The notes below the pieces were generated by a model. It was given only the letters and a program-made list of their open reading frames with translations, did not search any database and was not told where the DNA came from. 64,000 nucleotides of DNA from Clostridiales bacterium (lineage in GTDB: Bacteria; Bacillota; Clostridia; Lachnospirales; Lachnospiraceae), in NCBI GenBank assembly GCA_029007845.1, contig JAQXIP010000110.1:1-64000 (forward strand), read 5' to 3'. The first letter of the stretch is position 1, and the number at the start of each line of letters is the position of its first letter. Both the position numbers and the translations under genes were made by a program. Positions 1 to 64,000 of the stretch are shown here, one piece after another.

Positions 1-8
1 CGGTCTGC

Positions 9-1217
9 GTGTCCATATTTGAAAAAATGTGTTCTGAAAAATCGGACGAGATTATTCTTTTATGCCGCCAGATTGATACGCTTGAGGAGACAAATGAAGA
101 ACTTCAGGTGAATCAGGATAAGATCAAAAAAGCCAATGAGATGCTTGGAATCCAGAAAATCCAATTAGAGGCAGCCAACAAGCAGGTGCGCAATATTAAC
201 GTAGAAATGGGAATCCAGAATGAAGTGCTCCGTCACATTAATACGGTGATGGATATTCAGGAATTAATGGAGAATATCACAGATTTATTAATATCAAAAG
301 TAAATTTGTCTTTTTGTGCAATTGTGATCTTCCCTGGTGTATTAGAAAATGAGAATCCGTATATTAGTTTGAAAACCCAGAACGATGAGCAGATATTCCA
401 GATGCTTCATGAGGTCATTGAGGAAGGCAGGATGGAGCCGTTCATCCGTCATCAGGATGTTTATGTCGATAACTTTGTGAACTCGAACAAATATCAGGTT
501 AATTTTGAAGGGGTTGCAGGTTCCCTTCTCGTTATTTCCATGGCAAAGAGTGGTACAAAAAAAGGTTATCTATTTGTGGGAAATGATAAGAACAACTTTT
601 TTCAGGAAAGTGATAATTTCTATGAAGCAATCAGCCAGCAGTTTTTGATTGCGATGGAGAATTCCAGCTTGTATTATAAAATGGAGCAGATGGCAATCCA
701 TGATGGGTTAACCGGAATCTATAACCGCCGCCACCTGATGGAATTATTTCAAAAGTGCCGAAGTGAAGCGAAAAGCAGTCACACACCGTTATCAGTTGCC
801 TTGTTTGATATTGATCACTTTAAGCTGATTAATGATACGTATGGGCATTTGTTTGGAGATGTGGTAATTAAAACGATTGCCTCTTTGGCACAGGAAGTTG
901 CAAAACACTATAATGGAATTGCAGGCCGGTATGGTGGAGAGGAATTTGTGCTGATCTTTCCTGGAAAGGATATAAAGGAAGCACTTGTCCCGGTAAATAA
1001 TCTTCGTGACAGAGTCAAAACACTGGTGTTAAACCATAATGGAAAAGATGTGTCTGTTAATGTCAGTGCCGGAATTACCAGCTATCCGGAAATCTGCGAT
1101 AATCCGGATGAACTGTTGAACCGTGCCGATTGGGCAATGTACAGTTCCAAGCAGAATGGACGTGACAAGATCACGGTTGACAGTGATGAGATTCTGCAAT
1201 CAGTAAAAATGGAATAA
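9..1217 (+). CDS. Diguanylate cyclase: coiled-coil, GAF-like region, C-terminal GGDEF domain (probably 5'-truncated by window edge)
   Basis: RYGGEEFVLIFPG active-site motif and HDGLTGIYNRRH GGDEF start; frame is open to the window edge with no RBS before the GTG at 9. Confidence 0.9.
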   Translation: MSIFEKMCSEKSDEIILLCRQIDTLEETNEELQVNQDKIKKANEMLGIQKIQLEAANKQVRNINVEMGIQNEVLRHINTVMDIQELMENITDLLISKVNLSFCAIVIFPGVLENENPYISLKTQNDEQIFQMLHEVIEEGRMEPFIRHQDVYVDNFVNSNKYQVNFEGVAGSLLVISMAKSGTKKGYLFVGNDKNNFFQESDNFYEAISQQFLIAMENSSLYYKMEQMAIHDGLTGIYNRRHLMELFQKCRSEAKSSHTPLSVALFDIDHFKLINDTYGHLFGDVVIKTIASLAQEVAKHYNGIAGRYGGEEFVLIFPGKDIKEALVPVNNLRDRVKTLVLNHNGKDVSVNVSAGITSYPEICDNPDELLNRADWAMYSSKQNGRDKITVDSDEILQSVKME

Positions 1218-1237
1218 AATCAGGAGGAATATTCGAC

Positions 1238-2038
1238 ATGGAACTTTGTAGTATAGCAAGCGGAAGCAGTGGTAATTGTATCTATGTTGGCAATGACCAT
1301 ACGCATCTTTTGCTTGATGCAGGAATTAGTGGCAAGAAAATCGAACAGGGACTTTCTTCCATTGATATTAATCCGGAACATTTATCCGGAATTCTAATTA
1401 CCCATGAGCACTCGGATCATATTAAAGGTCTTGGTGTGATGGTTCGCAGATATCATCTACCCGTTTACGCAACTGCAGAAACCATCCACGCAGCACTGCA
1501 TGGGAAAAGCAGTATTGGCAAAATCCCGCAGGAATGTATTCATCTTGTGACACCAGATGAGCCATTTACGATTCAGGATATCAACGTCATGCCGTTTTCC
1601 ATTTCGCATGATGCGGCCAATCCGGTATCCTATACTTTTTCCCAGGAGGATGGAAAAAAAGTAGGGGTTGCTACCGATCTCGGTGTCTATGATGATTATA
1701 TTGTTAAGAATCTTGCAGATTCGGATGTCCTTTTACTTGAGGCAAACCATGATATCAGCATGCTGGAAGTCGGACCATATCCTTATGTTTTAAAACAACG
1801 CATATTAGGAAAACGGGGTCACCTTTCCAATGATAACACGGGCAGGCTTTTAAATGAATTGCTGCACCCAGGTTTAAAACATGTCTTTTTAGGACATCTG
1901 AGCAAAGAAAATAATTACCCTGATCTGGCATTTGAAACAGTAAAATGTGAGATGGAGAAAGAAAATCCGGATATCCTGCAGAAAATCTCCCTTCAGGTTG
2001 CAAAGAGGGATGATGTATGCGAACCGGTTTTTGTATAA
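1238..2038 (+). CDS. MBL-fold metallo-hydrolase (YycJ/WalJ-like)
   Basis: THEHSDHIKGLG metal-binding motif; SIASGSSGNCIYVG N-terminus typical of YycJ; RBS aggagg. Confidence 0.88.
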   Translation: MELCSIASGSSGNCIYVGNDHTHLLLDAGISGKKIEQGLSSIDINPEHLSGILITHEHSDHIKGLGVMVRRYHLPVYATAETIHAALHGKSSIGKIPQECIHLVTPDEPFTIQDINVMPFSISHDAANPVSYTFSQEDGKKVGVATDLGVYDDYIVKNLADSDVLLLEANHDISMLEVGPYPYVLKQRILGKRGHLSNDNTGRLLNELLHPGLKHVFLGHLSKENNYPDLAFETVKCEMEKENPDILQKISLQVAKRDDVCEPVFV

Positions 2039-2069
2039 TAGATCAAAACAAATGGAGGACAGTTTCATT

Positions 2070-2342
2070 ATGAAAAAAGCGATTATAACAGTAGTAGGAA
2101 AAGACAGTGTTGGGATTATTGCCAAGGTGTGCACGTATCTTGCAAATAATCAGATTAATATTATGGACATTTCACAGACAATTGTGCAAGGCTTCTTTAA
2201 TATGATGATGATTGTGGATCTGAATGCTTCCGGAAAATCTTTTGATGTGATTTCCGAAGAATTAGACCAGATTGGTGAGGAAATTGGATGCAGCGTAAAA
2301 CTTCAGATGGAAGACATATTTAATTCCATGCACCGTATTTAA
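2070..2342 (+). CDS. ACT domain-containing protein (UPF0237 family)
   Basis: MKKAIITVVGKDSVGIIAKVCTYLANNQINIMDISQTI; ATG at 2070 after ggagg, so the tool ORF start at 1947 is too far upstream. Confidence 0.88.
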   Translation: MKKAIITVVGKDSVGIIAKVCTYLANNQINIMDISQTIVQGFFNMMMIVDLNASGKSFDVISEELDQIGEEIGCSVKLQMEDIFNSMHRI

Positions 2343-2366
2343 AAAAGGATAGGAGAACGATCATAT

Positions 2367-3731
2367 ATGATTAACATAAATGAAGTTATTGAAACGAATT
2401 CCATGATTGAACAGATGAATCTGGATGTTCGTACGATTACACTTGGTATCAGTCTTTTGGATTGTATTGATCCGGATCTGGAGGCATGTAAGGATAAAAT
2501 ATATCAAAAGATTACGACTCTTGCGAAAGATCTGGTCTTTACCGGTCAGGAAATCGAAAAAGAATTCGGCATTCCGATTGTCAATAAACGGATTTCCATT
2601 ACCCCGATTGCAATTGTAGGTTCCGCAGCTTGTAAAAAGCCGGAGGATTATGTAGAACTTGCAAAAACCCTTGACCGTGCAGCCAAAACAGTTGGTGTGA
2701 ATTTTATTGGCGGATACTCTGCCATCGTGTCAAAGGGGATGACAGAGAGCGACCGGATCTTTATGGAGTCGATTCCGGAAGCATTAAAGGTTACAGACCG
2801 GATATGCAGCTCAGTGAATGTTGGATCTACAAAGACCGGGTTAAATATGGATGCTGTGCGGAAAATGGGAGATATTATTAAACAGACAGCAGAACTAACG
2901 AAAGAGCAGGATTCCCTTGGCTGTGCAAAATTAGTTGTCTTGTGTAATGCCCCGGATGACAATCCGTTTATGGCAGGTGCATTTCATGGTGTGTCTGAAG
3001 CAGAAGCAATTATCAATGTAGGTGTCAGCGGACCAGGAGTTGTAAAAAAAGCATTGGAAAGCTGTCATGGGGCTGATTTTGGAACAATGTGTGAAACCGT
3101 GAAAAAAACGGCATTTAAAATCACCCGTGTTGGCCAGTTAGTAGCAAGAGAAGCATCGAAACGGCTCGGGATTCCATTCGGAATTGTGGATCTTTCTCTG
3201 GCACCAACTCCTGCGGTTGGTGACAGTATTGCAGAGATCTTTCAGGAAATGGGACTTGAGAGGGCTGGAGCGCCAGGAACCACTGCGGCTTTGGCACTGT
3301 TAAATGATCAGGTAAAAAAAGGTGGTGTAATGGCTTCTTCTTATGTGGGCGGATTAAGTGGTGCATTTATTCCTGTTAGTGAAGATCAGGGAATGATTGA
3401 TGCGGTAAGTGACGGTGCACTCACCTCAGAGAAGCTGGAAGCCATGACTTGTGTCTGCTCGGTTGGCCTGGATATGATTGCAATCCCTGGAGACACAAAG
3501 CCAGAGACGATCTCCGGCATTATTGCAGATGAGATGGCAATTGGAATGATTAACCAGAAGACAACTGCGGCTCGTCTGATTCCGGTTATTGGAAAAACGG
3601 TTGGCGAGTCTGCGGAGTTTGGCGGTTTGCTAGGATATGCACCAATTATGCCGGTTAATTCTTTTTCCTGTGATGAATTCGTAAACCGGGGCGGAAGAAT
3701 TCCGGCACCAATCCATAGTTTTAAAAATTAA
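2367..3731 (+). CDS. PFL family protein (UPF0210/DUF711)
   Basis: 454 aa; [14 protein letters not shown] and [15 protein letters not shown] motifs; classic partner of the upstream ACT protein. Confidence 0.9.
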
Positions 3732-3794
3732 TTGAAAATGGCAGGAATATATTTGGCATTTTTGCATAAGTTTATGTTGTCATGAAAAAAATCA

Positions 3795-3826
3795 GGGTGT
3801 CCACAGAAATGCTGGATGCCCTTTTT
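3795..3826 (+). terminator. Intrinsic terminator downstream of the PFL gene
   Basis: GGGTGTCC..GGATGCCC stem (two G-U wobbles) followed by TTTTT. Confidence 0.55.
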
Positions 3827-3857
3827 GAAGGATTATGAAGAAGAAAGGCGGAAAAAC

Positions 3858-5306
3858 ATGTTTGAGCAATTGGATGCACATGGGATATTTGAATATTTTC
3901 AGAAGATCAGTGAGATTCCAAGAGGTTCGGGTCATACTGGCCAGATCAGCCGTTATCTTGTGGAAACAGCTAAGAAAAAAGGATTTTGGGTGTGTCAGGA
4001 CGAAGTGGGCAATGTATTAATAAAAAAACCAGGATCAAAGGGCTGTGAGCATCTTCCTCCAGTTACCATTCAGGGGCATATGGATATGGTATGTGAGAAA
4101 AATAGTGATACGATCCATGATTTCTTAAACGAAGGATTAAAGCTTAAGCTTGAGGGAGATTTTATCTATGCCGAGGGTACAACACTTGGCGGGGATGATG
4201 GGATTGCGCTGGCATATGGTTTCGCATTACTGGATGAGGAAAATCTGGTGCATCCTCCCCTACAGATTTTGTTTACCGTAGATGAGGAAACCGGAATGGA
4301 CGGTGCATGGGCATTTGATGGATCACTTCTTGAGGGCACGGCATTTTTGAACCTGGATTCTGAAGAGGAAGGCATTTTTATTACAAGCTGTGCAGGAGGA
4401 CTTACCGGGATCCTTCACGTGCCGGTTGTTTATCAGGAGTGTTACGACAAACATCTTGTCTCTTTTTCGATCAGCGGTCTGAAAGGCGGTCATTCCGGTA
4501 CGGAAATTAATCAGAATCTGGCAAATGCCAATCAGCTCATGGGACGCTGCCTGTCTTTCTTACAGGAACATGCTTCCTTTTCCATTGTTAGCCTTGAGGG
4601 CGGATTAAAGGAAAATGCTATACCAAGAGAAGCATCTGCCATTCTTTCGGTAACCGATCTGGATTTATTTTTATCAGAAGCAGACCGGTTGAAACAGGAG
4701 CTTTTGGACGAATTAAGAGGATTTGAACCAGGACTTTCCATTACCGTTAAAACAATTACACCGGATAAAAAGAAAACAACAATGCTTACCAAAGAATCTG
4801 CGATGGATGTCATTGACCTTCTTCAATTTCTTCCAAATGGAGTTCGTTCTATGAGCAGCCACGTAGACGGTCTTGTTGAGACATCCCTTAATATCGGAAT
4901 TATCCGGCTTAATGAGAAAGAATTAACGGTAACTTGTTCGGTAAGAAGTTCTGTAGAACAGGCAAAGATGAATGTAAGCCGGATTTTAAAACGAATGGCT
5001 CATCGGTTTGAAGGTACCTATGAGATGCGGGGCAATTATCCGGGCTGGCCATATCGGGAACAATCAAGGCTTCGGGAGATCTGTGTTGAAACATATCAGG
5101 AGAAGTATGGGAAAGAACCGGTATTAGAAGCATTACATGCAGGTCTGGAATGTGGAATCCTGCTTGGCAAGAAACCGGAACTTGATATTGTTTCTATGGG
5201 ACCGGACATTTTTGATATCCATACTCCAAAAGAGCGGATGTCAATTTCTTCGGTAAACCGGGTATACGATTTTCTCTGTACCGTATTAGAAAAACTGACC
5301 CGTTAG
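3858..5306 (+). CDS. pepD: Aminoacyl-histidine dipeptidase (PepD/M20 family)
   Basis: QGHMDMVCEKN, DDGIALAYGFALLDEE, VDEETGMDGA metal-binding motifs; ATG at 3858 after ggcgg RBS. Confidence 0.9.
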   Translation: MFEQLDAHGIFEYFQKISEIPRGSGHTGQISRYLVETAKKKGFWVCQDEVGNVLIKKPGSKGCEHLPPVTIQGHMDMVCEKNSDTIHDFLNEGLKLKLEGDFIYAEGTTLGGDDGIALAYGFALLDEENLVHPPLQILFTVDEETGMDGAWAFDGSLLEGTAFLNLDSEEEGIFITSCAGGLTGILHVPVVYQECYDKHLVSFSISGLKGGHSGTEINQNLANANQLMGRCLSFLQEHASFSIVSLEGGLKENAIPREASAILSVTDLDLFLSEADRLKQELLDELRGFEPGLSITVKTITPDKKKTTMLTKESAMDVIDLLQFLPNGVRSMSSHVDGLVETSLNIGIIRLNEKELTVTCSVRSSVEQAKMNVSRILKRMAHRFEGTYEMRGNYPGWPYREQSRLREICVETYQEKYGKEPVLEALHAGLECGILLGKKPELDIVSMGPDIFDIHTPKERMSISSVNRVYDFLCTVLEKLTR

Positions 5307-5406
5307 AGGAATCTTGTCGGTTAAAAGTGGATGAAATTTATAAGAGATTGTGATAGAATAAAACTAGTTTTGTAAGGAAAATTTGAGAGCGGAAAGGAAA
5401 TTGATC

Positions 5407-6210
5407 ATGGAGATTCAGTTATGGAGAGAAATCCTGGATCCTTATGCATTGGCGGTAGAGGAATTAGTTGTTAAATTTAACCATATGATTACCGAATTTC
5501 GGAATGCGGGGGAATATTCCCCAATTGAACAGGTAAATGGACGGGTGAAGTCCATCTCCAGTATATTGGAAAAAACACAGAAAAAGAAAATTGATCTGGA
5601 AGATTTTGAAAACTACCTGGATGATATTGCGGGAATCCGTATCATATGCCAATTTGTAGAGGATATTGATAAAGTCGTGGAGCTTGTACGAGACCGGAAT
5701 GATATGGAAGTAGTCAGTGAAAAAGACTACATAAGCAATGCAAAGGCAAGTGGATACCGCAGTTATCATATGATTGTGAATTATACGGTGTATACCTACA
5801 AAGGTCCAAAAGCGTTGAAGGCAGAGATTCAGATTCGTACACTTGCCATGAATTTCTTGGCAACAATTGAACATTCCCTGCAATACAAATACAAAGATAA
5901 CATGCCGGAACATGTGCGGAAACGTCTGCTTAAGTCGGCGCAGGCAATTGTGGTATTAGATGATGAGATGTCAAAAGTCCGGGGAGAGATTATGGATGCC
6001 CAGAATTCCTTTAAACGTAAGGCAAATGTGGTAGCTGATATTCTGACAAATATCCAGAATCTTTACAAAGTGGCAAATAAACGGGAAGTCGTGAAAATTC
6101 AGGATGAATTTTTCCGAATCTACCAGATGGACGATTTATCACAGTTAGAGCGTTTTAATAAGGAACTGGATATGATATCAGAGGGATATCGCGCACAGAG
6201 CCTGTACTAA
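5407..6210 (+). CDS. GTP pyrophosphokinase, small alarmone synthetase (RelQ/YjbM-like)
   Basis: DIAGIRIICQFVEDI, SGYRSYHMIV, AEIQIRTLAMNFLATIEH RelA/SpoT synthetase motifs without HD domain. Confidence 0.92.
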   Translation: MEIQLWREILDPYALAVEELVVKFNHMITEFRNAGEYSPIEQVNGRVKSISSILEKTQKKKIDLEDFENYLDDIAGIRIICQFVEDIDKVVELVRDRNDMEVVSEKDYISNAKASGYRSYHMIVNYTVYTYKGPKALKAEIQIRTLAMNFLATIEHSLQYKYKDNMPEHVRKRLLKSAQAIVVLDDEMSKVRGEIMDAQNSFKRKANVVADILTNIQNLYKVANKREVVKIQDEFFRIYQMDDLSQLERFNKELDMISEGYRAQSLY

Positions 6211-6240
6211 TTCGAGAAAGGGACCATTAAGGAAAATACC

Positions 6241-7638
6241 ATGCAGAAATTACCGGAAGCTTTTGTAGAGCGGATGAAAGAGATGTTAGGTGGAGAGTTT
6301 GAAGATTATGAGGCAAGTTTCGAAAAACCTTCGTATACGGGGCTTCGTGTGAATAACCGCAAGCTCTCTACGGAACAATTTGAACAGATCAGCCCGTTTC
6401 CTTTGTCAAGGGTACCTTGGACAAAGAACGGGTTTTACTATGATGGAAAAGACCAGCCGGCAAAACATCCTTATTATTATGCCGGATTATATTATATACA
6501 GGAACCGAGTGCCATGACACCGGCTGCCATATTACCGGTAGAACCTGGGGATAAGGTGCTCGATCTCTGTGCGGCTCCCGGAGGAAAAAGCACCGAACTT
6601 GCTGCAAAATTAAATGGAACGGGTGTATTGGTATCCAATGATATCAGTGCATCGAGAACAAAAGCACTACTAAAAAATCTGGAGCTTTTTGGTTCCGACC
6701 GCTGTGTGGTATTAAACGAAGTTCCAGATCATCTTTCCCAGACCTTTTTTGAATACTTTGACAAAATACTGATTGATGCGCCATGTTCGGGAGAAGGCAT
6801 GTTCCGGAAAGATGCAGCGATCCGGAAAGCGTGGGAAAAGCAGGGACCGGATTTTTATGCAAAGATTCAGCGCTCCATTCTGGATGCAGCAGTGCAGCTT
6901 CTGAAACCAGGTGGGATGATGCTTTACTCCACATGTACGTTTTCCAGTGTAGAAAACGAAGATTCCATTATATATGCACTGGCAAAGTATCCGGAGCTTT
7001 CGCTTGTTCCGGTTCCGAAGGATTACGGTTTTGCGGACGGACGGGTTGATCTTGTTTCAGAAGAGATTCCAATTTCCGAAGAAAGGAAAAAAACGATTGC
7101 CAATACAGCAAGGTTATGGCCGTTCCGGATTCAGGGAGAAGGACATTTTGTAGCGCTTCTAAAAAAAGAAGGGGAATGTCAGAGAGGCTCCTTTGAAAAG
7201 AAAGGAATCCACCCTGACTTTGTCAAGCTTCCAAAGGAAATCCTGGATTTTCTTTCACACACCGGCTGTTCCTTTGAGGGATACCGGCCAGAACTCCATG
7301 GCGAGCGGTTGTTCTTGATACCAGAAGAGATTCCGGATCTGAAAGGACTTCGGGTTGTAAGAAGTGGGTTGTTTGCCGGATACGATCTGAAAAACCGCTT
7401 TGAACCAAGCCAGGCGTTTGCCATGACACTTGACTCCAGCCATTGGGATAACTGTCTATCTTTGGCTGCCAGTGATCCAAAGGTTGTCAAGTATTTAAAA
7501 GGAGAAACACTTGATCTTTCGGAGGAATTAAAGCCCGGCTGGGTACTTGTGCTTGTTGACGGCTATCCGCTAGGCTGGGGAAAATATGCAAAGGGACGCT
7601 TGAAGAATAAGTATCTGGCAGGATGGAGAATGATGTAA
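6241..7638 (+). CDS. RsmF/NOL1-Nop2-like rRNA (cytosine-C5-)-methyltransferase
   Basis: DLCAAPGGKSTELA SAM motif; DAPCSGEGMFRKD and YSTCTFSSVENED catalytic Cys motifs. Confidence 0.92.
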   Translation: MQKLPEAFVERMKEMLGGEFEDYEASFEKPSYTGLRVNNRKLSTEQFEQISPFPLSRVPWTKNGFYYDGKDQPAKHPYYYAGLYYIQEPSAMTPAAILPVEPGDKVLDLCAAPGGKSTELAAKLNGTGVLVSNDISASRTKALLKNLELFGSDRCVVLNEVPDHLSQTFFEYFDKILIDAPCSGEGMFRKDAAIRKAWEKQGPDFYAKIQRSILDAAVQLLKPGGMMLYSTCTFSSVENEDSIIYALAKYPELSLVPVPKDYGFADGRVDLVSEEIPISEERKKTIANTARLWPFRIQGEGHFVALLKKEGECQRGSFEKKGIHPDFVKLPKEILDFLSHTGCSFEGYRPELHGERLFLIPEEIPDLKGLRVVRSGLFAGYDLKNRFEPSQAFAMTLDSSHWDNCLSLAASDPKVVKYLKGETLDLSEELKPGWVLVLVDGYPLGWGKYAKGRLKNKYLAGWRMM

Positions 7639-8372
7639 TGAAAGGAATTCGTCTGGATAAGTATCTGGCAGATATGAAAAAAGGCACAAGAAGCCAGATA
7701 AAAACAGATATACGGAAAGGAATTGTTTCGGTGAACGGGGTTGTGGAGAATTCTCCCCAGCGTAAGATTACGAGTGAGGATCAGGTGTGTTATGGGAAGG
7801 AAACGGTTTCTTATGACCCACACCGTTATTTTCTCATGAATAAACCTGCTGGTGTCATTACCGCTACAAAAGATGCAAAAGAACGGACGGTTCTTTCTTT
7901 ATTAAAGCCAGAGGACCGTACTTCGGATCTGTTTCCGGTAGGGCGTCTTGATAAAGATACGGAAGGACTTTTGCTTTTAACGAATGATGGAGAACTGGCT
8001 CATACGCTGCTTTCACCTAAAAAACATGTCGAGAAAGCTTATTATGTAAGACTGGATGGAGTCCTTACGAAAGAAGGAATCGGTGAACTGGAAAGGGGCA
8101 TTCTATTAAAAGACGGGACAAGATGCAAGCCTGCCCAGTGTGAGGTGCTGGCAACGGATTTGAGTTTAAAAACCTGTGAGGTAGTTCTTACGATTACGGA
8201 AGGAAAATATCATCAGGTTAAGCGGATGATGGCTGCCTTAAAAACCCATGTGTCGTATCTGAAACGGATTCGCATGGGGACGCTTGTTCTGGATGATTCT
8301 CTTACTGCAGGGACTTACCGGGAATTAACAAAAGAGGAACAAAATAAGCTTATGGAAAGCATAAAGCATTAG
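7638..8372 (+). CDS. RsuA-family 16S rRNA pseudouridine synthase
   Basis: S4 domain plus GRLDKDTEGLLLLTNDGELAH; TAATG overlap with previous gene. Confidence 0.9.
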   Translation: MKGIRLDKYLADMKKGTRSQIKTDIRKGIVSVNGVVENSPQRKITSEDQVCYGKETVSYDPHRYFLMNKPAGVITATKDAKERTVLSLLKPEDRTSDLFPVGRLDKDTEGLLLLTNDGELAHTLLSPKKHVEKAYYVRLDGVLTKEGIGELERGILLKDGTRCKPAQCEVLATDLSLKTCEVVLTITEGKYHQVKRMMAALKTHVSYLKRIRMGTLVLDDSLTAGTYRELTKEEQNKLMESIKH

Positions 8373-8383
8373 AGGAGGTACCG

Positions 8384-10258
8384 ATGGGATTTTTACCTGT
8401 ATGTAAACAAGATATGAAAGCACGTGGGTGGGACTGCGTCGATTTTGTATATGTAATCGGGGATGCCTATGTGGATCACCCATCTTTTGGACCAGCCATA
8501 ATCAGCCGGGTGCTTTCGTCCAGAGGATACCGGATTGGCATCATCAGCCAGCCGGATTGGAACGATGAGACTTCGATACAGGAATTTGGCATGCCCCGTC
8601 TTGGCTTTCTTGTCTGTGCCGGAAACATGGATACGATGGTAAACCATTACACCTCTGCTAAAAAAAGAAGACATCAGGATGCATACACTCCAGGCGGTGT
8701 AATTGGCAGACGTCCTGACCGTGCAACGGTCGTATATTGTAATTTTATTCGGAAAGTGTATAAAAAGGTTCCGATTATTATCGGTGGAATTGAAGCAAGC
8801 CTAAGAAGACTGGCTCATTATGATTATTGGAGCGATTCCCTGAAGCGCTCGATACTTTTAGACTCCGGAGCAAATCTTTTATCTTATGGAATGGGAGAAC
8901 ATTCCATTGTAGAGATTGCAGAAGCACTGGACGCAGGCATTCCGGTGGAACAGATTACTTATGTCCGTGGAACGGTATACCGGGCAAAGGAAGTGGAAAT
9001 GGATGACCAGACAATTATGCTTCCTTCCTATAAAGAATTGTGCCAGGAAAAGAAAGCATATGCCGAAAGTTTTTATACCCAGTACATGAATACCGATCCA
9101 TATTCCGGAAAACGGCTGGTGGAGCCGTATAAAGAAAAAGAATATGTTGTCCAGAATCCACCGGCATATCCGCTTACGACACAGGAGATGGATGATATCT
9201 ACGATCTACCATATATGCGGACGTATCATCCAATGTATGAAAAAGATGGCGGCATTCCGGCACTTGCCGATCTGCGTTTCAGCCTTGTAAGTAACCGTGG
9301 ATGCTTCGGTGGATGCAGTTTTTGTGCCTTAACCTTTCATCAGGGGCGTATTCTGCAAACGAGAAGTAAAGAGTCTATTTTACGGGAAGCAGAACTTATG
9401 ATTCAAGATCCGGATTTTAAGGGATATATTTTTGATGTGGGAGGACCTACGGCGAATTTTCGCCAAAAAGCCTGCGAAAAACAGGAGACAAAAGGCGTAT
9501 GTCCGGCTAAACAATGTCTTTATCCAAAACCATGTCCCAATTTACGGGTGAGCCACGAAGAATACCTGGACATCCTTCATGCACTGAGAAGCCTTCCGGG
9601 AGTAAAAAAAGTATTTATCCGTTCTGGAATCCGATTTGACTATGTAATGGCAGATAAAAGTGACCGTTTTCTGAAGGAGCTTTGTGAGAATCATGTAAGC
9701 GGGCAGTTAAAAGTTGCCCCGGAGCATGTGTCTGGTGAGGTTCTAAAATATATGGGAAAACCGGATAATCATGTATATGAGGCATTTATTGAACGCTATA
9801 CGAAGGTGAACCGGCTGATTGGCAAAAAACAGTATGTGGTTCCTTACCTCATGTCTTCCCATCCCGGTTCAACGATGAAGGAAGCAGTCAAGCTGGCGGA
9901 ATATGTGAAAAAGATGGGGTTTAACCCGGAACAGGTGCAGGATTTTTACCCGACACCGTCCACGATATCGACCTGCATGTTTTATACCGGACTTGATCCG
10001 AGAACCATGAAACCGGTCTATGTGCCAAAATCCCCTCACGAAAAGGCAATCCAGCGGGCATTAATCCAGTACCGGAATCCGGATAATTATGATCTGGTGC
10101 TGGAAGGACTGAAGCGTGCCGGACGCATGGATTTAGTAGGATTTGACCAGACAACCTGTCTTATCTCACCGAGAAAAATAAAAAAATCCAGACAGCCGGT
10201 GAAAAGGGAAGAAGCGAAGAAAAAGAAGAAAACGATACGAAATGTTCATAAAAAATAA
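8384..10258 (+). CDS. YgiQ-family radical SAM protein
   Basis: SNRGCFGGCSFCALTFHQGR (CxxxCxxC); YgiQ-like N-terminus with IIGGIEASLRRLAHYDYW. Confidence 0.93.
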   Translation: MGFLPVCKQDMKARGWDCVDFVYVIGDAYVDHPSFGPAIISRVLSSRGYRIGIISQPDWNDETSIQEFGMPRLGFLVCAGNMDTMVNHYTSAKKRRHQDAYTPGGVIGRRPDRATVVYCNFIRKVYKKVPIIIGGIEASLRRLAHYDYWSDSLKRSILLDSGANLLSYGMGEHSIVEIAEALDAGIPVEQITYVRGTVYRAKEVEMDDQTIMLPSYKELCQEKKAYAESFYTQYMNTDPYSGKRLVEPYKEKEYVVQNPPAYPLTTQEMDDIYDLPYMRTYHPMYEKDGGIPALADLRFSLVSNRGCFGGCSFCALTFHQGRILQTRSKESILREAELMIQDPDFKGYIFDVGGPTANFRQKACEKQETKGVCPAKQCLYPKPCPNLRVSHEEYLDILHALRSLPGVKKVFIRSGIRFDYVMADKSDRFLKELCENHVSGQLKVAPEHVSGEVLKYMGKPDNHVYEAFIERYTKVNRLIGKKQYVVPYLMSSHPGSTMKEAVKLAEYVKKMGFNPEQVQDFYPTPSTISTCMFYTGLDPRTMKPVYVPKSPHEKAIQRALIQYRNPDNYDLVLEGLKRAGRMDLVGFDQTTCLISPRKIKKSRQPVKREEAKKKKKTIRNVHKK

Positions 10259-10272
10259 CACAGGAGGCAGAC

Positions 10273-10845
10273 ATGATACGAAAGAAGAAAAAGGGAGAGT
10301 TTCAATATCTCGACCGGTTAAAAAGTAATTATCTATGGAAAATATTATTATTTCTTGTAATTGGTCTTAGTATTTTTGTAATCGGACTTTTGTTAAATAA
10401 AATGGAACCCCAGAATATTTTCTCAGTTGTTGCTATACTGATGGTTTTGCCAGGGGCAAAACAGGTCGTGGGGCTGATTGCCACGGTTCCCTATCATTCG
10501 GTGACAAAAAAAGAATATGAACATATTTCCTCTCATCTGAAGGAAGGGCAGACCTTGTATGTGGACATGCTTATGACCTCAAAGGATCGCATTATGCTTT
10601 TTCCATATATGGTGGAGGTTCCGGGAAAGATCATTGCCCTGGCGGATCCGAAGGAAAAGGATGTAAAAGGCGTGGAAAAATATTTATTTCAGAATGTACG
10701 GAATTATTGTTCGGATTATCAGGTTTGTGTCTTTAAAGAGGAAAAGTATTTTCTCAGGGAACTGAACCGGATGACTCCGGCGGATGTGAGAGAAGACGAA
10801 CGGGAACAGGTGTTAAAGATTCTGTTTACTCTTGTGATGCCATAA
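10273..10845 (+). CDS. Hypothetical membrane protein
   Basis: ORF with aggaggc RBS; two hydrophobic segments near N-terminus; no family recognised. Confidence 0.7.
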   Translation: MIRKKKKGEFQYLDRLKSNYLWKILLFLVIGLSIFVIGLLLNKMEPQNIFSVVAILMVLPGAKQVVGLIATVPYHSVTKKEYEHISSHLKEGQTLYVDMLMTSKDRIMLFPYMVEVPGKIIALADPKEKDVKGVEKYLFQNVRNYCSDYQVCVFKEEKYFLRELNRMTPADVREDEREQVLKILFTLVMP

Positions 10846-10881
10846 TTCTTGTTCACGGTTATTAGAAGGGAGAGAACCTTT

Positions 10882-11922
10882 TTGCAGGAATTGATCATCG
10901 GTGAAAATGATGCTGGACAGAGACTTGATAAGTATCTGTCCAAATATCTGAAGGAAGCGCCGAAGAGTTTCCTATATAAAATGCTTCGGAAGAAAAATAT
11001 TGTACTAAACAAGAAAAAAACAGATGGTACCCAGAGGCTTTGCCTTGGGGATCGTGTACAGCTTTTTTTATCAGATGAAACCATTGCAAAATTTCAAGGT
11101 ACGAAATCTGAGCCGGTGGATCCTAAGAGGATCTGTCCGGTTGAGACAAAGCCAGACGTTATATTTGAGACAGATGATGTTATTTTTTTCTCAAAGCCCG
11201 CAGGGATGCTTTCCCAGAAAGCCCGTCCGGATGACGTGTCAATGATTGAATATCTGAACTGGTATTTATTACAGAACGGAGAACTAAAAAAGGAAGAGCT
11301 CCTTACCTTTCATCCGGGCGTGTGCAACCGTCTTGACCGGAATACAAGTGGAATCATTGCTGGTGGAAAGACGCTTGCCGGGCTGCAGGCGTTGTCCCTT
11401 GTCATTCAGTCACATGCCTGTGGAAAATTTTATCTGTGCATCGTGAAGGGGACGATTCAGAAGGAAGAGACGATTGAAGGTTATCTGGTAAAAAACCATA
11501 GCCACAACCGGGTTACGGTACAGGCAGAACAGACAGAAGGTGCAGATTATATCTGTACCCGTTATATGCCTTTAGCAGGAAATGGAGAATATACGCTTTT
11601 AAAAGTCCAGCTTATCACGGGAAAATCCCATCAGATCCGCGCCCATCTTCAGTCAATCGGCCACCCGGTAGCCGGGGATGGAAAATATGGGGATGTAGCA
11701 GTTAATAAGCTGTTCCGGAAGCGGTTTGGTCTCAGACACCATCTCCTGCATGCATGGGAGATGACATTCCCAGAACAATTAGAAAAAGAAGTGTTTGAAA
11801 GCTGCCACACAAAAGAAGAGGCGGCCAGATGGTATGCGGTTTATCATGATCTGGCGGGGAAAAAACTTACGGCACCTCTGCCAGCGCAGTTTGAGATGAT
11901 AAAACATGCACTGTTTGAGTAA
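10882..11922 (+). CDS. RluA-family pseudouridine synthase
   Basis: CNRLDRNTSGIIAGGKT; S4-like N-terminus; TTG start after aagggagaga. Confidence 0.9.
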   Translation: MQELIIGENDAGQRLDKYLSKYLKEAPKSFLYKMLRKKNIVLNKKKTDGTQRLCLGDRVQLFLSDETIAKFQGTKSEPVDPKRICPVETKPDVIFETDDVIFFSKPAGMLSQKARPDDVSMIEYLNWYLLQNGELKKEELLTFHPGVCNRLDRNTSGIIAGGKTLAGLQALSLVIQSHACGKFYLCIVKGTIQKEETIEGYLVKNHSHNRVTVQAEQTEGADYICTRYMPLAGNGEYTLLKVQLITGKSHQIRAHLQSIGHPVAGDGKYGDVAVNKLFRKRFGLRHHLLHAWEMTFPEQLEKEVFESCHTKEEAARWYAVYHDLAGKKLTAPLPAQFEMIKHALFE

Positions 11923-11945
11923 AGGAAGAAGGAGGAAAAGAGGTT

Positions 11946-12500
11946 ATGCCATCATGGAATTCCAGAGGTCTCCGTGGCTCATCTTTAGAAGAATTGATTA
12001 ATATGACAAATGAGCGGTACCGGAGCCAGAAACTGGCATTAATCCAGAAAGTGCCAACACCGATTACTCCCATTCAGATTGACCAGTCAACACGGCATAT
12101 CACCCTTGCCTATTTTGACAAGAAAAGTACCGTAGATTACATTGGTGCGGTGCAGGGAATTCCGGTATGTTTTGATGCAAAAGAATGTGCCAGCCTGACC
12201 TTTCCATTACAGAATGTCCACGAACATCAGATTGCATTTATGCAGGAAATGGAAGGACAAGGGGGTGTTGCTTTTCTCATTATTCACTTTGCACCGAATG
12301 ATGTGTTTTACTATCTGACATTCCGCGATCTGTTAAAATTCTGGAACCGGGCAGAGAAAGGTGGAAGAAAAAGCTTTTTATATGAAGAGTTAGATCCCAG
12401 ATACCAGATTCCGCCCCATCAAGGGGTATTTGTTCATTATCTGGAGTGCCTGCAGCAGGATCTGTCTGACCGGGAACAAAGCGAAACTGCCGGCAAATAA
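11946..12500 (+). CDS. recU: Holliday junction resolvase RecU
   Basis: NSRGLRGSSLEELINMTNERY, YIGAVQGIPVCFDAKEC, HQIAFMQEME motifs. Confidence 0.9.
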   Translation: MPSWNSRGLRGSSLEELINMTNERYRSQKLALIQKVPTPITPIQIDQSTRHITLAYFDKKSTVDYIGAVQGIPVCFDAKECASLTFPLQNVHEHQIAFMQEMEGQGGVAFLIIHFAPNDVFYYLTFRDLLKFWNRAEKGGRKSFLYEELDPRYQIPPHQGVFVHYLECLQQDLSDREQSETAGK

Positions 12501-12546
12501 ATATTAAAACTTTCCACATGGAGGAAGCTTTAGAGCAAAACCAGTA

Positions 12547-12577
12547 AAAGGGACTGCATATTGGGCAGTCCCTTTTT
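12547..12577 (+). terminator. Intrinsic terminator after recU
   Basis: AAAGGGACTGC-atattgg-GCAGTCCCTTTTT. Confidence 0.85.
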
Positions 12578-12614
12578 ACATTCATTTTACAAAAAACAGA
12601 TAACAGACTTTACA
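12575..12614 (+). promoter_or_regulatory. Candidate PhoB/PhoP box array upstream of pst
   Basis: TTTACA(12575) ttcat TTTACA(12586) with exact 11 bp period, and a further TTTACA at 12609, 70-110 bp upstream of pstS. Confidence 0.5.
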
Positions 12615-12684
12615 TCCCTTTTTTATGATTAGATACGTGATAAGGAACTTATCGCAATAATCGAAAAGAAAAGAGGAAAATTAC

Positions 12685-13626
12685 ATGAAAAAGAAAAGAA
12701 TAGCAACAATGATGTTAAGCGCAGTATTAGCAATTGGATGTCTGGCAGGCTGTGGTGGCGGTGCCCAGAATACAGCTTCTAATGCCACCGGAAATGCGGA
12801 CACAAAAAACAGTGGAACAGAAGTTACTTCTGACTTTGACAAGACGAGTCCTATTTCCGTTGTATCCAGAGAAGACGGATCCGGTACAAGAGGTGCTTTC
12901 GTTGAACTGTTTGGAATCGAGCAGAAAGATGGAGACGGAAATAAAATAGACTATACAACAGATGAAGCAATTGTAACAAACTCTACTTCCGTTATGATGA
13001 CAACGGTTGCGGGCGATGCAGCTGGAATCGGTTATGTTTCCCTTGGTTCACTGGATGATTCGGTAAAAGCTTTAAAAATTGACGGCGCAGAAGCAACTGT
13101 AGATAACATTAAGAGTGGTACATACAAAATCTCCCGTCCGTTCAACATTGTAACAAAAGGGGAAGTAAGCGATGTTGCACAGGATTTCATTGATTACATT
13201 ATGAGTGCGGATGGTCAGGCAGTGATTGAAGAGAATGGTTATATTTCTGTATCAGATGCACCGGCTTATAGCGGCAGCAAACCATCTGGAAAAATTGTTG
13301 TTGCCGGTTCTTCTTCTGTTACACCAGTAATGGAAAAATTAAAAGAAGCATATCTTGCAGTTAATACGAATGCAGACATTGAAGTACAGGAAAGTGATTC
13401 TACCACAGGTGTTACTTCTACCATTGATGGAATCTGTGATATTGGTATGGCATCCCGTGATCTTGCAGACAGTGAGAGCGCAGAAGGAATTACCGCAAAG
13501 GCAATCGCACTGGATGGAATTGCAGTAGTCGTAAATAAAGAAAATCCGTTAGAAAATATCACAAAAGATGACGTTATGAAGATTTACATGGGTGATATCA
13601 CAACATGGGATGAGGTTTCCGAATAA
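12685..13626 (+). CDS. pstS: Phosphate ABC transporter substrate-binding lipoprotein, circularly permuted PstS-like
   Basis: Lipobox LAIGCLAGC; PstS C-terminal half (VVSREDGSGTRGAF..GYISV) precedes the N-terminal half (GSSSVTPVMEKL..ITTWDEV). Confidence 0.88.
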   Translation: MKKKRIATMMLSAVLAIGCLAGCGGGAQNTASNATGNADTKNSGTEVTSDFDKTSPISVVSREDGSGTRGAFVELFGIEQKDGDGNKIDYTTDEAIVTNSTSVMMTTVAGDAAGIGYVSLGSLDDSVKALKIDGAEATVDNIKSGTYKISRPFNIVTKGEVSDVAQDFIDYIMSADGQAVIEENGYISVSDAPAYSGSKPSGKIVVAGSSSVTPVMEKLKEAYLAVNTNADIEVQESDSTTGVTSTIDGICDIGMASRDLADSESAEGITAKAIALDGIAVVVNKENPLENITKDDVMKIYMGDITTWDEVSE

Positions 13627-13655
13627 AAAGTGATTCTATTATAAGGAGAAGCAAA

Positions 13656-14504
13656 ATGAAAAAACACAAAGAAAAGATAATGGAATGTGTATTCATGTTT
13701 TCTGCCTGTATCTCTATCCTGGCTGTTCTCCTGATCTGTGTGTTTCTTTTTGTAAATGGCGTACCGGCCATGAAGGAAATTGGATTTGGAAAATTTCTGA
13801 CCGGTCAGATGTGGCGGCCAAAAAATGATATCTATGGAATTCTTCCAATGATTATCGGAAGCATTTATGTCACCGGAGGAGCTATCCTGATTGGTGTGCC
13901 AGTTGGAATTCTGACAGCGATCTTTCTGGCAAAATTTTGTCCGAAAGGACTCTACAAAATCATTAAGCCAGCAGTAGATCTGCTGGCAGGAATTCCTTCT
14001 GTTGTATACGGATTCTTTGGTCTGGTCGTGATTGTTCCTTTCGTACGGGAACACTTTCAGGGAAATGGACAAAGCATACTGACTGCCTCTATCTTACTTG
14101 GAATCATGATTCTCCCTACCATAATCGGTGTGTCAGAATCAGCTATTCAAGCGGTTCCACAGTTTTATTATGAAGGTGCCCTTGCACTTGGCGCAACGCA
14201 TGAAAGAAGCGTGTTTCTGGCTATGCTGCCGGCTGCAAAATCTGGTATCTTCGCAGCCGTTGTGCTAGGAGTAGGACGCGCAATCGGAGAAACGATGGCA
14301 GTGATTATGGTAGCTGGTAACCAGCCACGAATACCAGACAGCATTTATAAAGGAGTCCGTACATTGACAGCTAATATCGTTTTGGAAATGGGATACGCCA
14401 CAGATTTACACCGGGAAGCACTGATTGCCACCGGAGTGGTACTCTTTGTATTTATCTTGTTAATTAATACCGCATTTTCTCTGTTAAAACGAAAGGAGGG
14501 TTAA
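13656..14504 (+). CDS. pstC: Phosphate ABC transporter permease PstC
   Basis: GIPSVVYGFFGLVVIVPF and GRAIGETMAVIMVAGN motifs; pst gene order. Confidence 0.93.
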   Translation: MKKHKEKIMECVFMFSACISILAVLLICVFLFVNGVPAMKEIGFGKFLTGQMWRPKNDIYGILPMIIGSIYVTGGAILIGVPVGILTAIFLAKFCPKGLYKIIKPAVDLLAGIPSVVYGFFGLVVIVPFVREHFQGNGQSILTASILLGIMILPTIIGVSESAIQAVPQFYYEGALALGATHERSVFLAMLPAAKSGIFAAVVLGVGRAIGETMAVIMVAGNQPRIPDSIYKGVRTLTANIVLEMGYATDLHREALIATGVVLFVFILLINTAFSLLKRKEG

Positions 14505-14510
14505 GGGACG

Positions 14511-15389
14511 ATGGATATGATAAACCGTGTGACTTTTTCGCAGAAAGTGAAAACCTATTTAAAACATCCCGGATCCCTTCTTTTATGGATTTTAGTAGCG
14601 TTTTCAGCAGTGGTTACTGTTGGAGCACTTGGCTTTATTATAGTTTATATCTTAGTCCATGGGGTGCCGTATCTCTCTCCTTCCTTATTTGCACCAAAAT
14701 ATACAACCGAAAATGTCTCAATGCTTCCGGCAATTATAACAACGCTGGAAATGACAGTTTTAGCACTGATTTTTGCGGTGCCCCTTGGAGTTTTTTCTGC
14801 AATCTATACAGTGGAATATGCCAAAAAAGGAAATAAGCTGGTAGCCATTGTCCGTCTTACGGCTGAAACTCTTACCGGAATTCCTTCCATCGTATATGGA
14901 TTGTTTGGCCTGTTATTCTTTGTAGGTACACTGAAAATGGGAATGTCATTGATTGCAGGTGCATTGACTCTGGCAATCATGGTACTTCCGGTTGTTATGC
15001 GTACAACGGAGGAGGCATTGCTTTCCATTCCAGACTCATACCGGGAAGGAAGCTTTGGCCTTGGTGCAGGAAGACTTCGTACGGTATTCTGCATTGTTCT
15101 GCCACCGGCCATGCCTGGTATCCTTTCCGGAATCATTCTGGCAATCGGCAGAATTGTAGGAGAAACCGCAGCGTTAATGTATACTTCCGGAACGGTAGCA
15201 GAAGTTCCTAAGAATATTTTTTCCTCCGGACGGACGCTGGCAATCCACATGTACTGTCTGTCAAGAGAAGGTTTATATACCGATCAGGCCTATGCCACAG
15301 CAGTTGTTCTGCTTCTTATGGTAATCCTGATTAACTTCCTGTCAGGCTTGATTGCAAAGAAAATCGGAAAGAATGGAGAAAAGAAATGA
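14511..15389 (+). CDS. pstA: Phosphate ABC transporter permease PstA
   Basis: [15 protein letters not shown] and [15 protein letters not shown]; pst gene order. Confidence 0.93.
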
Positions 15390-16139
15390 AAGATAAATTT
15401 CAGGTAAAAAATTTGGATCTCTATTATGGAGATTTCAAAGCGCTAAAAGATATTAATCTGAATTTGAAGGCAAACGAGATTACCGCATTTATCGGTCCGA
15501 GTGGATGCGGTAAATCCACCTTTTTAAAGTCGTTAAACCGGATGAATGATCTGGTTGAAGGGTGCCGGATTACAGGTGAAGTAACATTGGACGGAGAAGA
15601 CATTTATGGAAATATGGATGTCAATCTTCTTCGTAAACGGGTTGGCATGGTGTTCCAGAAACCAAACCCATTTCCAATGAGCATTTATGACAACATTGCA
15701 TTTGGACCAAGAACCCATGGTGTTCATTCAAAAGCAAAATTGGACGAGATTGTAGAGACTTCTTTGAAAAATGCAGCAATCTGGGATGAATTAAAGGATC
15801 GTTTAAAAAAGAGTGCGCTTGGATTATCCGGCGGCCAGCAGCAGCGTCTGTGTATTGCCCGTGCCCTTGCGGTACAGCCGGAAGTAATTCTGATGGATGA
15901 GCCGACCTCTGCCTTAGACCCAATCTCTACTACCAAAATTGAGGATCTCGTTTTAGAATTAAAAAAAAGATTATACCATTATTATGGTTACCCACAATAT
16001 GCAGCAGGCAACCCGTATATCCGATAAAACAGCATTTTTCCTTCTCGGTGAAGTCATTGAGTATGGAGATACTGCCCAGATGTTTTCCATGCCTGCGGAT
16101 AAACGGACAGAGGATTATATTACAGGCCGGTTTGGCTGA
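15386..16139 (+). pseudogene. pstB: Phosphate ABC transporter ATP-binding protein PstB with a +1 nt frameshift in an A8 tract
   Basis: [25 protein letters not shown] and EPTSALDP in frame 1; [44 protein letters not shown] continues in another frame after 15961-15968 (A8). Confidence 0.9.
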
Positions 16140-16173
16140 TGCAATTTGACTTATGTAGAAAGGAAGAACTGGA

Positions 16174-16821
16174 ATGCGTAACCGATTTGACCGTCAGTTA
16201 GAAGAACTGAATAATGAACTGATTACTATGGGAAGCCTGATTGAGCAGGAGATTGAGATGGCTGTTTCCGCTCTGGTAAGACAGGATGCCATAAAAGCCC
16301 AGGAAGCGATTGATTTTGATGAAGAAATCGACCATCAGGAAAAAAATATTGAAAATCTCTGTCTGAAGCTTTTACTTCAGCAGCAGCCGGTAGCAAGAGA
16401 TTTACGCCAGATCTCTTCTGCATTAAAAATGATTACCGATATGGAGCGGATTGGGGATCATGGAGCAGACATCTCAGAGATTACCCTTATGATGAAGGGA
16501 AAACCATATATCAAGAAGCTTGAGCATATTCAGGAGATGGCAAAAGAGACTACCATGATGGTAATCAATTCCGTAGATGCTTATGTGAATAAAGACGTAG
16601 GACTTGCGAAAAAGGTAATTGAACGGGATGACGTAGTAGATGACCTTTTTGATGAGATCAAAGAAGAACTCATAAGACTCATATCCGAAAATGCCAATAA
16701 TGGAGAGCAGGCTGCAGACTTATTAATGGTGGCAAAATACTTCGAGCGGATCGGGGATCATGCGACCAATATTGCAGAATGGGTTATCTTTTCCATTACT
16801 GGAAAGCATGAAGATGATTAA
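16174..16821 (+). CDS. phoU: Phosphate transport system regulator PhoU
   Basis: Two repeats with ADLLMVAKYFERIGDHATNIAEW and DMERIGDHGADISE. Confidence 0.93.
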   Translation: MRNRFDRQLEELNNELITMGSLIEQEIEMAVSALVRQDAIKAQEAIDFDEEIDHQEKNIENLCLKLLLQQQPVARDLRQISSALKMITDMERIGDHGADISEITLMMKGKPYIKKLEHIQEMAKETTMMVINSVDAYVNKDVGLAKKVIERDDVVDDLFDEIKEELIRLISENANNGEQAADLLMVAKYFERIGDHATNIAEWVIFSITGKHEDD

Positions 16822-16902
16822 AACTTCTATTGTTTTATCCGGAAATTTTCGTTATAATAGCCATAATTAAGATACAGTAAATGATTAAAGGAGGAAACGG
16901 AT

Positions 16903-17019
16903 ATGTGGACAATGAAACAGTTCATGATTATTATTGTCGCAGCCGTGGTTGGTGGCATTATTGGAGGCATTGTTGGTCTGATTAAACAATTCATGAAAAA
17001 AAAGAATGATAAAAAGTAA
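16903..17019 (+). CDS. 38-aa predicted single-pass membrane protein (absent from ORF track)
   Basis: MWTMKQFMIIIVAAVVGGIIGGIVGLIKQFMKKKNDKK; RBS aaaggaggaaac; sits between phoU and phoB. Confidence 0.65.
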   Translation: MWTMKQFMIIIVAAVVGGIIGGIVGLIKQFMKKKNDKK

Positions 17020-17055
17020 TTTATATATTTAAAACATGTAGGAGAAATGAATGTT

Positions 17056-17727
17056 ATGGCTAACATTTATGTTGTAGAAGATGACGAAAATATCCGGGAG
17101 ATTGAGTGTTTTGCATTAAAGAATTCGGGACATGAAGTTTCTGGGATGGTAAATGCAGCCCAGTTCGATGCTGCCCTGAAAAAAGGCATTCCAGACCTGA
17201 TTATACTGGACATTATGCTTCCAGATAAGGATGGACTTACAATATTAAAAGAACTGCGGGAGAATGAATCTACCAGAAAGATTCCGATTATTATGGTAAC
17301 CGCCAAAACAACAGAGCTTGATAAGGTAAAGGGGCTTGATATGGGAGCCGACGATTACCTTTCCAAGCCTTTTGGCGTTATGGAGCTCATTTCAAGGGTG
17401 AAAGCCCTGCTTCGACGAAGCGGACGTCTGGAAAATGACAGCTGTCTGAAAGCAGGCCAGATTCAACTGGATCTGAAGAAGCATTTAGTTATGGTCGGGA
17501 CACAGACCTGTGAGCTGACTTATAAAGAATATGAACTGTTAAAATTATTCATGGAAAACCAGGGGACGGTTCTTACAAGAGAACTTCTTATGGACCGGAT
17601 CTGGGGAACGGATTACATCGGAGAATCCAGAACGCTGGATATGCATATTAAGACTTTGAGACAAAAACTGAAGGAAGAATCTTCCCGCATTAAGACTGTT
17701 CGGAATGTGGGATACAAAATGGAGTAA
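17056..17727 (+). CDS. PhoB/PhoP-type OmpR-family response regulator
   Basis: Receiver domain VEDDENIRE..DIMLPD and winged-helix C-terminus; adjacent to PhoR-like kinase and pst. Confidence 0.9.
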   Translation: MANIYVVEDDENIREIECFALKNSGHEVSGMVNAAQFDAALKKGIPDLIILDIMLPDKDGLTILKELRENESTRKIPIIMVTAKTTELDKVKGLDMGADDYLSKPFGVMELISRVKALLRRSGRLENDSCLKAGQIQLDLKKHLVMVGTQTCELTYKEYELLKLFMENQGTVLTRELLMDRIWGTDYIGESRTLDMHIKTLRQKLKEESSRIKTVRNVGYKME

Positions 17728-17735
17728 ATAAACAC

Positions 17736-19043
17736 ATGAAAAAAAGGATTAACTTTCAGGTATTGATGATATCGGCACTGGCTGTATTATTCACAGTACT
17801 ACTTACCTCAGGGGTTTTCTATGAGGTTTTTGAGCAGGAAGTAATGAACAATCTGAAGACCTATGCGGATATTTTAATGGAGAACGGAAACCGTCAGCAG
17901 ATTGACGGCATAAGAATCACGGTTGTGTCGGAAGACGGAACCGTGATTTATGATTCTGATGCAGACATTCTTAAGATGGGGAATCATCTGAAACGTCCGG
18001 AAATCTCACAAGCGCTAAAGAAAGGAAGCGGAACGGCAAAACGTCACTCCCAGACACTTGATAAAATGACCTTTTACTATGCCATAAAACAGTCAGATGG
18101 AACGGTGCTTCGGGTGGCAAAAGAAGCAGGAAGCCTGTACAGCCTGATGAAACGGGCAGTTCCTTATATTTGTTTTGTCGTAATCTGGGTTTTTGTATTG
18201 TCGGCATTCTGTTCCCATGTTCTGACCAAAAAACTAGTGGCACCAATCGAAGAAGTTGCGAATAACATGGAGCATTGTGAGTCGGTTTCGGTGTATAAAG
18301 AGCTGAAACCGATTGTGGCAACGATTCAGAACCAGCATGAATCTATAATCCGCAACGCAACAATGCGTCAGGATTTCACTGCAAATGTATCTCACGAATT
18401 AAAGACGCCTCTTACTGCCATATCCGGATACGCAGAGTTAATTGAAAGTGGTATGACCGATCAGGAGGAGACCGCCCGTTTTGCCGGAGAGATTCATCAG
18501 AATTCAAAGCGTCTCCTCACCTTGATTAATGATATTATCCGCTTGTCCGAATTAGACAGCATGGATTCCGGCGTGGTGATGGAAGAACTGGATTTGTACC
18601 AGATCGCAGAGAATTGTGTGGAGATGCTCAAAGTAAATGCCCAGAAAAACAATGTATCAATCGGACTGTCCGGAAGCAGCCAGAAAATCATTGCAAATAA
18701 AGAAATGATGAACGAGTTGTTGTATAATCTGTGTGACAACGCAATTCGGTACAATGTATCTGGTGGAAATGTATTTGTTTCAGTAACCGGTGATGCAAAG
18801 AAAGTCGTATTGACTGTATCCGACACGGGAATCGGTATCTCGCCAGAAAACCAGAAACGGGTATTTGAACGTTTTTACCGGGTGGATAAAAGCCGTTCCA
18901 AGAAAACCGGAGGCACCGGTCTTGGTCTTGCCATTGTCAAACATGTGCTTGTCCAGCACCCAAACAGCAGTCTGAATCTGGAGAGTGAAGTGGGCAAAGG
19001 AACAAAAATGCAAGTCACGTTTTTAAGAGAAGAGAAAAAATAA
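17736..19043 (+). CDS. PhoR-type sensor histidine kinase
   Basis: DFTANVSHELKTPLTAISGYAELIESG H-box, NLCDNAIRYN N-box, GTGLGLAIVKH G-box. Confidence 0.92.
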   Translation: MKKRINFQVLMISALAVLFTVLLTSGVFYEVFEQEVMNNLKTYADILMENGNRQQIDGIRITVVSEDGTVIYDSDADILKMGNHLKRPEISQALKKGSGTAKRHSQTLDKMTFYYAIKQSDGTVLRVAKEAGSLYSLMKRAVPYICFVVIWVFVLSAFCSHVLTKKLVAPIEEVANNMEHCESVSVYKELKPIVATIQNQHESIIRNATMRQDFTANVSHELKTPLTAISGYAELIESGMTDQEETARFAGEIHQNSKRLLTLINDIIRLSELDSMDSGVVMEELDLYQIAENCVEMLKVNAQKNNVSIGLSGSSQKIIANKEMMNELLYNLCDNAIRYNVSGGNVFVSVTGDAKKVVLTVSDTGIGISPENQKRVFERFYRVDKSRSKKTGGTGLGLAIVKHVLVQHPNSSLNLESEVGKGTKMQVTFLREEKK

Positions 19044-19068
19044 GAGAAATAATAAAGAGTTTTAGTGC

Positions 19069-19097
19069 TTTACAAGAGTAAAGCATTGTGCTATGAT
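19069..19097 (+). promoter_or_regulatory. Putative sigma-A promoter for hisZGD
   Basis: TTTACA -17 nt- TATGAT upstream of hisZ. Confidence 0.5.
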
Positions 19098-19133
19098 TCT
19101 ACGTGCAATCAAAAAACAAGCTGGAGGTTTTTT

Positions 19134-20375
19134 ATGAGCTACAAAATGACAGAAGGCTCCATTTATCAGAGCCTGTTACATACGCCAGAGGGTGTGCGGG
19201 ATATTTATGGAATTGAGTGTGAAGAAAAATTAAGAATACAGAATACCATGCATCAGATCTTAAAAAGCTATGGTTTCCGGGACATTCAGACTCCGATGTT
19301 TGAATTTTTCGATATTTTTAATAAAGAACGTGGGACAGTTGCATCACGCGAAATGTACAAATTTTTTGACCGGGAAGGAAATACCCTGGTGCTAAGACCG
19401 GATATGACACCGTCCATTGCCCGTTGCGTGGCAAAATATTGCAAAGAAGAAGAATTTCCAATCCGTCTTTGTTATACGGGAAATACGTTTATCAATCACA
19501 GTGACAGTTACCGCGGAAAATTAAAAGAGATGACGCAGATAGGTGCAGAGCTTATCAATGACGATACATCCGATGCCGACGCAGAGATGCTGGCGCTTAC
19601 GATTGAGTGCCTGAAAAACTGTGGATTAGAAGAATTCCAGGTTGAAGTGGGACACGCAAAATTTGTGGAAGGACTGTTAAATGAGGCAGACTTTAATGAA
19701 GAGGAAGCAGCTTCTTTCCGGATGCTATTAGAGTCAAAAAACCGGTTTGGAATGGAAGATTTAGTCGAGAGCAAAAAGCTGTCAGGGGATTTGAAGGAAC
19801 TGATCCTAAAATTACCGGAATTATTCGGCTCCATTGAAAACCTTCAATATGCAAAAGAAAAAGTGAAGAATTCCGTCTCTTTAAAAGCACTGGAACGCCT
19901 GTTAAAACTATATACACTTTTGGAAAACTACGGGTTAAGTGATTATGTCACCTTTGATCTTGGAATGTTCAGCAAATATGATTATTATACCGGTATCATT
20001 TTCCGTGCCTATACATACGGAAATGGGGAAGCGGTGATGAAGGGCGGACGTTATGATAACCTTTTAAAACAGTTTGGCAAGAAATCACCAGCCATTGGAT
20101 TTGCCATAGAAATGGATCAGCTCATGATGGCATTGTCCCGCCAGAAGAAGCTTTCAGAGGTGAGGGAGCCGATTACACTGCTGCTCTATGATACCTCCCA
20201 ACAGAAGGCGGCCATTGAGATGGCAAATGACCTTAGAAAAAATGGCAGGAACGTTCAGCTTGTCAGAAAATCATCCGCAAAGAATCTGGAGTTATACAAA
20301 AAATATGCATTGCGCCAGCAGGTGGCGGAAATGATTTATCTTCATAATGGTACGAAGGAGGAAGTGATCCTATGA
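19134..20375 (+). CDS. hisZ: ATP phosphoribosyltransferase regulatory subunit HisZ
   Basis: HisRS-like: [27 protein letters not shown]; directly upstream of short-form hisG; RBS ggagg. Confidence 0.92.
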
Positions 20376-21034
20376 CACGTTATCTGACCTTTGCTCTTGC
20401 GAAAGGACGTATTGCAAAAAAAACATTAAGCTATCTTGAACAGGTAGGCATCACCTGTGAAGAAATGAAAGATCCGGATACAAGAAAACTGATTTTTTGT
20501 AATGAAGAGCTGAAATTAAAATTTTTCCTGGCAAAAGCTACGGATGTACCTACCTATGTGGAGTATGGTGCGGCAGACATTGGTGTTGTAGGAAAAGATA
20601 CCATTATGGAAGAAGGACGGAAGATGTACGAAGTCCTTGACCTGGGACTTGGAAAATGCCGTATGTGTGTGGCTGGACCTGAATCTGCCAAAAAAGTACT
20701 CGAAAGCGGCGAGATTATCCGGGTCGCTACCAAGTATCCACGGATTGCAAAAGATTATTTCTATAACAAAAAACATCAGACCGTAGAAATCATTAAGTTA
20801 AACGGTTCCATTGAACTGGCTCCGATTGTTGGCTTATCAGAAGTTATTGTGGATATTGTGGAAACGGGTTCCACTTTACGGGAAAATGGTCTTGTTGTTC
20901 TTGAAGAAATCTGTCCATTGTCAGCCCGGATGGTAGTGAATGAAGTCAGCATGAAGATGGAACACGAACGTATCAACAGCCTGATTAAAAATCTGAAGGA
21001 AGTTCTGGATAAGGAAAAGGAGCATAAATCATGA
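20372..21034 (+). CDS. hisG: ATP phosphoribosyltransferase catalytic subunit HisG (short form)
   Basis: [38 protein letters not shown]. Confidence 0.94.
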
Positions 21035-22326
21035 GAATTGTTACATTACAGGAGAGTACAAAGAAAAACATTCTGGAAAATCTGTTAAAAAGAAGTCCGA
21101 ATCAGTATGGACAGTATGAGGACAGTGTAAAAGAGATTCTGGAAGCGGTAAAAACCAGAAAAGATGAAGCATTATTTGAATACGAGGAAAAGTTTGACCA
21201 TGCCGTGCTGACTCCGGAGACGATACGTGTTTCTGAGGCAGAGATACAAGAAGCATATGAAGAAGTCGATGCTTCTCTTCTGGTTGTTATCCGCAAGGCA
21301 CTTGAGAACATCCGGTCATTTCATGAAAAGCAGAAGCAGTATAGCTGGTTTGATCCAAAGCCGGATGGAACGATTCTTGGACAGAAAGTAACTGCCCTTG
21401 CCAGAGTCGGAGTATATGTTCCGGGAGGAAAGGCAGCATACCCTTCTTCGGTACTGATGAATGTTGTCCCTGCTTCGGTTGCCGGAGTGAAAGAGATTAT
21501 TATGACCACTCCGCCATCCCTTGAAGGAGGAAAGGTAAACCCTGCGACACTGGTGGCGGCAAAAGAAGCCGGAGTTGATGTGATCTATAAAGCGGGAGGT
21601 GCCCAGGCCATTGGTGCAATGGCATATGGAACGCAAAGTATTCCAAAGGTAGATAAAATTGTAGGTCCTGGAAATATTTATGTTGCATTGGCAAAAAAGG
21701 CAGTATTTGGTCATGTCAGCATTGATTCGGTTGCAGGTCCAAGTGAAATTCTTGTTCTGGCAGATGAGACGGCTAATCCACGTTACGTTGCGGCTGATTT
21801 ATTGTCTCAGGCGGAACATGATGAACTGGCCAGTGCCATTCTTGTTACTACTTCCAGAGAACTGGCTGAAAAAGTATCGGAAGAAGTCGATGCTTTTATA
21901 AAGACACTTTCAAGAAAAGAGATTATCCAGAAATCCCTGGATAACTTCGGATATATTCTCGTTGCCCAGACAATGCAGGATGCCATTGATGTTACAAATG
22001 AGATCGCTTCTGAGCATCTTGAGATTGTTACAAAAGATCCGTTCCAGACGATGACAAAGATTCAGAATGCTGGTGCAATCTTCCTTGGAGAATACAGCAG
22101 CGAGCCGCTGGGAGATTATTTCGCAGGACCGAATCACATTCTTCCAACGAATGGAACTGCCAAATTCTTTTCACCGTTAAGTGTGGATGACTTTATTAAG
22201 AAGTCCAGCATTATCTCTTATTCAAGAGAAGCATTAGAACCAATTCATGAGGATATTGAGGCATTTGCAAAAGCAGAACAATTGACTGCACATGCGAATT
22301 CCATTGCGGTCCGCTTTAAAAAATAA
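21031..22326 (+). CDS. hisD: Histidinol dehydrogenase
   Basis: [48 protein letters not shown]. Confidence 0.95.
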
Positions 22327-22386
22327 TTGTAGATTTGTCAGGTATCGGATTTCGTTTCTAAGTCCTAGTCAAAAAGGCTTCTGCAT

Positions 22387-22602
22387 GTAACAGTTTAGCC
22401 GTGATGAGCGCACAGCCGCCGGAAGCACGCAGAATATCAGATACCATGAAATACCCGCTTTTGCTCCATTGAACACGTAGCGGTACAAAGGTTTTGCAAA
22501 AAAATCAAAACCAAGTGCCGACGTGTTCAAAGGGATATTTCATGGTACCTGATATTCGGTGTGCTTCCGGCGGCTGTGCGCTCATCACGGCTGAACTGTT
22601 AC
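22387..22602 (+). mobile_element. MITE-like ~216 bp palindromic element, copy 1
   Basis: Terminal inverted repeat GTAACAGTTTAGCCGTGATGAGCGCACAGCCGCCGGAAGCAC / complement at right end; near-identical to 57134..57350; flanked by ttctgcat / ctctgcat (7/8 TSD). Confidence 0.85.
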
Positions 22603-22630
22603 CTCTGCATAAAAAAGATGCAGGGCTTTT

Positions 22631-22659
22631 TTGACAGATAAATAAAAATTGGGTATAAT
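22631..22659 (+). promoter_or_regulatory. Consensus sigma-A promoter for hisB operon
   Basis: TTGACA -17 nt- TATAAT. Confidence 0.8.
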
Positions 22660-22727
22660 GAATAGGATTACAGTGTTACGAAATGATATGGCGGCATTCA
22701 TTCCAGAATATGACGGAGGCGTAAAGT

Positions 22728-23318
22728 ATGAAAACAAGATCAGCAAAAGTGAACCGGAAAACACAGGAAACAGATATTCATATGGATTTTTCACTGGATG
22801 GTTCCGGCAAGACATCCATTCAGACAGGAATCGGTTTTTTTGATCATATGCTGAATAGTTTTACCAGGCATGGTCTGTTTGATATGACGCTTACAGTGAA
22901 AGGGGATCTGGAAGTAGATGGTCATCATACCATTGAGGATACCGGCATTGTATTAGGAACAGCAATAAAAGAGGCAATCGGGGACAAAAAAGGAATAAAA
23001 CGGTTTGGTTATTTTATTCTTCCTATGGATGATGCCCTGGTGCTATGCTCGCTGGATTTATCCGGAAGACCGTACCTTTCCTTTGATGTTCCCTTTACGG
23101 TAAACCGTGTGGGATACATGGATACGGAACTTGCAAAAGAGTTTTTTTATGCGGTTACATACAGTGCCGGAATGAATCTGCATCTGAAGCTTTTGTCTGG
23201 GGAGAATAATCATCATATTATGGAAGCTATGTTCAAGGCATTTGGAAAAGCATTGGATGAAGCGGTCATGCAAGATACAAGAATACAAGGTGTTTTATCT
23301 ACCAAAGGAAGTTTATAG
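22728..23318 (+). CDS. hisB: Imidazoleglycerol-phosphate dehydratase
   Basis: GIGFFDHMLNSFTRHGLFD, VDGHHTIEDTGIVLG. Confidence 0.94.
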   Translation: MKTRSAKVNRKTQETDIHMDFSLDGSGKTSIQTGIGFFDHMLNSFTRHGLFDMTLTVKGDLEVDGHHTIEDTGIVLGTAIKEAIGDKKGIKRFGYFILPMDDALVLCSLDLSGRPYLSFDVPFTVNRVGYMDTELAKEFFYAVTYSAGMNLHLKLLSGENNHHIMEAMFKAFGKALDEAVMQDTRIQGVLSTKGSL

Positions 23319-23326
23319 GAGGCATA

Positions 23327-24082
23327 ATGGAAATCATACCAGCAGTCAACATCATTAATGGTCATTGCATTAAAATTACTGCCGGAACCTATGAAGGAGC
23401 AGAGATTTACTCCCATTCTCCTCATAAAATGGCATTACAGTGGGAGAGCCAGGGGGCAAAACGCCTTCACGTAACGGATTTGGATGGGGCGTTTTCCGGT
23501 TATCTTGTTAATATTGAATCTATACAAAAGCTGATGGATGAAGTGAAGATTTCGGTTGAACTAGGCGGAGGAATCCGTTCAATTCAGGAAGTGGAAAAAG
23601 TCTTAAATCTGGGTGCAGACCGGGTAGTAATTGGCACAAAGGCAGTAGAAAATCCGAAGTTTATCCAGGAGGCACTTAGTCTGTTTGGCAGAGAACATCT
23701 GGTTGTATCCATTGCAGCACAAAATGGAATGGTTGCGGTAGATGGGTGGTCCAGAGTCAGCAGCTATAATGCGCTGAATCTAATCAGCGAACTGATTGAA
23801 ATGGGGATTCGCTATGTGGAATATACCGATATCTCTGAGTTTGGCATTGGCAGTACACCAAATGTAGAGACAATGTATGAGATTGCCCGGAGAAAGGAAA
23901 TCGAGCTTACGGTATATGGCTGTTTTAATACTTACAAGGATCTTGAAAATGTTGCCCAGGCAGGCGCATATGGAGCAATCGTAGATAATGCATTATATGA
24001 GAACCGGATATTGCTTCCAAATGCGATTGCATTTTTTAACAAGGATAAAGGAAAGGACGAAAACGATGGATTCACAGAATAA
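23327..24082 (+). CDS. HisA-like (beta/alpha)8 protein with substituted catalytic residues
   Basis: [49 protein letters not shown]; expected PAID is PAVN and SIDA is SIAA. Confidence 0.85.
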
Positions 24083-25337
24083 ACGAATTATTCCGTACAT
24101 TTATGCAGAAAATGAAATACAGGCAAATGTCATCCGGCTGGCACAGCGGTATGAGACAATCGGTGCCGATGAACTGTTCATCTATAATTATGCCATGGAT
24201 GAGGCTTCCAGAGAAGAATTTTTAGAAACGGCAAAACAGATCGGCAAGCTGGTTGATATTCCTTTTACCATTGGCCTCTATGTGAACCGTTTTGAAGATA
24301 TAAAAAAGGCACTGTATACCGGAGCAAAGCATGTGGTTGTAAAAGAAGAGATTACCGAAAACTGGGATGCAGTAAAAGAAGGAACAGACCGGTTTGGCAA
24401 AGACAAAGTGGTGGTGGAGCTTACCTGTTCTGATGATTTTGGTCAGGTGGATGAAGTAAAAAAACTGGAAGAACTGAATGTATATGCTGTTCTTTTAAAG
24501 CATGTTGATGTCAATGAACGGCTGAAGGAGAACCTGAAACGGGTTGACATGCCGGTGATTATCCGTGATTCCCTTACAAGAAATGATCTGTCCGAGCTGA
24601 TGGGACTGGATCATGTCTGGGGCGTCTCTACGAATTATTTTGAGAATAAGGAGTTAATGCCTGCAAAACTGGCGCTTAAGAAAGAGGGAATTCCGGTAAA
24701 TACGTTTGAAAGTGCCATCCCGTTCTCTGAATTTGTAACAGACTCTGCCGGTCTTGTTCCGTGTGTTGCCCAGGATTACAAAACCGGTGAAGTACTGATG
24801 CTGGCATATATGAACGAAGAGTCTTATAAAAAGACCATCGAGACCGGACGGATGACCTATTACAGCAGAAGCCGTCAGGAACTTTGGTGTAAGGGCGATA
24901 CTTCCGGTCATTATCAATACGTAAAAGCATTGAAGATTGACTGTGATAATGATACAATACTTGCAGAAGTGAAACAGGTTGGTGCTGCATGCCATACTGG
25001 CAACCGTTCCTGTTTCTACCGTGAATTAGTGAACCGCTCCGGTGATTTTGTGAATCCGCTTACCGTCCTCACCGAAGATTATGATGTGATTGCGAACCGG
25101 AAAGCACATCCAAAGGAAGGTTCCTATACGAATTACCTGTTCGAGAAAGGAATCGATAAAATATTAAAAAAATGTGGTGAAGAGGCAACCGAGATTGTGA
25201 TTGCCGCCAAAAATCCAAATGCGGAAGAACTGAAATATGAGATTTCAGATTTTCTGTACCACCTGATGGTTCTTATGGTTGAGTGTGGGCTGGATTGGAA
25301 CGATATCGTGAAAGAACTTGCGAACCGCCGGTCTTAA
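24066..25337 (+). CDS. hisIE: Degenerate HisF-like domain fused to phosphoribosyl-AMP cyclohydrolase / phosphoribosyl-ATP pyrophosphatase (HisIE)
   Basis: His[38 protein letters not shown]; His[17 protein letters not shown]-terminal [30 protein letters not shown] resembles HisF. Confidence 0.88.
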
Positions 25338-25357
25338 ACGGAAAGGAGAGAAGGAAC

Positions 25358-25519
25358 ATGCTTTTTGTGAAGTATCTTTTATTTTATCTTTTTAAGGCGC
25401 TGTTTCTAGCAGCGGTAGCTGTTTTAGGGATCTTTGCAGGCAAAAAATTACGGGATCATAAAACGGCCCGTATGCAAAGAGAAGCACAGGAAGTTAATGA
25501 AATTACCGAAACAAAATAG
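25358..25519 (+). CDS. Small membrane protein, 53 aa
   Basis: MLFVKYLLFYLFKALFLAAVAVLGIFAGKKLRDHK; strong RBS ggaaaggagagaagg. Confidence 0.65.
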   Translation: MLFVKYLLFYLFKALFLAAVAVLGIFAGKKLRDHKTARMQREAQEVNEITETK

Positions 25520-25548
25520 AAAGAAACCACAATTTGGAGGAAAAAATA

Positions 25549-28185
25549 GTGAAAGCGTATGGAGTAAACGAATTAAGAAAAATGTATCTCGATTTTTTTG
25601 AGAGCAAAGGACATCTGGTAATGAAGAGTTTTTCTCTTGTACCACATAATGACAACAGTCTTCTTCTGATTAATGCCGGAATGGCTCCATTAAAGCCTTA
25701 TTTTACCGGTCAGGAGATTCCGCCGAGAAGACGTGTGGCTACCTGTCAGAAGTGTATCCGTACCGGAGATATTGAGAATGTTGGAAAAACAGCCAGACAT
25801 GGTACATTTTTTGAGATGCTCGGTAATTTTTCTTTTGGAGATTACTTCAAACACGAAGCGATTAACTGGTCCTGGGAATTCTTAACAGAAGTCATTGGTC
25901 TGGATAAAGACCGTCTGTATCCTTCTGTTTATGAGACCGATGATGAAGCTTTTGAGATCTGGAATAAAGAAGTCGGTGTTCCGGCAGACCGCATTTTCCG
26001 GTTTGGTAAGGAAGATAACTTCTGGGAACACGGGGCAGGACCTTGCGGTCCTTGTTCGGAGATCTATTATGACCGTGGTGAAAGCTACGGATGCGGAAAA
26101 CCTGGATGTACGGTTGGATGTGACTGTGACCGTTATATGGAAGTGTGGAATAATGTATTTACCCAGTTTGAAAATGACGGAAAAGGAAATTATACCGAAT
26201 TAGAAAATAAAAATATTGATACCGGCATGGGTCTGGAACGTCTTGCCGTAGTCGTTCAGGATGTGGATTCTATCTTCGCGGTGGATACGATTAAAGCGCT
26301 TCTTGACAAAGTGGCACAGATTGCTGGAACAGAGTATAAAGTGGATGAGACAAAGGATATTTCCCTTCGTCTGATTACCGATCATATCCGTTCTGTCACA
26401 TTTATGATTTCTGACGGAATTATGCCAAGCAATGAAGGCAGGGGATATGTTCTGCGCCGTCTTTTAAGAAGAGCAGCAAGACATGGCCGTCTTCTTGGAA
26501 TTAAAGGAAAATTCTTATCTGAGTTAAGCAAGACCGTAATCGAACTTCATAAAGATGGTTATCCGGAACTGGAAGAAAAACAGGAAATGATCTTTAAGGT
26601 ATTATCAGAAGAAGAAGAGAAATTCAATAAAACCATTGATCAGGGACTTTCTATGTTGTCTGAGCTGGAAGCTTCTCTGAAAAAATCCGGTGAAACCGTT
26701 CTTTCTGGTGACCAGGTATTCAAGTTATATGACACATATGGATTCCCGGTTGACCTGACAAAAGAAATTCTGGAAGAAAAAGGCATTTCCATTGATGAAG
26801 ACGGATTTAAAAAGGCAATGGAAAAGCAGCGTGAACAGGCAAGAAAAGCCCGTAAAACAACCAATTATATGGGTGCGGATGTGACGGTATACCAGTCCAT
26901 TGATGCAGCCATTACATCAAAATTCGTTGGATATGACCGGACAAGCCATGTATCCAAAATCACTGTTCTCACAACGGAAACAGATCTGGTTCAGGCACTT
27001 GCAGATGGTGATATGGGAACCATAATAGTGGAAGAAACGCCATTTTATGGAACGATGGGCGGCCAGGTAGCGGATACTGGAATGATTACCACGGATACCG
27101 CTGCCTTTGAGGTACTTGATACCATCCATCTTCAGGGCGGCAAGATCGGTCATGTTGGAAAGATGGTAAAAGGCATGCTGTCGGTTGGAGATGAGGTTAC
27201 TTTAACGATTGACGAAGGACGCAGAAATAATACCGGGAAAAACCACAGTGCTACCCACCTATTACAGAAAGCCCTTCGGATGGTGCTTGGAACTCATGTA
27301 GAACAACAAGGATCTTATGTTGATAAAGACCGTCTGCGTTTTGACTTTACTCATTTCTCAGCAATGACAAACGAAGAGTTACAGCAAGTGGAATCGATTG
27401 TAAATGAGGAAATCCAGAAAGCACTTCCGGTTGTTACCGATATTATGACGCTGGATGAGGCAAAGAAAACCGGTGCCATGGCATTGTTTGGTGAAAAATA
27501 TGGAGAAACCGTACGAGTGGTGCGTATGGGAGACTTTAGTACAGAACTTTGCGGTGGTACCCATGTTGCCAATACCTCTGCCATTACGACATTTAAGATA
27601 CTGTCTGAGAGTGGAATTGCAGCAGGAGTGCGCCGTATCGAAGCATTAACCGGGGATGCGGTATTTGAATATTACCGTAATATGGAACAGACACTCCATG
27701 AGGCAGCCCATGCAGCGAAAACCGAGCCGGACAAACTGACGCATAAGATTTCTTCTATGCTTGAGGAAATCAAAGAATTTCAGTCTGAAAATGAGAAACT
27801 GAAAAATAAACTGGCAAAAGACGCCCTTGGGGACGTAATGAATCAGGTTGTGGATGTAAAAGGGGTTAAGCTTCTGGCTGCTTCTGTGGAAAATGTTGAC
27901 ATGAATGGTCTTCGCACATTAGGCGACCAGTTAAAGGAGAAACTGGGAAGTGGTGTTGTGGTACTGGCTTCTTCCAATGACGGAAAAGTAAACCTGATTG
28001 CGATGGCAACGGATGATGCCATGAAAGCCGGTGCTCATGCAGGCAACCTTATCAAAGCGATCGCTTCTGTAGTAGGCGGTGGCGGCGGTGGACGTCCAAA
28101 TATGGCTCAGGCAGGCGGAAAGAATCCGGCAGGAATTCCAGATGCAATCGCAAAAGCAAAAGAAGTATTGGAAGAACAACTGTAA
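25549..28185 (+). CDS. alaS: Alanyl-tRNA synthetase
   Basis: INAGMAPLKPYFTG, HGTFFEMLGNFSFGDYFK, NHSATHLLQKALR, STELCGGTHVANT; GTG start after ggagg. Confidence 0.96.
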   Translation: MKAYGVNELRKMYLDFFESKGHLVMKSFSLVPHNDNSLLLINAGMAPLKPYFTGQEIPPRRRVATCQKCIRTGDIENVGKTARHGTFFEMLGNFSFGDYFKHEAINWSWEFLTEVIGLDKDRLYPSVYETDDEAFEIWNKEVGVPADRIFRFGKEDNFWEHGAGPCGPCSEIYYDRGESYGCGKPGCTVGCDCDRYMEVWNNVFTQFENDGKGNYTELENKNIDTGMGLERLAVVVQDVDSIFAVDTIKALLDKVAQIAGTEYKVDETKDISLRLITDHIRSVTFMISDGIMPSNEGRGYVLRRLLRRAARHGRLLGIKGKFLSELSKTVIELHKDGYPELEEKQEMIFKVLSEEEEKFNKTIDQGLSMLSELEASLKKSGETVLSGDQVFKLYDTYGFPVDLTKEILEEKGISIDEDGFKKAMEKQREQARKARKTTNYMGADVTVYQSIDAAITSKFVGYDRTSHVSKITVLTTETDLVQALADGDMGTIIVEETPFYGTMGGQVADTGMITTDTAAFEVLDTIHLQGGKIGHVGKMVKGMLSVGDEVTLTIDEGRRNNTGKNHSATHLLQKALRMVLGTHVEQQGSYVDKDRLRFDFTHFSAMTNEELQQVESIVNEEIQKALPVVTDIMTLDEAKKTGAMALFGEKYGETVRVVRMGDFSTELCGGTHVANTSAITTFKILSESGIAAGVRRIEALTGDAVFEYYRNMEQTLHEAAHAAKTEPDKLTHKISSMLEEIKEFQSENEKLKNKLAKDALGDVMNQVVDVKGVKLLAASVENVDMNGLRTLGDQLKEKLGSGVVVLASSNDGKVNLIAMATDDAMKAGAHAGNLIKAIASVVGGGGGGRPNMAQAGGKNPAGIPDAIAKAKEVLEEQL

Positions 28186-28229
28186 AAATATTCTGAACCA
28201 TTTTTTTCCATCTTTTTCGCAAAAAGTGG

Positions 28230-28257
28230 TTGACGAATTATTCTTTTATGTTATAAT
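28230..28257 (+). promoter_or_regulatory. Putative promoter for rpsU
   Basis: TTGACG -16 nt- TATAAT. Confidence 0.65.
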
Positions 28258-28363
28258 CATATTTGTGCTATTTGAGTATCCTTCTGTTCGGTGGGGGATC
28301 AATTATTAACCCAGACAGTTGTAAGGCACAATAAACAACTGGAGGGAGGTTAGGTGTGAGACT

Positions 28364-28540
28364 ATGTCAAATGTTATCGTGAAAGAGAACGAATCTTTAG
28401 ACAGTGCTCTCCGCAGATTCAAAAGAAGCTGTGCGAAAGCAGGTATTCAGCAGGAGATTCGTAAAAGAGAGCATTATGAGAAGCCAAGTGTAAGACGTAA
28501 GAAAAAATCAGAGGCTGCTCGTAAACGTAAATTTAACTAA
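28364..28540 (+). CDS. rpsU: 30S ribosomal protein S21 (absent from ORF track, 58 aa)
   Basis: [61 protein letters not shown] ggaggga upstream. Confidence 0.96.
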
Positions 28541-28554
28541 TTGTGCGAGATAAT

Positions 28555-28585
28555 GGGGCTGTTCCTTATGGGACAGCTCCTTTTT
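28555..28585 (+). terminator. Intrinsic terminator after rpsU
   Basis: GGGGCTGTTCC-ttat-GGGACAGCTCC-TTTTT. Confidence 0.8.
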
Positions 28586-28770
28586 CTAAGAAAACTCTGC
28601 CAGACCAGATGGAATCGGTCATAAATTTTCCGGTTCTGCCATACAATGTTCATAGCAAGTATCTGGGTGTGGTAATCTTTATGGGAAAAGCATATCGTTC
28701 TGACCATCAGAAAAACAAGAAAAGAATTCTTGCCAATGCCCATATCACACAGCCAAAGGGAAAATCAGAT

Positions 28771-29043
28771 ATGGAAAAAGCGGTTTTTTTTGAAGAAATA
28801 TCCAATGCGATTGCCATTCCCCAGGATGTTCTTGGAAACCTGCCGATTGTTACTGTTACCGGAAGGCAGCTGGTTCATATTGAAAATTATAAAGGAATCA
28901 TCCAGTATCAGAGTGATACGGTACGGGTTCAGACAAAAGCAGGAGTGCTTTGCGTAAATGGGAAACGGTTATCCATTGACTATTATTCATCCGATGAGAT
29001 GCGAATATCAGGACACATTCTTGAAATCAGATATCAAATGTAG
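28771..29043 (+). CDS. YqfC-like sporulation protein (YabP/YqfC family)
   Basis: LPIVTVTGRQLVHIENYKGIIQY; directly upstream of yqfD; start assigned at 28771. Confidence 0.8.
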   Translation: MEKAVFFEEISNAIAIPQDVLGNLPIVTVTGRQLVHIENYKGIIQYQSDTVRVQTKAGVLCVNGKRLSIDYYSSDEMRISGHILEIRYQM

Positions 29044-29057
29044 AAAGAGGGAGCAGC

Positions 29058-30314
29058 ATGCATCGGGTAATCCGTTGGTTTCGGGGGTATGTAAGAGTAC
29101 AGGTCAAAGGTCGTTCTCCGGAACGCTTTTGCAATCTTTGTTCGAACCGTGGAATAATCGTATGGGATTTTGGCATTGATGAGAATCATCAGTATCATTT
29201 ATGTATGTATCGTTCTGATTTTAAGAAACTGCTGCCAGTTGTGAAAAAATCCGGAACAAGACCCTGTATCGAAAAAAGAATTGGATTTCCTTTTTTTCTG
29301 AAATGCTGGTCAAAACGGAAAGTGCTTGTCACCGGATTTCTTTTTTTTATCGCCATTCTGCTTTTTTTGTCCCGGTTTATCTGGAATATCGATATTGAGG
29401 GAAACTACACCTATACGGATGAAGAAATGCTTAAATTTCTTGCAAAAAAGGGGATTACGACCGGATGCACCATCCAGTCAGTCAACTGCGCGGTCATGGA
29501 AGAAGAGATCCGGAAGCATTATTCCGACGTTGGATGGGTATCGATGGATATTAACGGCACGAATCTCCGGGTTCGCATTGTAGAAACCAATATGCCGGTT
29601 CCCTATGAAAAACAGACAAAACCATGCCATCTTGTTGCAAGCCATTCTGGAACGGTGGAATCCATTGTGACACGTTCTGGTGTTCCTCTTGTGAAAAAAG
29701 GGGCTGTCGTAACAGCCGGAGCTATCGTGATTTCCGGGATAGAAGAACTTTATGGTGACTTTGACGTCCCTGCAGGGAAAAAAGGTGTTGCAGCAGATGG
29801 AACGGTAAAAATCCGTACCTCATACGAGTACGAGGCAGTCATTCCGCTGAAAATAAACGCAAAAGTTTATCTTGATAAAGAGACGGTACAGTACGGAATA
29901 AAAGTGTTCCAAAAGAGATTTTATCTGTATCCTCCACTTTACCGTTTCCAATCTGAAACCCGTTATGATATAATAACCAGTGAAAATGTGTGGAGTATCG
30001 GTTGTTTTTCTCTTCCATGTGCCTCGATCAACCGGAGAATCCGTCCATATAAAACCGTGGCTGACACCCTTAATGTGGATGAGGCAAAGAAAAAAGGAGA
30101 AGAACGATTAGAAAATTATCTGGATCATCTGGATCAGAAAATCGTATCCGTTCTAAAAACGGATATCCACTATAAAAAAGAAACGGATGCGCTGATTCTG
30201 ACCGCTGACATTGCCGTCATAGAACAGGCGGGAGAGATACGGTATGTGACCGACTCAGAGCTTCTATCTGATGATCAGGATCATGCGGCAAAAGAGGAGG
30301 AAAAAACGGATTAG
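29058..30314 (+). CDS. yqfD: Sporulation protein YqfD
   Basis: GYVRVQVKGRSPERFCNLCSNRGI N-terminus, single TM then IWNIDIEGNYTYTDEEM; yqfC-yqfD-phoH order. Confidence 0.88.
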   Translation: MHRVIRWFRGYVRVQVKGRSPERFCNLCSNRGIIVWDFGIDENHQYHLCMYRSDFKKLLPVVKKSGTRPCIEKRIGFPFFLKCWSKRKVLVTGFLFFIAILLFLSRFIWNIDIEGNYTYTDEEMLKFLAKKGITTGCTIQSVNCAVMEEEIRKHYSDVGWVSMDINGTNLRVRIVETNMPVPYEKQTKPCHLVASHSGTVESIVTRSGVPLVKKGAVVTAGAIVISGIEELYGDFDVPAGKKGVAADGTVKIRTSYEYEAVIPLKINAKVYLDKETVQYGIKVFQKRFYLYPPLYRFQSETRYDIITSENVWSIGCFSLPCASINRRIRPYKTVADTLNVDEAKKKGEERLENYLDHLDQKIVSVLKTDIHYKKETDALILTADIAVIEQAGEIRYVTDSELLSDDQDHAAKEEEKTD

Positions 30315-30334
30315 GAAAGGAGTAATTTCGGAGA

Positions 30335-31342
30335 ATGGGAATTGTAGAACAAGTTATGAACATTCCTGCAGAACATGAGAAGAATCTGTTTGGACAATTA
30401 GATTCTTATATGAAGCTGATTGAGCGCAATCTGAATGTTACGCTTGTCTTAAGAGAAAATGGTCTGAAAATCATTGGCGAACCGGATCGGGTAGAGGAGA
30501 CTCAGGCTGTGATGAAAGAACTGTTAGACCTGTCGATCCGTGGAAATGTCATTACCGAGCAGAATGTGAATTATGCGCTCGCAATTATCACGGAGAACCG
30601 CAAACATCCGGATCAGGCAGTACACATGACCGAGTTTGATAAGGATGTAATCTGCCATACGATTCAGGGGAGACCAATTAAGCCAAAAACATTTGGGCAG
30701 AAGCGTTATGTGGATGCAATCCGGAACCATATGATTGTATTCGGAGTTGGTCCTGCCGGAACCGGGAAAACCTATCTTGCCATGGCAATGGCGATAAAAG
30801 CTTTTAAAAATGATGAGGTCAGTAAAATCATTCTTACACGGCCAGCCATTGAGGCAGGAGAGAAGCTGGGATTTCTGCCAGGTGACCTCCAGAGTAAAGT
30901 AGATCCTTATCTGCGTCCCCTTTATGATGCACTCTATCAGATTATGGGACCGGACAGTTACCTGAAAAATGTCGAAAAAGGCTGTATAGAAGTTGCGCCA
31001 TTAGCTTACATGCGAGGACGTACGCTGGATAATGCCTATATTATTCTGGATGAGGCGCAGAATACGACACCGGCTCAGATGAAGATGTTCCTCACCCGGA
31101 TCGGCTTTGGCTCAAAAGTAATCGTAACCGGGGATCTGTCTCAGAAGGATCTGCCAGATGGCACGAAATCCGGTCTGGAACAAGGTCTTAGAATACTAAA
31201 TAAAATCGATGATATCGCAATCTGTGAACTGACTAGCAAGGATGTGGTAAGGCATCCGCTTGTGCAGAAGATTGTAGATGCCTATGACAAATATGAAAGG
31301 AGTCATAATGGGAATCATAATCGAGAAAGAAACAAAGGATGA
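30335..31342 (+). CDS. PhoH family ATPase
   Basis: GPAGTGKTYLAMAMAIKA, LTRPAIEAGEKLGFLPGD, ILDEAQNTTPAQMKMFLTRIG. Confidence 0.94.
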   Translation: MGIVEQVMNIPAEHEKNLFGQLDSYMKLIERNLNVTLVLRENGLKIIGEPDRVEETQAVMKELLDLSIRGNVITEQNVNYALAIITENRKHPDQAVHMTEFDKDVICHTIQGRPIKPKTFGQKRYVDAIRNHMIVFGVGPAGTGKTYLAMAMAIKAFKNDEVSKIILTRPAIEAGEKLGFLPGDLQSKVDPYLRPLYDALYQIMGPDSYLKNVEKGCIEVAPLAYMRGRTLDNAYIILDEAQNTTPAQMKMFLTRIGFGSKVIVTGDLSQKDLPDGTKSGLEQGLRILNKIDDIAICELTSKDVVRHPLVQKIVDAYDKYERSHNGNHNRERNKG

Positions 31343-31802
31343 GCTGGGATTTGATTACGAAGATGTGATAAAAAAAGTAATTGACTCAGCACTGGATTAT
31401 TGTAACTGTCCTTATGAGCCGGAAGTTTCCGTACTATTAACCGATGATGATGAAATACACCGGCTGAACCGGGAATTCAGGGGTATTGACCGGACTACGG
31501 ATGTATTGTCATTTCCAATGATAACCTATCAAAAAGCGGGTGACTTTTCTCTTCTCGAAGAGATGGAAGACTGTTTTCATCCGGAGACCGGAGAGCTTCT
31601 GCTTGGAGATATTGCCATATCTGTGCAACGCGCCAGAGAACAGGCAAAAGAGTATGGACATTCACTTCTGCGCGAGATTGCTTTTCTGACAGCACATAGT
31701 ATGCTGCATCTTTTTGGATATGACCATATGGAAGAATCAGAGCGCAAAGAGATGGAGGACAAGCAGAGAGATATCCTTGACCGGATCGGAATTACAAGAT
31801 AG
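31308..31802 (+). CDS. ybeY: rRNA maturation RNase YbeY
   Basis: LNREFRGIDRTTDVLSFP; AHSMLHLFGYDHMEESE (HxxxHxxGYDH). Confidence 0.94.
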   Translation: MGIIIEKETKDELGFDYEDVIKKVIDSALDYCNCPYEPEVSVLLTDDDEIHRLNREFRGIDRTTDVLSFPMITYQKAGDFSLLEEMEDCFHPETGELLLGDIAISVQRAREQAKEYGHSLLREIAFLTAHSMLHLFGYDHMEESERKEMEDKQRDILDRIGITR

Positions 31803-31815
31803 AGGGGAGAAAATC

Positions 31816-32925
31816 ATGAAATTACAGAAAAGAGGAATGTGCCTGGTTTTATGCCTGATCCTTACCGTTTTACAGACCTTCACCCTTTCCGGGTGTGGAA
31901 AAAAAGCAGGGAATACCGTAAATGAACCGGCTAATACAACTCCACCGGCACAAGTGGCAGAAACTGAGAACAAGTCCAAAGAAGAAAACCTGCATGAAGG
32001 AGAGTTCCAGAGTACTATATCCGGGTTATGGCTTCCGGAAAAACTGGAAGGAAAACGGCCTTATGCAATTATGATTAACAACATTGAAGTTGCAAGCCGC
32101 AATCAGAGTGGAACTTCCCAGGCTTCCATTATCTATGAGGCTGTTGTGGAAGGCGGAATCACAAGAATGATGGGAATCTATGAGGATTTTGATTCGGACC
32201 GCATTGGTTCCACAAGAAGTGCAAGACATTATTTTGTCAGCTTTGCGGATGAATATGATGCCATTTACTGTCATTATGGACAGACCAAATATGCGCTAAA
32301 GAAAATATCTGAGCTGGGTGTTGATAATCTTTCCGGCTTATCATCAGAAGGAGAAACGGTCTATTATCGTGACAACAGCTTAAAAGCACCTCATAATGCA
32401 TTTGCAAGTTATGATGGAATCAAGAAGGGAACCAAGTTAAAAGGATACCGTACAAAGCTTCGTAAGAATGTGACAACCCATTACAAGTTCTATGAAGAAG
32501 ATACTGATCTGGATGGGGAAATCCAGGCAGACAAAGTCACTTTAAAGTTTTCCGGGTATACGTCTCCCTATTTTTCTTATAACAAAAAGAAAAAATTATA
32601 CTACCGCTATGAATTCGACAAAAAACACGTAGACACCCAGACGGGAAAACAGTTAAAATTTAAGAATCTCATCATCCAGTATGTAAATGAGTGGACATTG
32701 GATGATAAAGGATATCAGACGATGGATATTGAGAATTCCAGCGGAAAAGGCTATTACATAACAAATGGAACGGCAACTAAGATTACCTGGGAGAAAAATG
32801 AGAAGAAAAAGTCAATGCATTACCGGACGGAAGACGGGAAGCTTCTTACCGTCAATCCGGGGAAAACGTATATTGCGATATTCCCGGATCGAAGCAGTTC
32901 TGAAGTGACATTTAGTAAAGAGTAA
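31816..32925 (+). CDS. DUF3048 domain lipoprotein (YerB-like)
   Basis: Lipobox TLSGCGKK; RPYAIMINNIEVASRNQSGTSQASIIYEAVVEGGITRMMGIYED. Confidence 0.85.
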   Translation: MKLQKRGMCLVLCLILTVLQTFTLSGCGKKAGNTVNEPANTTPPAQVAETENKSKEENLHEGEFQSTISGLWLPEKLEGKRPYAIMINNIEVASRNQSGTSQASIIYEAVVEGGITRMMGIYEDFDSDRIGSTRSARHYFVSFADEYDAIYCHYGQTKYALKKISELGVDNLSGLSSEGETVYYRDNSLKAPHNAFASYDGIKKGTKLKGYRTKLRKNVTTHYKFYEEDTDLDGEIQADKVTLKFSGYTSPYFSYNKKKKLYYRYEFDKKHVDTQTGKQLKFKNLIIQYVNEWTLDDKGYQTMDIENSSGKGYYITNGTATKITWEKNEKKKSMHYRTEDGKLLTVNPGKTYIAIFPDRSSSEVTFSKE

Positions 32926-32958
32926 CTACGTTTGAATAACAAAGGAGTACAAGCTGTT

Positions 32959-34608
32959 ATGGGTACAAAAAAGAAGAATAATTATCTGGTACAAGGTTCG
33001 ATTCTTGCTGCCGCATCCATTCTGGTGCGGGTGATCGGTCTTGCGTACCGGGTTCCAATGACCAATATCCTTGGCTCAGAGGGCAATGGAATCTATTCCA
33101 TCTCATTTAATATCTATAATATTGTGCTGATTCTTTCTTCTTACAGTCTGCCGCTGGCTGTATCGAAAATGATTGCGGCTAAAAATGTACAAAAAAAATA
33201 TCAGGATTCCTATCGGATTTTTTTACATGCAATCGTATTTGCACTGGTAGTTGGAACTGTTGCCGGCATGGCATTATATTTTGGAGCTGATTTTCTTGCA
33301 AAACTTTACCGGACACCGGGAGTAGAAAAACCACTCCGGATTCTGGCTCCTACTGTTTTTGTAGTTGCCCTGTTAGGAGTGTTCCGTGGACTGTTCCAGG
33401 GAAAACAGACGATGGTTCCCACCGCTTTATCCCAGCTTTTAGAACAGGTAGTCAATGCCTTTGTAAGCGTCTATGCGGCATACAGTTTTATGAAAGCCCA
33501 CAGTGCCTCTAAAGATATATCTGCTTATGGTGCCGCAGGTGGAACAGCCGGTACGCTGGCAGGAGCCATATCTGCCCTTGTATTTCTGATGCTGATTTTC
33601 GCAATCTATTATCCAACGCTGCGCCGTCAGTTAAGACGGGATAAAGACTCCAATTATGAGTCTTCCAAGGAAATCTATCTCATGCTTGGGGCAACCATTC
33701 TCCCAGTCATATTGAGCCAGACCGTTTACCAGCTTAGCGGAACAGTGGATGATATGATGTTTAAAAATATTATGGCGGTAAAAGGGATGGATGACGGCTT
33801 AAGTGCGGATTTAATTGGTGTATATGGAAGCCAGTACCGCCTTCTGATTAATGTACCAGTGGCAATATCCTCTGCCATGGCATCTTCTTTGATTCCAAGT
33901 ATTGTTAGTTCCATCACCCAAAGCCAGATGGACCGGGCAAGAGAAAAAGTGACCTCTTCCATTAAATTTAATATGGTTATTGCGATTCCTGCCGCAGTAG
34001 GACTGGCTGTCCTGGCAAAACCTATCATGATGCTGTTATTTCCAAGCATATCAAATTACTGGGGGCTGGCAGCTTCTATGATGATCTATGGTTCTCTTGC
34101 AGTTGTATTTTATGCGCTGTCTACCATCACAAGTGCGGTGCTGCAGGGAATTAATAAAATGAATCTTCCGGTTACCCATTCCATGATATCCTTGATTACT
34201 CATGTAATACTTGTTCTGTTCCTTTTGTACTTTACTAATGCTGGGATCTATGCACTGATTATCGGAAATGTAACGTTCCCGCTGGTGGTATGTATCTTGA
34301 ATGCATTATCCGTAAAAAAACATTTGGATTACCGGCAGGATGTGATGAAAACCTTTGTTGTTCCAGCGATCTGCTCGTGCGTGATGGGTGCAGTTACGCT
34401 TGGAACCTATTTCCTCGTACACCTTCTTTGCCATCATTTTGTGATTGCATTATTTGCAGCAATTATCGTTGCGGTTTTTGTATACCTGATCTTAATTCTT
34501 GCATCAAAATGTTTTGAAGAGCAGGAGTTAAAGGAACTGCCATTTGGAAGAAAGATTCTGGTAGTTGGAAGAAAGCTGCATTTTTATCCGGCAGAAGAAC
34601 AGGAATAA
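32959..34608 (+). CDS. Polysaccharide biosynthesis / SpoVB-like lipid flippase (MOP superfamily)
   Basis: GSILAAASILVRVIGLAYRVPMTNILGSEGNGIYSI; multiple TM segments. Confidence 0.87.
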   Translation: MGTKKKNNYLVQGSILAAASILVRVIGLAYRVPMTNILGSEGNGIYSISFNIYNIVLILSSYSLPLAVSKMIAAKNVQKKYQDSYRIFLHAIVFALVVGTVAGMALYFGADFLAKLYRTPGVEKPLRILAPTVFVVALLGVFRGLFQGKQTMVPTALSQLLEQVVNAFVSVYAAYSFMKAHSASKDISAYGAAGGTAGTLAGAISALVFLMLIFAIYYPTLRRQLRRDKDSNYESSKEIYLMLGATILPVILSQTVYQLSGTVDDMMFKNIMAVKGMDDGLSADLIGVYGSQYRLLINVPVAISSAMASSLIPSIVSSITQSQMDRAREKVTSSIKFNMVIAIPAAVGLAVLAKPIMMLLFPSISNYWGLAASMMIYGSLAVVFYALSTITSAVLQGINKMNLPVTHSMISLITHVILVLFLLYFTNAGIYALIIGNVTFPLVVCILNALSVKKHLDYRQDVMKTFVVPAICSCVMGAVTLGTYFLVHLLCHHFVIALFAAIIVAVFVYLILILASKCFEEQELKELPFGRKILVVGRKLHFYPAEEQE

Positions 34609-34654
34609 TCCGGGCGATAGATGGACATACTCCGCTTAGGAAGGAGTTTTGTCT

Positions 34655-35263
34655 ATGAGATGGAAACGATGGATTGTGATGGGCTCTGTGCTTGTTTTGC
34701 TGGCAGGCTTCTGTTTTGCATTCTACTTAGGCTGTTACCAGAAGATGAATGACCGTCTGGAATCAAAGAAAGAACAGGCTGTATTGCCCCAGAAATCGGT
34801 GGAGGTAAATCAGACGGGTTCAACTGTAAAAAAGGATGCGGTATGTGAATTCCGTTATCTGGATACGGCCACCGGAAAACAGTGGACTGAGTCCGAACCG
34901 GTTGATCCGGAATGGATTGGACTTACCCGCCAGGAAGTTATCGCTTCTCTTGCACAGGAAATTTCGGATATGAGTCTGGAGGAATACCAGAAGGGACTGG
35001 TCTCTTCCCAGTTATCTTCTTTTTCCGAAAGAAAGCTTGTGGTTGAGAAAACCTACAACAGTAAAGCCCATCCATATGAATTCTATATGATTGTCTATGA
35101 CAATATGCTTGTAGTATATTACAGCGATAAAAAGACGGTATATGACTATACCGGAATTATGGTGGATGATATACCAATGAAGGATCAGATTACCTTAAAT
35201 CATGGAATGTATATCCGGGATGAGGAAGAGCTGTATGAATTGCTGCAAAGCTATTCCAGCTAA
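34655..35263 (+). CDS. Hypothetical membrane-anchored protein, possibly BofC-C-terminal-like
   Basis: N-terminal TM, GLTRQEVIASL then KLVVEKTYNS..YYMIVYDNMLVVY; family assignment weak. Confidence 0.55.
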   Translation: MRWKRWIVMGSVLVLLAGFCFAFYLGCYQKMNDRLESKKEQAVLPQKSVEVNQTGSTVKKDAVCEFRYLDTATGKQWTESEPVDPEWIGLTRQEVIASLAQEISDMSLEEYQKGLVSSQLSSFSERKLVVEKTYNSKAHPYEFYMIVYDNMLVVYYSDKKTVYDYTGIMVDDIPMKDQITLNHGMYIRDEEELYELLQSYSS

Positions 35264-35278
35264 AAGGGAGGTATCAGG

Positions 35279-36511
35279 ATGAAAACCGATATACTGGTTG
35301 CCGGAGCCGGAGCATCTGGCCTGATGGCGGCTATCTGCGCTGCCCGGACAGGAGCGCGCACAGCCATCGTCGAGAAGAAAAAAGAACCGGGAAAAAAGAT
35401 TCTGGCAACGGGAAATGGAAAATGTAATTTTACAAACCAATTCCAAAGTCCATCCTGTTACCGTTCCAGTTCGCCGGAAGAACTGGTTACCAGAATCAGG
35501 GAACAGTTACCTTATGAGGACACGGTGCAGTTTTTCCGGGAACTTGGAATTATACCTTATATGAAAAACGGATATGTATATCCGTATTCCGGTCAAGCCT
35601 CCTCCGTCCTTCAAGTACTGTTAACGGAGTTAAAAAGGCTAAATGTACCAATCTATACAGAGGAACCGGTAAAAGAGATCCGTTCTGCTAAAAACGAGGG
35701 ATTCGATGTATTCTGTGCCAGCCAGAAATGGAATGCGAAAATAGTCATCATCGCCTGTGGCGGAAAGGCTTCGCCAAATCTTGGTTCAGATGGAAGTGGA
35801 TATGAATTGTTGAAAAGGATGGGGCACCGAATTGTTCCAGTGGCACCGGCACTTACCGGATTACAGGCACAGGGCATGGATTTTAAGAAGACATCAGGTG
35901 TCCGGACGCCTGCCAAGGTGGATTTATACATAGATCAGAAGTTTGTCTGCTCCGACAAGGGGGAACTTCAGCTGACGGCTTATGGAATCTCCGGTATCCC
36001 GGTGTTCCAGATCTCCCGTTATGCTACTCTGGCTCTGAGAAACAGACAGTCTGTAACTGCGGTGATTCAGTATGTACCGGATTTATATGAAAATATGGAG
36101 CAATTGATGGAAGAAGTCTGGAACCGGAGAAAACCAGAGAAAAGCTGTGGAGAGCTTTTGACGGGATTTCTTAACCAGAAATTAGCCCTTGCCCTTCTTT
36201 CCGCAGCGGGAATAAAAGAGAAACAGCCGTCCATGGAATTATCGAAAAATCAGCTAAGCCGGCTTATTTCGGTAATCTGGGGGCAGAAGCTTACGATTAC
36301 CGGAGATACCGGAATGGAACACGCACAGGTTAGCACCGGAGGGGTAAGCCTTGATGAAATTAATCCGGATACGATGGAATCCTTAAAGATGCCGGGAATC
36401 TATCTGTCAGGAGAAGTGCTAGACGTAGACGGGATCTGTGGAGGATATAATCTCCAGTGGGCCTGGACGACCGGATATGTGGCAGGCCAGGGAGCTGCCC
36501 GGGCGCTTTAG
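35279..36511 (+). CDS. NAD(P)/FAD-dependent oxidoreductase (HI0933/BaiN-like)
   Basis: ILVAGAGASGLMAAICAARTGARTAIVEKKKEPGKKILATGNGKCNFTN. Confidence 0.92.
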   Translation: MKTDILVAGAGASGLMAAICAARTGARTAIVEKKKEPGKKILATGNGKCNFTNQFQSPSCYRSSSPEELVTRIREQLPYEDTVQFFRELGIIPYMKNGYVYPYSGQASSVLQVLLTELKRLNVPIYTEEPVKEIRSAKNEGFDVFCASQKWNAKIVIIACGGKASPNLGSDGSGYELLKRMGHRIVPVAPALTGLQAQGMDFKKTSGVRTPAKVDLYIDQKFVCSDKGELQLTAYGISGIPVFQISRYATLALRNRQSVTAVIQYVPDLYENMEQLMEEVWNRRKPEKSCGELLTGFLNQKLALALLSAAGIKEKQPSMELSKNQLSRLISVIWGQKLTITGDTGMEHAQVSTGGVSLDEINPDTMESLKMPGIYLSGEVLDVDGICGGYNLQWAWTTGYVAGQGAARAL

Positions 36512-36592
36512 TCAAAATGCAAAACTGTAATGAATGTGTAAAAGAGTTGGATTTCAAATCGTGAGTTAATGCAAATGAAAGAAGGAAGAATT

Positions 36593-37993
36593 ATGAATTC
36601 AACGGAACAACCAGAGATGACTGAGAAGAAAGAATTCCTTAGGACAGAACCTTTGGGCAAGCTTATGTTTCGATTGTCTCTTCCAACGGTAGTGGCTCAG
36701 CTCATTAATATGCTGTACAACATTATCGACCGAATTTACATCGGGCATATTCCGAACGTAGGTGCGTCTGCCCTTACAGGTGTCGGGGTGTGTATGCCGC
36801 TAATTCTGATTGTATCCGCTTTTGCAGCTCTGGTAGGTTCTGGCGGTGCACCGAGGGCATCGATATATATGGGAAAGAAGGATAAAGAGTCGGCGGAAAA
36901 GACACTTGGAAACTGCTTCTTTTTACAAATTTTGATATCTATTGCACTTACGGTGGTACTTTTAATCTGGAACCGAAGCTTTCTGATGTCATTTGGTGCC
37001 AGTGAAAATACCATTGAATACGCGGCAAGTTATATGAATATTTACGCGTTGGGAACGAGTTTTGTGGAACTAACCTTAGGAATGAATTCCTTTATTACCG
37101 CACAGGGATTTGCAAAAACAGGAATGTGTTCTGTGCTGATTGGTGCTGTTTCAAATATTATTCTCGATCCTTTGTTTATTTTTGGTTTTCATATGGGGGT
37201 AAAAGGAGCAGCCCTTGCAACCATTATTTCACAGGCACTTTCCTGTATCTGGGTAGTCAGTTTCCTTTGTGGAAGGAAGACCTCCCTAAAAATAAGACGC
37301 AAGAATCTGATCCTTGAATCCAAAATTATACTTCCATGTCTGGCTTTAGGTGTTGCAACATTTATCATGCAGGCCAGTGAGAGTATCATCTCCGTATGCT
37401 TTAACAGTTCCCTGCAAAAGTATGGTGGAGACCTTGCAGTAGGTGCTATGACCATCCTTACCAGTGTCATGCAGTTTGCCATGCTTCCACTTCAGGGACT
37501 TGGACAGGGAGCACAGCCAATCATTAGCTACAGTTACGGAGCAAACGATTTGGTGCGTGTGCGTGCGGCATTTAAACTGTTATTGAAAGTGAGCCTGACT
37601 TATTCCGTTGTATTGTGGGCAATCGTCATGGCTTTTCCGAGCGTATTTGCAGCAGTATTTACTTCCAATGCAGAACTTCTTGCATTTACAAAAGTCGCAA
37701 TCCGCATTTATATGGCATCCATGTTTTTGTTCGGCATTCAGGTTACCTGCCAGATGACATTCAATGCCCTTGGAAAAGCGAAAGAATCCATTATTGTTGC
37801 AGTGATGAGAAAGTTCGTATTGTTGATTCCGTTGATTTATATTATGCCACAGCTGATACAGTCAAATCAGACCATGGCAGTATACTTGGCAGAATCCGTT
37901 GCGGATTTATTTGCCGTAACCTTTACTGCAATTTTATTTTCAATACAATTTAAGAAAATCATTCTAAAATCACGTTTACAAAGAGAAAAGTAA
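36593..37993 (+). CDS. MATE family efflux transporter
   Basis: VAQLINMLYNIIDRIYIGHIPNVGASALTGVGVCMP; 12-TM pattern. Confidence 0.92.
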   Translation: MNSTEQPEMTEKKEFLRTEPLGKLMFRLSLPTVVAQLINMLYNIIDRIYIGHIPNVGASALTGVGVCMPLILIVSAFAALVGSGGAPRASIYMGKKDKESAEKTLGNCFFLQILISIALTVVLLIWNRSFLMSFGASENTIEYAASYMNIYALGTSFVELTLGMNSFITAQGFAKTGMCSVLIGAVSNIILDPLFIFGFHMGVKGAALATIISQALSCIWVVSFLCGRKTSLKIRRKNLILESKIILPCLALGVATFIMQASESIISVCFNSSLQKYGGDLAVGAMTILTSVMQFAMLPLQGLGQGAQPIISYSYGANDLVRVRAAFKLLLKVSLTYSVVLWAIVMAFPSVFAAVFTSNAELLAFTKVAIRIYMASMFLFGIQVTCQMTFNALGKAKESIIVAVMRKFVLLIPLIYIMPQLIQSNQTMAVYLAESVADLFAVTFTAILFSIQFKKIILKSRLQREK

Positions 37994-38114
37994 AAAATAC
38001 CTTCTAATTTAAAACCGAAAAAGATTCAAATTTTCCATATGCAAAGTCGAAGGTATCGTAAGAAAACAATAAAAGTAGATTTATTGGCAAAACTAAAATA
38101 ATGAGGTGAATGAC

Positions 38115-39132
38115 ATGCCATTAACTAAAATTGAAGCAAAAAAATTTTACAGTATTTGAGAACGTATCGATTCCGTTTTGTGATGGTCTCAATGTACTGG
38201 TTGGGGAAAATGGAGTTGGAAAAACACATATAATGAAAGTTGCCTATGCTGCCTGCCAGGCATCCAAGCACGATATATCATTTTCGCAGAAAACAGTGAT
38301 GCTATTCAGACCGGATAAATCCAGTATCGGGCGGCTTGTAAACAGGAATAAGAATGGCAATAATACAGCGAATGTTTCTGTTATATCAGATGCCGCAAAG
38401 ATTAATATGTTATTTTCAACACAGACCAAAAAGTGGGATGCGGAGGTTAAGTATGAAGAAAAATGGGAAAAGCAGATGTCTGATTTGAGCAGTGTATTTA
38501 TACCTGCAAAAGAGATTTTATCCAATGCGTGGAATTTGGATGCTGCTGTTAAAATGGGAAATGTGGAATTTGATGATACCTATTTGGATATTATTGCTGC
38601 AGCAAAGATTGATATATCAAGTGGCGTTGACTCTGCAATAAAAAAGAAATATCTGAATATTTTGCAGAAAATCAGTTCGGGAAAGGTTACTTTACAAGAT
38701 GACCGTTTTTATTTGAAGCCGGGAACGCAGGCAAAGCTGGAATTCAACTTAGTAGCTGAGGGGCTGCGAAAGATCGCATTGTTATGGCAGTTGATCAAAA
38801 ACGGAACATTGGAAAAGGGCTCCGTATTATTCTGGGATGAACCAGAGGCCAATATCAATCCAAAATATATACCGGTTCTGGCGGAACTGCTCATTATGTT
38901 GGAAAGAGAAGGAGTTCAGATTTTTGTTTCAACACATGATTATTTTCTATCCAAATATATTGAAATAAAACGGGGCAGAGACAGCAGAATACAGTATATT
39001 TCTTTATATAGGGATGAGGATGACAGCATACAGTGCGAAACGGCTGGAGAATTTGAATTGCTGGAACACAACGCAATCATGGATACATTCCGTGAGCTTT
39101 ATAGAGAAGAAATCGGGGTGGTACTGAAGTGA
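38115..39132 (+). pseudogene. AAA-family ATPase (ABC/OLD-like), +1 frameshift near N-terminus
   Basis: SD-preceded ATG 38115 gives MPLTKIEAK then shifts at an A7 tract to NFTVFENV..GLNVLVGENGVGKTHIMK; Walker B SVLFWDEPEANINPK; THD H-loop. Confidence 0.8.
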
Positions 39133-39299
39133 AGTTGATTACAGAATCAGAAATGAATTTTGGAAAATTTCAGTATGAAGATATATTTCATATTGAGAAT
39201 TCCAAAATATATAAAGATCTTGGTACAGGAGTAAAGACAGTTGAATTTGTATTAAGATATCACGAAAATAGCATTATTTTTCTGGAAGCGAAGTTATGA
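39129..39299 (+). pseudogene. Truncated partner protein (56 aa), possible PD-(D/E)XK-like fragment
   Basis: GTG start overlapping previous stop; MKLITESEMNFGKFQYEDIFHIENSKIYKDLGTGVKTVEFVLRYHENSIIFLEAKL ends at an EAK motif. Confidence 0.5.
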
Positions 39300-39553
39300 T
39301 AGATGATACTATTTACCATTATTGAAGTGTAGAGACAATTTTAAATATAATTTAGAAATCACACAATAAGGTTATCGGATTTATGTAAATCTACGGATAG
39401 AAGGATCATGAGAAAGGGTCTTATCAACTCAAACACAAAAAACAGTGGCGATTCTTTTTCATAGGTGGTAGAATAAAGGTCAGATGCCCAAAAGAGTCTG
39501 ACTGTTACATAAGTCATGGAGAGATGAAAAGTCTGGCAGAAAGGATCATTTTT

Positions 39554-41215
39554 ATGATAAAAATAACCCAGCTAAAGATTCCGGTAGCGGTCTTTAAAGA
39601 GCATGCCCGTTCGTTTCGTTTTTCGGAAGAGGAAAACCGGGTAGTGAAAGAGACGATCTGTAAGAAGTTCCGGCTTTTGGAAACCGATATCACGGAGTGC
39701 TTCATTCTGCGCAAATCCGTTGATGCAAGGAAACGGGAAACCGCAAGTTATGTCTATACGGCAGTAATTGCAGTGAAGAATGAAAAGGCACTTTTGAAAA
39801 AAGACCGAAAACACCAGATGGAACTATATGAGCCGGCCCGGTATTCTTCTCCTGCTATAATGGGAGAACAGACGCTGTCTCACCGTCCGGTTATTGTAGG
39901 AACCGGACCGGCAGGCTTGTTCTGCGGTCTGTTTCTTGCAAGACAAGGATTTCGTCCAATTCTATTTGAACGGGGCTATGAAGTACAGGAACGGCTGAAG
40001 GCGGTAGAATCCTACTGGAATGGGAAGACAGCACTGGATGAACGCTGCAATGTACAGTTTGGAGAAGGCGGTGCAGGGACATTTTCTGATGGAAAACTGA
40101 ATACGGCCATTAAAGATCCATCCGGACGAATTCGTAAGGTATTAGAAACCTTTGTAGAATATGGTGCGCCGGAGGAGATTCTGTATGAGAAAAATCCCCA
40201 TATTGGTACGGATTATCTGACGGGTGTGGTAAAGGCAATGCGTCAGGATCTGATCTGCCATGGAGGAGAAGTTCATTTTAACTCCAAGGTAACGGATCTG
40301 GATATAAAGGACAACCAGATCCGGGGGGTAGAGATCAATCATGAGACCTGGTATCCTTGTGAGGTGGCAGTTTTTGCCATCGGACACAGTGCAAGGGATA
40401 CCTTTTCCATGCTTTTACAGCATGGGATTCCGATGCAGCAAAAGGCCTTTGCAGTTGGAGTCCGTATCCAGCATCCGCAGGAGATGATTGACCAGCGGCA
40501 GTGGGGTGAGGCAGCCCCGTTTCTTCCGGCTGCAAATTATAAACTAACTTATCAGTGTAAGGCAGGAGGGGACAAGCCGGACACAAAACATCCAAGAGGG
40601 GTTTATTCCTTTTGTATGTGCCCAGGTGGATATGTGGTGAATGCCTCCTCTGAGAAAGAACGTCTGGTTGTTAACGGAATGAGTAACTATCTAAGGGATT
40701 CCGGGAATGCCAACTCTGCTTTGATCGTTACGGTTACCCCGGAAGATTTTGGAAGCGGGGATGTGCTGGCGGGCATGCATTTTCAGCAGCATCTGGAAGA
40801 AAAGGCTTATCAGTGCGCTGGAGGGGCCATACCGGTTCAGCTGTGGGGAGATTTTTTAGAAGACCGCTGTTCCACAGAGCTTGGAAGCGTCACGCCTGCT
40901 ATGAAAGGAAAATGGGAATTTGCCAATGTAAGAGCCATCCTTCCGGATACGGTCAATGCTTCGTTAATGGAAGCAATGCCTTATTTTGACCAGATCATCC
41001 CTGGATTTGCAAGAGCGGACGCACTGATATCCGGTGTGGAGTCCCGGACTTCTTCACCTGTCCGCATCCTGCGGGATGAGAAGATGGAGTCTGCCATCCG
41101 GGGCATCTATCCATGCGGGGAAGGTGCCGGATATGCCGGTGGAATTACATCTGCCGCAGTAGACGGGATAAAAATATATGAGCAGATTATAAAAACTTGG
41201 AAAGGGTCACTATGA
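39554..41215 (+). CDS. FAD-dependent dehydrogenase (COG2509-like)
   Basis: VIVGTGPAGLFCGLFLARQGFRPILFERG; NVQFGEGGAGTFSDGKLNT. Confidence 0.9.
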   Translation: MIKITQLKIPVAVFKEHARSFRFSEEENRVVKETICKKFRLLETDITECFILRKSVDARKRETASYVYTAVIAVKNEKALLKKDRKHQMELYEPARYSSPAIMGEQTLSHRPVIVGTGPAGLFCGLFLARQGFRPILFERGYEVQERLKAVESYWNGKTALDERCNVQFGEGGAGTFSDGKLNTAIKDPSGRIRKVLETFVEYGAPEEILYEKNPHIGTDYLTGVVKAMRQDLICHGGEVHFNSKVTDLDIKDNQIRGVEINHETWYPCEVAVFAIGHSARDTFSMLLQHGIPMQQKAFAVGVRIQHPQEMIDQRQWGEAAPFLPAANYKLTYQCKAGGDKPDTKHPRGVYSFCMCPGGYVVNASSEKERLVVNGMSNYLRDSGNANSALIVTVTPEDFGSGDVLAGMHFQQHLEEKAYQCAGGAIPVQLWGDFLEDRCSTELGSVTPAMKGKWEFANVRAILPDTVNASLMEAMPYFDQIIPGFARADALISGVESRTSSPVRILRDEKMESAIRGIYPCGEGAGYAGGITSAAVDGIKIYEQIIKTWKGSL

Positions 41216-42063
41216 ATCAGAAGAGAGAACAACTAAAAAAGAAAAAACGGATTGTCATCAAAATTGGCTCCTCCACCATTACCCATGAAGAGACAGGCAG
41301 TCTGGATTTTATGAAACTGGAAAAGCTGGTGCGGATTGTAACCGATCTTAGAAATCAGGGAAAAGAAGTGGTTTTAGTATCCTCCGGTGCCATTGCAGTA
41401 GGAAGAAAAACGGTGGGATTAAAAGAACGGCCTGAAGAGATTTCCCTCCGGCAGGCTTGTGCAGCCGTTGGACAGGCAAGACTTATGATGGTCTATCAGA
41501 AACTGTTTGCAGAATATAACCAGGTACCGGCACAGATTCTCATGACCAAGTATACTATGATTAACGATATCAGCCGGAAAAATGCGCAGAATACGTTCCG
41601 GGAGCTTCTGGGGCTTGGCGTGATTCCGATTGTAAATGAAAATGATACCGTAACAACCGACGAGGTGGAATTCGGGGATAATGATACACTTTCTGCGATT
41701 GTGGCTGCCCTGATTGGTGCGGATATGCTTCTGTTAATGTCGGATATTGACGGTCTATATACCGATGACCCAAACAAGAATCCCAATGCCCGTTTTATTG
41801 AGTATGTCGAAGAGATTACGGATGACCTGGATCAGATGGCAAAAGGCTCCAACAGTTCGGTGGGAACCGGTGGAATGTCTACTAAGTTGTCAGCAGCACG
41901 AATTGCCGTTGATGCCGGTGCGGACATGGTTATTTCCAATGGGGGAGACCTTATGAATATTGTCCGGGTTCTGGAAGGGCAGTCTGTTGGTACTTTATTT
42001 TGTGCACATAAAATCAAGGATTTCAAATTACTCGATTACCTGAAAACACCACAGTATTCTTAA
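41212..42063 (+). CDS. proB: Glutamate 5-kinase
   Basis: VIKIGSSTITHE, VSSGAIAVGRK, FGDNDTLSAIVA, GTGGMSTKLSAA; no PUA domain. Confidence 0.94.
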   Translation: MNQKREQLKKKKRIVIKIGSSTITHEETGSLDFMKLEKLVRIVTDLRNQGKEVVLVSSGAIAVGRKTVGLKERPEEISLRQACAAVGQARLMMVYQKLFAEYNQVPAQILMTKYTMINDISRKNAQNTFRELLGLGVIPIVNENDTVTTDEVEFGDNDTLSAIVAALIGADMLLLMSDIDGLYTDDPNKNPNARFIEYVEEITDDLDQMAKGSNSSVGTGGMSTKLSAARIAVDAGADMVISNGGDLMNIVRVLEGQSVGTLFCAHKIKDFKLLDYLKTPQYS

Positions 42064-42143
42064 AACTTGCCGTGCGGTTTTGCGAATATATGGGGAGAGG
42101 TTCTGTATAGTAACGATTCAGGTTTCGCAAAAGGAGGATATAC

Positions 42144-42347
42144 ATGGATAATGAAAAAATAGATCGGATTAATACCCTTTACCACAAATCCCAGTCAGTA
42201 GGTCTTACTCCGGAGGAAAAAGAAGAGCAGGAACGGCTTCGGAAAGAGTATATTGCTGCGATCCGGAATAACATGAGAAGTACATTGAATAACATATCAA
42301 TTGTTGAGGAGGATGGATCGATTACCGATCTGTCAAAGAAAAAATGA
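42144..42347 (+). CDS. DUF896 family protein (YnzC-like)
   Basis: IDRINTLYHKSQSVGLTPEEKEEQERLRKEYIAAIRNNMRSTL. Confidence 0.93.
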   Translation: MDNEKIDRINTLYHKSQSVGLTPEEKEEQERLRKEYIAAIRNNMRSTLNNISIVEEDGSITDLSKKK

Positions 42348-42934
42348 CGATTCCAACCAAAAAAGAAATAAGAAGTGAGATGCTTAGCCGCCGCAACGCG
42401 TTGAGCAGTCAGGAGATTGAGACAAAAAGTGAACACATCCGGCTTAGATTATCCGGCGAAACGGTCTATCAGAATTGCGGGATTCTGTTGACCTATGTGT
42501 CCTACCAGAGTGAAGTGGATACATTAACAACGATAGCAAACGCATGGGAAGACAAAAAGAAGGTATTTGTTCCGAAAACAGGGAACGATGGACAAATGGA
42601 ATTCTATGAAATCAAATCCTATGAGGATCTGCTGCCGGGGTATCGTGGAATTCTGGAACCAAAAGGGGATACCAGCCGTTTTGTGCCAGAAGAAGAAAGA
42701 ACAGAAAAAGTATTGGTTCTTGTGCCGGGCTGTGCCTTTGATCCCCAGGGAAACCGGATTGGATATGGCGGTGGATATTATGACCGTTATCTTCCACGGA
42801 TCAGGAACGGAATCCGAATCGCTCTTTGTTATGATTTCCAGTTAATAAAAAAAATTATGCCAGATCCGTATGACCAGAAAGTAGATGCGCTTATTACAGA
42901 AAAACGGGTTCTGTTAAGAAAGGAGTATGTATGA
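42344..42934 (+). CDS. 5-formyltetrahydrofolate cyclo-ligase
   Basis: [40 protein letters not shown]. Confidence 0.93.
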
Positions 42935-44181
42935 ACGAATATTTGGAAGAATTAGGAAAAAATGCAAAAAAAGCAGCAAGACTGCTTAATAATCTTTCCC
43001 AGGAAGAAAAAAATGAGGGACTGTTATCGGTGGCTGACCAGTTAATCAGCCAGACGCCTTATCTTTTGGAGGAAAACCAGATTGATGTACAAAAGGCAAT
43101 CGAAAACGGGGTAAAAGATTCTCTGGTAGACCGTCTCCGGCTGACACCGGAACGGATCGGTGCGATGGCAGAAGGACTTCGCCAGATTGCTGCACTTGAG
43201 GATCCGATTGGCGAGATTCTTTCGATGAAAACCCGTCCAAACGGGCTTCAGATCGGTCAGATGCGTGTGCCTCTTGGTGTAATCGGAATCATTTATGAAT
43301 CCCGTCCAAATGTAACTGCAGATGCGTTCGGTCTTTGCTTTAAGACCGGAAATGCCGTAATTCTTCGAGGTGGAAGTGATGCCATTCATTCAAACATCGC
43401 TGTAAAAAATGTAATCCAGGACGGACTAGAGGATGCCGCCCTTCCAAAAACCGCCATTGCACTTCTTGAAGATACTTCACGGGAAACGGCTGCCGAGATG
43501 ATGAAATGTGATGAATATATTGATGTGCTGATTCCAAGAGGAGGAGCCGGACTAATCCGTTCGGTTATGGAGAACAGCACGATTCCGGTCATTGAGACCG
43601 GAACCGGTAACTGCCACATCTATGTGGATGAATCAGCGGATCTTGATATGGCAGTTCGGATCATTGAAAATGCAAAAACACAGCGCATGGGTGTATGCAA
43701 TGCCTGCGAATCTCTTGTAATCCACCGCAGTGTGGCTGACAAGATTATTCCTATGATTGCCGATACCCTTGGCAAAAAAAAGGTTGAGATCCGTGCAGAT
43801 GAAGATTCACGGGTCATTGCACCACAATTAACTCCGGCTTCAAAGGAGGATTGGGGAACTGAATACCTTGATGCCATCATTTCCATGAAAGTAGTCGATT
43901 CCATCGAAGAAGCGATTGAACACATTAACCAGTATAATACCGGTCATTCAGAGGCGATTATTACGAGTAATTACAAGAATGCACTCCGGTTCCAGCGGGA
44001 GATCGACGCAGCTGCTGTGTATGTGAATGCCTCAACCCGGTTTACGGATGGTTTTGAATTCGGATTTGGTGCGGAGATTGGAATCAGTACCCAGAAGCTT
44101 CACGCCAGAGGACCAATGGGACTTTTGGCGCTGACCACCACAAAATATGTCATTTTCGGAGACGGACAGATTCGGGAATAA
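42931..44181 (+). CDS. proA: Glutamate-5-semialdehyde dehydrogenase
   Basis: [50 protein letters not shown]. Confidence 0.95.
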
Positions 44182-44203
44182 GCACAAACCGGTATATATT
44201 TTA

Positions 44204-44250
44204 AAACCTGCCATACATTTTATCTATAAAGTGAATTGGCAGGTTTTTTT
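44204..44250 (+). terminator. Intrinsic terminator after proA
   Basis: AAACCTGCCA..TGGCAGGTTTTTTT. Confidence 0.85.
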
Positions 44251-45141
44251 ATGTTATTTCGCATCTCTTCACGAGAGGATAATTGGAACCGGAAAGCAAC
44301 CTACCACGATCTGATGCAGTATATCCGGGAACTAATTTTTTTATTTCCTGATTTTATTGCATTGGAATACATTGGAACTTCTGCGGATAAACGGAAGATT
44401 CCGCTGCTGACTGTTGCAAGAAGAAACAGCCAGACAAAGCAAATTAAGAATCATTTTTGCTTTGTCTCAGGAGTGCATGGCAGGGAAGCTGTGAATCCTC
44501 TTGCACTTTTACATATGGCCTATTGGTATGCAAGATACCGGAAAGACTGGCTGTCATGGAATTGCCTGTATATTATCCCCGTGCTCAACCCGGATGGGTA
44601 TGTCATTGCGACGGAAGGAAAGAGTGCTATCTCCAATATTCTTTATCAAAAGAGAATTCTTTTAGAAAAAACCGAGGCGGCTTTCTGGAAATGGAATGCC
44701 CGGGGGATTGATATCAACCGGAATTTTCCTTCTGTGTTGTGGAAGAAAACAGAAACGTCAGGATACCCTGCAAGTGAGAAGGAGACATTGGCTTTAATGG
44801 GATTTTTAACGCATCATTCCGTTCAGGTGTTTTTTGACATTCATTCCAGAGGAAACCAGATCTTTTATTATCGAAAAACAGAATCAGATTCTTATAATGT
44901 GAAGCAGCGGCTTCTGGCAGAAGAAATCCGGGAATTAACCGGATATACCATGATGGAACCGGATGAGGAAATAACGGACGGAGACTGTGGGGGAAATACG
45001 GTTCATTACGTGGCAGAACATTTTAAGATTCCGGCATTTACTTTGGAAACAATACCGGAAGAAGAGACCTTTCCACTTCCTTTTTCCTATCAGGAAGATA
45101 TTTTTGAAAAAATTGTATTAATTCCAATGAAACTGGTATAA
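44251..45141 (+). CDS. M14-family zinc carboxypeptidase
   Basis: SGVHGREAVNPLALLHM (HxxE), NPDGYVIATEG, RGIDINRNFPSV, FDIHSRGN; start position uncertain. Confidence 0.85.
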   Translation: MLFRISSREDNWNRKATYHDLMQYIRELIFLFPDFIALEYIGTSADKRKIPLLTVARRNSQTKQIKNHFCFVSGVHGREAVNPLALLHMAYWYARYRKDWLSWNCLYIIPVLNPDGYVIATEGKSAISNILYQKRILLEKTEAAFWKWNARGIDINRNFPSVLWKKTETSGYPASEKETLALMGFLTHHSVQVFFDIHSRGNQIFYYRKTESDSYNVKQRLLAEEIRELTGYTMMEPDEEITDGDCGGNTVHYVAEHFKIPAFTLETIPEEETFPLPFSYQEDIFEKIVLIPMKLV

Positions 45142-45223
45142 AAACATACACAAATGAGCAAAAAAATGTTATAATACTGGAATGGTCGTAACACTGATTA
45201 AAAGGATAGGAGAATAATACACC

Positions 45224-46720
45224 ATGACTCAGAAGGAAAAGAAACCGTACGAGATAAAAGAGGCACAGCATGCCACAAGAGAGCAGAACCGTCTTGAGAC
45301 AGTGCGCCAGTTTGAATATATGGAGCGTTTAAAGGGGAAGATTAAGGAACTTGAACAGGAAGCCGGGCATCCGCTGAAAGCCTGTGTCAACACGTTCGGG
45401 TGTCAGATGAATGCCAGAGATTCAGAGAAAATGATCGGAATTCTTCATGAGATCGGCTATACCATTACCCCAAAAGAAGAGGATGCCGATTTTATCTTAT
45501 ACAATACCTGCACGGTCCGGGAAAATGCCAATGAACGGGTATATGGACGGCTTGGTCATATCAAGCATCAGAAAAAAGAGAAGCCACATCTGATGGTTGC
45601 CCTGTGTGGCTGCATGATGCAGGAAGAAAAAGTCATTGAGACAATCCAGAAAAAGTATTCCTTTGTAGATATTGTATTTGGGACTCATAACGTATTTAAA
45701 CTGGCAGAGCTTTTGTGGAGCCGTCTGGAATCAGACCGGATGATTATTGATATCTGGAAAGATACGGATCAGGTAGTGGAAAATCTTCCAAGTGAGCGGA
45801 AGTATTCCTTTAAGGCGGGCGTCAATATTATGTATGGCTGTAATAATTTCTGCAGCTACTGTATTGTGCCATATGTACGTGGAAGAGAGCGAAGCAGGCT
45901 GCCGGAGGATATTATTGATGAGGTAACCCGCCTGGCAGAAGACGGGGTAAAGGAAATCATGCTGCTTGGACAGAACGTGAATTCTTATGGAAAGAATCTG
46001 GCAAAACCAATGTCGTTTGCCAGCCTGCTTGCAGAAGTAGAAAAAGTGCCTGGGATTGAACGCATCCGTTTTATGACATCCCATCCGAAGGATTTATCCG
46101 ATGAATTGATCGAAGTCATGAGCCGGTCTGATAAAATCTGCCGGCATCTGCATCTTCCGCTCCAATCCGGAAGCACCCGGCTGTTACAGATTATGAACCG
46201 AAAATATACAAAAGAGGATTATCTTCTTCTTGTGAAAAAAATCCGCAATGCAATACCGGATATTTCACTGACTACGGACATTATTGTTGGTTTTCCGGGA
46301 GAGACTGAGGAAGATTTTCAAGAGACACTGGATGTGGTAAGACAGGCTGAATACGACAGTGCTTATACCTTTATCTATTCCAAACGTACGGGAACACCTG
46401 CTGCCGCAATGGAAAACCAGGTTCCAGAGGATGTGGTAAAGGACCGGTTTGACCGTCTGCTTCAGGTTGTATCCGAGGTAGGGGCGAATATCAGTGGAAA
46501 AGACACGGGAAAAGTGATGACCGCATTAATTGAAGAACAAAACAGCCAGAATCCGGAACTGGTCACCGGACGGCTCTCGAATAATATGCTTGTTCATCTG
46601 AAGGGAACAGTGGACATGATTGGTAATATTTATCCGGTCCGTCTGGATGAGTGCAAGGGATTTTATTATCTTGGCTCTCTTGCAAATGAGAAGGAAGGTC
46701 TTGGAGGTGAAGGACATTGA
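45224..46720 (+). CDS. miaB: tRNA (N6-isopentenyl adenosine(37)-C2)-methylthiotransferase MiaB
   Basis: NTFGCQMNARDSEKM; MYGCNNFCSYCIVPYVRGRERSR; TRAM-like C-terminus. Confidence 0.95.
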   Translation: MTQKEKKPYEIKEAQHATREQNRLETVRQFEYMERLKGKIKELEQEAGHPLKACVNTFGCQMNARDSEKMIGILHEIGYTITPKEEDADFILYNTCTVRENANERVYGRLGHIKHQKKEKPHLMVALCGCMMQEEKVIETIQKKYSFVDIVFGTHNVFKLAELLWSRLESDRMIIDIWKDTDQVVENLPSERKYSFKAGVNIMYGCNNFCSYCIVPYVRGRERSRLPEDIIDEVTRLAEDGVKEIMLLGQNVNSYGKNLAKPMSFASLLAEVEKVPGIERIRFMTSHPKDLSDELIEVMSRSDKICRHLHLPLQSGSTRLLQIMNRKYTKEDYLLLVKKIRNAIPDISLTTDIIVGFPGETEEDFQETLDVVRQAEYDSAYTFIYSKRTGTPAAAMENQVPEDVVKDRFDRLLQVVSEVGANISGKDTGKVMTALIEEQNSQNPELVTGRLSNNMLVHLKGTVDMIGNIYPVRLDECKGFYYLGSLANEKEGLGGEGH

Positions 46721-47730
46721 TTTACCCGGCATTTTTAGAGAAGGATTGTCCGATTGGCGTGACGGCACCTTCTGATGGTAATTCAGAAGAGCTGGATTAT
46801 GTACGTCTGGATTCTGCCGTCTCACATCTGAAAGAGCATGGTTATCCGGTACTTCTTACAAACGATGTAAAAAGCAGCCGGAAAGGCCGCAGTGCAGATG
46901 GGAAAACAAGAGCATCTGAGTTTTTATCTTTATGGAACAATCCGGATATCCGGCTGATTATTTCCGCAAAGGGCGGGGACTATCTAATGGAGATTCTTTC
47001 GTTTCTTGACTTTGACGAGATGAAAAAGCATCCGGTCTGGTTTCAGGGATATTCGGATAATACCGGATTAACCTTTTTAATTACAACCCTTTGCGACATT
47101 GCTTCGATCTATGGTAATAACTTTAATGATTTCGGCATGGAGCCTTGGCATCAATCACTGGTTCAGAATGAAGCTCTCTGGAAAGGGGAACCGGTGCTGC
47201 AGAACAGCTTCGATTTTTGTGAAAATAAGTTTCACGACCGTGTTATCGGACTGGAAGGATATCATCCGGATGAAAAAGTATGCTGGAGCTGCCTTTCTAC
47301 CGATACAGAACCGTTGTCTTTACAAGGACGGCTTCTGGGCGGCTGTCTTGATGTTCTTTTGAATCTTTGTGGAACACGGTATGACAAAGTAAAAGAATTT
47401 GTGAGCCGTTACAAGCAGGATGGAATTGTGTGGTATCTGGAGAGTTTTGCACTTGGCAGTGAAGAGCTTGCCCGTGGATTGTGGCAGCTTCGGGAAGCTG
47501 GATGGTTCCAGCATGCAAAAGGTTTTGTATTTGGAAGACCGTGTTTTTTCCATTCTGACACGGATACCAGTTATGAAGAAGCCGTTGTCTCGGTTCTGGG
47601 AACGAGTCTGCCCATTTTGTTCCAGGCTGATATCGGACATCGGGGACCACAGTTTGCGATTGTAAACGGATCAATCGGAACGATTACCTATGCTAATGGC
47701 GGCGGCAGTCTTTCCATGGAATTCCGATAA
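46717..47730 (+). CDS. S66 family LD-carboxypeptidase (MccF-like)
   Basis: IGVTAPSDGNSEE; GYSDNTGLTFLI; GGCLDVLLNLCGT. Confidence 0.87.
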   Translation: MIYPAFLEKDCPIGVTAPSDGNSEELDYVRLDSAVSHLKEHGYPVLLTNDVKSSRKGRSADGKTRASEFLSLWNNPDIRLIISAKGGDYLMEILSFLDFDEMKKHPVWFQGYSDNTGLTFLITTLCDIASIYGNNFNDFGMEPWHQSLVQNEALWKGEPVLQNSFDFCENKFHDRVIGLEGYHPDEKVCWSCLSTDTEPLSLQGRLLGGCLDVLLNLCGTRYDKVKEFVSRYKQDGIVWYLESFALGSEELARGLWQLREAGWFQHAKGFVFGRPCFFHSDTDTSYEEAVVSVLGTSLPILFQADIGHRGPQFAIVNGSIGTITYANGGGSLSMEFR

Positions 47731-47758
47731 AGGATCATATAGTAAGGGGATTGTTTAC

Positions 47759-50700
47759 ATGCTTCCTATTTCACAGGATATGATAAGGGGACTGGTGACC
47801 GATGAAGCCACCTTTTACCGGGGAGTACATTATTATAAAAAGAATGCCGTATCACATGTTACCTGGTCAAAAAACAGCCGCACCTATTATGGGATCGTTC
47901 ATGGCGGAAATGATTACCAGGTATCGATACAGGAATTAACGGACGGACAGGTAAAGTATGCCTGTAATTGTCCGTTCCATATCAAAAATGAAGGTGCCTG
48001 CAAACATGTAGTGGCAATGATGCTTTTTTTGGAACACTATCTTTCCCATAACCAGAATGGGGAAACGGCGCAGAGCGCTGAAGAAAAAAAAGTCCAGCAG
48101 ATTCTGGATTATTTTGGACAGGAGTATGTAAAAAAGCCGGAAGCAGAGGAGTTTGCGCTGGAAGTTACGATCAGGATTCCCGAGATACTATCTGGGACTT
48201 CTGGAAGATGTTATGTCTCTCTTCAGGCAGGCGGGGAACGTTTTTATAAGGTTTCCAATATTAAAAAATTTCTGGCCGATTTATATGCAGGGAATGATTT
48301 TTCGTTAGGAAAGCAATTTAAGTACGTAGCAGGAGAGAATTCTTTTTGTGAATCCGCAAGGCGCATTCTTTCTTACCTGATGGAAATCTACGAGATCGAA
48401 TCAACGCTTGGAAAAGTATACTATAACAATCTGTATTCCAAGGCGGAGATGGTTCTATCAGCCGATATGTTAAAAAGGCTTTTACATCAGATTGGCAGTG
48501 AACCGTTTCATCTGATTCTTGGCGAACATGACCTAGGCGAGATTCATTTTGCAAAAGAAAATCCACCGATTGTTTTCCGGCTGGAGAAGGAAGATCAGAA
48601 TTTTCTTCTAAGCCAGGAGAACAACACCGTTATGCAGTCTGTCTCGAAAAAGGGCGACCTGATATTATGTGGTGATACGTTATATGAGACGACTGCGAAC
48701 TTTGCCCGGGATTATCTTCCGTTTTACCAGTCCCTTGGCCAGAACAGAGAGGTTCTCCAGTTCGCCCAGGAACAAAAAGATCGTTTTGTTGAACTCGTTC
48801 TGCCACGGATTCAGGAATCAGTGGCAATTCATGTTCCGGATGATATGAAGGACTGCTATATAAAAGAACCACTCCATAAAAAAGTATATCTGGATGCAGA
48901 GGGAATGCATGTAACAGCACGAATTGAATTTGTATATGGGAATTTTGCCATTGATTCCATCAAAGGAGAGCTTCCTGCGGGATATATTATTGCCAGGGAC
49001 AGGGACGAAGAGCAGGAATTTTTATCTTTTTTCCGGCAGTTCCACTTCCGGATTATAAAGAATCATTACAGGATGGAAAAAGAGGAGGACATTTATCAGT
49101 TATTAAGCGAAGGACTTCCAAAACTGCTGCACTGTGCAGATGTATATATTTCTGACACTTTGGCAAGTATGAAACCAAGAAAGCTTACGGCTGGGAAGGT
49201 GCATATGAATTATCAGGAAAGCAGCCATCTCTTAGAGCTTTCGTATGATTATCCCGAGGTATCAAAGGAAGAGCTTCATGACCTGATGACTTCCCTGATT
49301 CTGAAAAAACGATATCACCGTCTGAAAGATGGAACATTCCTGTTATTACCGGAATCAGAAGAATCACCGGATCAGATCCTTTCCAAATTGCCAAAAGGAA
49401 GCCACCGGCTGTCAAAGGATGGGAATCTTATGGTGGCCGGACAGTTTGCACCATATCTTTCGATGTTGATTAATCATAAGGATATGCTTTCCATACAGGA
49501 AATGGACACACGGATCCGGATTCCTTCTACCGTCCATGCAACGCTTCGTTCATATCAGCGAACCGGTATCCGCTGGCTCTGCCATCTGGCATCCCGGCAT
49601 TTTGCCGGAATACTGGCGGATGATATGGGGCTTGGGAAAACATTACAGGCAATCGCCTATATGGCAGTTCAGTTATCAAAAGAACCGGATGCCCGTTTTT
49701 TAGTTGTTTCTCCAACGTCTTTAGTTTATAACTGGGTAGAAGAGTTTGAAAAATTCTTTCCTTCTGCATCGGTCTGTGTCGTAGAAGGAACACCAAAAGA
49801 ACGGGAACAGTTCATCACAAAACAGAATGCATCTGTCTTTCTTACGTCCTATCCGTTAATCCGGCGGGATATTGACAATTATACAAAGCTCCGGTTTCAC
49901 ACCGTATTTCTGGATGAGGCTCAGTTTATTAAGAATCCGGATTCCCAGAATGCAAAAGCGGTGAAAAAACTAGTTTCTGCCAATCGATTTGCCATGACTG
50001 GCACCCCTATCGAGAATTCACTTATGGAGCTTTGGTCCATCTTTGATTTTCTGATGCCAGGCTATCTTTACAGCCATAAAGAGTTTATGAAACATTACCT
50101 GAAAGGGGTTTCCAGCCCGGATGGAAAAGAGATGTTAAAGGAATTGGGAAATAAGATCAATCCTTTTATTTTAAGGCGTATGAAACAGGATGTATTAAAA
50201 GAACTTCCGGAAAAAACCGAATTGACCATGACAGCATATATGACGCCGGAACAGGAGAAAATATACCGGGCATTTCTGGAAGAAAGCCGGAACCGTCTTA
50301 TGCAGTCTATTAAAGAAAATGGTGTGAAAAAAATGCGGTTTGAGATATTATCAGTGCTAACCCGTTTAAGACAGATCTGCTGTCATCCGTCTACTTTTTT
50401 GGAACATTATAACGGTGGAAGTGGTAAACTGGATCTTTTGCTGAGTACCCTTTCCCAGTTTACCGAAGATGGGCGGCGGATTCTTTTGTTCTCCCAGTTT
50501 ACTTCCATGCTCGATCTGATTGCAAAAGAACTCGACCGGGCAAAAGAAGGGTATTTTTATCTGTCTGGCAGCACGTCAAAAGAAGACCGTTCCGATATGG
50601 TTAACCGTTTTAATAACGGTGAGAATAGTATCTTTCTGATTTCTTTGAAAGCAGGAGGTACCGGTCTTAATCTTACCGGGGCAGATACAGTCATCCATTA

Positions 50701-50929
50701 TGATCCGTGGTGGAATCCGGCGGTGGAAGAGCAGGCTACTGACCGGGCTTACCGAATTGGCCAGAAACATTCGGTGGAAGTAGTGAAACTAATTACGCGC
50801 AATTCCATAGAAGAAAAAATACTAAAGCTTCAGAAAAAGAAGCAGTTATTATCGGATTCGGTAATCCGGTCTCAGGAGATTTTTCTCAATCAATTAACCA
50901 TAGAAGAACTTGAGGAGGTTTTTTCGTGA
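47759..50929 (+). CDS. SNF2-family helicase with N-terminal SWIM zinc finger
   Basis: CNCPFHIKNEGACKHVVAMM SWIM; GILADDMGLGKTLQAIAYM, LDEAQFIKNP, LLFSQFTSMLDLI, TDRAYRIGQ. Confidence 0.93.
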   Translation: MLPISQDMIRGLVTDEATFYRGVHYYKKNAVSHVTWSKNSRTYYGIVHGGNDYQVSIQELTDGQVKYACNCPFHIKNEGACKHVVAMMLFLEHYLSHNQNGETAQSAEEKKVQQILDYFGQEYVKKPEAEEFALEVTIRIPEILSGTSGRCYVSLQAGGERFYKVSNIKKFLADLYAGNDFSLGKQFKYVAGENSFCESARRILSYLMEIYEIESTLGKVYYNNLYSKAEMVLSADMLKRLLHQIGSEPFHLILGEHDLGEIHFAKENPPIVFRLEKEDQNFLLSQENNTVMQSVSKKGDLILCGDTLYETTANFARDYLPFYQSLGQNREVLQFAQEQKDRFVELVLPRIQESVAIHVPDDMKDCYIKEPLHKKVYLDAEGMHVTARIEFVYGNFAIDSIKGELPAGYIIARDRDEEQEFLSFFRQFHFRIIKNHYRMEKEEDIYQLLSEGLPKLLHCADVYISDTLASMKPRKLTAGKVHMNYQESSHLLELSYDYPEVSKEELHDLMTSLILKKRYHRLKDGTFLLLPESEESPDQILSKLPKGSHRLSKDGNLMVAGQFAPYLSMLINHKDMLSIQEMDTRIRIPSTVHATLRSYQRTGIRWLCHLASRHFAGILADDMGLGKTLQAIAYMAVQLSKEPDARFLVVSPTSLVYNWVEEFEKFFPSASVCVVEGTPKEREQFITKQNASVFLTSYPLIRRDIDNYTKLRFHTVFLDEAQFIKNPDSQNAKAVKKLVSANRFAMTGTPIENSLMELWSIFDFLMPGYLYSHKEFMKHYLKGVSSPDGKEMLKELGNKINPFILRRMKQDVLKELPEKTELTMTAYMTPEQEKIYRAFLEESRNRLMQSIKENGVKKMRFEILSVLTRLRQICCHPSTFLEHYNGGSGKLDLLLSTLSQFTEDGRRILLFSQFTSMLDLIAKELDRAKEGYFYLSGSTSKEDRSDMVNRFNNGENSIFLISLKAGGTGLNLTGADTVIHYDPWWNPAVEEQATDRAYRIGQKHSVEVVKLITRNSIEEKILKLQKKKQLLSDSVIRSQEIFLNQLTIEELEEVFS

Positions 50930-51840
50930 AAAAAATGCTTTTTATTGTAAATCCTCATGCAGGAAAAGGATATATTAAAAACAGCCTGCTTTCTATTGTT
51001 GACTTATATACAAAAGCAGGTTATCTGGTGACTGTCTATACAACCCAGTGTGAAAAAGATGCTACCAATTGTGCCAGGAACCTTGCAGCAGACTATGATG
51101 TGGTCGCCTGCTCCGGTGGGGATGGAACACTGGATGAAGTGGTGACTGGTGTGCTTTCCTGTGGGAAGAAGGTACCGATTGGCTATATTCCGGCAGGAAG
51201 CACCAATGACTTTGCAAAAAGCATGTCCATATCCTCCAATAAATTGAAGGCTGCTTCGCTTGTGATGGAAGGGGCACCTTTTTATTGTGACGTTGGCATC
51301 TTTAATTCAAAACCGTTTATCTATATAGCTGCATTTGGGGCATTTACCGAAGTGTCTTATTCCACACCGCAGAATATAAAGAATTCCATGGGACATATGG
51401 CATATATTCTGGAAGGAGCAAAAAGTCTTGCTAATATTAAATCCTTTCATATCCGGATGGAATGTGACGGACACAAGATGGAGGATGACTTTATCTTTGG
51501 AATGATTACCAATTCTCTCTCGGTAGGTGGAATGAAAAGCTATGAGATGAGTGAAGTGGACTTTGATGATGGACTGTTTGAGATTATGATGATCCGCATG
51601 CCTCGTAATCCGATTGAGCTTCAGAATATTATTGGAGGACTATTATTAAATGATACGTCCAACGAGATGTTTTATTGCTTTAAGACATCCAAAGTTCTGT
51701 TTGCATCCCATACGCCGATTCCATGGACATTAGATGGAGAATTTGGCGGGGATGTAAAAGAGGCTTATGTGGAAAATCTTGAGAAGGCGTTTGCCATTTA
51801 CCGCAAAGCAAAATATCAGAACATGCCGCCGGAATCATAA
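50926..51840 (+). CDS. Diacylglycerol/sphingosine kinase-like lipid kinase (YegS family)
   Basis: FIVNPHAGKG; ACSGGDGTLDEVVTG; PIGYIPAGSTNDFAKS. Confidence 0.92.
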   Translation: MKKMLFIVNPHAGKGYIKNSLLSIVDLYTKAGYLVTVYTTQCEKDATNCARNLAADYDVVACSGGDGTLDEVVTGVLSCGKKVPIGYIPAGSTNDFAKSMSISSNKLKAASLVMEGAPFYCDVGIFNSKPFIYIAAFGAFTEVSYSTPQNIKNSMGHMAYILEGAKSLANIKSFHIRMECDGHKMEDDFIFGMITNSLSVGGMKSYEMSEVDFDDGLFEIMMIRMPRNPIELQNIIGGLLLNDTSNEMFYCFKTSKVLFASHTPIPWTLDGEFGGDVKEAYVENLEKAFAIYRKAKYQNMPPES

Positions 51841-51892
51841 AAAGAGGCAGAATGCAAGGTATGGTATCATATCTTGCATTCTGCCTCTTTTC
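51841..51892. terminator. Bidirectional terminator between convergent genes
   Basis: AAAGAGGCAGAATGCAAG..CTTGCATTCTGCCTCTTTT. Confidence 0.9.
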
Positions 51893-51900
51893 CGGTTATC

Positions 51901-52776
51901 CTATTCTTGTTCTTCTTCCGGAAGCAGCTCATTATAATGATCTTCACACAACTGTTCAATCAGATCTCTGTCATAATCCGGAAATGCTTTTTTTGCTCTG
52001 CTAAAAATCAGCCCGCTGATATTCAGATAATTAATTTCATCACTTTCTTTTAGATTGGTATGTTCACTAATATATTCCTCTGTAATGTTTGTATTAAGCC
52101 ATGTACTGATTTTTTTAATGGCTTCCTGCTCATCCGAAATTCCTGCTTTCATTTTAATTGCACGGCGTCCGGTTCCGATACCGACTGCAAGGCATGCAGA
52201 AAAAATAACGAAATAGATCACTGCAATCGGAGTTCCATTGATTACATTTAATTTTCCGATTAAGTTGAGAATCACAAAAACATAACCGGCGACACCAAAG
52301 ACTAGAAAAAGCACGGCAGTTGAAGCATAATCCGAGTAGCGGTCTTTCTTGTTTATGTAAGGGCGTCCTCCGCCGGATCGAAGCCTTGCCGCATCATTTT
52401 CTTCTTTTAGCTCTTCGAGCTTTTCTTCTGAGTCCTGTTCTTCCTCTAACTGTTCTTCTGTCTGGTTTTCTCCCGGCTCATCCGCATTCTGGTCACTGGA
52501 AAGATAAGACTGCTTGAAAGACAGTGCCTTCTTTTCGTCTTCTTTGTTGACAAACACGAAAAAATAGCCATCGGTTTTATTCTCTTCCGATTCAGCACTC
52601 TCGATTCCCTGTTCCAGAAGATACGCTGCAAACTGATCGGCAGACTGCTGATCCACACATTTGGCAATTGCTTTGCTTTTTACCGAGGGTTTTGCACCAA
52701 CCAGCGCAACATGGCACTCACTGCATTCCGTAATTCCTTCTTTATATTCGTTTTGGCATTTTGGACACCAAGGCAT
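51901..52776 (-). CDS. Membrane protein with N-terminal zinc ribbon, unknown function
   Basis: MPWCPKCQNEYKEGITECSECHVAL; acidic linker, TM segments; start at 52776. Confidence 0.8.
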   Translation of the reverse strand: MPWCPKCQNEYKEGITECSECHVALVGAKPSVKSKAIAKCVDQQSADQFAAYLLEQGIESAESEENKTDGYFFVFVNKEDEKKALSFKQSYLSSDQNADEPGENQTEEQLEEEQDSEEKLEELKEENDAARLRSGGGRPYINKKDRYSDYASTAVLFLVFGVAGYVFVILNLIGKLNVINGTPIAVIYFVIFSACLAVGIGTGRRAIKMKAGISDEQEAIKKISTWLNTNITEEYISEHTNLKESDEINYLNISGLIFSRAKKAFPDYDRDLIEQLCEDHYNELLPEEEQE

Positions 52777-52975
52777 GGTGACACATCCTTTCTTCTTTTT
52801 CTTACGCAACGCTATTTTAGCATAACAGGGAACCAAATACAAGTTTACAATCGCCTTCAAACTATGGTACTATTATCTATGACTGTACTGCTTTTCCCGC
52901 ATATAAAACCACCTGTGAGAATATGATATGATATCAAGGTCACAAAGTCATAATAAATAAGGGAAAAGGAGGCGC

Positions 52976-53302
52976 ATGGTCTTGTTGTCAAGGCAGGAAA
53001 AGATTCAGCTTGCAAGACAGATGGTTTCACAACCACAACACAATACCAGTAAGGATTCCATCGCCAAAGAATTCCAGAAGACAGAGGAACAGAAACGTTT
53101 TCAAGGCTTTTTCATCCGGCTGGCACTTTCCATGCTAATTGGAATCGGCTGTTACATGGCACATTCTAAGGAAAATCAGCCGGCGTGGTACCAGCAGTTA
53201 ACAAAGCAGAAAGTTTATCTGGAAGAATCCATTGATTATCACATGGTAGAGGACGCTCTCCGTGAGAAATATGCGTCGATTGTAGAGCAGTATACAAAAT
53301 GA
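52976..53302 (+). CDS. Hypothetical protein with one TM segment
   Basis: RBS aaaaggaggcgc; overlaps start of the TIGR03960 gene. Confidence 0.7.
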   Translation: MVLLSRQEKIQLARQMVSQPQHNTSKDSIAKEFQKTEEQKRFQGFFIRLALSMLIGIGCYMAHSKENQPAWYQQLTKQKVYLEESIDYHMVEDALREKYASIVEQYTK

Positions 53303-55194
53303 AAGGAAAAAACAGAGATATGAGGAAACTTGCTTTATCGGATAAAATTCTTTTGTCGGTTGAAAAACCGGCCCGGTATATTGGAAATGAAATGAATATG
53401 GTAGTAAAAGATCCAGAGAAGGTGGATATCCGGTTCTGTATGTGTTTTCCGGATGTATACGAGATCGGCATGTCACATCTGGGAATCCAGATTCTCTATG
53501 ATATGTTTAACAAGAGAGAAGATACCTATTGTGAACGGGTATATTCACCATGGCCGGATCTGGATGCAATTATGAGAAAAGAACACATCCCTTTATTTTC
53601 ACTCGAATCCCAGCAGCCGGTTAAGCAATTTGATTTTCTTGGTATTACGCTCCAATATGAGATGTGTTATACGAATATTCTTCAGGTTCTGGATCTATCC
53701 CAGATCCCATTAATTGCTACAGACCGGAAAGAGGAAGATCCAATTGTAATCGGAGGAGGACCTTGTGCATATAATCCGGAGCCTTTAGCAGATTTTTTTG
53801 ACATTTTCTATATTGGAGAAGGAGAAACGGTTTATTTTGAACTTCTTGATGCCTATAAGGAACTGAAAACCAGCGGCAGCTATAGCCGGAAGGCTTTTTT
53901 AGAACGGGCTGCCCAGATTGAAGGTCTTTACGTTCCGCAGTTTTATGAAGCAGCGTATCACGAAGACGGAACATTGGCTTCTTTTACACCGGTAAATGCC
54001 CATGCGAAACCGGTGATCAAAAAACAGGTTGTGATGGAACTGTCGGATACGTTTTATCCGGAGAAGCCTCTGGTTCCTTATATTCAGGTCACCCAGGACC
54101 GTGTCGTTTTAGAGATTCAGCGTGGCTGTATCCGTGGATGCCGGTTCTGTCAGGCGGGAATGATCTACCGCCCAATCCGGGAACGGGATGTGGAATTCTT
54201 AAAAGACCGTGCGGCAAAGATGTTAGAGTCTACCGGACAGGATGAGATTTCGTTAAGCTCCTTAAGCTCAAGCGATTACTCCCAATTAAAGGAACTGGTC
54301 TATTTTCTGATTGATGAATTTGGCTCCAGGGGAGTGAATATCTCCCTGCCTTCCCTTCGGATTGATGCATTTGCACTGGATGTTATGAGCAAAGTGCAGG
54401 ATATTAAGAAAAGCAGTCTGACATTTGCCCCGGAAGCAGGAAGCCAGCGCTTAAGAGATGTCATTAACAAAGGGCTGACCGAAGAAGTGATTTTAAAGGG
54501 TTCCATGGATGCCTTTGAAAGCGGATGGAATAAAGTGAAATTTTATTTTATGCTTGGACTTCCTACGGAGACGTTTGATGATATTGAAGAGATTGCAAAA
54601 TTATGTGAAAAAGTTGCCGAGAATTATTACACCATTCCGAAGGACAAGCGTAATGGAAAGGTAAGCATCACAGCCAGTACTTCCTTCTTTGTTCCAAAAC
54701 CGTTTACCCCGTTCCAGTGGGTCCGTATGGCAACGAGTGAGGAATTCAAAGAGAAACAGCAGTTTTTAAGCAGTAAATTCCGGGAACAGTTAAATCAAAA
54801 AAGCATGAAATACAATTGGCATGAGTTCGACCTTACAATGCTGGAGGGTGTGCTGGCAAGAGGTGACCGCAGACTTGGAAAAGTGATTTTGTGTGCATAC
54901 CAGTCCGGTTGTATGTTCGATTCCTGGTCAGAGTTTTTCCAGTTTGATAAATGGATGGATGCCTTTTCGAAAAACAAGATCGATCCTTTGTTTTATACAG
55001 CAAGGGAACGGGCAAAGGACGAGCTTTTCCCGTGGGATTTTATCGATGCAGGTGTGACCAAACAGTTTTTATGGCGGGAATATGAAAATGCAAGGGCAGA
55101 AAAAGTGACACCAAACTGCCGTCAGGGCTGTTCCGGATGTGGTGCATTCAAGTATAAAGGAGGTGTTTGTATTGAAAGTAAGAATGCGGTTTAA
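53299..55194 (+). CDS. TIGR03960-type B12-binding radical SAM protein
   Basis: QRGCIRGCRFCQAGMIYRP (CxxxCxxC); gene order with TIGR03936 and rng; start may be 53320. Confidence 0.9.
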   Translation: MKGKNRDMRKLALSDKILLSVEKPARYIGNEMNMVVKDPEKVDIRFCMCFPDVYEIGMSHLGIQILYDMFNKREDTYCERVYSPWPDLDAIMRKEHIPLFSLESQQPVKQFDFLGITLQYEMCYTNILQVLDLSQIPLIATDRKEEDPIVIGGGPCAYNPEPLADFFDIFYIGEGETVYFELLDAYKELKTSGSYSRKAFLERAAQIEGLYVPQFYEAAYHEDGTLASFTPVNAHAKPVIKKQVVMELSDTFYPEKPLVPYIQVTQDRVVLEIQRGCIRGCRFCQAGMIYRPIRERDVEFLKDRAAKMLESTGQDEISLSSLSSSDYSQLKELVYFLIDEFGSRGVNISLPSLRIDAFALDVMSKVQDIKKSSLTFAPEAGSQRLRDVINKGLTEEVILKGSMDAFESGWNKVKFYFMLGLPTETFDDIEEIAKLCEKVAENYYTIPKDKRNGKVSITASTSFFVPKPFTPFQWVRMATSEEFKEKQQFLSSKFREQLNQKSMKYNWHEFDLTMLEGVLARGDRRLGKVILCAYQSGCMFDSWSEFFQFDKWMDAFSKNKIDPLFYTARERAKDELFPWDFIDAGVTKQFLWREYENARAEKVTPNCRQGCSGCGAFKYKGGVCIESKNAV

Positions 55195-55915
55195 AAAGAC
55201 CGGTTCAATGAAATTTATCGGTCATCTTGATCTCATGCGTTATTTTCAGAAGATTTTTCGGAAAGCCAATCTGCCGGTGGCATATTCCCAGGGCTTTAAT
55301 CCGCATCAGATCATGTCTTTTGCAGCCCCTCTCGGAGTAGGGCTTACCAGTGAGGGCGAATATGTAGATGTAGAAGTTACCGATATCTGGGACTCCGACC
55401 AGGCTTTATTACGGATTAATGCCTGTCTGAATGACGAAATCCAGATTCTTCAATACGGGGTTCTTCCGGATAAAACAAAACCGGCCATGTCAGTTGTTGC
55501 TGCAGCAGACTATCTGATTTTATTAAAAGAGGGAAGCTCCTTAGACCCGGAAGATACTTCTTATTCCATTGAAGCATTTCAGAAAGATTTCCGTGCCTTT
55601 TATGGACAGGACTCTATTGAGATTGAGAAAAAAACAAAGAAAAGCCTGAAGACAGTCGATATCCGGCCAATGATCCTGACATACCAGAATAGAGAAGGAG
55701 AGTCCGTGGATGGAATGCCGGTTGTTCTGATGATGCGCCTGTCTACCGGAAGCAGTGATAATTTAAAGCCAGCTCTTGTGCTGCAGGCATTTTATCACTA
55801 CACTGGGCGGACACTTTCTGAGGATTCCTTTCAGGTACACCGTCTGGATACTTATTACAATGACGAGGAAAACGGGCTTTGCTCCCTTTCTGCCCAGGGA
55901 AGGTGTATATCATGA
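55172..55915 (+). CDS. TIGR03936/DUF2344 radical SAM-associated protein
   Basis: KVRMRFKKTGSMKFIGHLDLMRYFQKIFRKANLPVAYSQGFNPH; TTG start after aaaggaggtg. Confidence 0.9.
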   Translation: MKVRMRFKKTGSMKFIGHLDLMRYFQKIFRKANLPVAYSQGFNPHQIMSFAAPLGVGLTSEGEYVDVEVTDIWDSDQALLRINACLNDEIQILQYGVLPDKTKPAMSVVAAADYLILLKEGSSLDPEDTSYSIEAFQKDFRAFYGQDSIEIEKKTKKSLKTVDIRPMILTYQNREGESVDGMPVVLMMRLSTGSSDNLKPALVLQAFYHYTGRTLSEDSFQVHRLDTYYNDEENGLCSLSAQGRCIS

Positions 55916-57126
55916 ATCATATGGTGCTGTTCCGGAAAAAAGAGGCAGTTGTCTGTGCCGGTTTATCAGACGGAAAACTGGAATCTGTCCAGCTCTCTCC
56001 AGCCGCTGATCAAGATGCCGTTGGGACGATCTATGTAGGAAAAGTACAAAATATCGTGAAAAACATCCACGGTGCTTTTGTAGAACTGGCTGAGAAAAAA
56101 ATTGGGTATCTTCCAATGGATGAGATCGAAAATTCTATTTTTTTAAATGAAAAAAAGAAACCGGTACTAAAGAATGGAGATGAGCTTCTCGTCCAGCTTA
56201 TAAAGGAACCGTTAAAAACAAAGCAGGCAGGCTTATCGACCAATCTGTCTTTAAATGGAACCTTTCTTGTACTGTCTTCCGGGAAAACAACCATTGGTGT
56301 TTCTTCTAAGATTAAAGAGAAAGAGGAACGGGAACGCCTCTCAAAGATTCTTTTCGGTTTTCGTAAGGAAACGAATGATTTGTTTGGAATCATTGCAAGA
56401 ACCAGTGCAAAAGGGGCGGAGGAAGCTGTTCTTCGAAAAGAATATGAACAGTTATCTTCCTGCTTTCACGACATTCTAAGGAAAGCCCGGCATGCTTCCT
56501 GCTTTTCCAGGGTGTATGTTCCAAGACCTTCTTATCTGGATTTTGCCTTTGACTCCAATTCCAGTTTCATAAACCAGATCACAACCGATGATAAAGATCT
56601 GTATTCAGAAATCAGCAAGCTGTATGAAGACCGGGAACAAAAGCCCAAGATTGTATTTTATCAGGACACACTGATTTCCATGGAACGATACTACAGTCTT
56701 ATATCCAGCATCAGCAAATGCTTAAAAAAACAGGTCTGGTTAAAGTCGGGTGCATATCTTGTCATTGAACCAACAGAGGCACTGACTGTAATTGATGTAA
56801 ATACCGGAAAAGCGATCGCAGGAAAACGGGCTCCGGAAGAGACCTTTCACAAAATCAATCTGGAAGCGGCAAAGGAAATTGCGCGCCAGATCCGGTTAAG
56901 GAACCTATCCGGCATCATTCTGGTAGATTTTATTGATATGAAAAATCCGGAGAATCAGGTCGATTTATTAGCCACATTTCGTAGATTCTTAAGTAAGGAT
57001 CCAGTGAAAACCATACTGGTAGATCAGACAAAACTCCAGCTTGTGGAAATAACCCGGATGAAGATCAAACGACCATTGTATGAAGAACTGGCGCAGCTTA
57101 ATCTGCTGGAAGAGTACCGGGAATGA
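55912..57126 (+). CDS. rng: Ribonuclease E/G family protein
   Basis: IYVGKVQNIVKNIHGAFVELAEKKIGYLP S1-like; LTVIDVNTGKA; IILVDFIDM. Confidence 0.92.
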   Translation: MNHMVLFRKKEAVVCAGLSDGKLESVQLSPAADQDAVGTIYVGKVQNIVKNIHGAFVELAEKKIGYLPMDEIENSIFLNEKKKPVLKNGDELLVQLIKEPLKTKQAGLSTNLSLNGTFLVLSSGKTTIGVSSKIKEKEERERLSKILFGFRKETNDLFGIIARTSAKGAEEAVLRKEYEQLSSCFHDILRKARHASCFSRVYVPRPSYLDFAFDSNSSFINQITTDDKDLYSEISKLYEDREQKPKIVFYQDTLISMERYYSLISSISKCLKKQVWLKSGAYLVIEPTEALTVIDVNTGKAIAGKRAPEETFHKINLEAAKEIARQIRLRNLSGIILVDFIDMKNPENQVDLLATFRRFLSKDPVKTILVDQTKLQLVEITRMKIKRPLYEELAQLNLLEEYRE

Positions 57127-57133
57127 AAAGATG

Positions 57134-57350
57134 GTAACAGTTCAGCCGTGACGAGTGCACAGCCGCCGGAAGCACGCAGAATATCAGGTACCATGAAATA
57201 CCCGCTTTCGCTCAGTTGAACACGTAGCGGTACTAAGGTTTTGCAAAAAAACGCAAAGCCAAGTACCGACGTGTTCAAAAGGATATTTCATGGTACCTGA
57301 TATTCTGCGTGCTTCCGGCGGCTGTGCGCTCGTCACGGCTGAACTGTTAC
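57134..57350 (+). mobile_element. MITE-like ~217 bp palindromic element, copy 2
   Basis: GTAACAGTTCAGCCGTGACGAG..CTCGTCACGGCTGAACTGTTAC; perfect 8 bp flanking repeat AAAAGATG (57126-57133 and 57351-57358). Confidence 0.88.
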
Positions 57351-57379
57351 AAAAGATGAAGCTTACAATGAAAAAAGGG

Positions 57380-57408
57380 TTGACAGACTGTCCAATATAT
57401 GATTAAAT
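57380..57408 (+). promoter_or_regulatory. Putative sigma-A promoter for rplU operon
   Basis: TTGACA -17 nt- TTAAAT. Confidence 0.6.
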
Positions 57409-57500
57409 AATCTAGTGTGCCGCACAGCGAGGTTTCAAAGTGTTATTTGGAATCGAATAACCACCACAGCTGGCGAGTAATGATTATAGGAGGTGCCTTT
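57409..57500 (+). ncRNA. Candidate L21 (rplU) 5' leader
   Basis: Structured ~90 nt 5' UTR upstream of rplU with conserved-looking ACCACCACAGCTGGCGAGTAATGATTATAGGAGGTG segment. Confidence 0.55.
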
Positions 57501-57809
57501 ATGTACGCAATTATTGCAACTGGTGGAAAACAGTACAAAGTTGAAGAAGGCGATATCATTAATGTTGAAAAAATTGATGCGGAAGCTGGATCAACTGTAA
57601 ACTTTGATCAGGTTTTAGTTGTAAACAATGGAGAAGTAAAAGTTGGAACTCCAACGGTAGCTGGCGCATCTGTTGATGCTTCTGTTGTAAAACAGGCTAA
57701 AGCAAAAAAAGTTATCGTATACAAGTACAAACCAAAGACTGGTTACCATAAGAAAAATGGTCACAGACAGCAGTATACGCAGGTTAAGATTGAAAAAATC
57801 AATGCTTAA
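57501..57809 (+). CDS. rplU: 50S ribosomal protein L21
   Basis: [39 protein letters not shown]. Confidence 0.96.
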
Positions 57810-57827
57810 TCAAGCAGGACTGATACG

Positions 57828-58157
57828 ATGATCACTATTGAAAAATATTATAATGACCATGAGAAGCTATGCGGATTCCATACAGATGGACATGCAGAGT
57901 TTGCAGATGCCGGAGAAGATGTGGTGTGTGCCGCAGTTTCGGCGCTGGTGCTTAATGCAGTTAATTCCATCGAATCATTTACGGAAGATCACATTGTTTG
58001 TACTGCCAGTGAAGACGGTGGTCGGATCGATTTCCGGATTCATTCATCGGTCAGCCATGAATCAGAGATTCTTTTGAATTCCCTTTTTCTGGGATTAGAA
58101 GCAGTCAGGGATGCATATGGTGAACAGTATGGCAGAGAATTTATTCATATCATTTAA
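57828..58157 (+). CDS. prp: Ribosomal-processing cysteine protease Prp
   Basis: CGFHTDGHAEFADAGEDVVCAAVSALVLNAVNSIE (catalytic His/Cys) between rplU and rpmA. Confidence 0.94.
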   Translation: MITIEKYYNDHEKLCGFHTDGHAEFADAGEDVVCAAVSALVLNAVNSIESFTEDHIVCTASEDGGRIDFRIHSSVSHESEILLNSLFLGLEAVRDAYGEQYGREFIHII

Positions 58158-58172
58158 GGAGGTGTATGTGAC

Positions 58173-58460
58173 ATGTTAAAAATGAACCTTCAGTTTTTTG
58201 CTCATAAAAAGGGAGTTGGTTCCACAAAGAACGGTCGTGATTCCGAATCCAAAAGACTTGGCGCAAAAAGAGCCGACGGACAGTTTGTATTAGCAGGTAA
58301 CATCCTGTACAGACAGCGTGGCACCAAGATTCATCCAGGTGTAAACGTAGGACGTGGCGGAGATGATACTTTGTATGCGTTAACAGATGGTGTTCTTAGA
58401 TTTGAGCGTAAAGGCAGAGATAAGAAACAGGCTTCTGTATACCCAGTTGAGTCAAAATAA
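58173..58460 (+). CDS. rpmA: 50S ribosomal protein L27 with N-terminal pro-extension
   Basis: [33 protein letters not shown]. Confidence 0.96.
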
Positions 58461-58483
58461 TAGATGAGTAACGTCTAGGATAC

Positions 58484-58527
58484 GATCCCCAAATTTTTGA
58501 GCAGTCAAGGATTTGGGGATTTTTTTC
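58484..58527 (+). terminator. Intrinsic terminator after rpmA
   Basis: GATCCCCAAAT..ATTTGGGGATTTTTTT. Confidence 0.9.
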
Positions 58528-58545
58528 AGAAAGAAATGAGGAAAT

Positions 58546-59781
58546 ATGTTCGCAGACAGAGCTAAAATATATATCCGCTCCGGAAAAGGCGGAGATGGCC
58601 ACGTAAGTTTCCGACGGGAACTGTATGTTCCGGCAGGCGGCCCGGATGGTGGCGATGGTGGAAAAGGCGGAGATCTGATCTTTGAGATTGATGAAGGTTT
58701 AAATACGTTAAATGAGTTCCGCCATATTCGAAAATATTGTGCCGGAGACGGGGAACCAGGCAGCAAGAAACGCTGTCATGGACGGGACGGAAGCGATATG
58801 ATCGTGAAAGTTCCTCCCGGAACCATTATAAAAGAGGCAGAAAGCGGAAAAGTAATTACCGATATGAATTATGACAACCCAAGAGAGGTGATTCTTCGCG
58901 GGGGAAATGGTGGAAAAGGAAATATGAATTACGCCACTTCTACCATGCAGGCGCCAAAATTTGCCCAGCCAGGTCAGCAGGCAAAGGAACTGAACGTCAT
59001 ATTAGAGTTAAAAGTAATTGCGGATGTCGGTCTTGTAGGCTTTCCAAACGTAGGAAAATCAACCTTTTTATCCCGGGTAACCAATGCAAAACCAAAGATT
59101 GCCAATTATCATTTTACAACACTGAATCCGAACCTTGGTGTCGTCGATCTGGAAGGTGCAGATGGTTTTGTCATTGCAGATATTCCAGGATTAATTGAAG
59201 GTGCTTCTGAGGGAATTGGCCTTGGACACGAGTTTCTACGCCATATTGAACGGACAAAAGTCATTATTCATGTGGTGGATGCGGCTTCCACAGAAGGACG
59301 GGATCCAATCAGGGATATCAAGGTCATTAATGAGGAATTGGAGAGGTACAATCCGGAGCTTGCAAAAAGACCACAGATTATTGCAGCTAATAAAATTGAT
59401 GTGTTTTATGGCACGGAAGAAGAGACGGTTATTACCTTATTAAAAGAAGAATTTGAACCACAGGGGATTAAGGTCTTTCCAATATCTGCTGTTAGTGGTA
59501 AAGGGGTAAAGGAACTGCTTTATTACACAAAACAGGTTCTGGATTCTCTGGATCAAAAGCCGGTGACTTTTGAACGGGAATTCTTCCCGGAATTAATGGC
59601 AAATACAGATGACAAAGTTGCAATTGAACAGGTGGATGAACACACATTCTCCGTTACTGGTTCCCGAATCCGCAGGCTGCTTGGATATACCAACTTAGAT
59701 TCTGAAAAAGGATTTGCTTTCTTCCAGAAGTTTCTTCATGAAAACGGAATTATTGATGAACTGGAAGAAAAAGGAATTTAA
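58546..59781 (+). CDS. obg: GTPase Obg/CgtA
   Basis: DRAKIYIRSGKGGDGHVSFRRE; GFPNVGKSTFLSRVTNAKPKIANYHFTTL; OCT C-terminus. Confidence 0.96.
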   Translation: MFADRAKIYIRSGKGGDGHVSFRRELYVPAGGPDGGDGGKGGDLIFEIDEGLNTLNEFRHIRKYCAGDGEPGSKKRCHGRDGSDMIVKVPPGTIIKEAESGKVITDMNYDNPREVILRGGNGGKGNMNYATSTMQAPKFAQPGQQAKELNVILELKVIADVGLVGFPNVGKSTFLSRVTNAKPKIANYHFTTLNPNLGVVDLEGADGFVIADIPGLIEGASEGIGLGHEFLRHIERTKVIIHVVDAASTEGRDPIRDIKVINEELERYNPELAKRPQIIAANKIDVFYGTEEETVITLLKEEFEPQGIKVFPISAVSGKGVKELLYYTKQVLDSLDQKPVTFEREFFPELMANTDDKVAIEQVDEHTFSVTGSRIRRLLGYTNLDSEKGFAFFQKFLHENGIIDELEEKGI

Positions 59782-59852
59782 GAAGGGGATACCGTGTTAT
59801 TAGAGGATTATTCTTTTGAATACTATAAATAAGAAAGTGAGTAAAATAGAGG

Positions 59853-60143
59853 ATGAATAGTAAGCAGAGAGCCTATCTGAAGGGGCTTGCCATGAACATC
59901 AATCCCATTTTCCAGATTGGAAAAGGAAGCCTGTCACCTGAGATGACAAAAGCAGTGGATGAGGCATTGGAAGCAAGAGAGTTGATTAAACTATCGGTTC
60001 TGAAAAACTGCGGGGATGAGCCAAAAGAACTGGCTGTAACGATTGCAGAACATACCCGTTCAGAGATAGTTCAGGTTATCGGAAAAAAAATTGTGTTGTA
60101 CCGGGAGTCTAAAACAAAGAAAAAGATTGAACTTCCAAAGTAA
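59853..60143 (+). CDS. YhbY family RNA-binding (CRM domain) protein
   Basis: SKQRAYLKGLAMNINPIFQIGKGSLSPEM. Confidence 0.93.
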   Translation: MNSKQRAYLKGLAMNINPIFQIGKGSLSPEMTKAVDEALEARELIKLSVLKNCGDEPKELAVTIAEHTRSEIVQVIGKKIVLYRESKTKKKIELPK

Positions 60144-60158
60144 CAGGAAGGTGGTAAT

Positions 60159-60845
60159 ATGCAGACGGTAAAAATCGGATTAATGGGTGGCACGTTTAAT
60201 CCCATTCACAATGGACATCTGCTTCTGGCAGAGGCGGCAAAGGAGCAGTACCATCTGGATCATGTGGTATTTCTGCCTGCCCGGAAACCACCACATAAAC
60301 TGGAGAAAGAAATTCTTCCAGATAAACTGCGGTTTGAATTAACCCAAAAAGCGGTCAGGGATAATTCCGATTTTTCCGTGTCATCTATAGAGCTGGAACG
60401 TCTTGGAGTTACTTATACAGCGGATACTTTGGAAATACTGTCAAAAAAACCGGATCTTTTATTGCAGGGCAATGATTCCGGTCGGCTTAAGGAATTGCTG
60501 TCTCTGGCTGCAGGGAAGATTGATTTTTATTTTATTATCGGTGGCGATTCCTTATTGCAATTTGCATCCTGGAAGTCGCCAGCAAAAATTCTGCGCAATG
60601 CAGTCATTCTTGCTTCTGGAAGAGCAGGAGTAACCGCATCTCAGGATCCTGATATTCTTTTGCAGGCGGCACAGTCGTTAGAGAAACAGTTTGGCGGCAG
60701 GATTGATCTTATAAAACTTCCGCAGATTTCCATCTCTTCCTCTGATATCCGGGAAAAGTTAAAACACAACCAGTCCATTCGCTACCTGTTACCGGAAGAA
60801 GTGAGAATACAGCTTTTACAGGAATTTGATTCTAAAAGAGGATAA
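60159..60845 (+). CDS. nadD: Nicotinate-nucleotide adenylyltransferase
   Basis: GLMGGTFNPIHNGHLLLAEAA; ISSSDIREKLKHNQSIRYLLP. Confidence 0.94.
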   Translation: MQTVKIGLMGGTFNPIHNGHLLLAEAAKEQYHLDHVVFLPARKPPHKLEKEILPDKLRFELTQKAVRDNSDFSVSSIELERLGVTYTADTLEILSKKPDLLLQGNDSGRLKELLSLAAGKIDFYFIIGGDSLLQFASWKSPAKILRNAVILASGRAGVTASQDPDILLQAAQSLEKQFGGRIDLIKLPQISISSSDIREKLKHNQSIRYLLPEEVRIQLLQEFDSKRG

Positions 60846-60848
60846 AAA

Positions 60849-61430
60849 ATGAATGATTCAATGGAATTGATTGCAAAAATACAGGATAAGCTAAAAGATA
60901 AATTAAGTGAGAAACGTTTTCAGCACACATTAGGCGTACAGTATACCTGTGCCTGTATGGCGATGCGATATGGTGAGGACGTATATCTGGCAAGCCTTGC
61001 CGGTCTCTTACATGATTGTGTGAAATATATGTCTGATGAGAAATTATTGGAAAAATGTATGAAATACCAGATTCCGGTCAGAGATGTGGAGCAAAGGAAT
61101 CCTTATCTTCTCCATGCAAAACTAGGTGCATACTATGCAAAAGAAAAGTATGGTGTGTCGGATTCCCGTGTTTTATCTGCAATTACCTGGCATACGACAG
61201 GGAAACCGGATATGAATTTACTGGAGAAAATCTTATTTGCAGCAGATTATCTGGAACCGGGAAGAAAACAGATTCCTGGACTCACAGATGTACGCAGACT
61301 TGCTTTTGTAGATATCGATCAGACCGTCGCACTGATTTTAAAAAATACGCTTTCTTATCTGGATGGTATGAACAGTAAAGAAATTGACTCCTATACAAGG
61401 GAAGCGTATGAATATTACTCTAATCTATGA
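60849..61430 (+). CDS. yqeK: YqeK-family HD-domain hydrolase
   Basis: RFQHTLGVQYTCACMAMRYGEDVYLASLAGLLHDCVKYM; adjacent to nadD and rsfS. Confidence 0.92.
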   Translation: MNDSMELIAKIQDKLKDKLSEKRFQHTLGVQYTCACMAMRYGEDVYLASLAGLLHDCVKYMSDEKLLEKCMKYQIPVRDVEQRNPYLLHAKLGAYYAKEKYGVSDSRVLSAITWHTTGKPDMNLLEKILFAADYLEPGRKQIPGLTDVRRLAFVDIDQTVALILKNTLSYLDGMNSKEIDSYTREAYEYYSNL

Positions 61431-61452
61431 GCTTCAAGAAAGGAAGAGAAGA

Positions 61453-61800
61453 ATGACATCAAAAGAAATGGCAAAAACAGCATATCTGGCACTGGATGAA
61501 AAAAAAGGTGGCGATATCCGGATTATTGACATATCTGATATTACCGTAATTGCAGATTATTTTATTATTGCAGATGGTTCCAATGCTCCGCAGGTGGATG
61601 CACTGGTTGATTGTGTGGAAGAGAAAATGGCGCAAAAAGGCTGTCATCCAAAGCGAATTGAGGGGAATCGTTCTTCAAGCTGGATCCTGATGGATTATGG
61701 CGATGTAGTCGTCCATGTTTTTTCAAAAGAAGACCGCTTATTCTATGATCTGGAGAGAATCTGGAGAGACGGAAAAATTGTTACGGTAGATTCGTTATAA
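61453..61800 (+). CDS. rsfS: Ribosome silencing factor RsfS
   Basis: DISDITVIADYFIIADGSNAPQVDAL; WILMDYGDVVVHVF. Confidence 0.95.
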   Translation: MTSKEMAKTAYLALDEKKGGDIRIIDISDITVIADYFIIADGSNAPQVDALVDCVEEKMAQKGCHPKRIEGNRSSSWILMDYGDVVVHVFSKEDRLFYDLERIWRDGKIVTVDSL

Positions 61801-61811
61801 GACTTAAAACT

Positions 61812-61862
61812 AAGACTTCCCACGAAGCATGTCAGTGAATTTACATGTGGGAAGTCTTTATT
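61812..61862. terminator. Terminator hairpin between convergent rsfS and lexA
   Basis: AAGACTTCCCAC..GTGGGAAGTCTTTATTTT. Confidence 0.75.
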
Positions 61863-61901
61863 TTCCGACGTAATGGCGGTTCAAGACAGTTACCGTCATG
61901 A

Positions 61902-62516
61902 TTAGAATTTGCGGAATAATCCGCAGACCTTGCCAAGAATCGAAACCTCGTCGACAATAATCGGTTCCATATAATCATTTTCCGGCTGCAGGCGGAAATG
62001 TCCCTTTTCTTTATAGAATGTCTTAACCGTAGCACTATCTTCTACAAGAGCAACAACAATATCTCCATTCAAAGCGGTATCCTGACGCTGTACCAAAAGA
62101 AGATCCCCATTAAATATTCCAACATTAATCATACTTTCGCCTTTTACCCGGAGCATAAATGTCTCTGAATTGGGAAGATCCTCTGCCAGCATAGGAAAAT
62201 AACCTTCAATATTCTCCTGAGCCAGAATCGGCTGTCCGGCTGCAACTGTTCCAACAATTGGAATACTAGCAATTTCACGTCTTGTCAGATTAAATGTATC
62301 ATCTACAATTTCAATCGCCCGGGGCTTTGTTGGATCCCGTCTTATATATCCGTTTTTTTCCAATGATTCTAAGTGAGAGTGAACGGAAGATGTTGACTTG
62401 AGATGTACTGTCTCACAGATCTCCCGGACAGTAGGGGGATAGCCTTTCTTTAGAATCTGTTCTTTTATATATTCCAGTATCTCTGACTGCTTTGCTGTAA
62501 TTTTTCCCTGACTCAT
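61902..62516 (-). CDS. lexA: Transcriptional repressor LexA
   Basis: ITAKQSEILEYIKEQILKKGYPPTVREICE; IPIVGTVAAGQPILA cleavage site; FMLRVKGESMINVGIF. Confidence 0.96.
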   Translation of the reverse strand: MSQGKITAKQSEILEYIKEQILKKGYPPTVREICETVHLKSTSSVHSHLESLEKNGYIRRDPTKPRAIEIVDDTFNLTRREIASIPIVGTVAAGQPILAQENIEGYFPMLAEDLPNSETFMLRVKGESMINVGIFNGDLLLVQRQDTALNGDIVVALVEDSATVKTFYKEKGHFRLQPENDYMEPIIVDEVSILGKVCGLFRKF

Positions 62517-62583
62517 AATGTTCCTCCTCATCATATCTTAGAACAAGTATATTACATTAAAATCTGGATGTCAAACGAAAAAT

Positions 62584-62654
62584 CGAACATAGTTTCGAAA
62601 AAGGGTTTGACAAACAGATGTTCGTGTTTTATAATATATTCAAACAGGTGTTCG
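62584..62654. promoter_or_regulatory. lexA/yneA divergent SOS control region: three LexA boxes around a consensus promoter
   Basis: CGAACATAGTTTCG (62584), CAAACAGATGTTCG (62611), CAAACAGGTGTTCG (62641); TTGACA 62607 -17- TATAAT 62630. Confidence 0.85.
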
Positions 62655-62687
62655 AGTGTTTTTAGTCAATCTTAGGAGGAATGTGCT

Positions 62688-63056
62688 ATGTATAATCAGA
62701 TTATGTTTGGGAATCCATTTGCAGGGTTCTTTCAGAAATCGAAATCAGGTTTTCTGCATGGAATGCTTATTGTATTTGTTTTAGCAGTTTGTGTCTGTTT
62801 CCTTGGGCATCATGTAACAAAAGCAGACCGTCCACACAGCCAGAAGTTGATTACAAAAGTAGAAGTAAAAGCGGGAGACAGCGTATGGCAGATTGCAGAG
62901 CAGTATTATTCCAGTGAATTTGGCTCTCTGAATGACTATATACAGGAGATAGAAGACATTAACGGTATTTCTGCCGAGTACGTTCAGGCAGGAGGATGTC
63001 TTACTATCCCTTACTACGAGGAATCCTATGATGAAACTTCTATAAATTACCAATAA
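62688..63056 (+). CDS. LysM-domain protein, YneA-like SOS cell division suppressor
   Basis: N-terminal TM then EVKAGDSVWQIAEQYYS LysM; divergent from lexA with LexA boxes. Confidence 0.8.
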   Translation: MYNQIMFGNPFAGFFQKSKSGFLHGMLIVFVLAVCVCFLGHHVTKADRPHSQKLITKVEVKAGDSVWQIAEQYYSSEFGSLNDYIQEIEDINGISAEYVQAGGCLTIPYYEESYDETSINYQ

Positions 63057-63141
63057 TTAGTCAAAATGTGCCATACTTTTAACACCTTTGTTTTTTAGAA
63101 TCATCGATAGATGATGACAAGAGATAAAGGTGGTTATATAT

Positions 63142-64000
63142 ATGTTTTCAAAGATTTCTAACAATCCCGATTTTAACTTCAGTTTCAAAAAGTGGATTTG
63201 TTCCTGTTCCGTTGCACTGCTTTCCGGAATGTTGGTTTCTTCTCCTGTGTTGGCATCGAACCAGTCGGAATCTTTACCTGCGGATATCGCGTTGGCTTCC
63301 GAGATTGTGCCGCCCGAAGGAGATGCGATTGCCGCAGCAAGCTATTCAGGAGTATCTGTTTTTACTTTAAATGATCCGGATCAGATTACAGTTACGATGA
63401 ATGGTGTTGAAAAAAAGTATACCGGCAAATGTTATAATAACATCAGCTTCAACACAGATCCCATTGATTTATCTTCCACACCGGCAATTGTGAAAAATTC
63501 GGTATTATATGTTCCTGCCAAAAAAGTATTTTCAGAGGTGCTTCATACAGGCTACTCCTTTAATGAGACAAGCAGGACATTAACTCTTTCCCAGTTTAAC
63601 CGGACACTCAGTATGAAACTGGATGATAAAAAAGTAACATTAACAACCGATACAAAAACAATATCGAAAACGATAAGTGCTGCACCTTTTCTGGTTCAAT
63701 ATTCCATTGCTCCTGAAAACACAACCAGTGATATTATGGTTCCAGTTAGTTCGGTATGTTCCCTTTTAGGATATCAGTATTCTTCTGGAGAGAATTCCCA
63801 AAAACTGATTACGACCGATATTGCCCCTTCCGACAATCTGACAATCTATCAGACAATCCAATCACCCGTTCACAGGCTGTCTGATTTTAATACTTATCAA
63901 AATATGATTTATAATATGCGGGTTTCTGGTAATGCTACGGAAGATGTTTTCTTCGTTAATAATATCTATTCTTTTAAGGATTTGATGCAGTATTCAGTAG
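63142..64000 (+). CDS. Secreted protein with copper-amine-oxidase-N-like stalk domain, truncated by window end (absent from ORF track)
   Basis: Signal peptide VALLSGMLVSSPVLA; VLYVPAKKVFSEVLHTGYSFNETSRTLTLSQFNRTL stalk repeats; frame open to base 64000. Confidence 0.75.
   Translation, partial: MFSKISNNPDFNFSFKKWICSCSVALLSGMLVSSPVLASNQSESLPADIALASEIVPPEGDAIAAASYSGVSVFTLNDPDQITVTMNGVEKKYTGKCYNNISFNTDPIDLSSTPAIVKNSVLYVPAKKVFSEVLHTGYSFNETSRTLTLSQFNRTLSMKLDDKKVTLTTDTKTISKTISAAPFLVQYSIAPENTTSDIMVPVSSVCSLLGYQYSSGENSQKLITTDIAPSDNLTIYQTIQSPVHRLSDFNTYQNMIYNMRVSGNATEDVFFVNNIYSFKDLMQYSV

Follow-up and report, generated by a model that had tools for sequence, protein, structure and literature searches.

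Does the pstS gene of this locus encode a phosphate-binding protein whose two halves stand in reversed order, and is such a protein a peculiarity of one genome or a working part of a phosphate transporter? The initial annotation of the window, a 64,000-nucleotide stretch of contig JAQXIP010000110.1 from a Clostridiales bacterium (Lachnospiraceae), read the gene as a circular permutant of PstS with a linker between the halves. The open reading frame, which begins with ATG, matches Pfam PF12849 (PBP_like_2) in two stretches of reversed order: residues 195-310 correspond to profile positions 3-125, and residues ~54-175, with the first half searched alone, to positions 130-266. When the protein is searched against the PDB with phmmer, the canonical structures 4q8r, 4gd5 and 1twy each align as two swapped stretches, and 4h1x aligns as a single colinear stretch (54-311 with 8-264, E 3.4e-64). 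The colinear N-C order of canonical PstS is not found in the window protein. Its halves come out swapped when aligned separately to canonical PstS, and the linker is present as described (Table 1). The phosphate-binding loop REDGSGTR lies in the canonical C-terminal half, which now comes first, and the GSSSVTP, DSTTG and SR binding motifs lie in the canonical N-terminal half. The window PstS is a true circular permutation. We put the probability that it is also a functional, naturally permuted PstS at about 0.92.

Table 1. Features of the permuted pstS gene and its operon in the window.
Feature	Position	Strand	Basis or remarks
Pho box, TTTACATTCATTTTACA	12575..12591	+	exact TTTACA-N5-TTTACA
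permuted pstS, 313 aa lipoprotein	12685..13626	+	ORF, Pfam, PDB search, model
lipobox LAGC, residues 20-23	12742..12753	+	sequence
canonical C-terminal half, now first, residues 56-189	12850..13251	+	Pfam profile 130-266; 4gd5/4q8r alignments
linker joining old C and N termini, residues 190-203, SDAPAYSGSKPSGK	13252..13293	+	sequence
canonical N-terminal half, now second, residues 204-313	13294..13623	+	Pfam profile 3-125; residue conservation
pstC	13656..14504	+	TIGR02138, 304 bits, above cut-off
pstA	14511..15389	+	TIGR00974, 268 bits, above cut-off
pstB, frameshifted	15386..16139	+	frame 1 ends 16027, remainder in another frame to 16139
phoU	16174..16821	+	TIGR02135, 213 bits, above cut-off
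PhoB/PhoR (PnpR/PnpS)-like two-component system	17047..19043	+	top NCBIfam matches PhoB, PnpS, both below curated cut-offs

The reversed order also affects how the protein is scored. The PF12849 match, at 126.8 bits, is above the curated cut-off of 27, but the TIGR02136 match, at 190.1 bits, falls below its cut-off of 206.6, because the swapped order splits the linear profile over two stretches. Linear family models therefore undercall permuted proteins, even a clear PstS such as this one.

An AlphaFold2 model built from 30 orthologues is confident over the body of the protein (227 residues with pLDDT >= 90), with residues 1-48 disordered (pLDDT <50). Its top PDB match by Foldseek is again 4h1x, which aligns colinearly across 259 columns (E 1.2e-34, 45% identity), whereas just 132 columns align with canonical 4gd5, so that superposition on PstS structures agrees with the permuted order. 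The two-lobed type 2 binding protein fold would be kept, with phosphate enclosed in the interlobe cleft and then handed to PstC/PstA.

The cut site maps to a three-residue loop at 113/117 of 4q8r. In canonical PstS the N-terminal domain (NTD) is made of N- and C-terminal segments and the C-terminal domain (CTD) is continuous; in CpPstS these are residues 24-111 plus 279-324 and residues 112-278, respectively (PMC12421899). The secondary structure of the model has a long crossing strand at residues 269-283 and the other crossing strand at 150-158. By this topology, the cut would fall about 30 residues past the long crossing strand, inside the formerly continuous lobe; the former CTD would carry the new termini and the former NTD the linker. 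The interlobe hinge, where the new termini had been placed in the initial annotation, does not appear to be their site. Permutation would have made the formerly split lobe continuous, with the linker bridging its old ends, and would have split the formerly continuous lobe. With lobe continuity swapped, the lipid anchor would sit on the opposite lobe from the one anchored in canonical lipoprotein PstS.

The same arrangement recurs far beyond the window. A scan of genome contigs gave at least 527 matches, of which 80 were kept; these come from Lachnospiraceae, other Clostridia, Acidaminococcaceae, Streptococcus and Adlercreutzia. Sorting by separate half-profiles yielded 137 permuted and 36 canonical ORFs, some loci repeating the same gene, and among these 173 ORFs there was no mixed or triplicated arrangement and no duplication intermediate (N-C-N or C-N-C chain). 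All 137 permuted ORFs keep one break point, the linker is 13-14 residues long in 132 of them, the window protein included, and the chain ends differ by no more than a few residues, so order and linker are both conserved among orthologues. Counted as full-length colinear matches, permuted PstS is present in 58 of the 293 genomes surveyed from the same class, about 60 of 200 of the family, 8 of 250 of the wider phylum and 6 of 198 of the Adlercreutzia phylum; many other genomes in these surveys carry canonical PstS. A viral contig scan found no phage-borne copies of the permuted form. The window gene is not the singular permutant that it had been taken for but one of a widespread clade in which one structure, 4H1X, has been solved. 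The reversal is ancient and common to hundreds of gut and oral bacteria.

In a few pst loci permuted PstS is encoded twice, by genes that lie in tandem or flank the operon (L090:319-2327, L096:4836-6763, L271:5876-7794 and L200:3734-11274). Tandem permuted copies occur in L090 and L096, and no hybrids were seen.

How often did the permutation arise? On a tree of both halves the permuted proteins form one clade (support 100/98), as do the 50 permuted rows, 4H1X among them, on a tree that includes PDB rows (100/97). Reconstruction gives one change on every tree in 100% of bootstraps, on unrooted trees whose canonical rows had been selected for their similarity to the permuted query. With all permuted proteins in one clade, a single permutation of an ancestral pstS is the simplest account that the sequences suggest. 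The canonical order is the more widely spread of the two and is for that reason taken as ancestral. The simplest route from it would be a tandem duplication followed by in-frame fusion and trimming. The halves might instead stem from different PstS genes, brought together by recombination or half-gene fusion, and the single-half trees are poorly resolved and name no sister lineage. Yet each half alone groups all permuted against all canonical proteins (support 98 and 93), and the cut lies in the 113/117 loop of 4q8r, as permutation by duplication predicts, which makes a mixed parentage unlikely.

Several lines of evidence point to phosphate uptake as the role of the permuted protein. The ligand positions R62, S66, G67, T68, S209, S211, S239, S257 and R258 are invariant in 50 permuted rows, and the R, SGT, S-x-S, S and SR phosphate-binding positions are nearly invariant in 33 canonical rows; from these residues, the window PstS is predicted to bind phosphate. 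The gene heads an operon in the order pstS-pstC-pstA-pstB-phoU, as first described, although pstB is frameshifted in the assembly. Among named loci, pstC lies downstream of permuted pstS in 80 of 80, mostly within a full pstCAB-phoU set and often with a two-component system too. The candidate Pho box of the initial annotation is an exact match 94 bp before the pstS start codon, the only one in the window, and a box with 0-1 mismatch precedes 77 of 136 permuted pstS genes, where shuffled sequence gives an expectation of about 1. The pneumococcal Pho box has the same form, TTTACA-N5-TTTACA (PMC4913102). Taken together, invariant binding residues, Pho box and operon position support the proposal that this is the working PstS of its operon, controlled through the Pho box.

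By eye, a terminator-like inverted repeat of the upstream gene (gggactgc...gcagtccc plus a T-run) leads straight into the Pho box, within 12540-12591. The pstB frameshift occurs at an A8 run (15961-15968), with the remaining 56 residues read in another frame. There is no second pstB in the window genome, and unless the indel is an error the operon would not work in its assembled form; a sequencing or assembly indel is most likely.

The solved member of the clade provides the closest link to physiology. 4H1X, released in 2012, is SP_2084 of Streptococcus pneumoniae, named PstS2 in the PDB and PstS of Pst1 in Zheng et al. 2016; comparative genomics also assigns it as PstS of Pst1, next to PnpR/S (PMC6722419). 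Like the window PstS, it is permuted, falls in the same clade, heads a Pho-regulated pstCAB-phoU operon and is colinear with the window protein over the whole mature chain. It differs in being a deep branch of the clade, at about 45-50% identity, and in having its two-component genes upstream of the operon rather than downstream. Pneumococcal Pst1 is up ~200-fold at 10 uM phosphate; without it, initial uptake after starvation runs at half the rate, and full uptake after starvation requires it (PMC4913102). Because SP_2084 belongs to Pst1, with its role in low-phosphate uptake, a relative that shares the permuted order serves in a working transporter. A shift of the window PstS to another ligand or to sensing would have a parallel in side branches outside the pst operon (the NptA-linked copies described below). 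It is nevertheless very unlikely for a gene with invariant phosphate residues, a Pho box, a place in a pst operon and a pneumococcal relative that serves phosphate uptake (PMC4913102). No paper calling any PstS permuted, SP_2084 included, was found in open-access text, and the window PstS is a member of an existing, apparently little-noticed permuted family.

The partner subunits follow the same division. Canonical short PstS proteins (C. perfringens 4Q8R/4GD5 and V. cholerae 1TWY) have homologous halves, the same motifs and the same operon role, but their order is N-C where that of the window PstS is C-N, and they belong with another PstC/PstA lineage. PstC/PstA encoded beside permuted PstS form their own clade (support 100, stem 0.83 changes per site), with one change in 69 operons, and permuted PstS was never mixed with PstC/PstA of canonical operons. 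Co-adaptation of the interface explains this separate clade as well as plain co-inheritance of the operon does. The altered interface with PstCA proposed in the initial annotation is compatible with the separate subunit clade, and PstC/PstA may have diverged along with permuted PstS as one lineage. The two Pst lineages, each with its own PstC/PstA, offer a clean natural experiment in which the docking of a binding protein on its channel can be compared, as can the effect of anchoring one lobe or the other. The patchy spread of permuted forms across Clostridia, Negativicutes, Streptococcus and some Actinomycetota could be the product of several independent permutations at a favoured site; such repetition is most improbable, given the one change per tree in 100% of bootstraps and a single clade of partner subunits, which fits one origin plus operon transfer.

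A local rearrangement, chimeric assembly or pseudogene confined to the window genome, a fragmented draft (115 contigs, 88% complete) with a frameshifted pstB beside the gene, has a negligible chance and is ruled out as misassembly by 137 ORFs with one break point and the same linker length from many independent assemblies, isolates and one complete chromosome among them, and by a crystallised protein (4H1X) of the same order.

A natural circular permutant is also known among other lipid-anchored ABC binding proteins: TpMglB-2 (Tp0684) of Treponema pallidum (PMC4990184). TpMglB-2 still binds ligand and closes, its kind is type I and sugar-binding and occurs in treponemes and Gram-positives, and membrane tethering has been proposed as the driver of its permutation (PMC4990184). 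It differs from the window PstS in fold (type I), ligand (sugar) and cut site and belongs to a separate family; the PBP_like_2 match and the type 2 fold of 4H1X place the window PstS outside Cluster Bc / Type Ic, which holds TpMglB-2. Two independent permutations in lipid-anchored binding proteins make the tethering hypothesis testable.

One branch of the permuted family is found without an ABC transporter of its own. The window genome encodes a second permuted PstS (41% identity) with no pst genes beside it, at locus L174:1938-7561 (G000 contig C16:16437-22060; gene at 4960-5844), where the gene order is polyphosphate kinase 1, CorA, permuted PstS and a Na/Pi cotransporter with a PhoU tail (NptA). 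The PstS-NptA adjacency recurs in five more genomes (L266, L267, L268, L269 and L092), and polyphosphate kinase 1 is near the pair in three of the six (the window genome, L268 and L092). These loci were fetched by similarity of PstS, not of its neighbours. None of the six copies comes with its own pstCAB; the L092 pair is followed by a separate pst operon. On the tree the six cluster together with modest support (85/48), and they have largely kept their phosphate motifs. A search of titles and abstracts found no papers on a PstS-NptA-polyphosphate kinase pairing. It is possible, although we hold it only tentatively, that this branch left the ABC transporter to work with a secondary one, as a Na/Pi symporter that is assisted by a binding protein and coupled to the storage of polyphosphate, in which PstS may deliver phosphate to the symporter or gate it. 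If so, a lipoprotein supplying a secondary transporter with phosphate, or sensing phosphate on its behalf, would be new.

A further divergent permuted PstS-like ORF (L270:7487-8164) sits at a distance from pstC, with the pst operon on one side and a two-component system on the other, and has a long branch in the tree.
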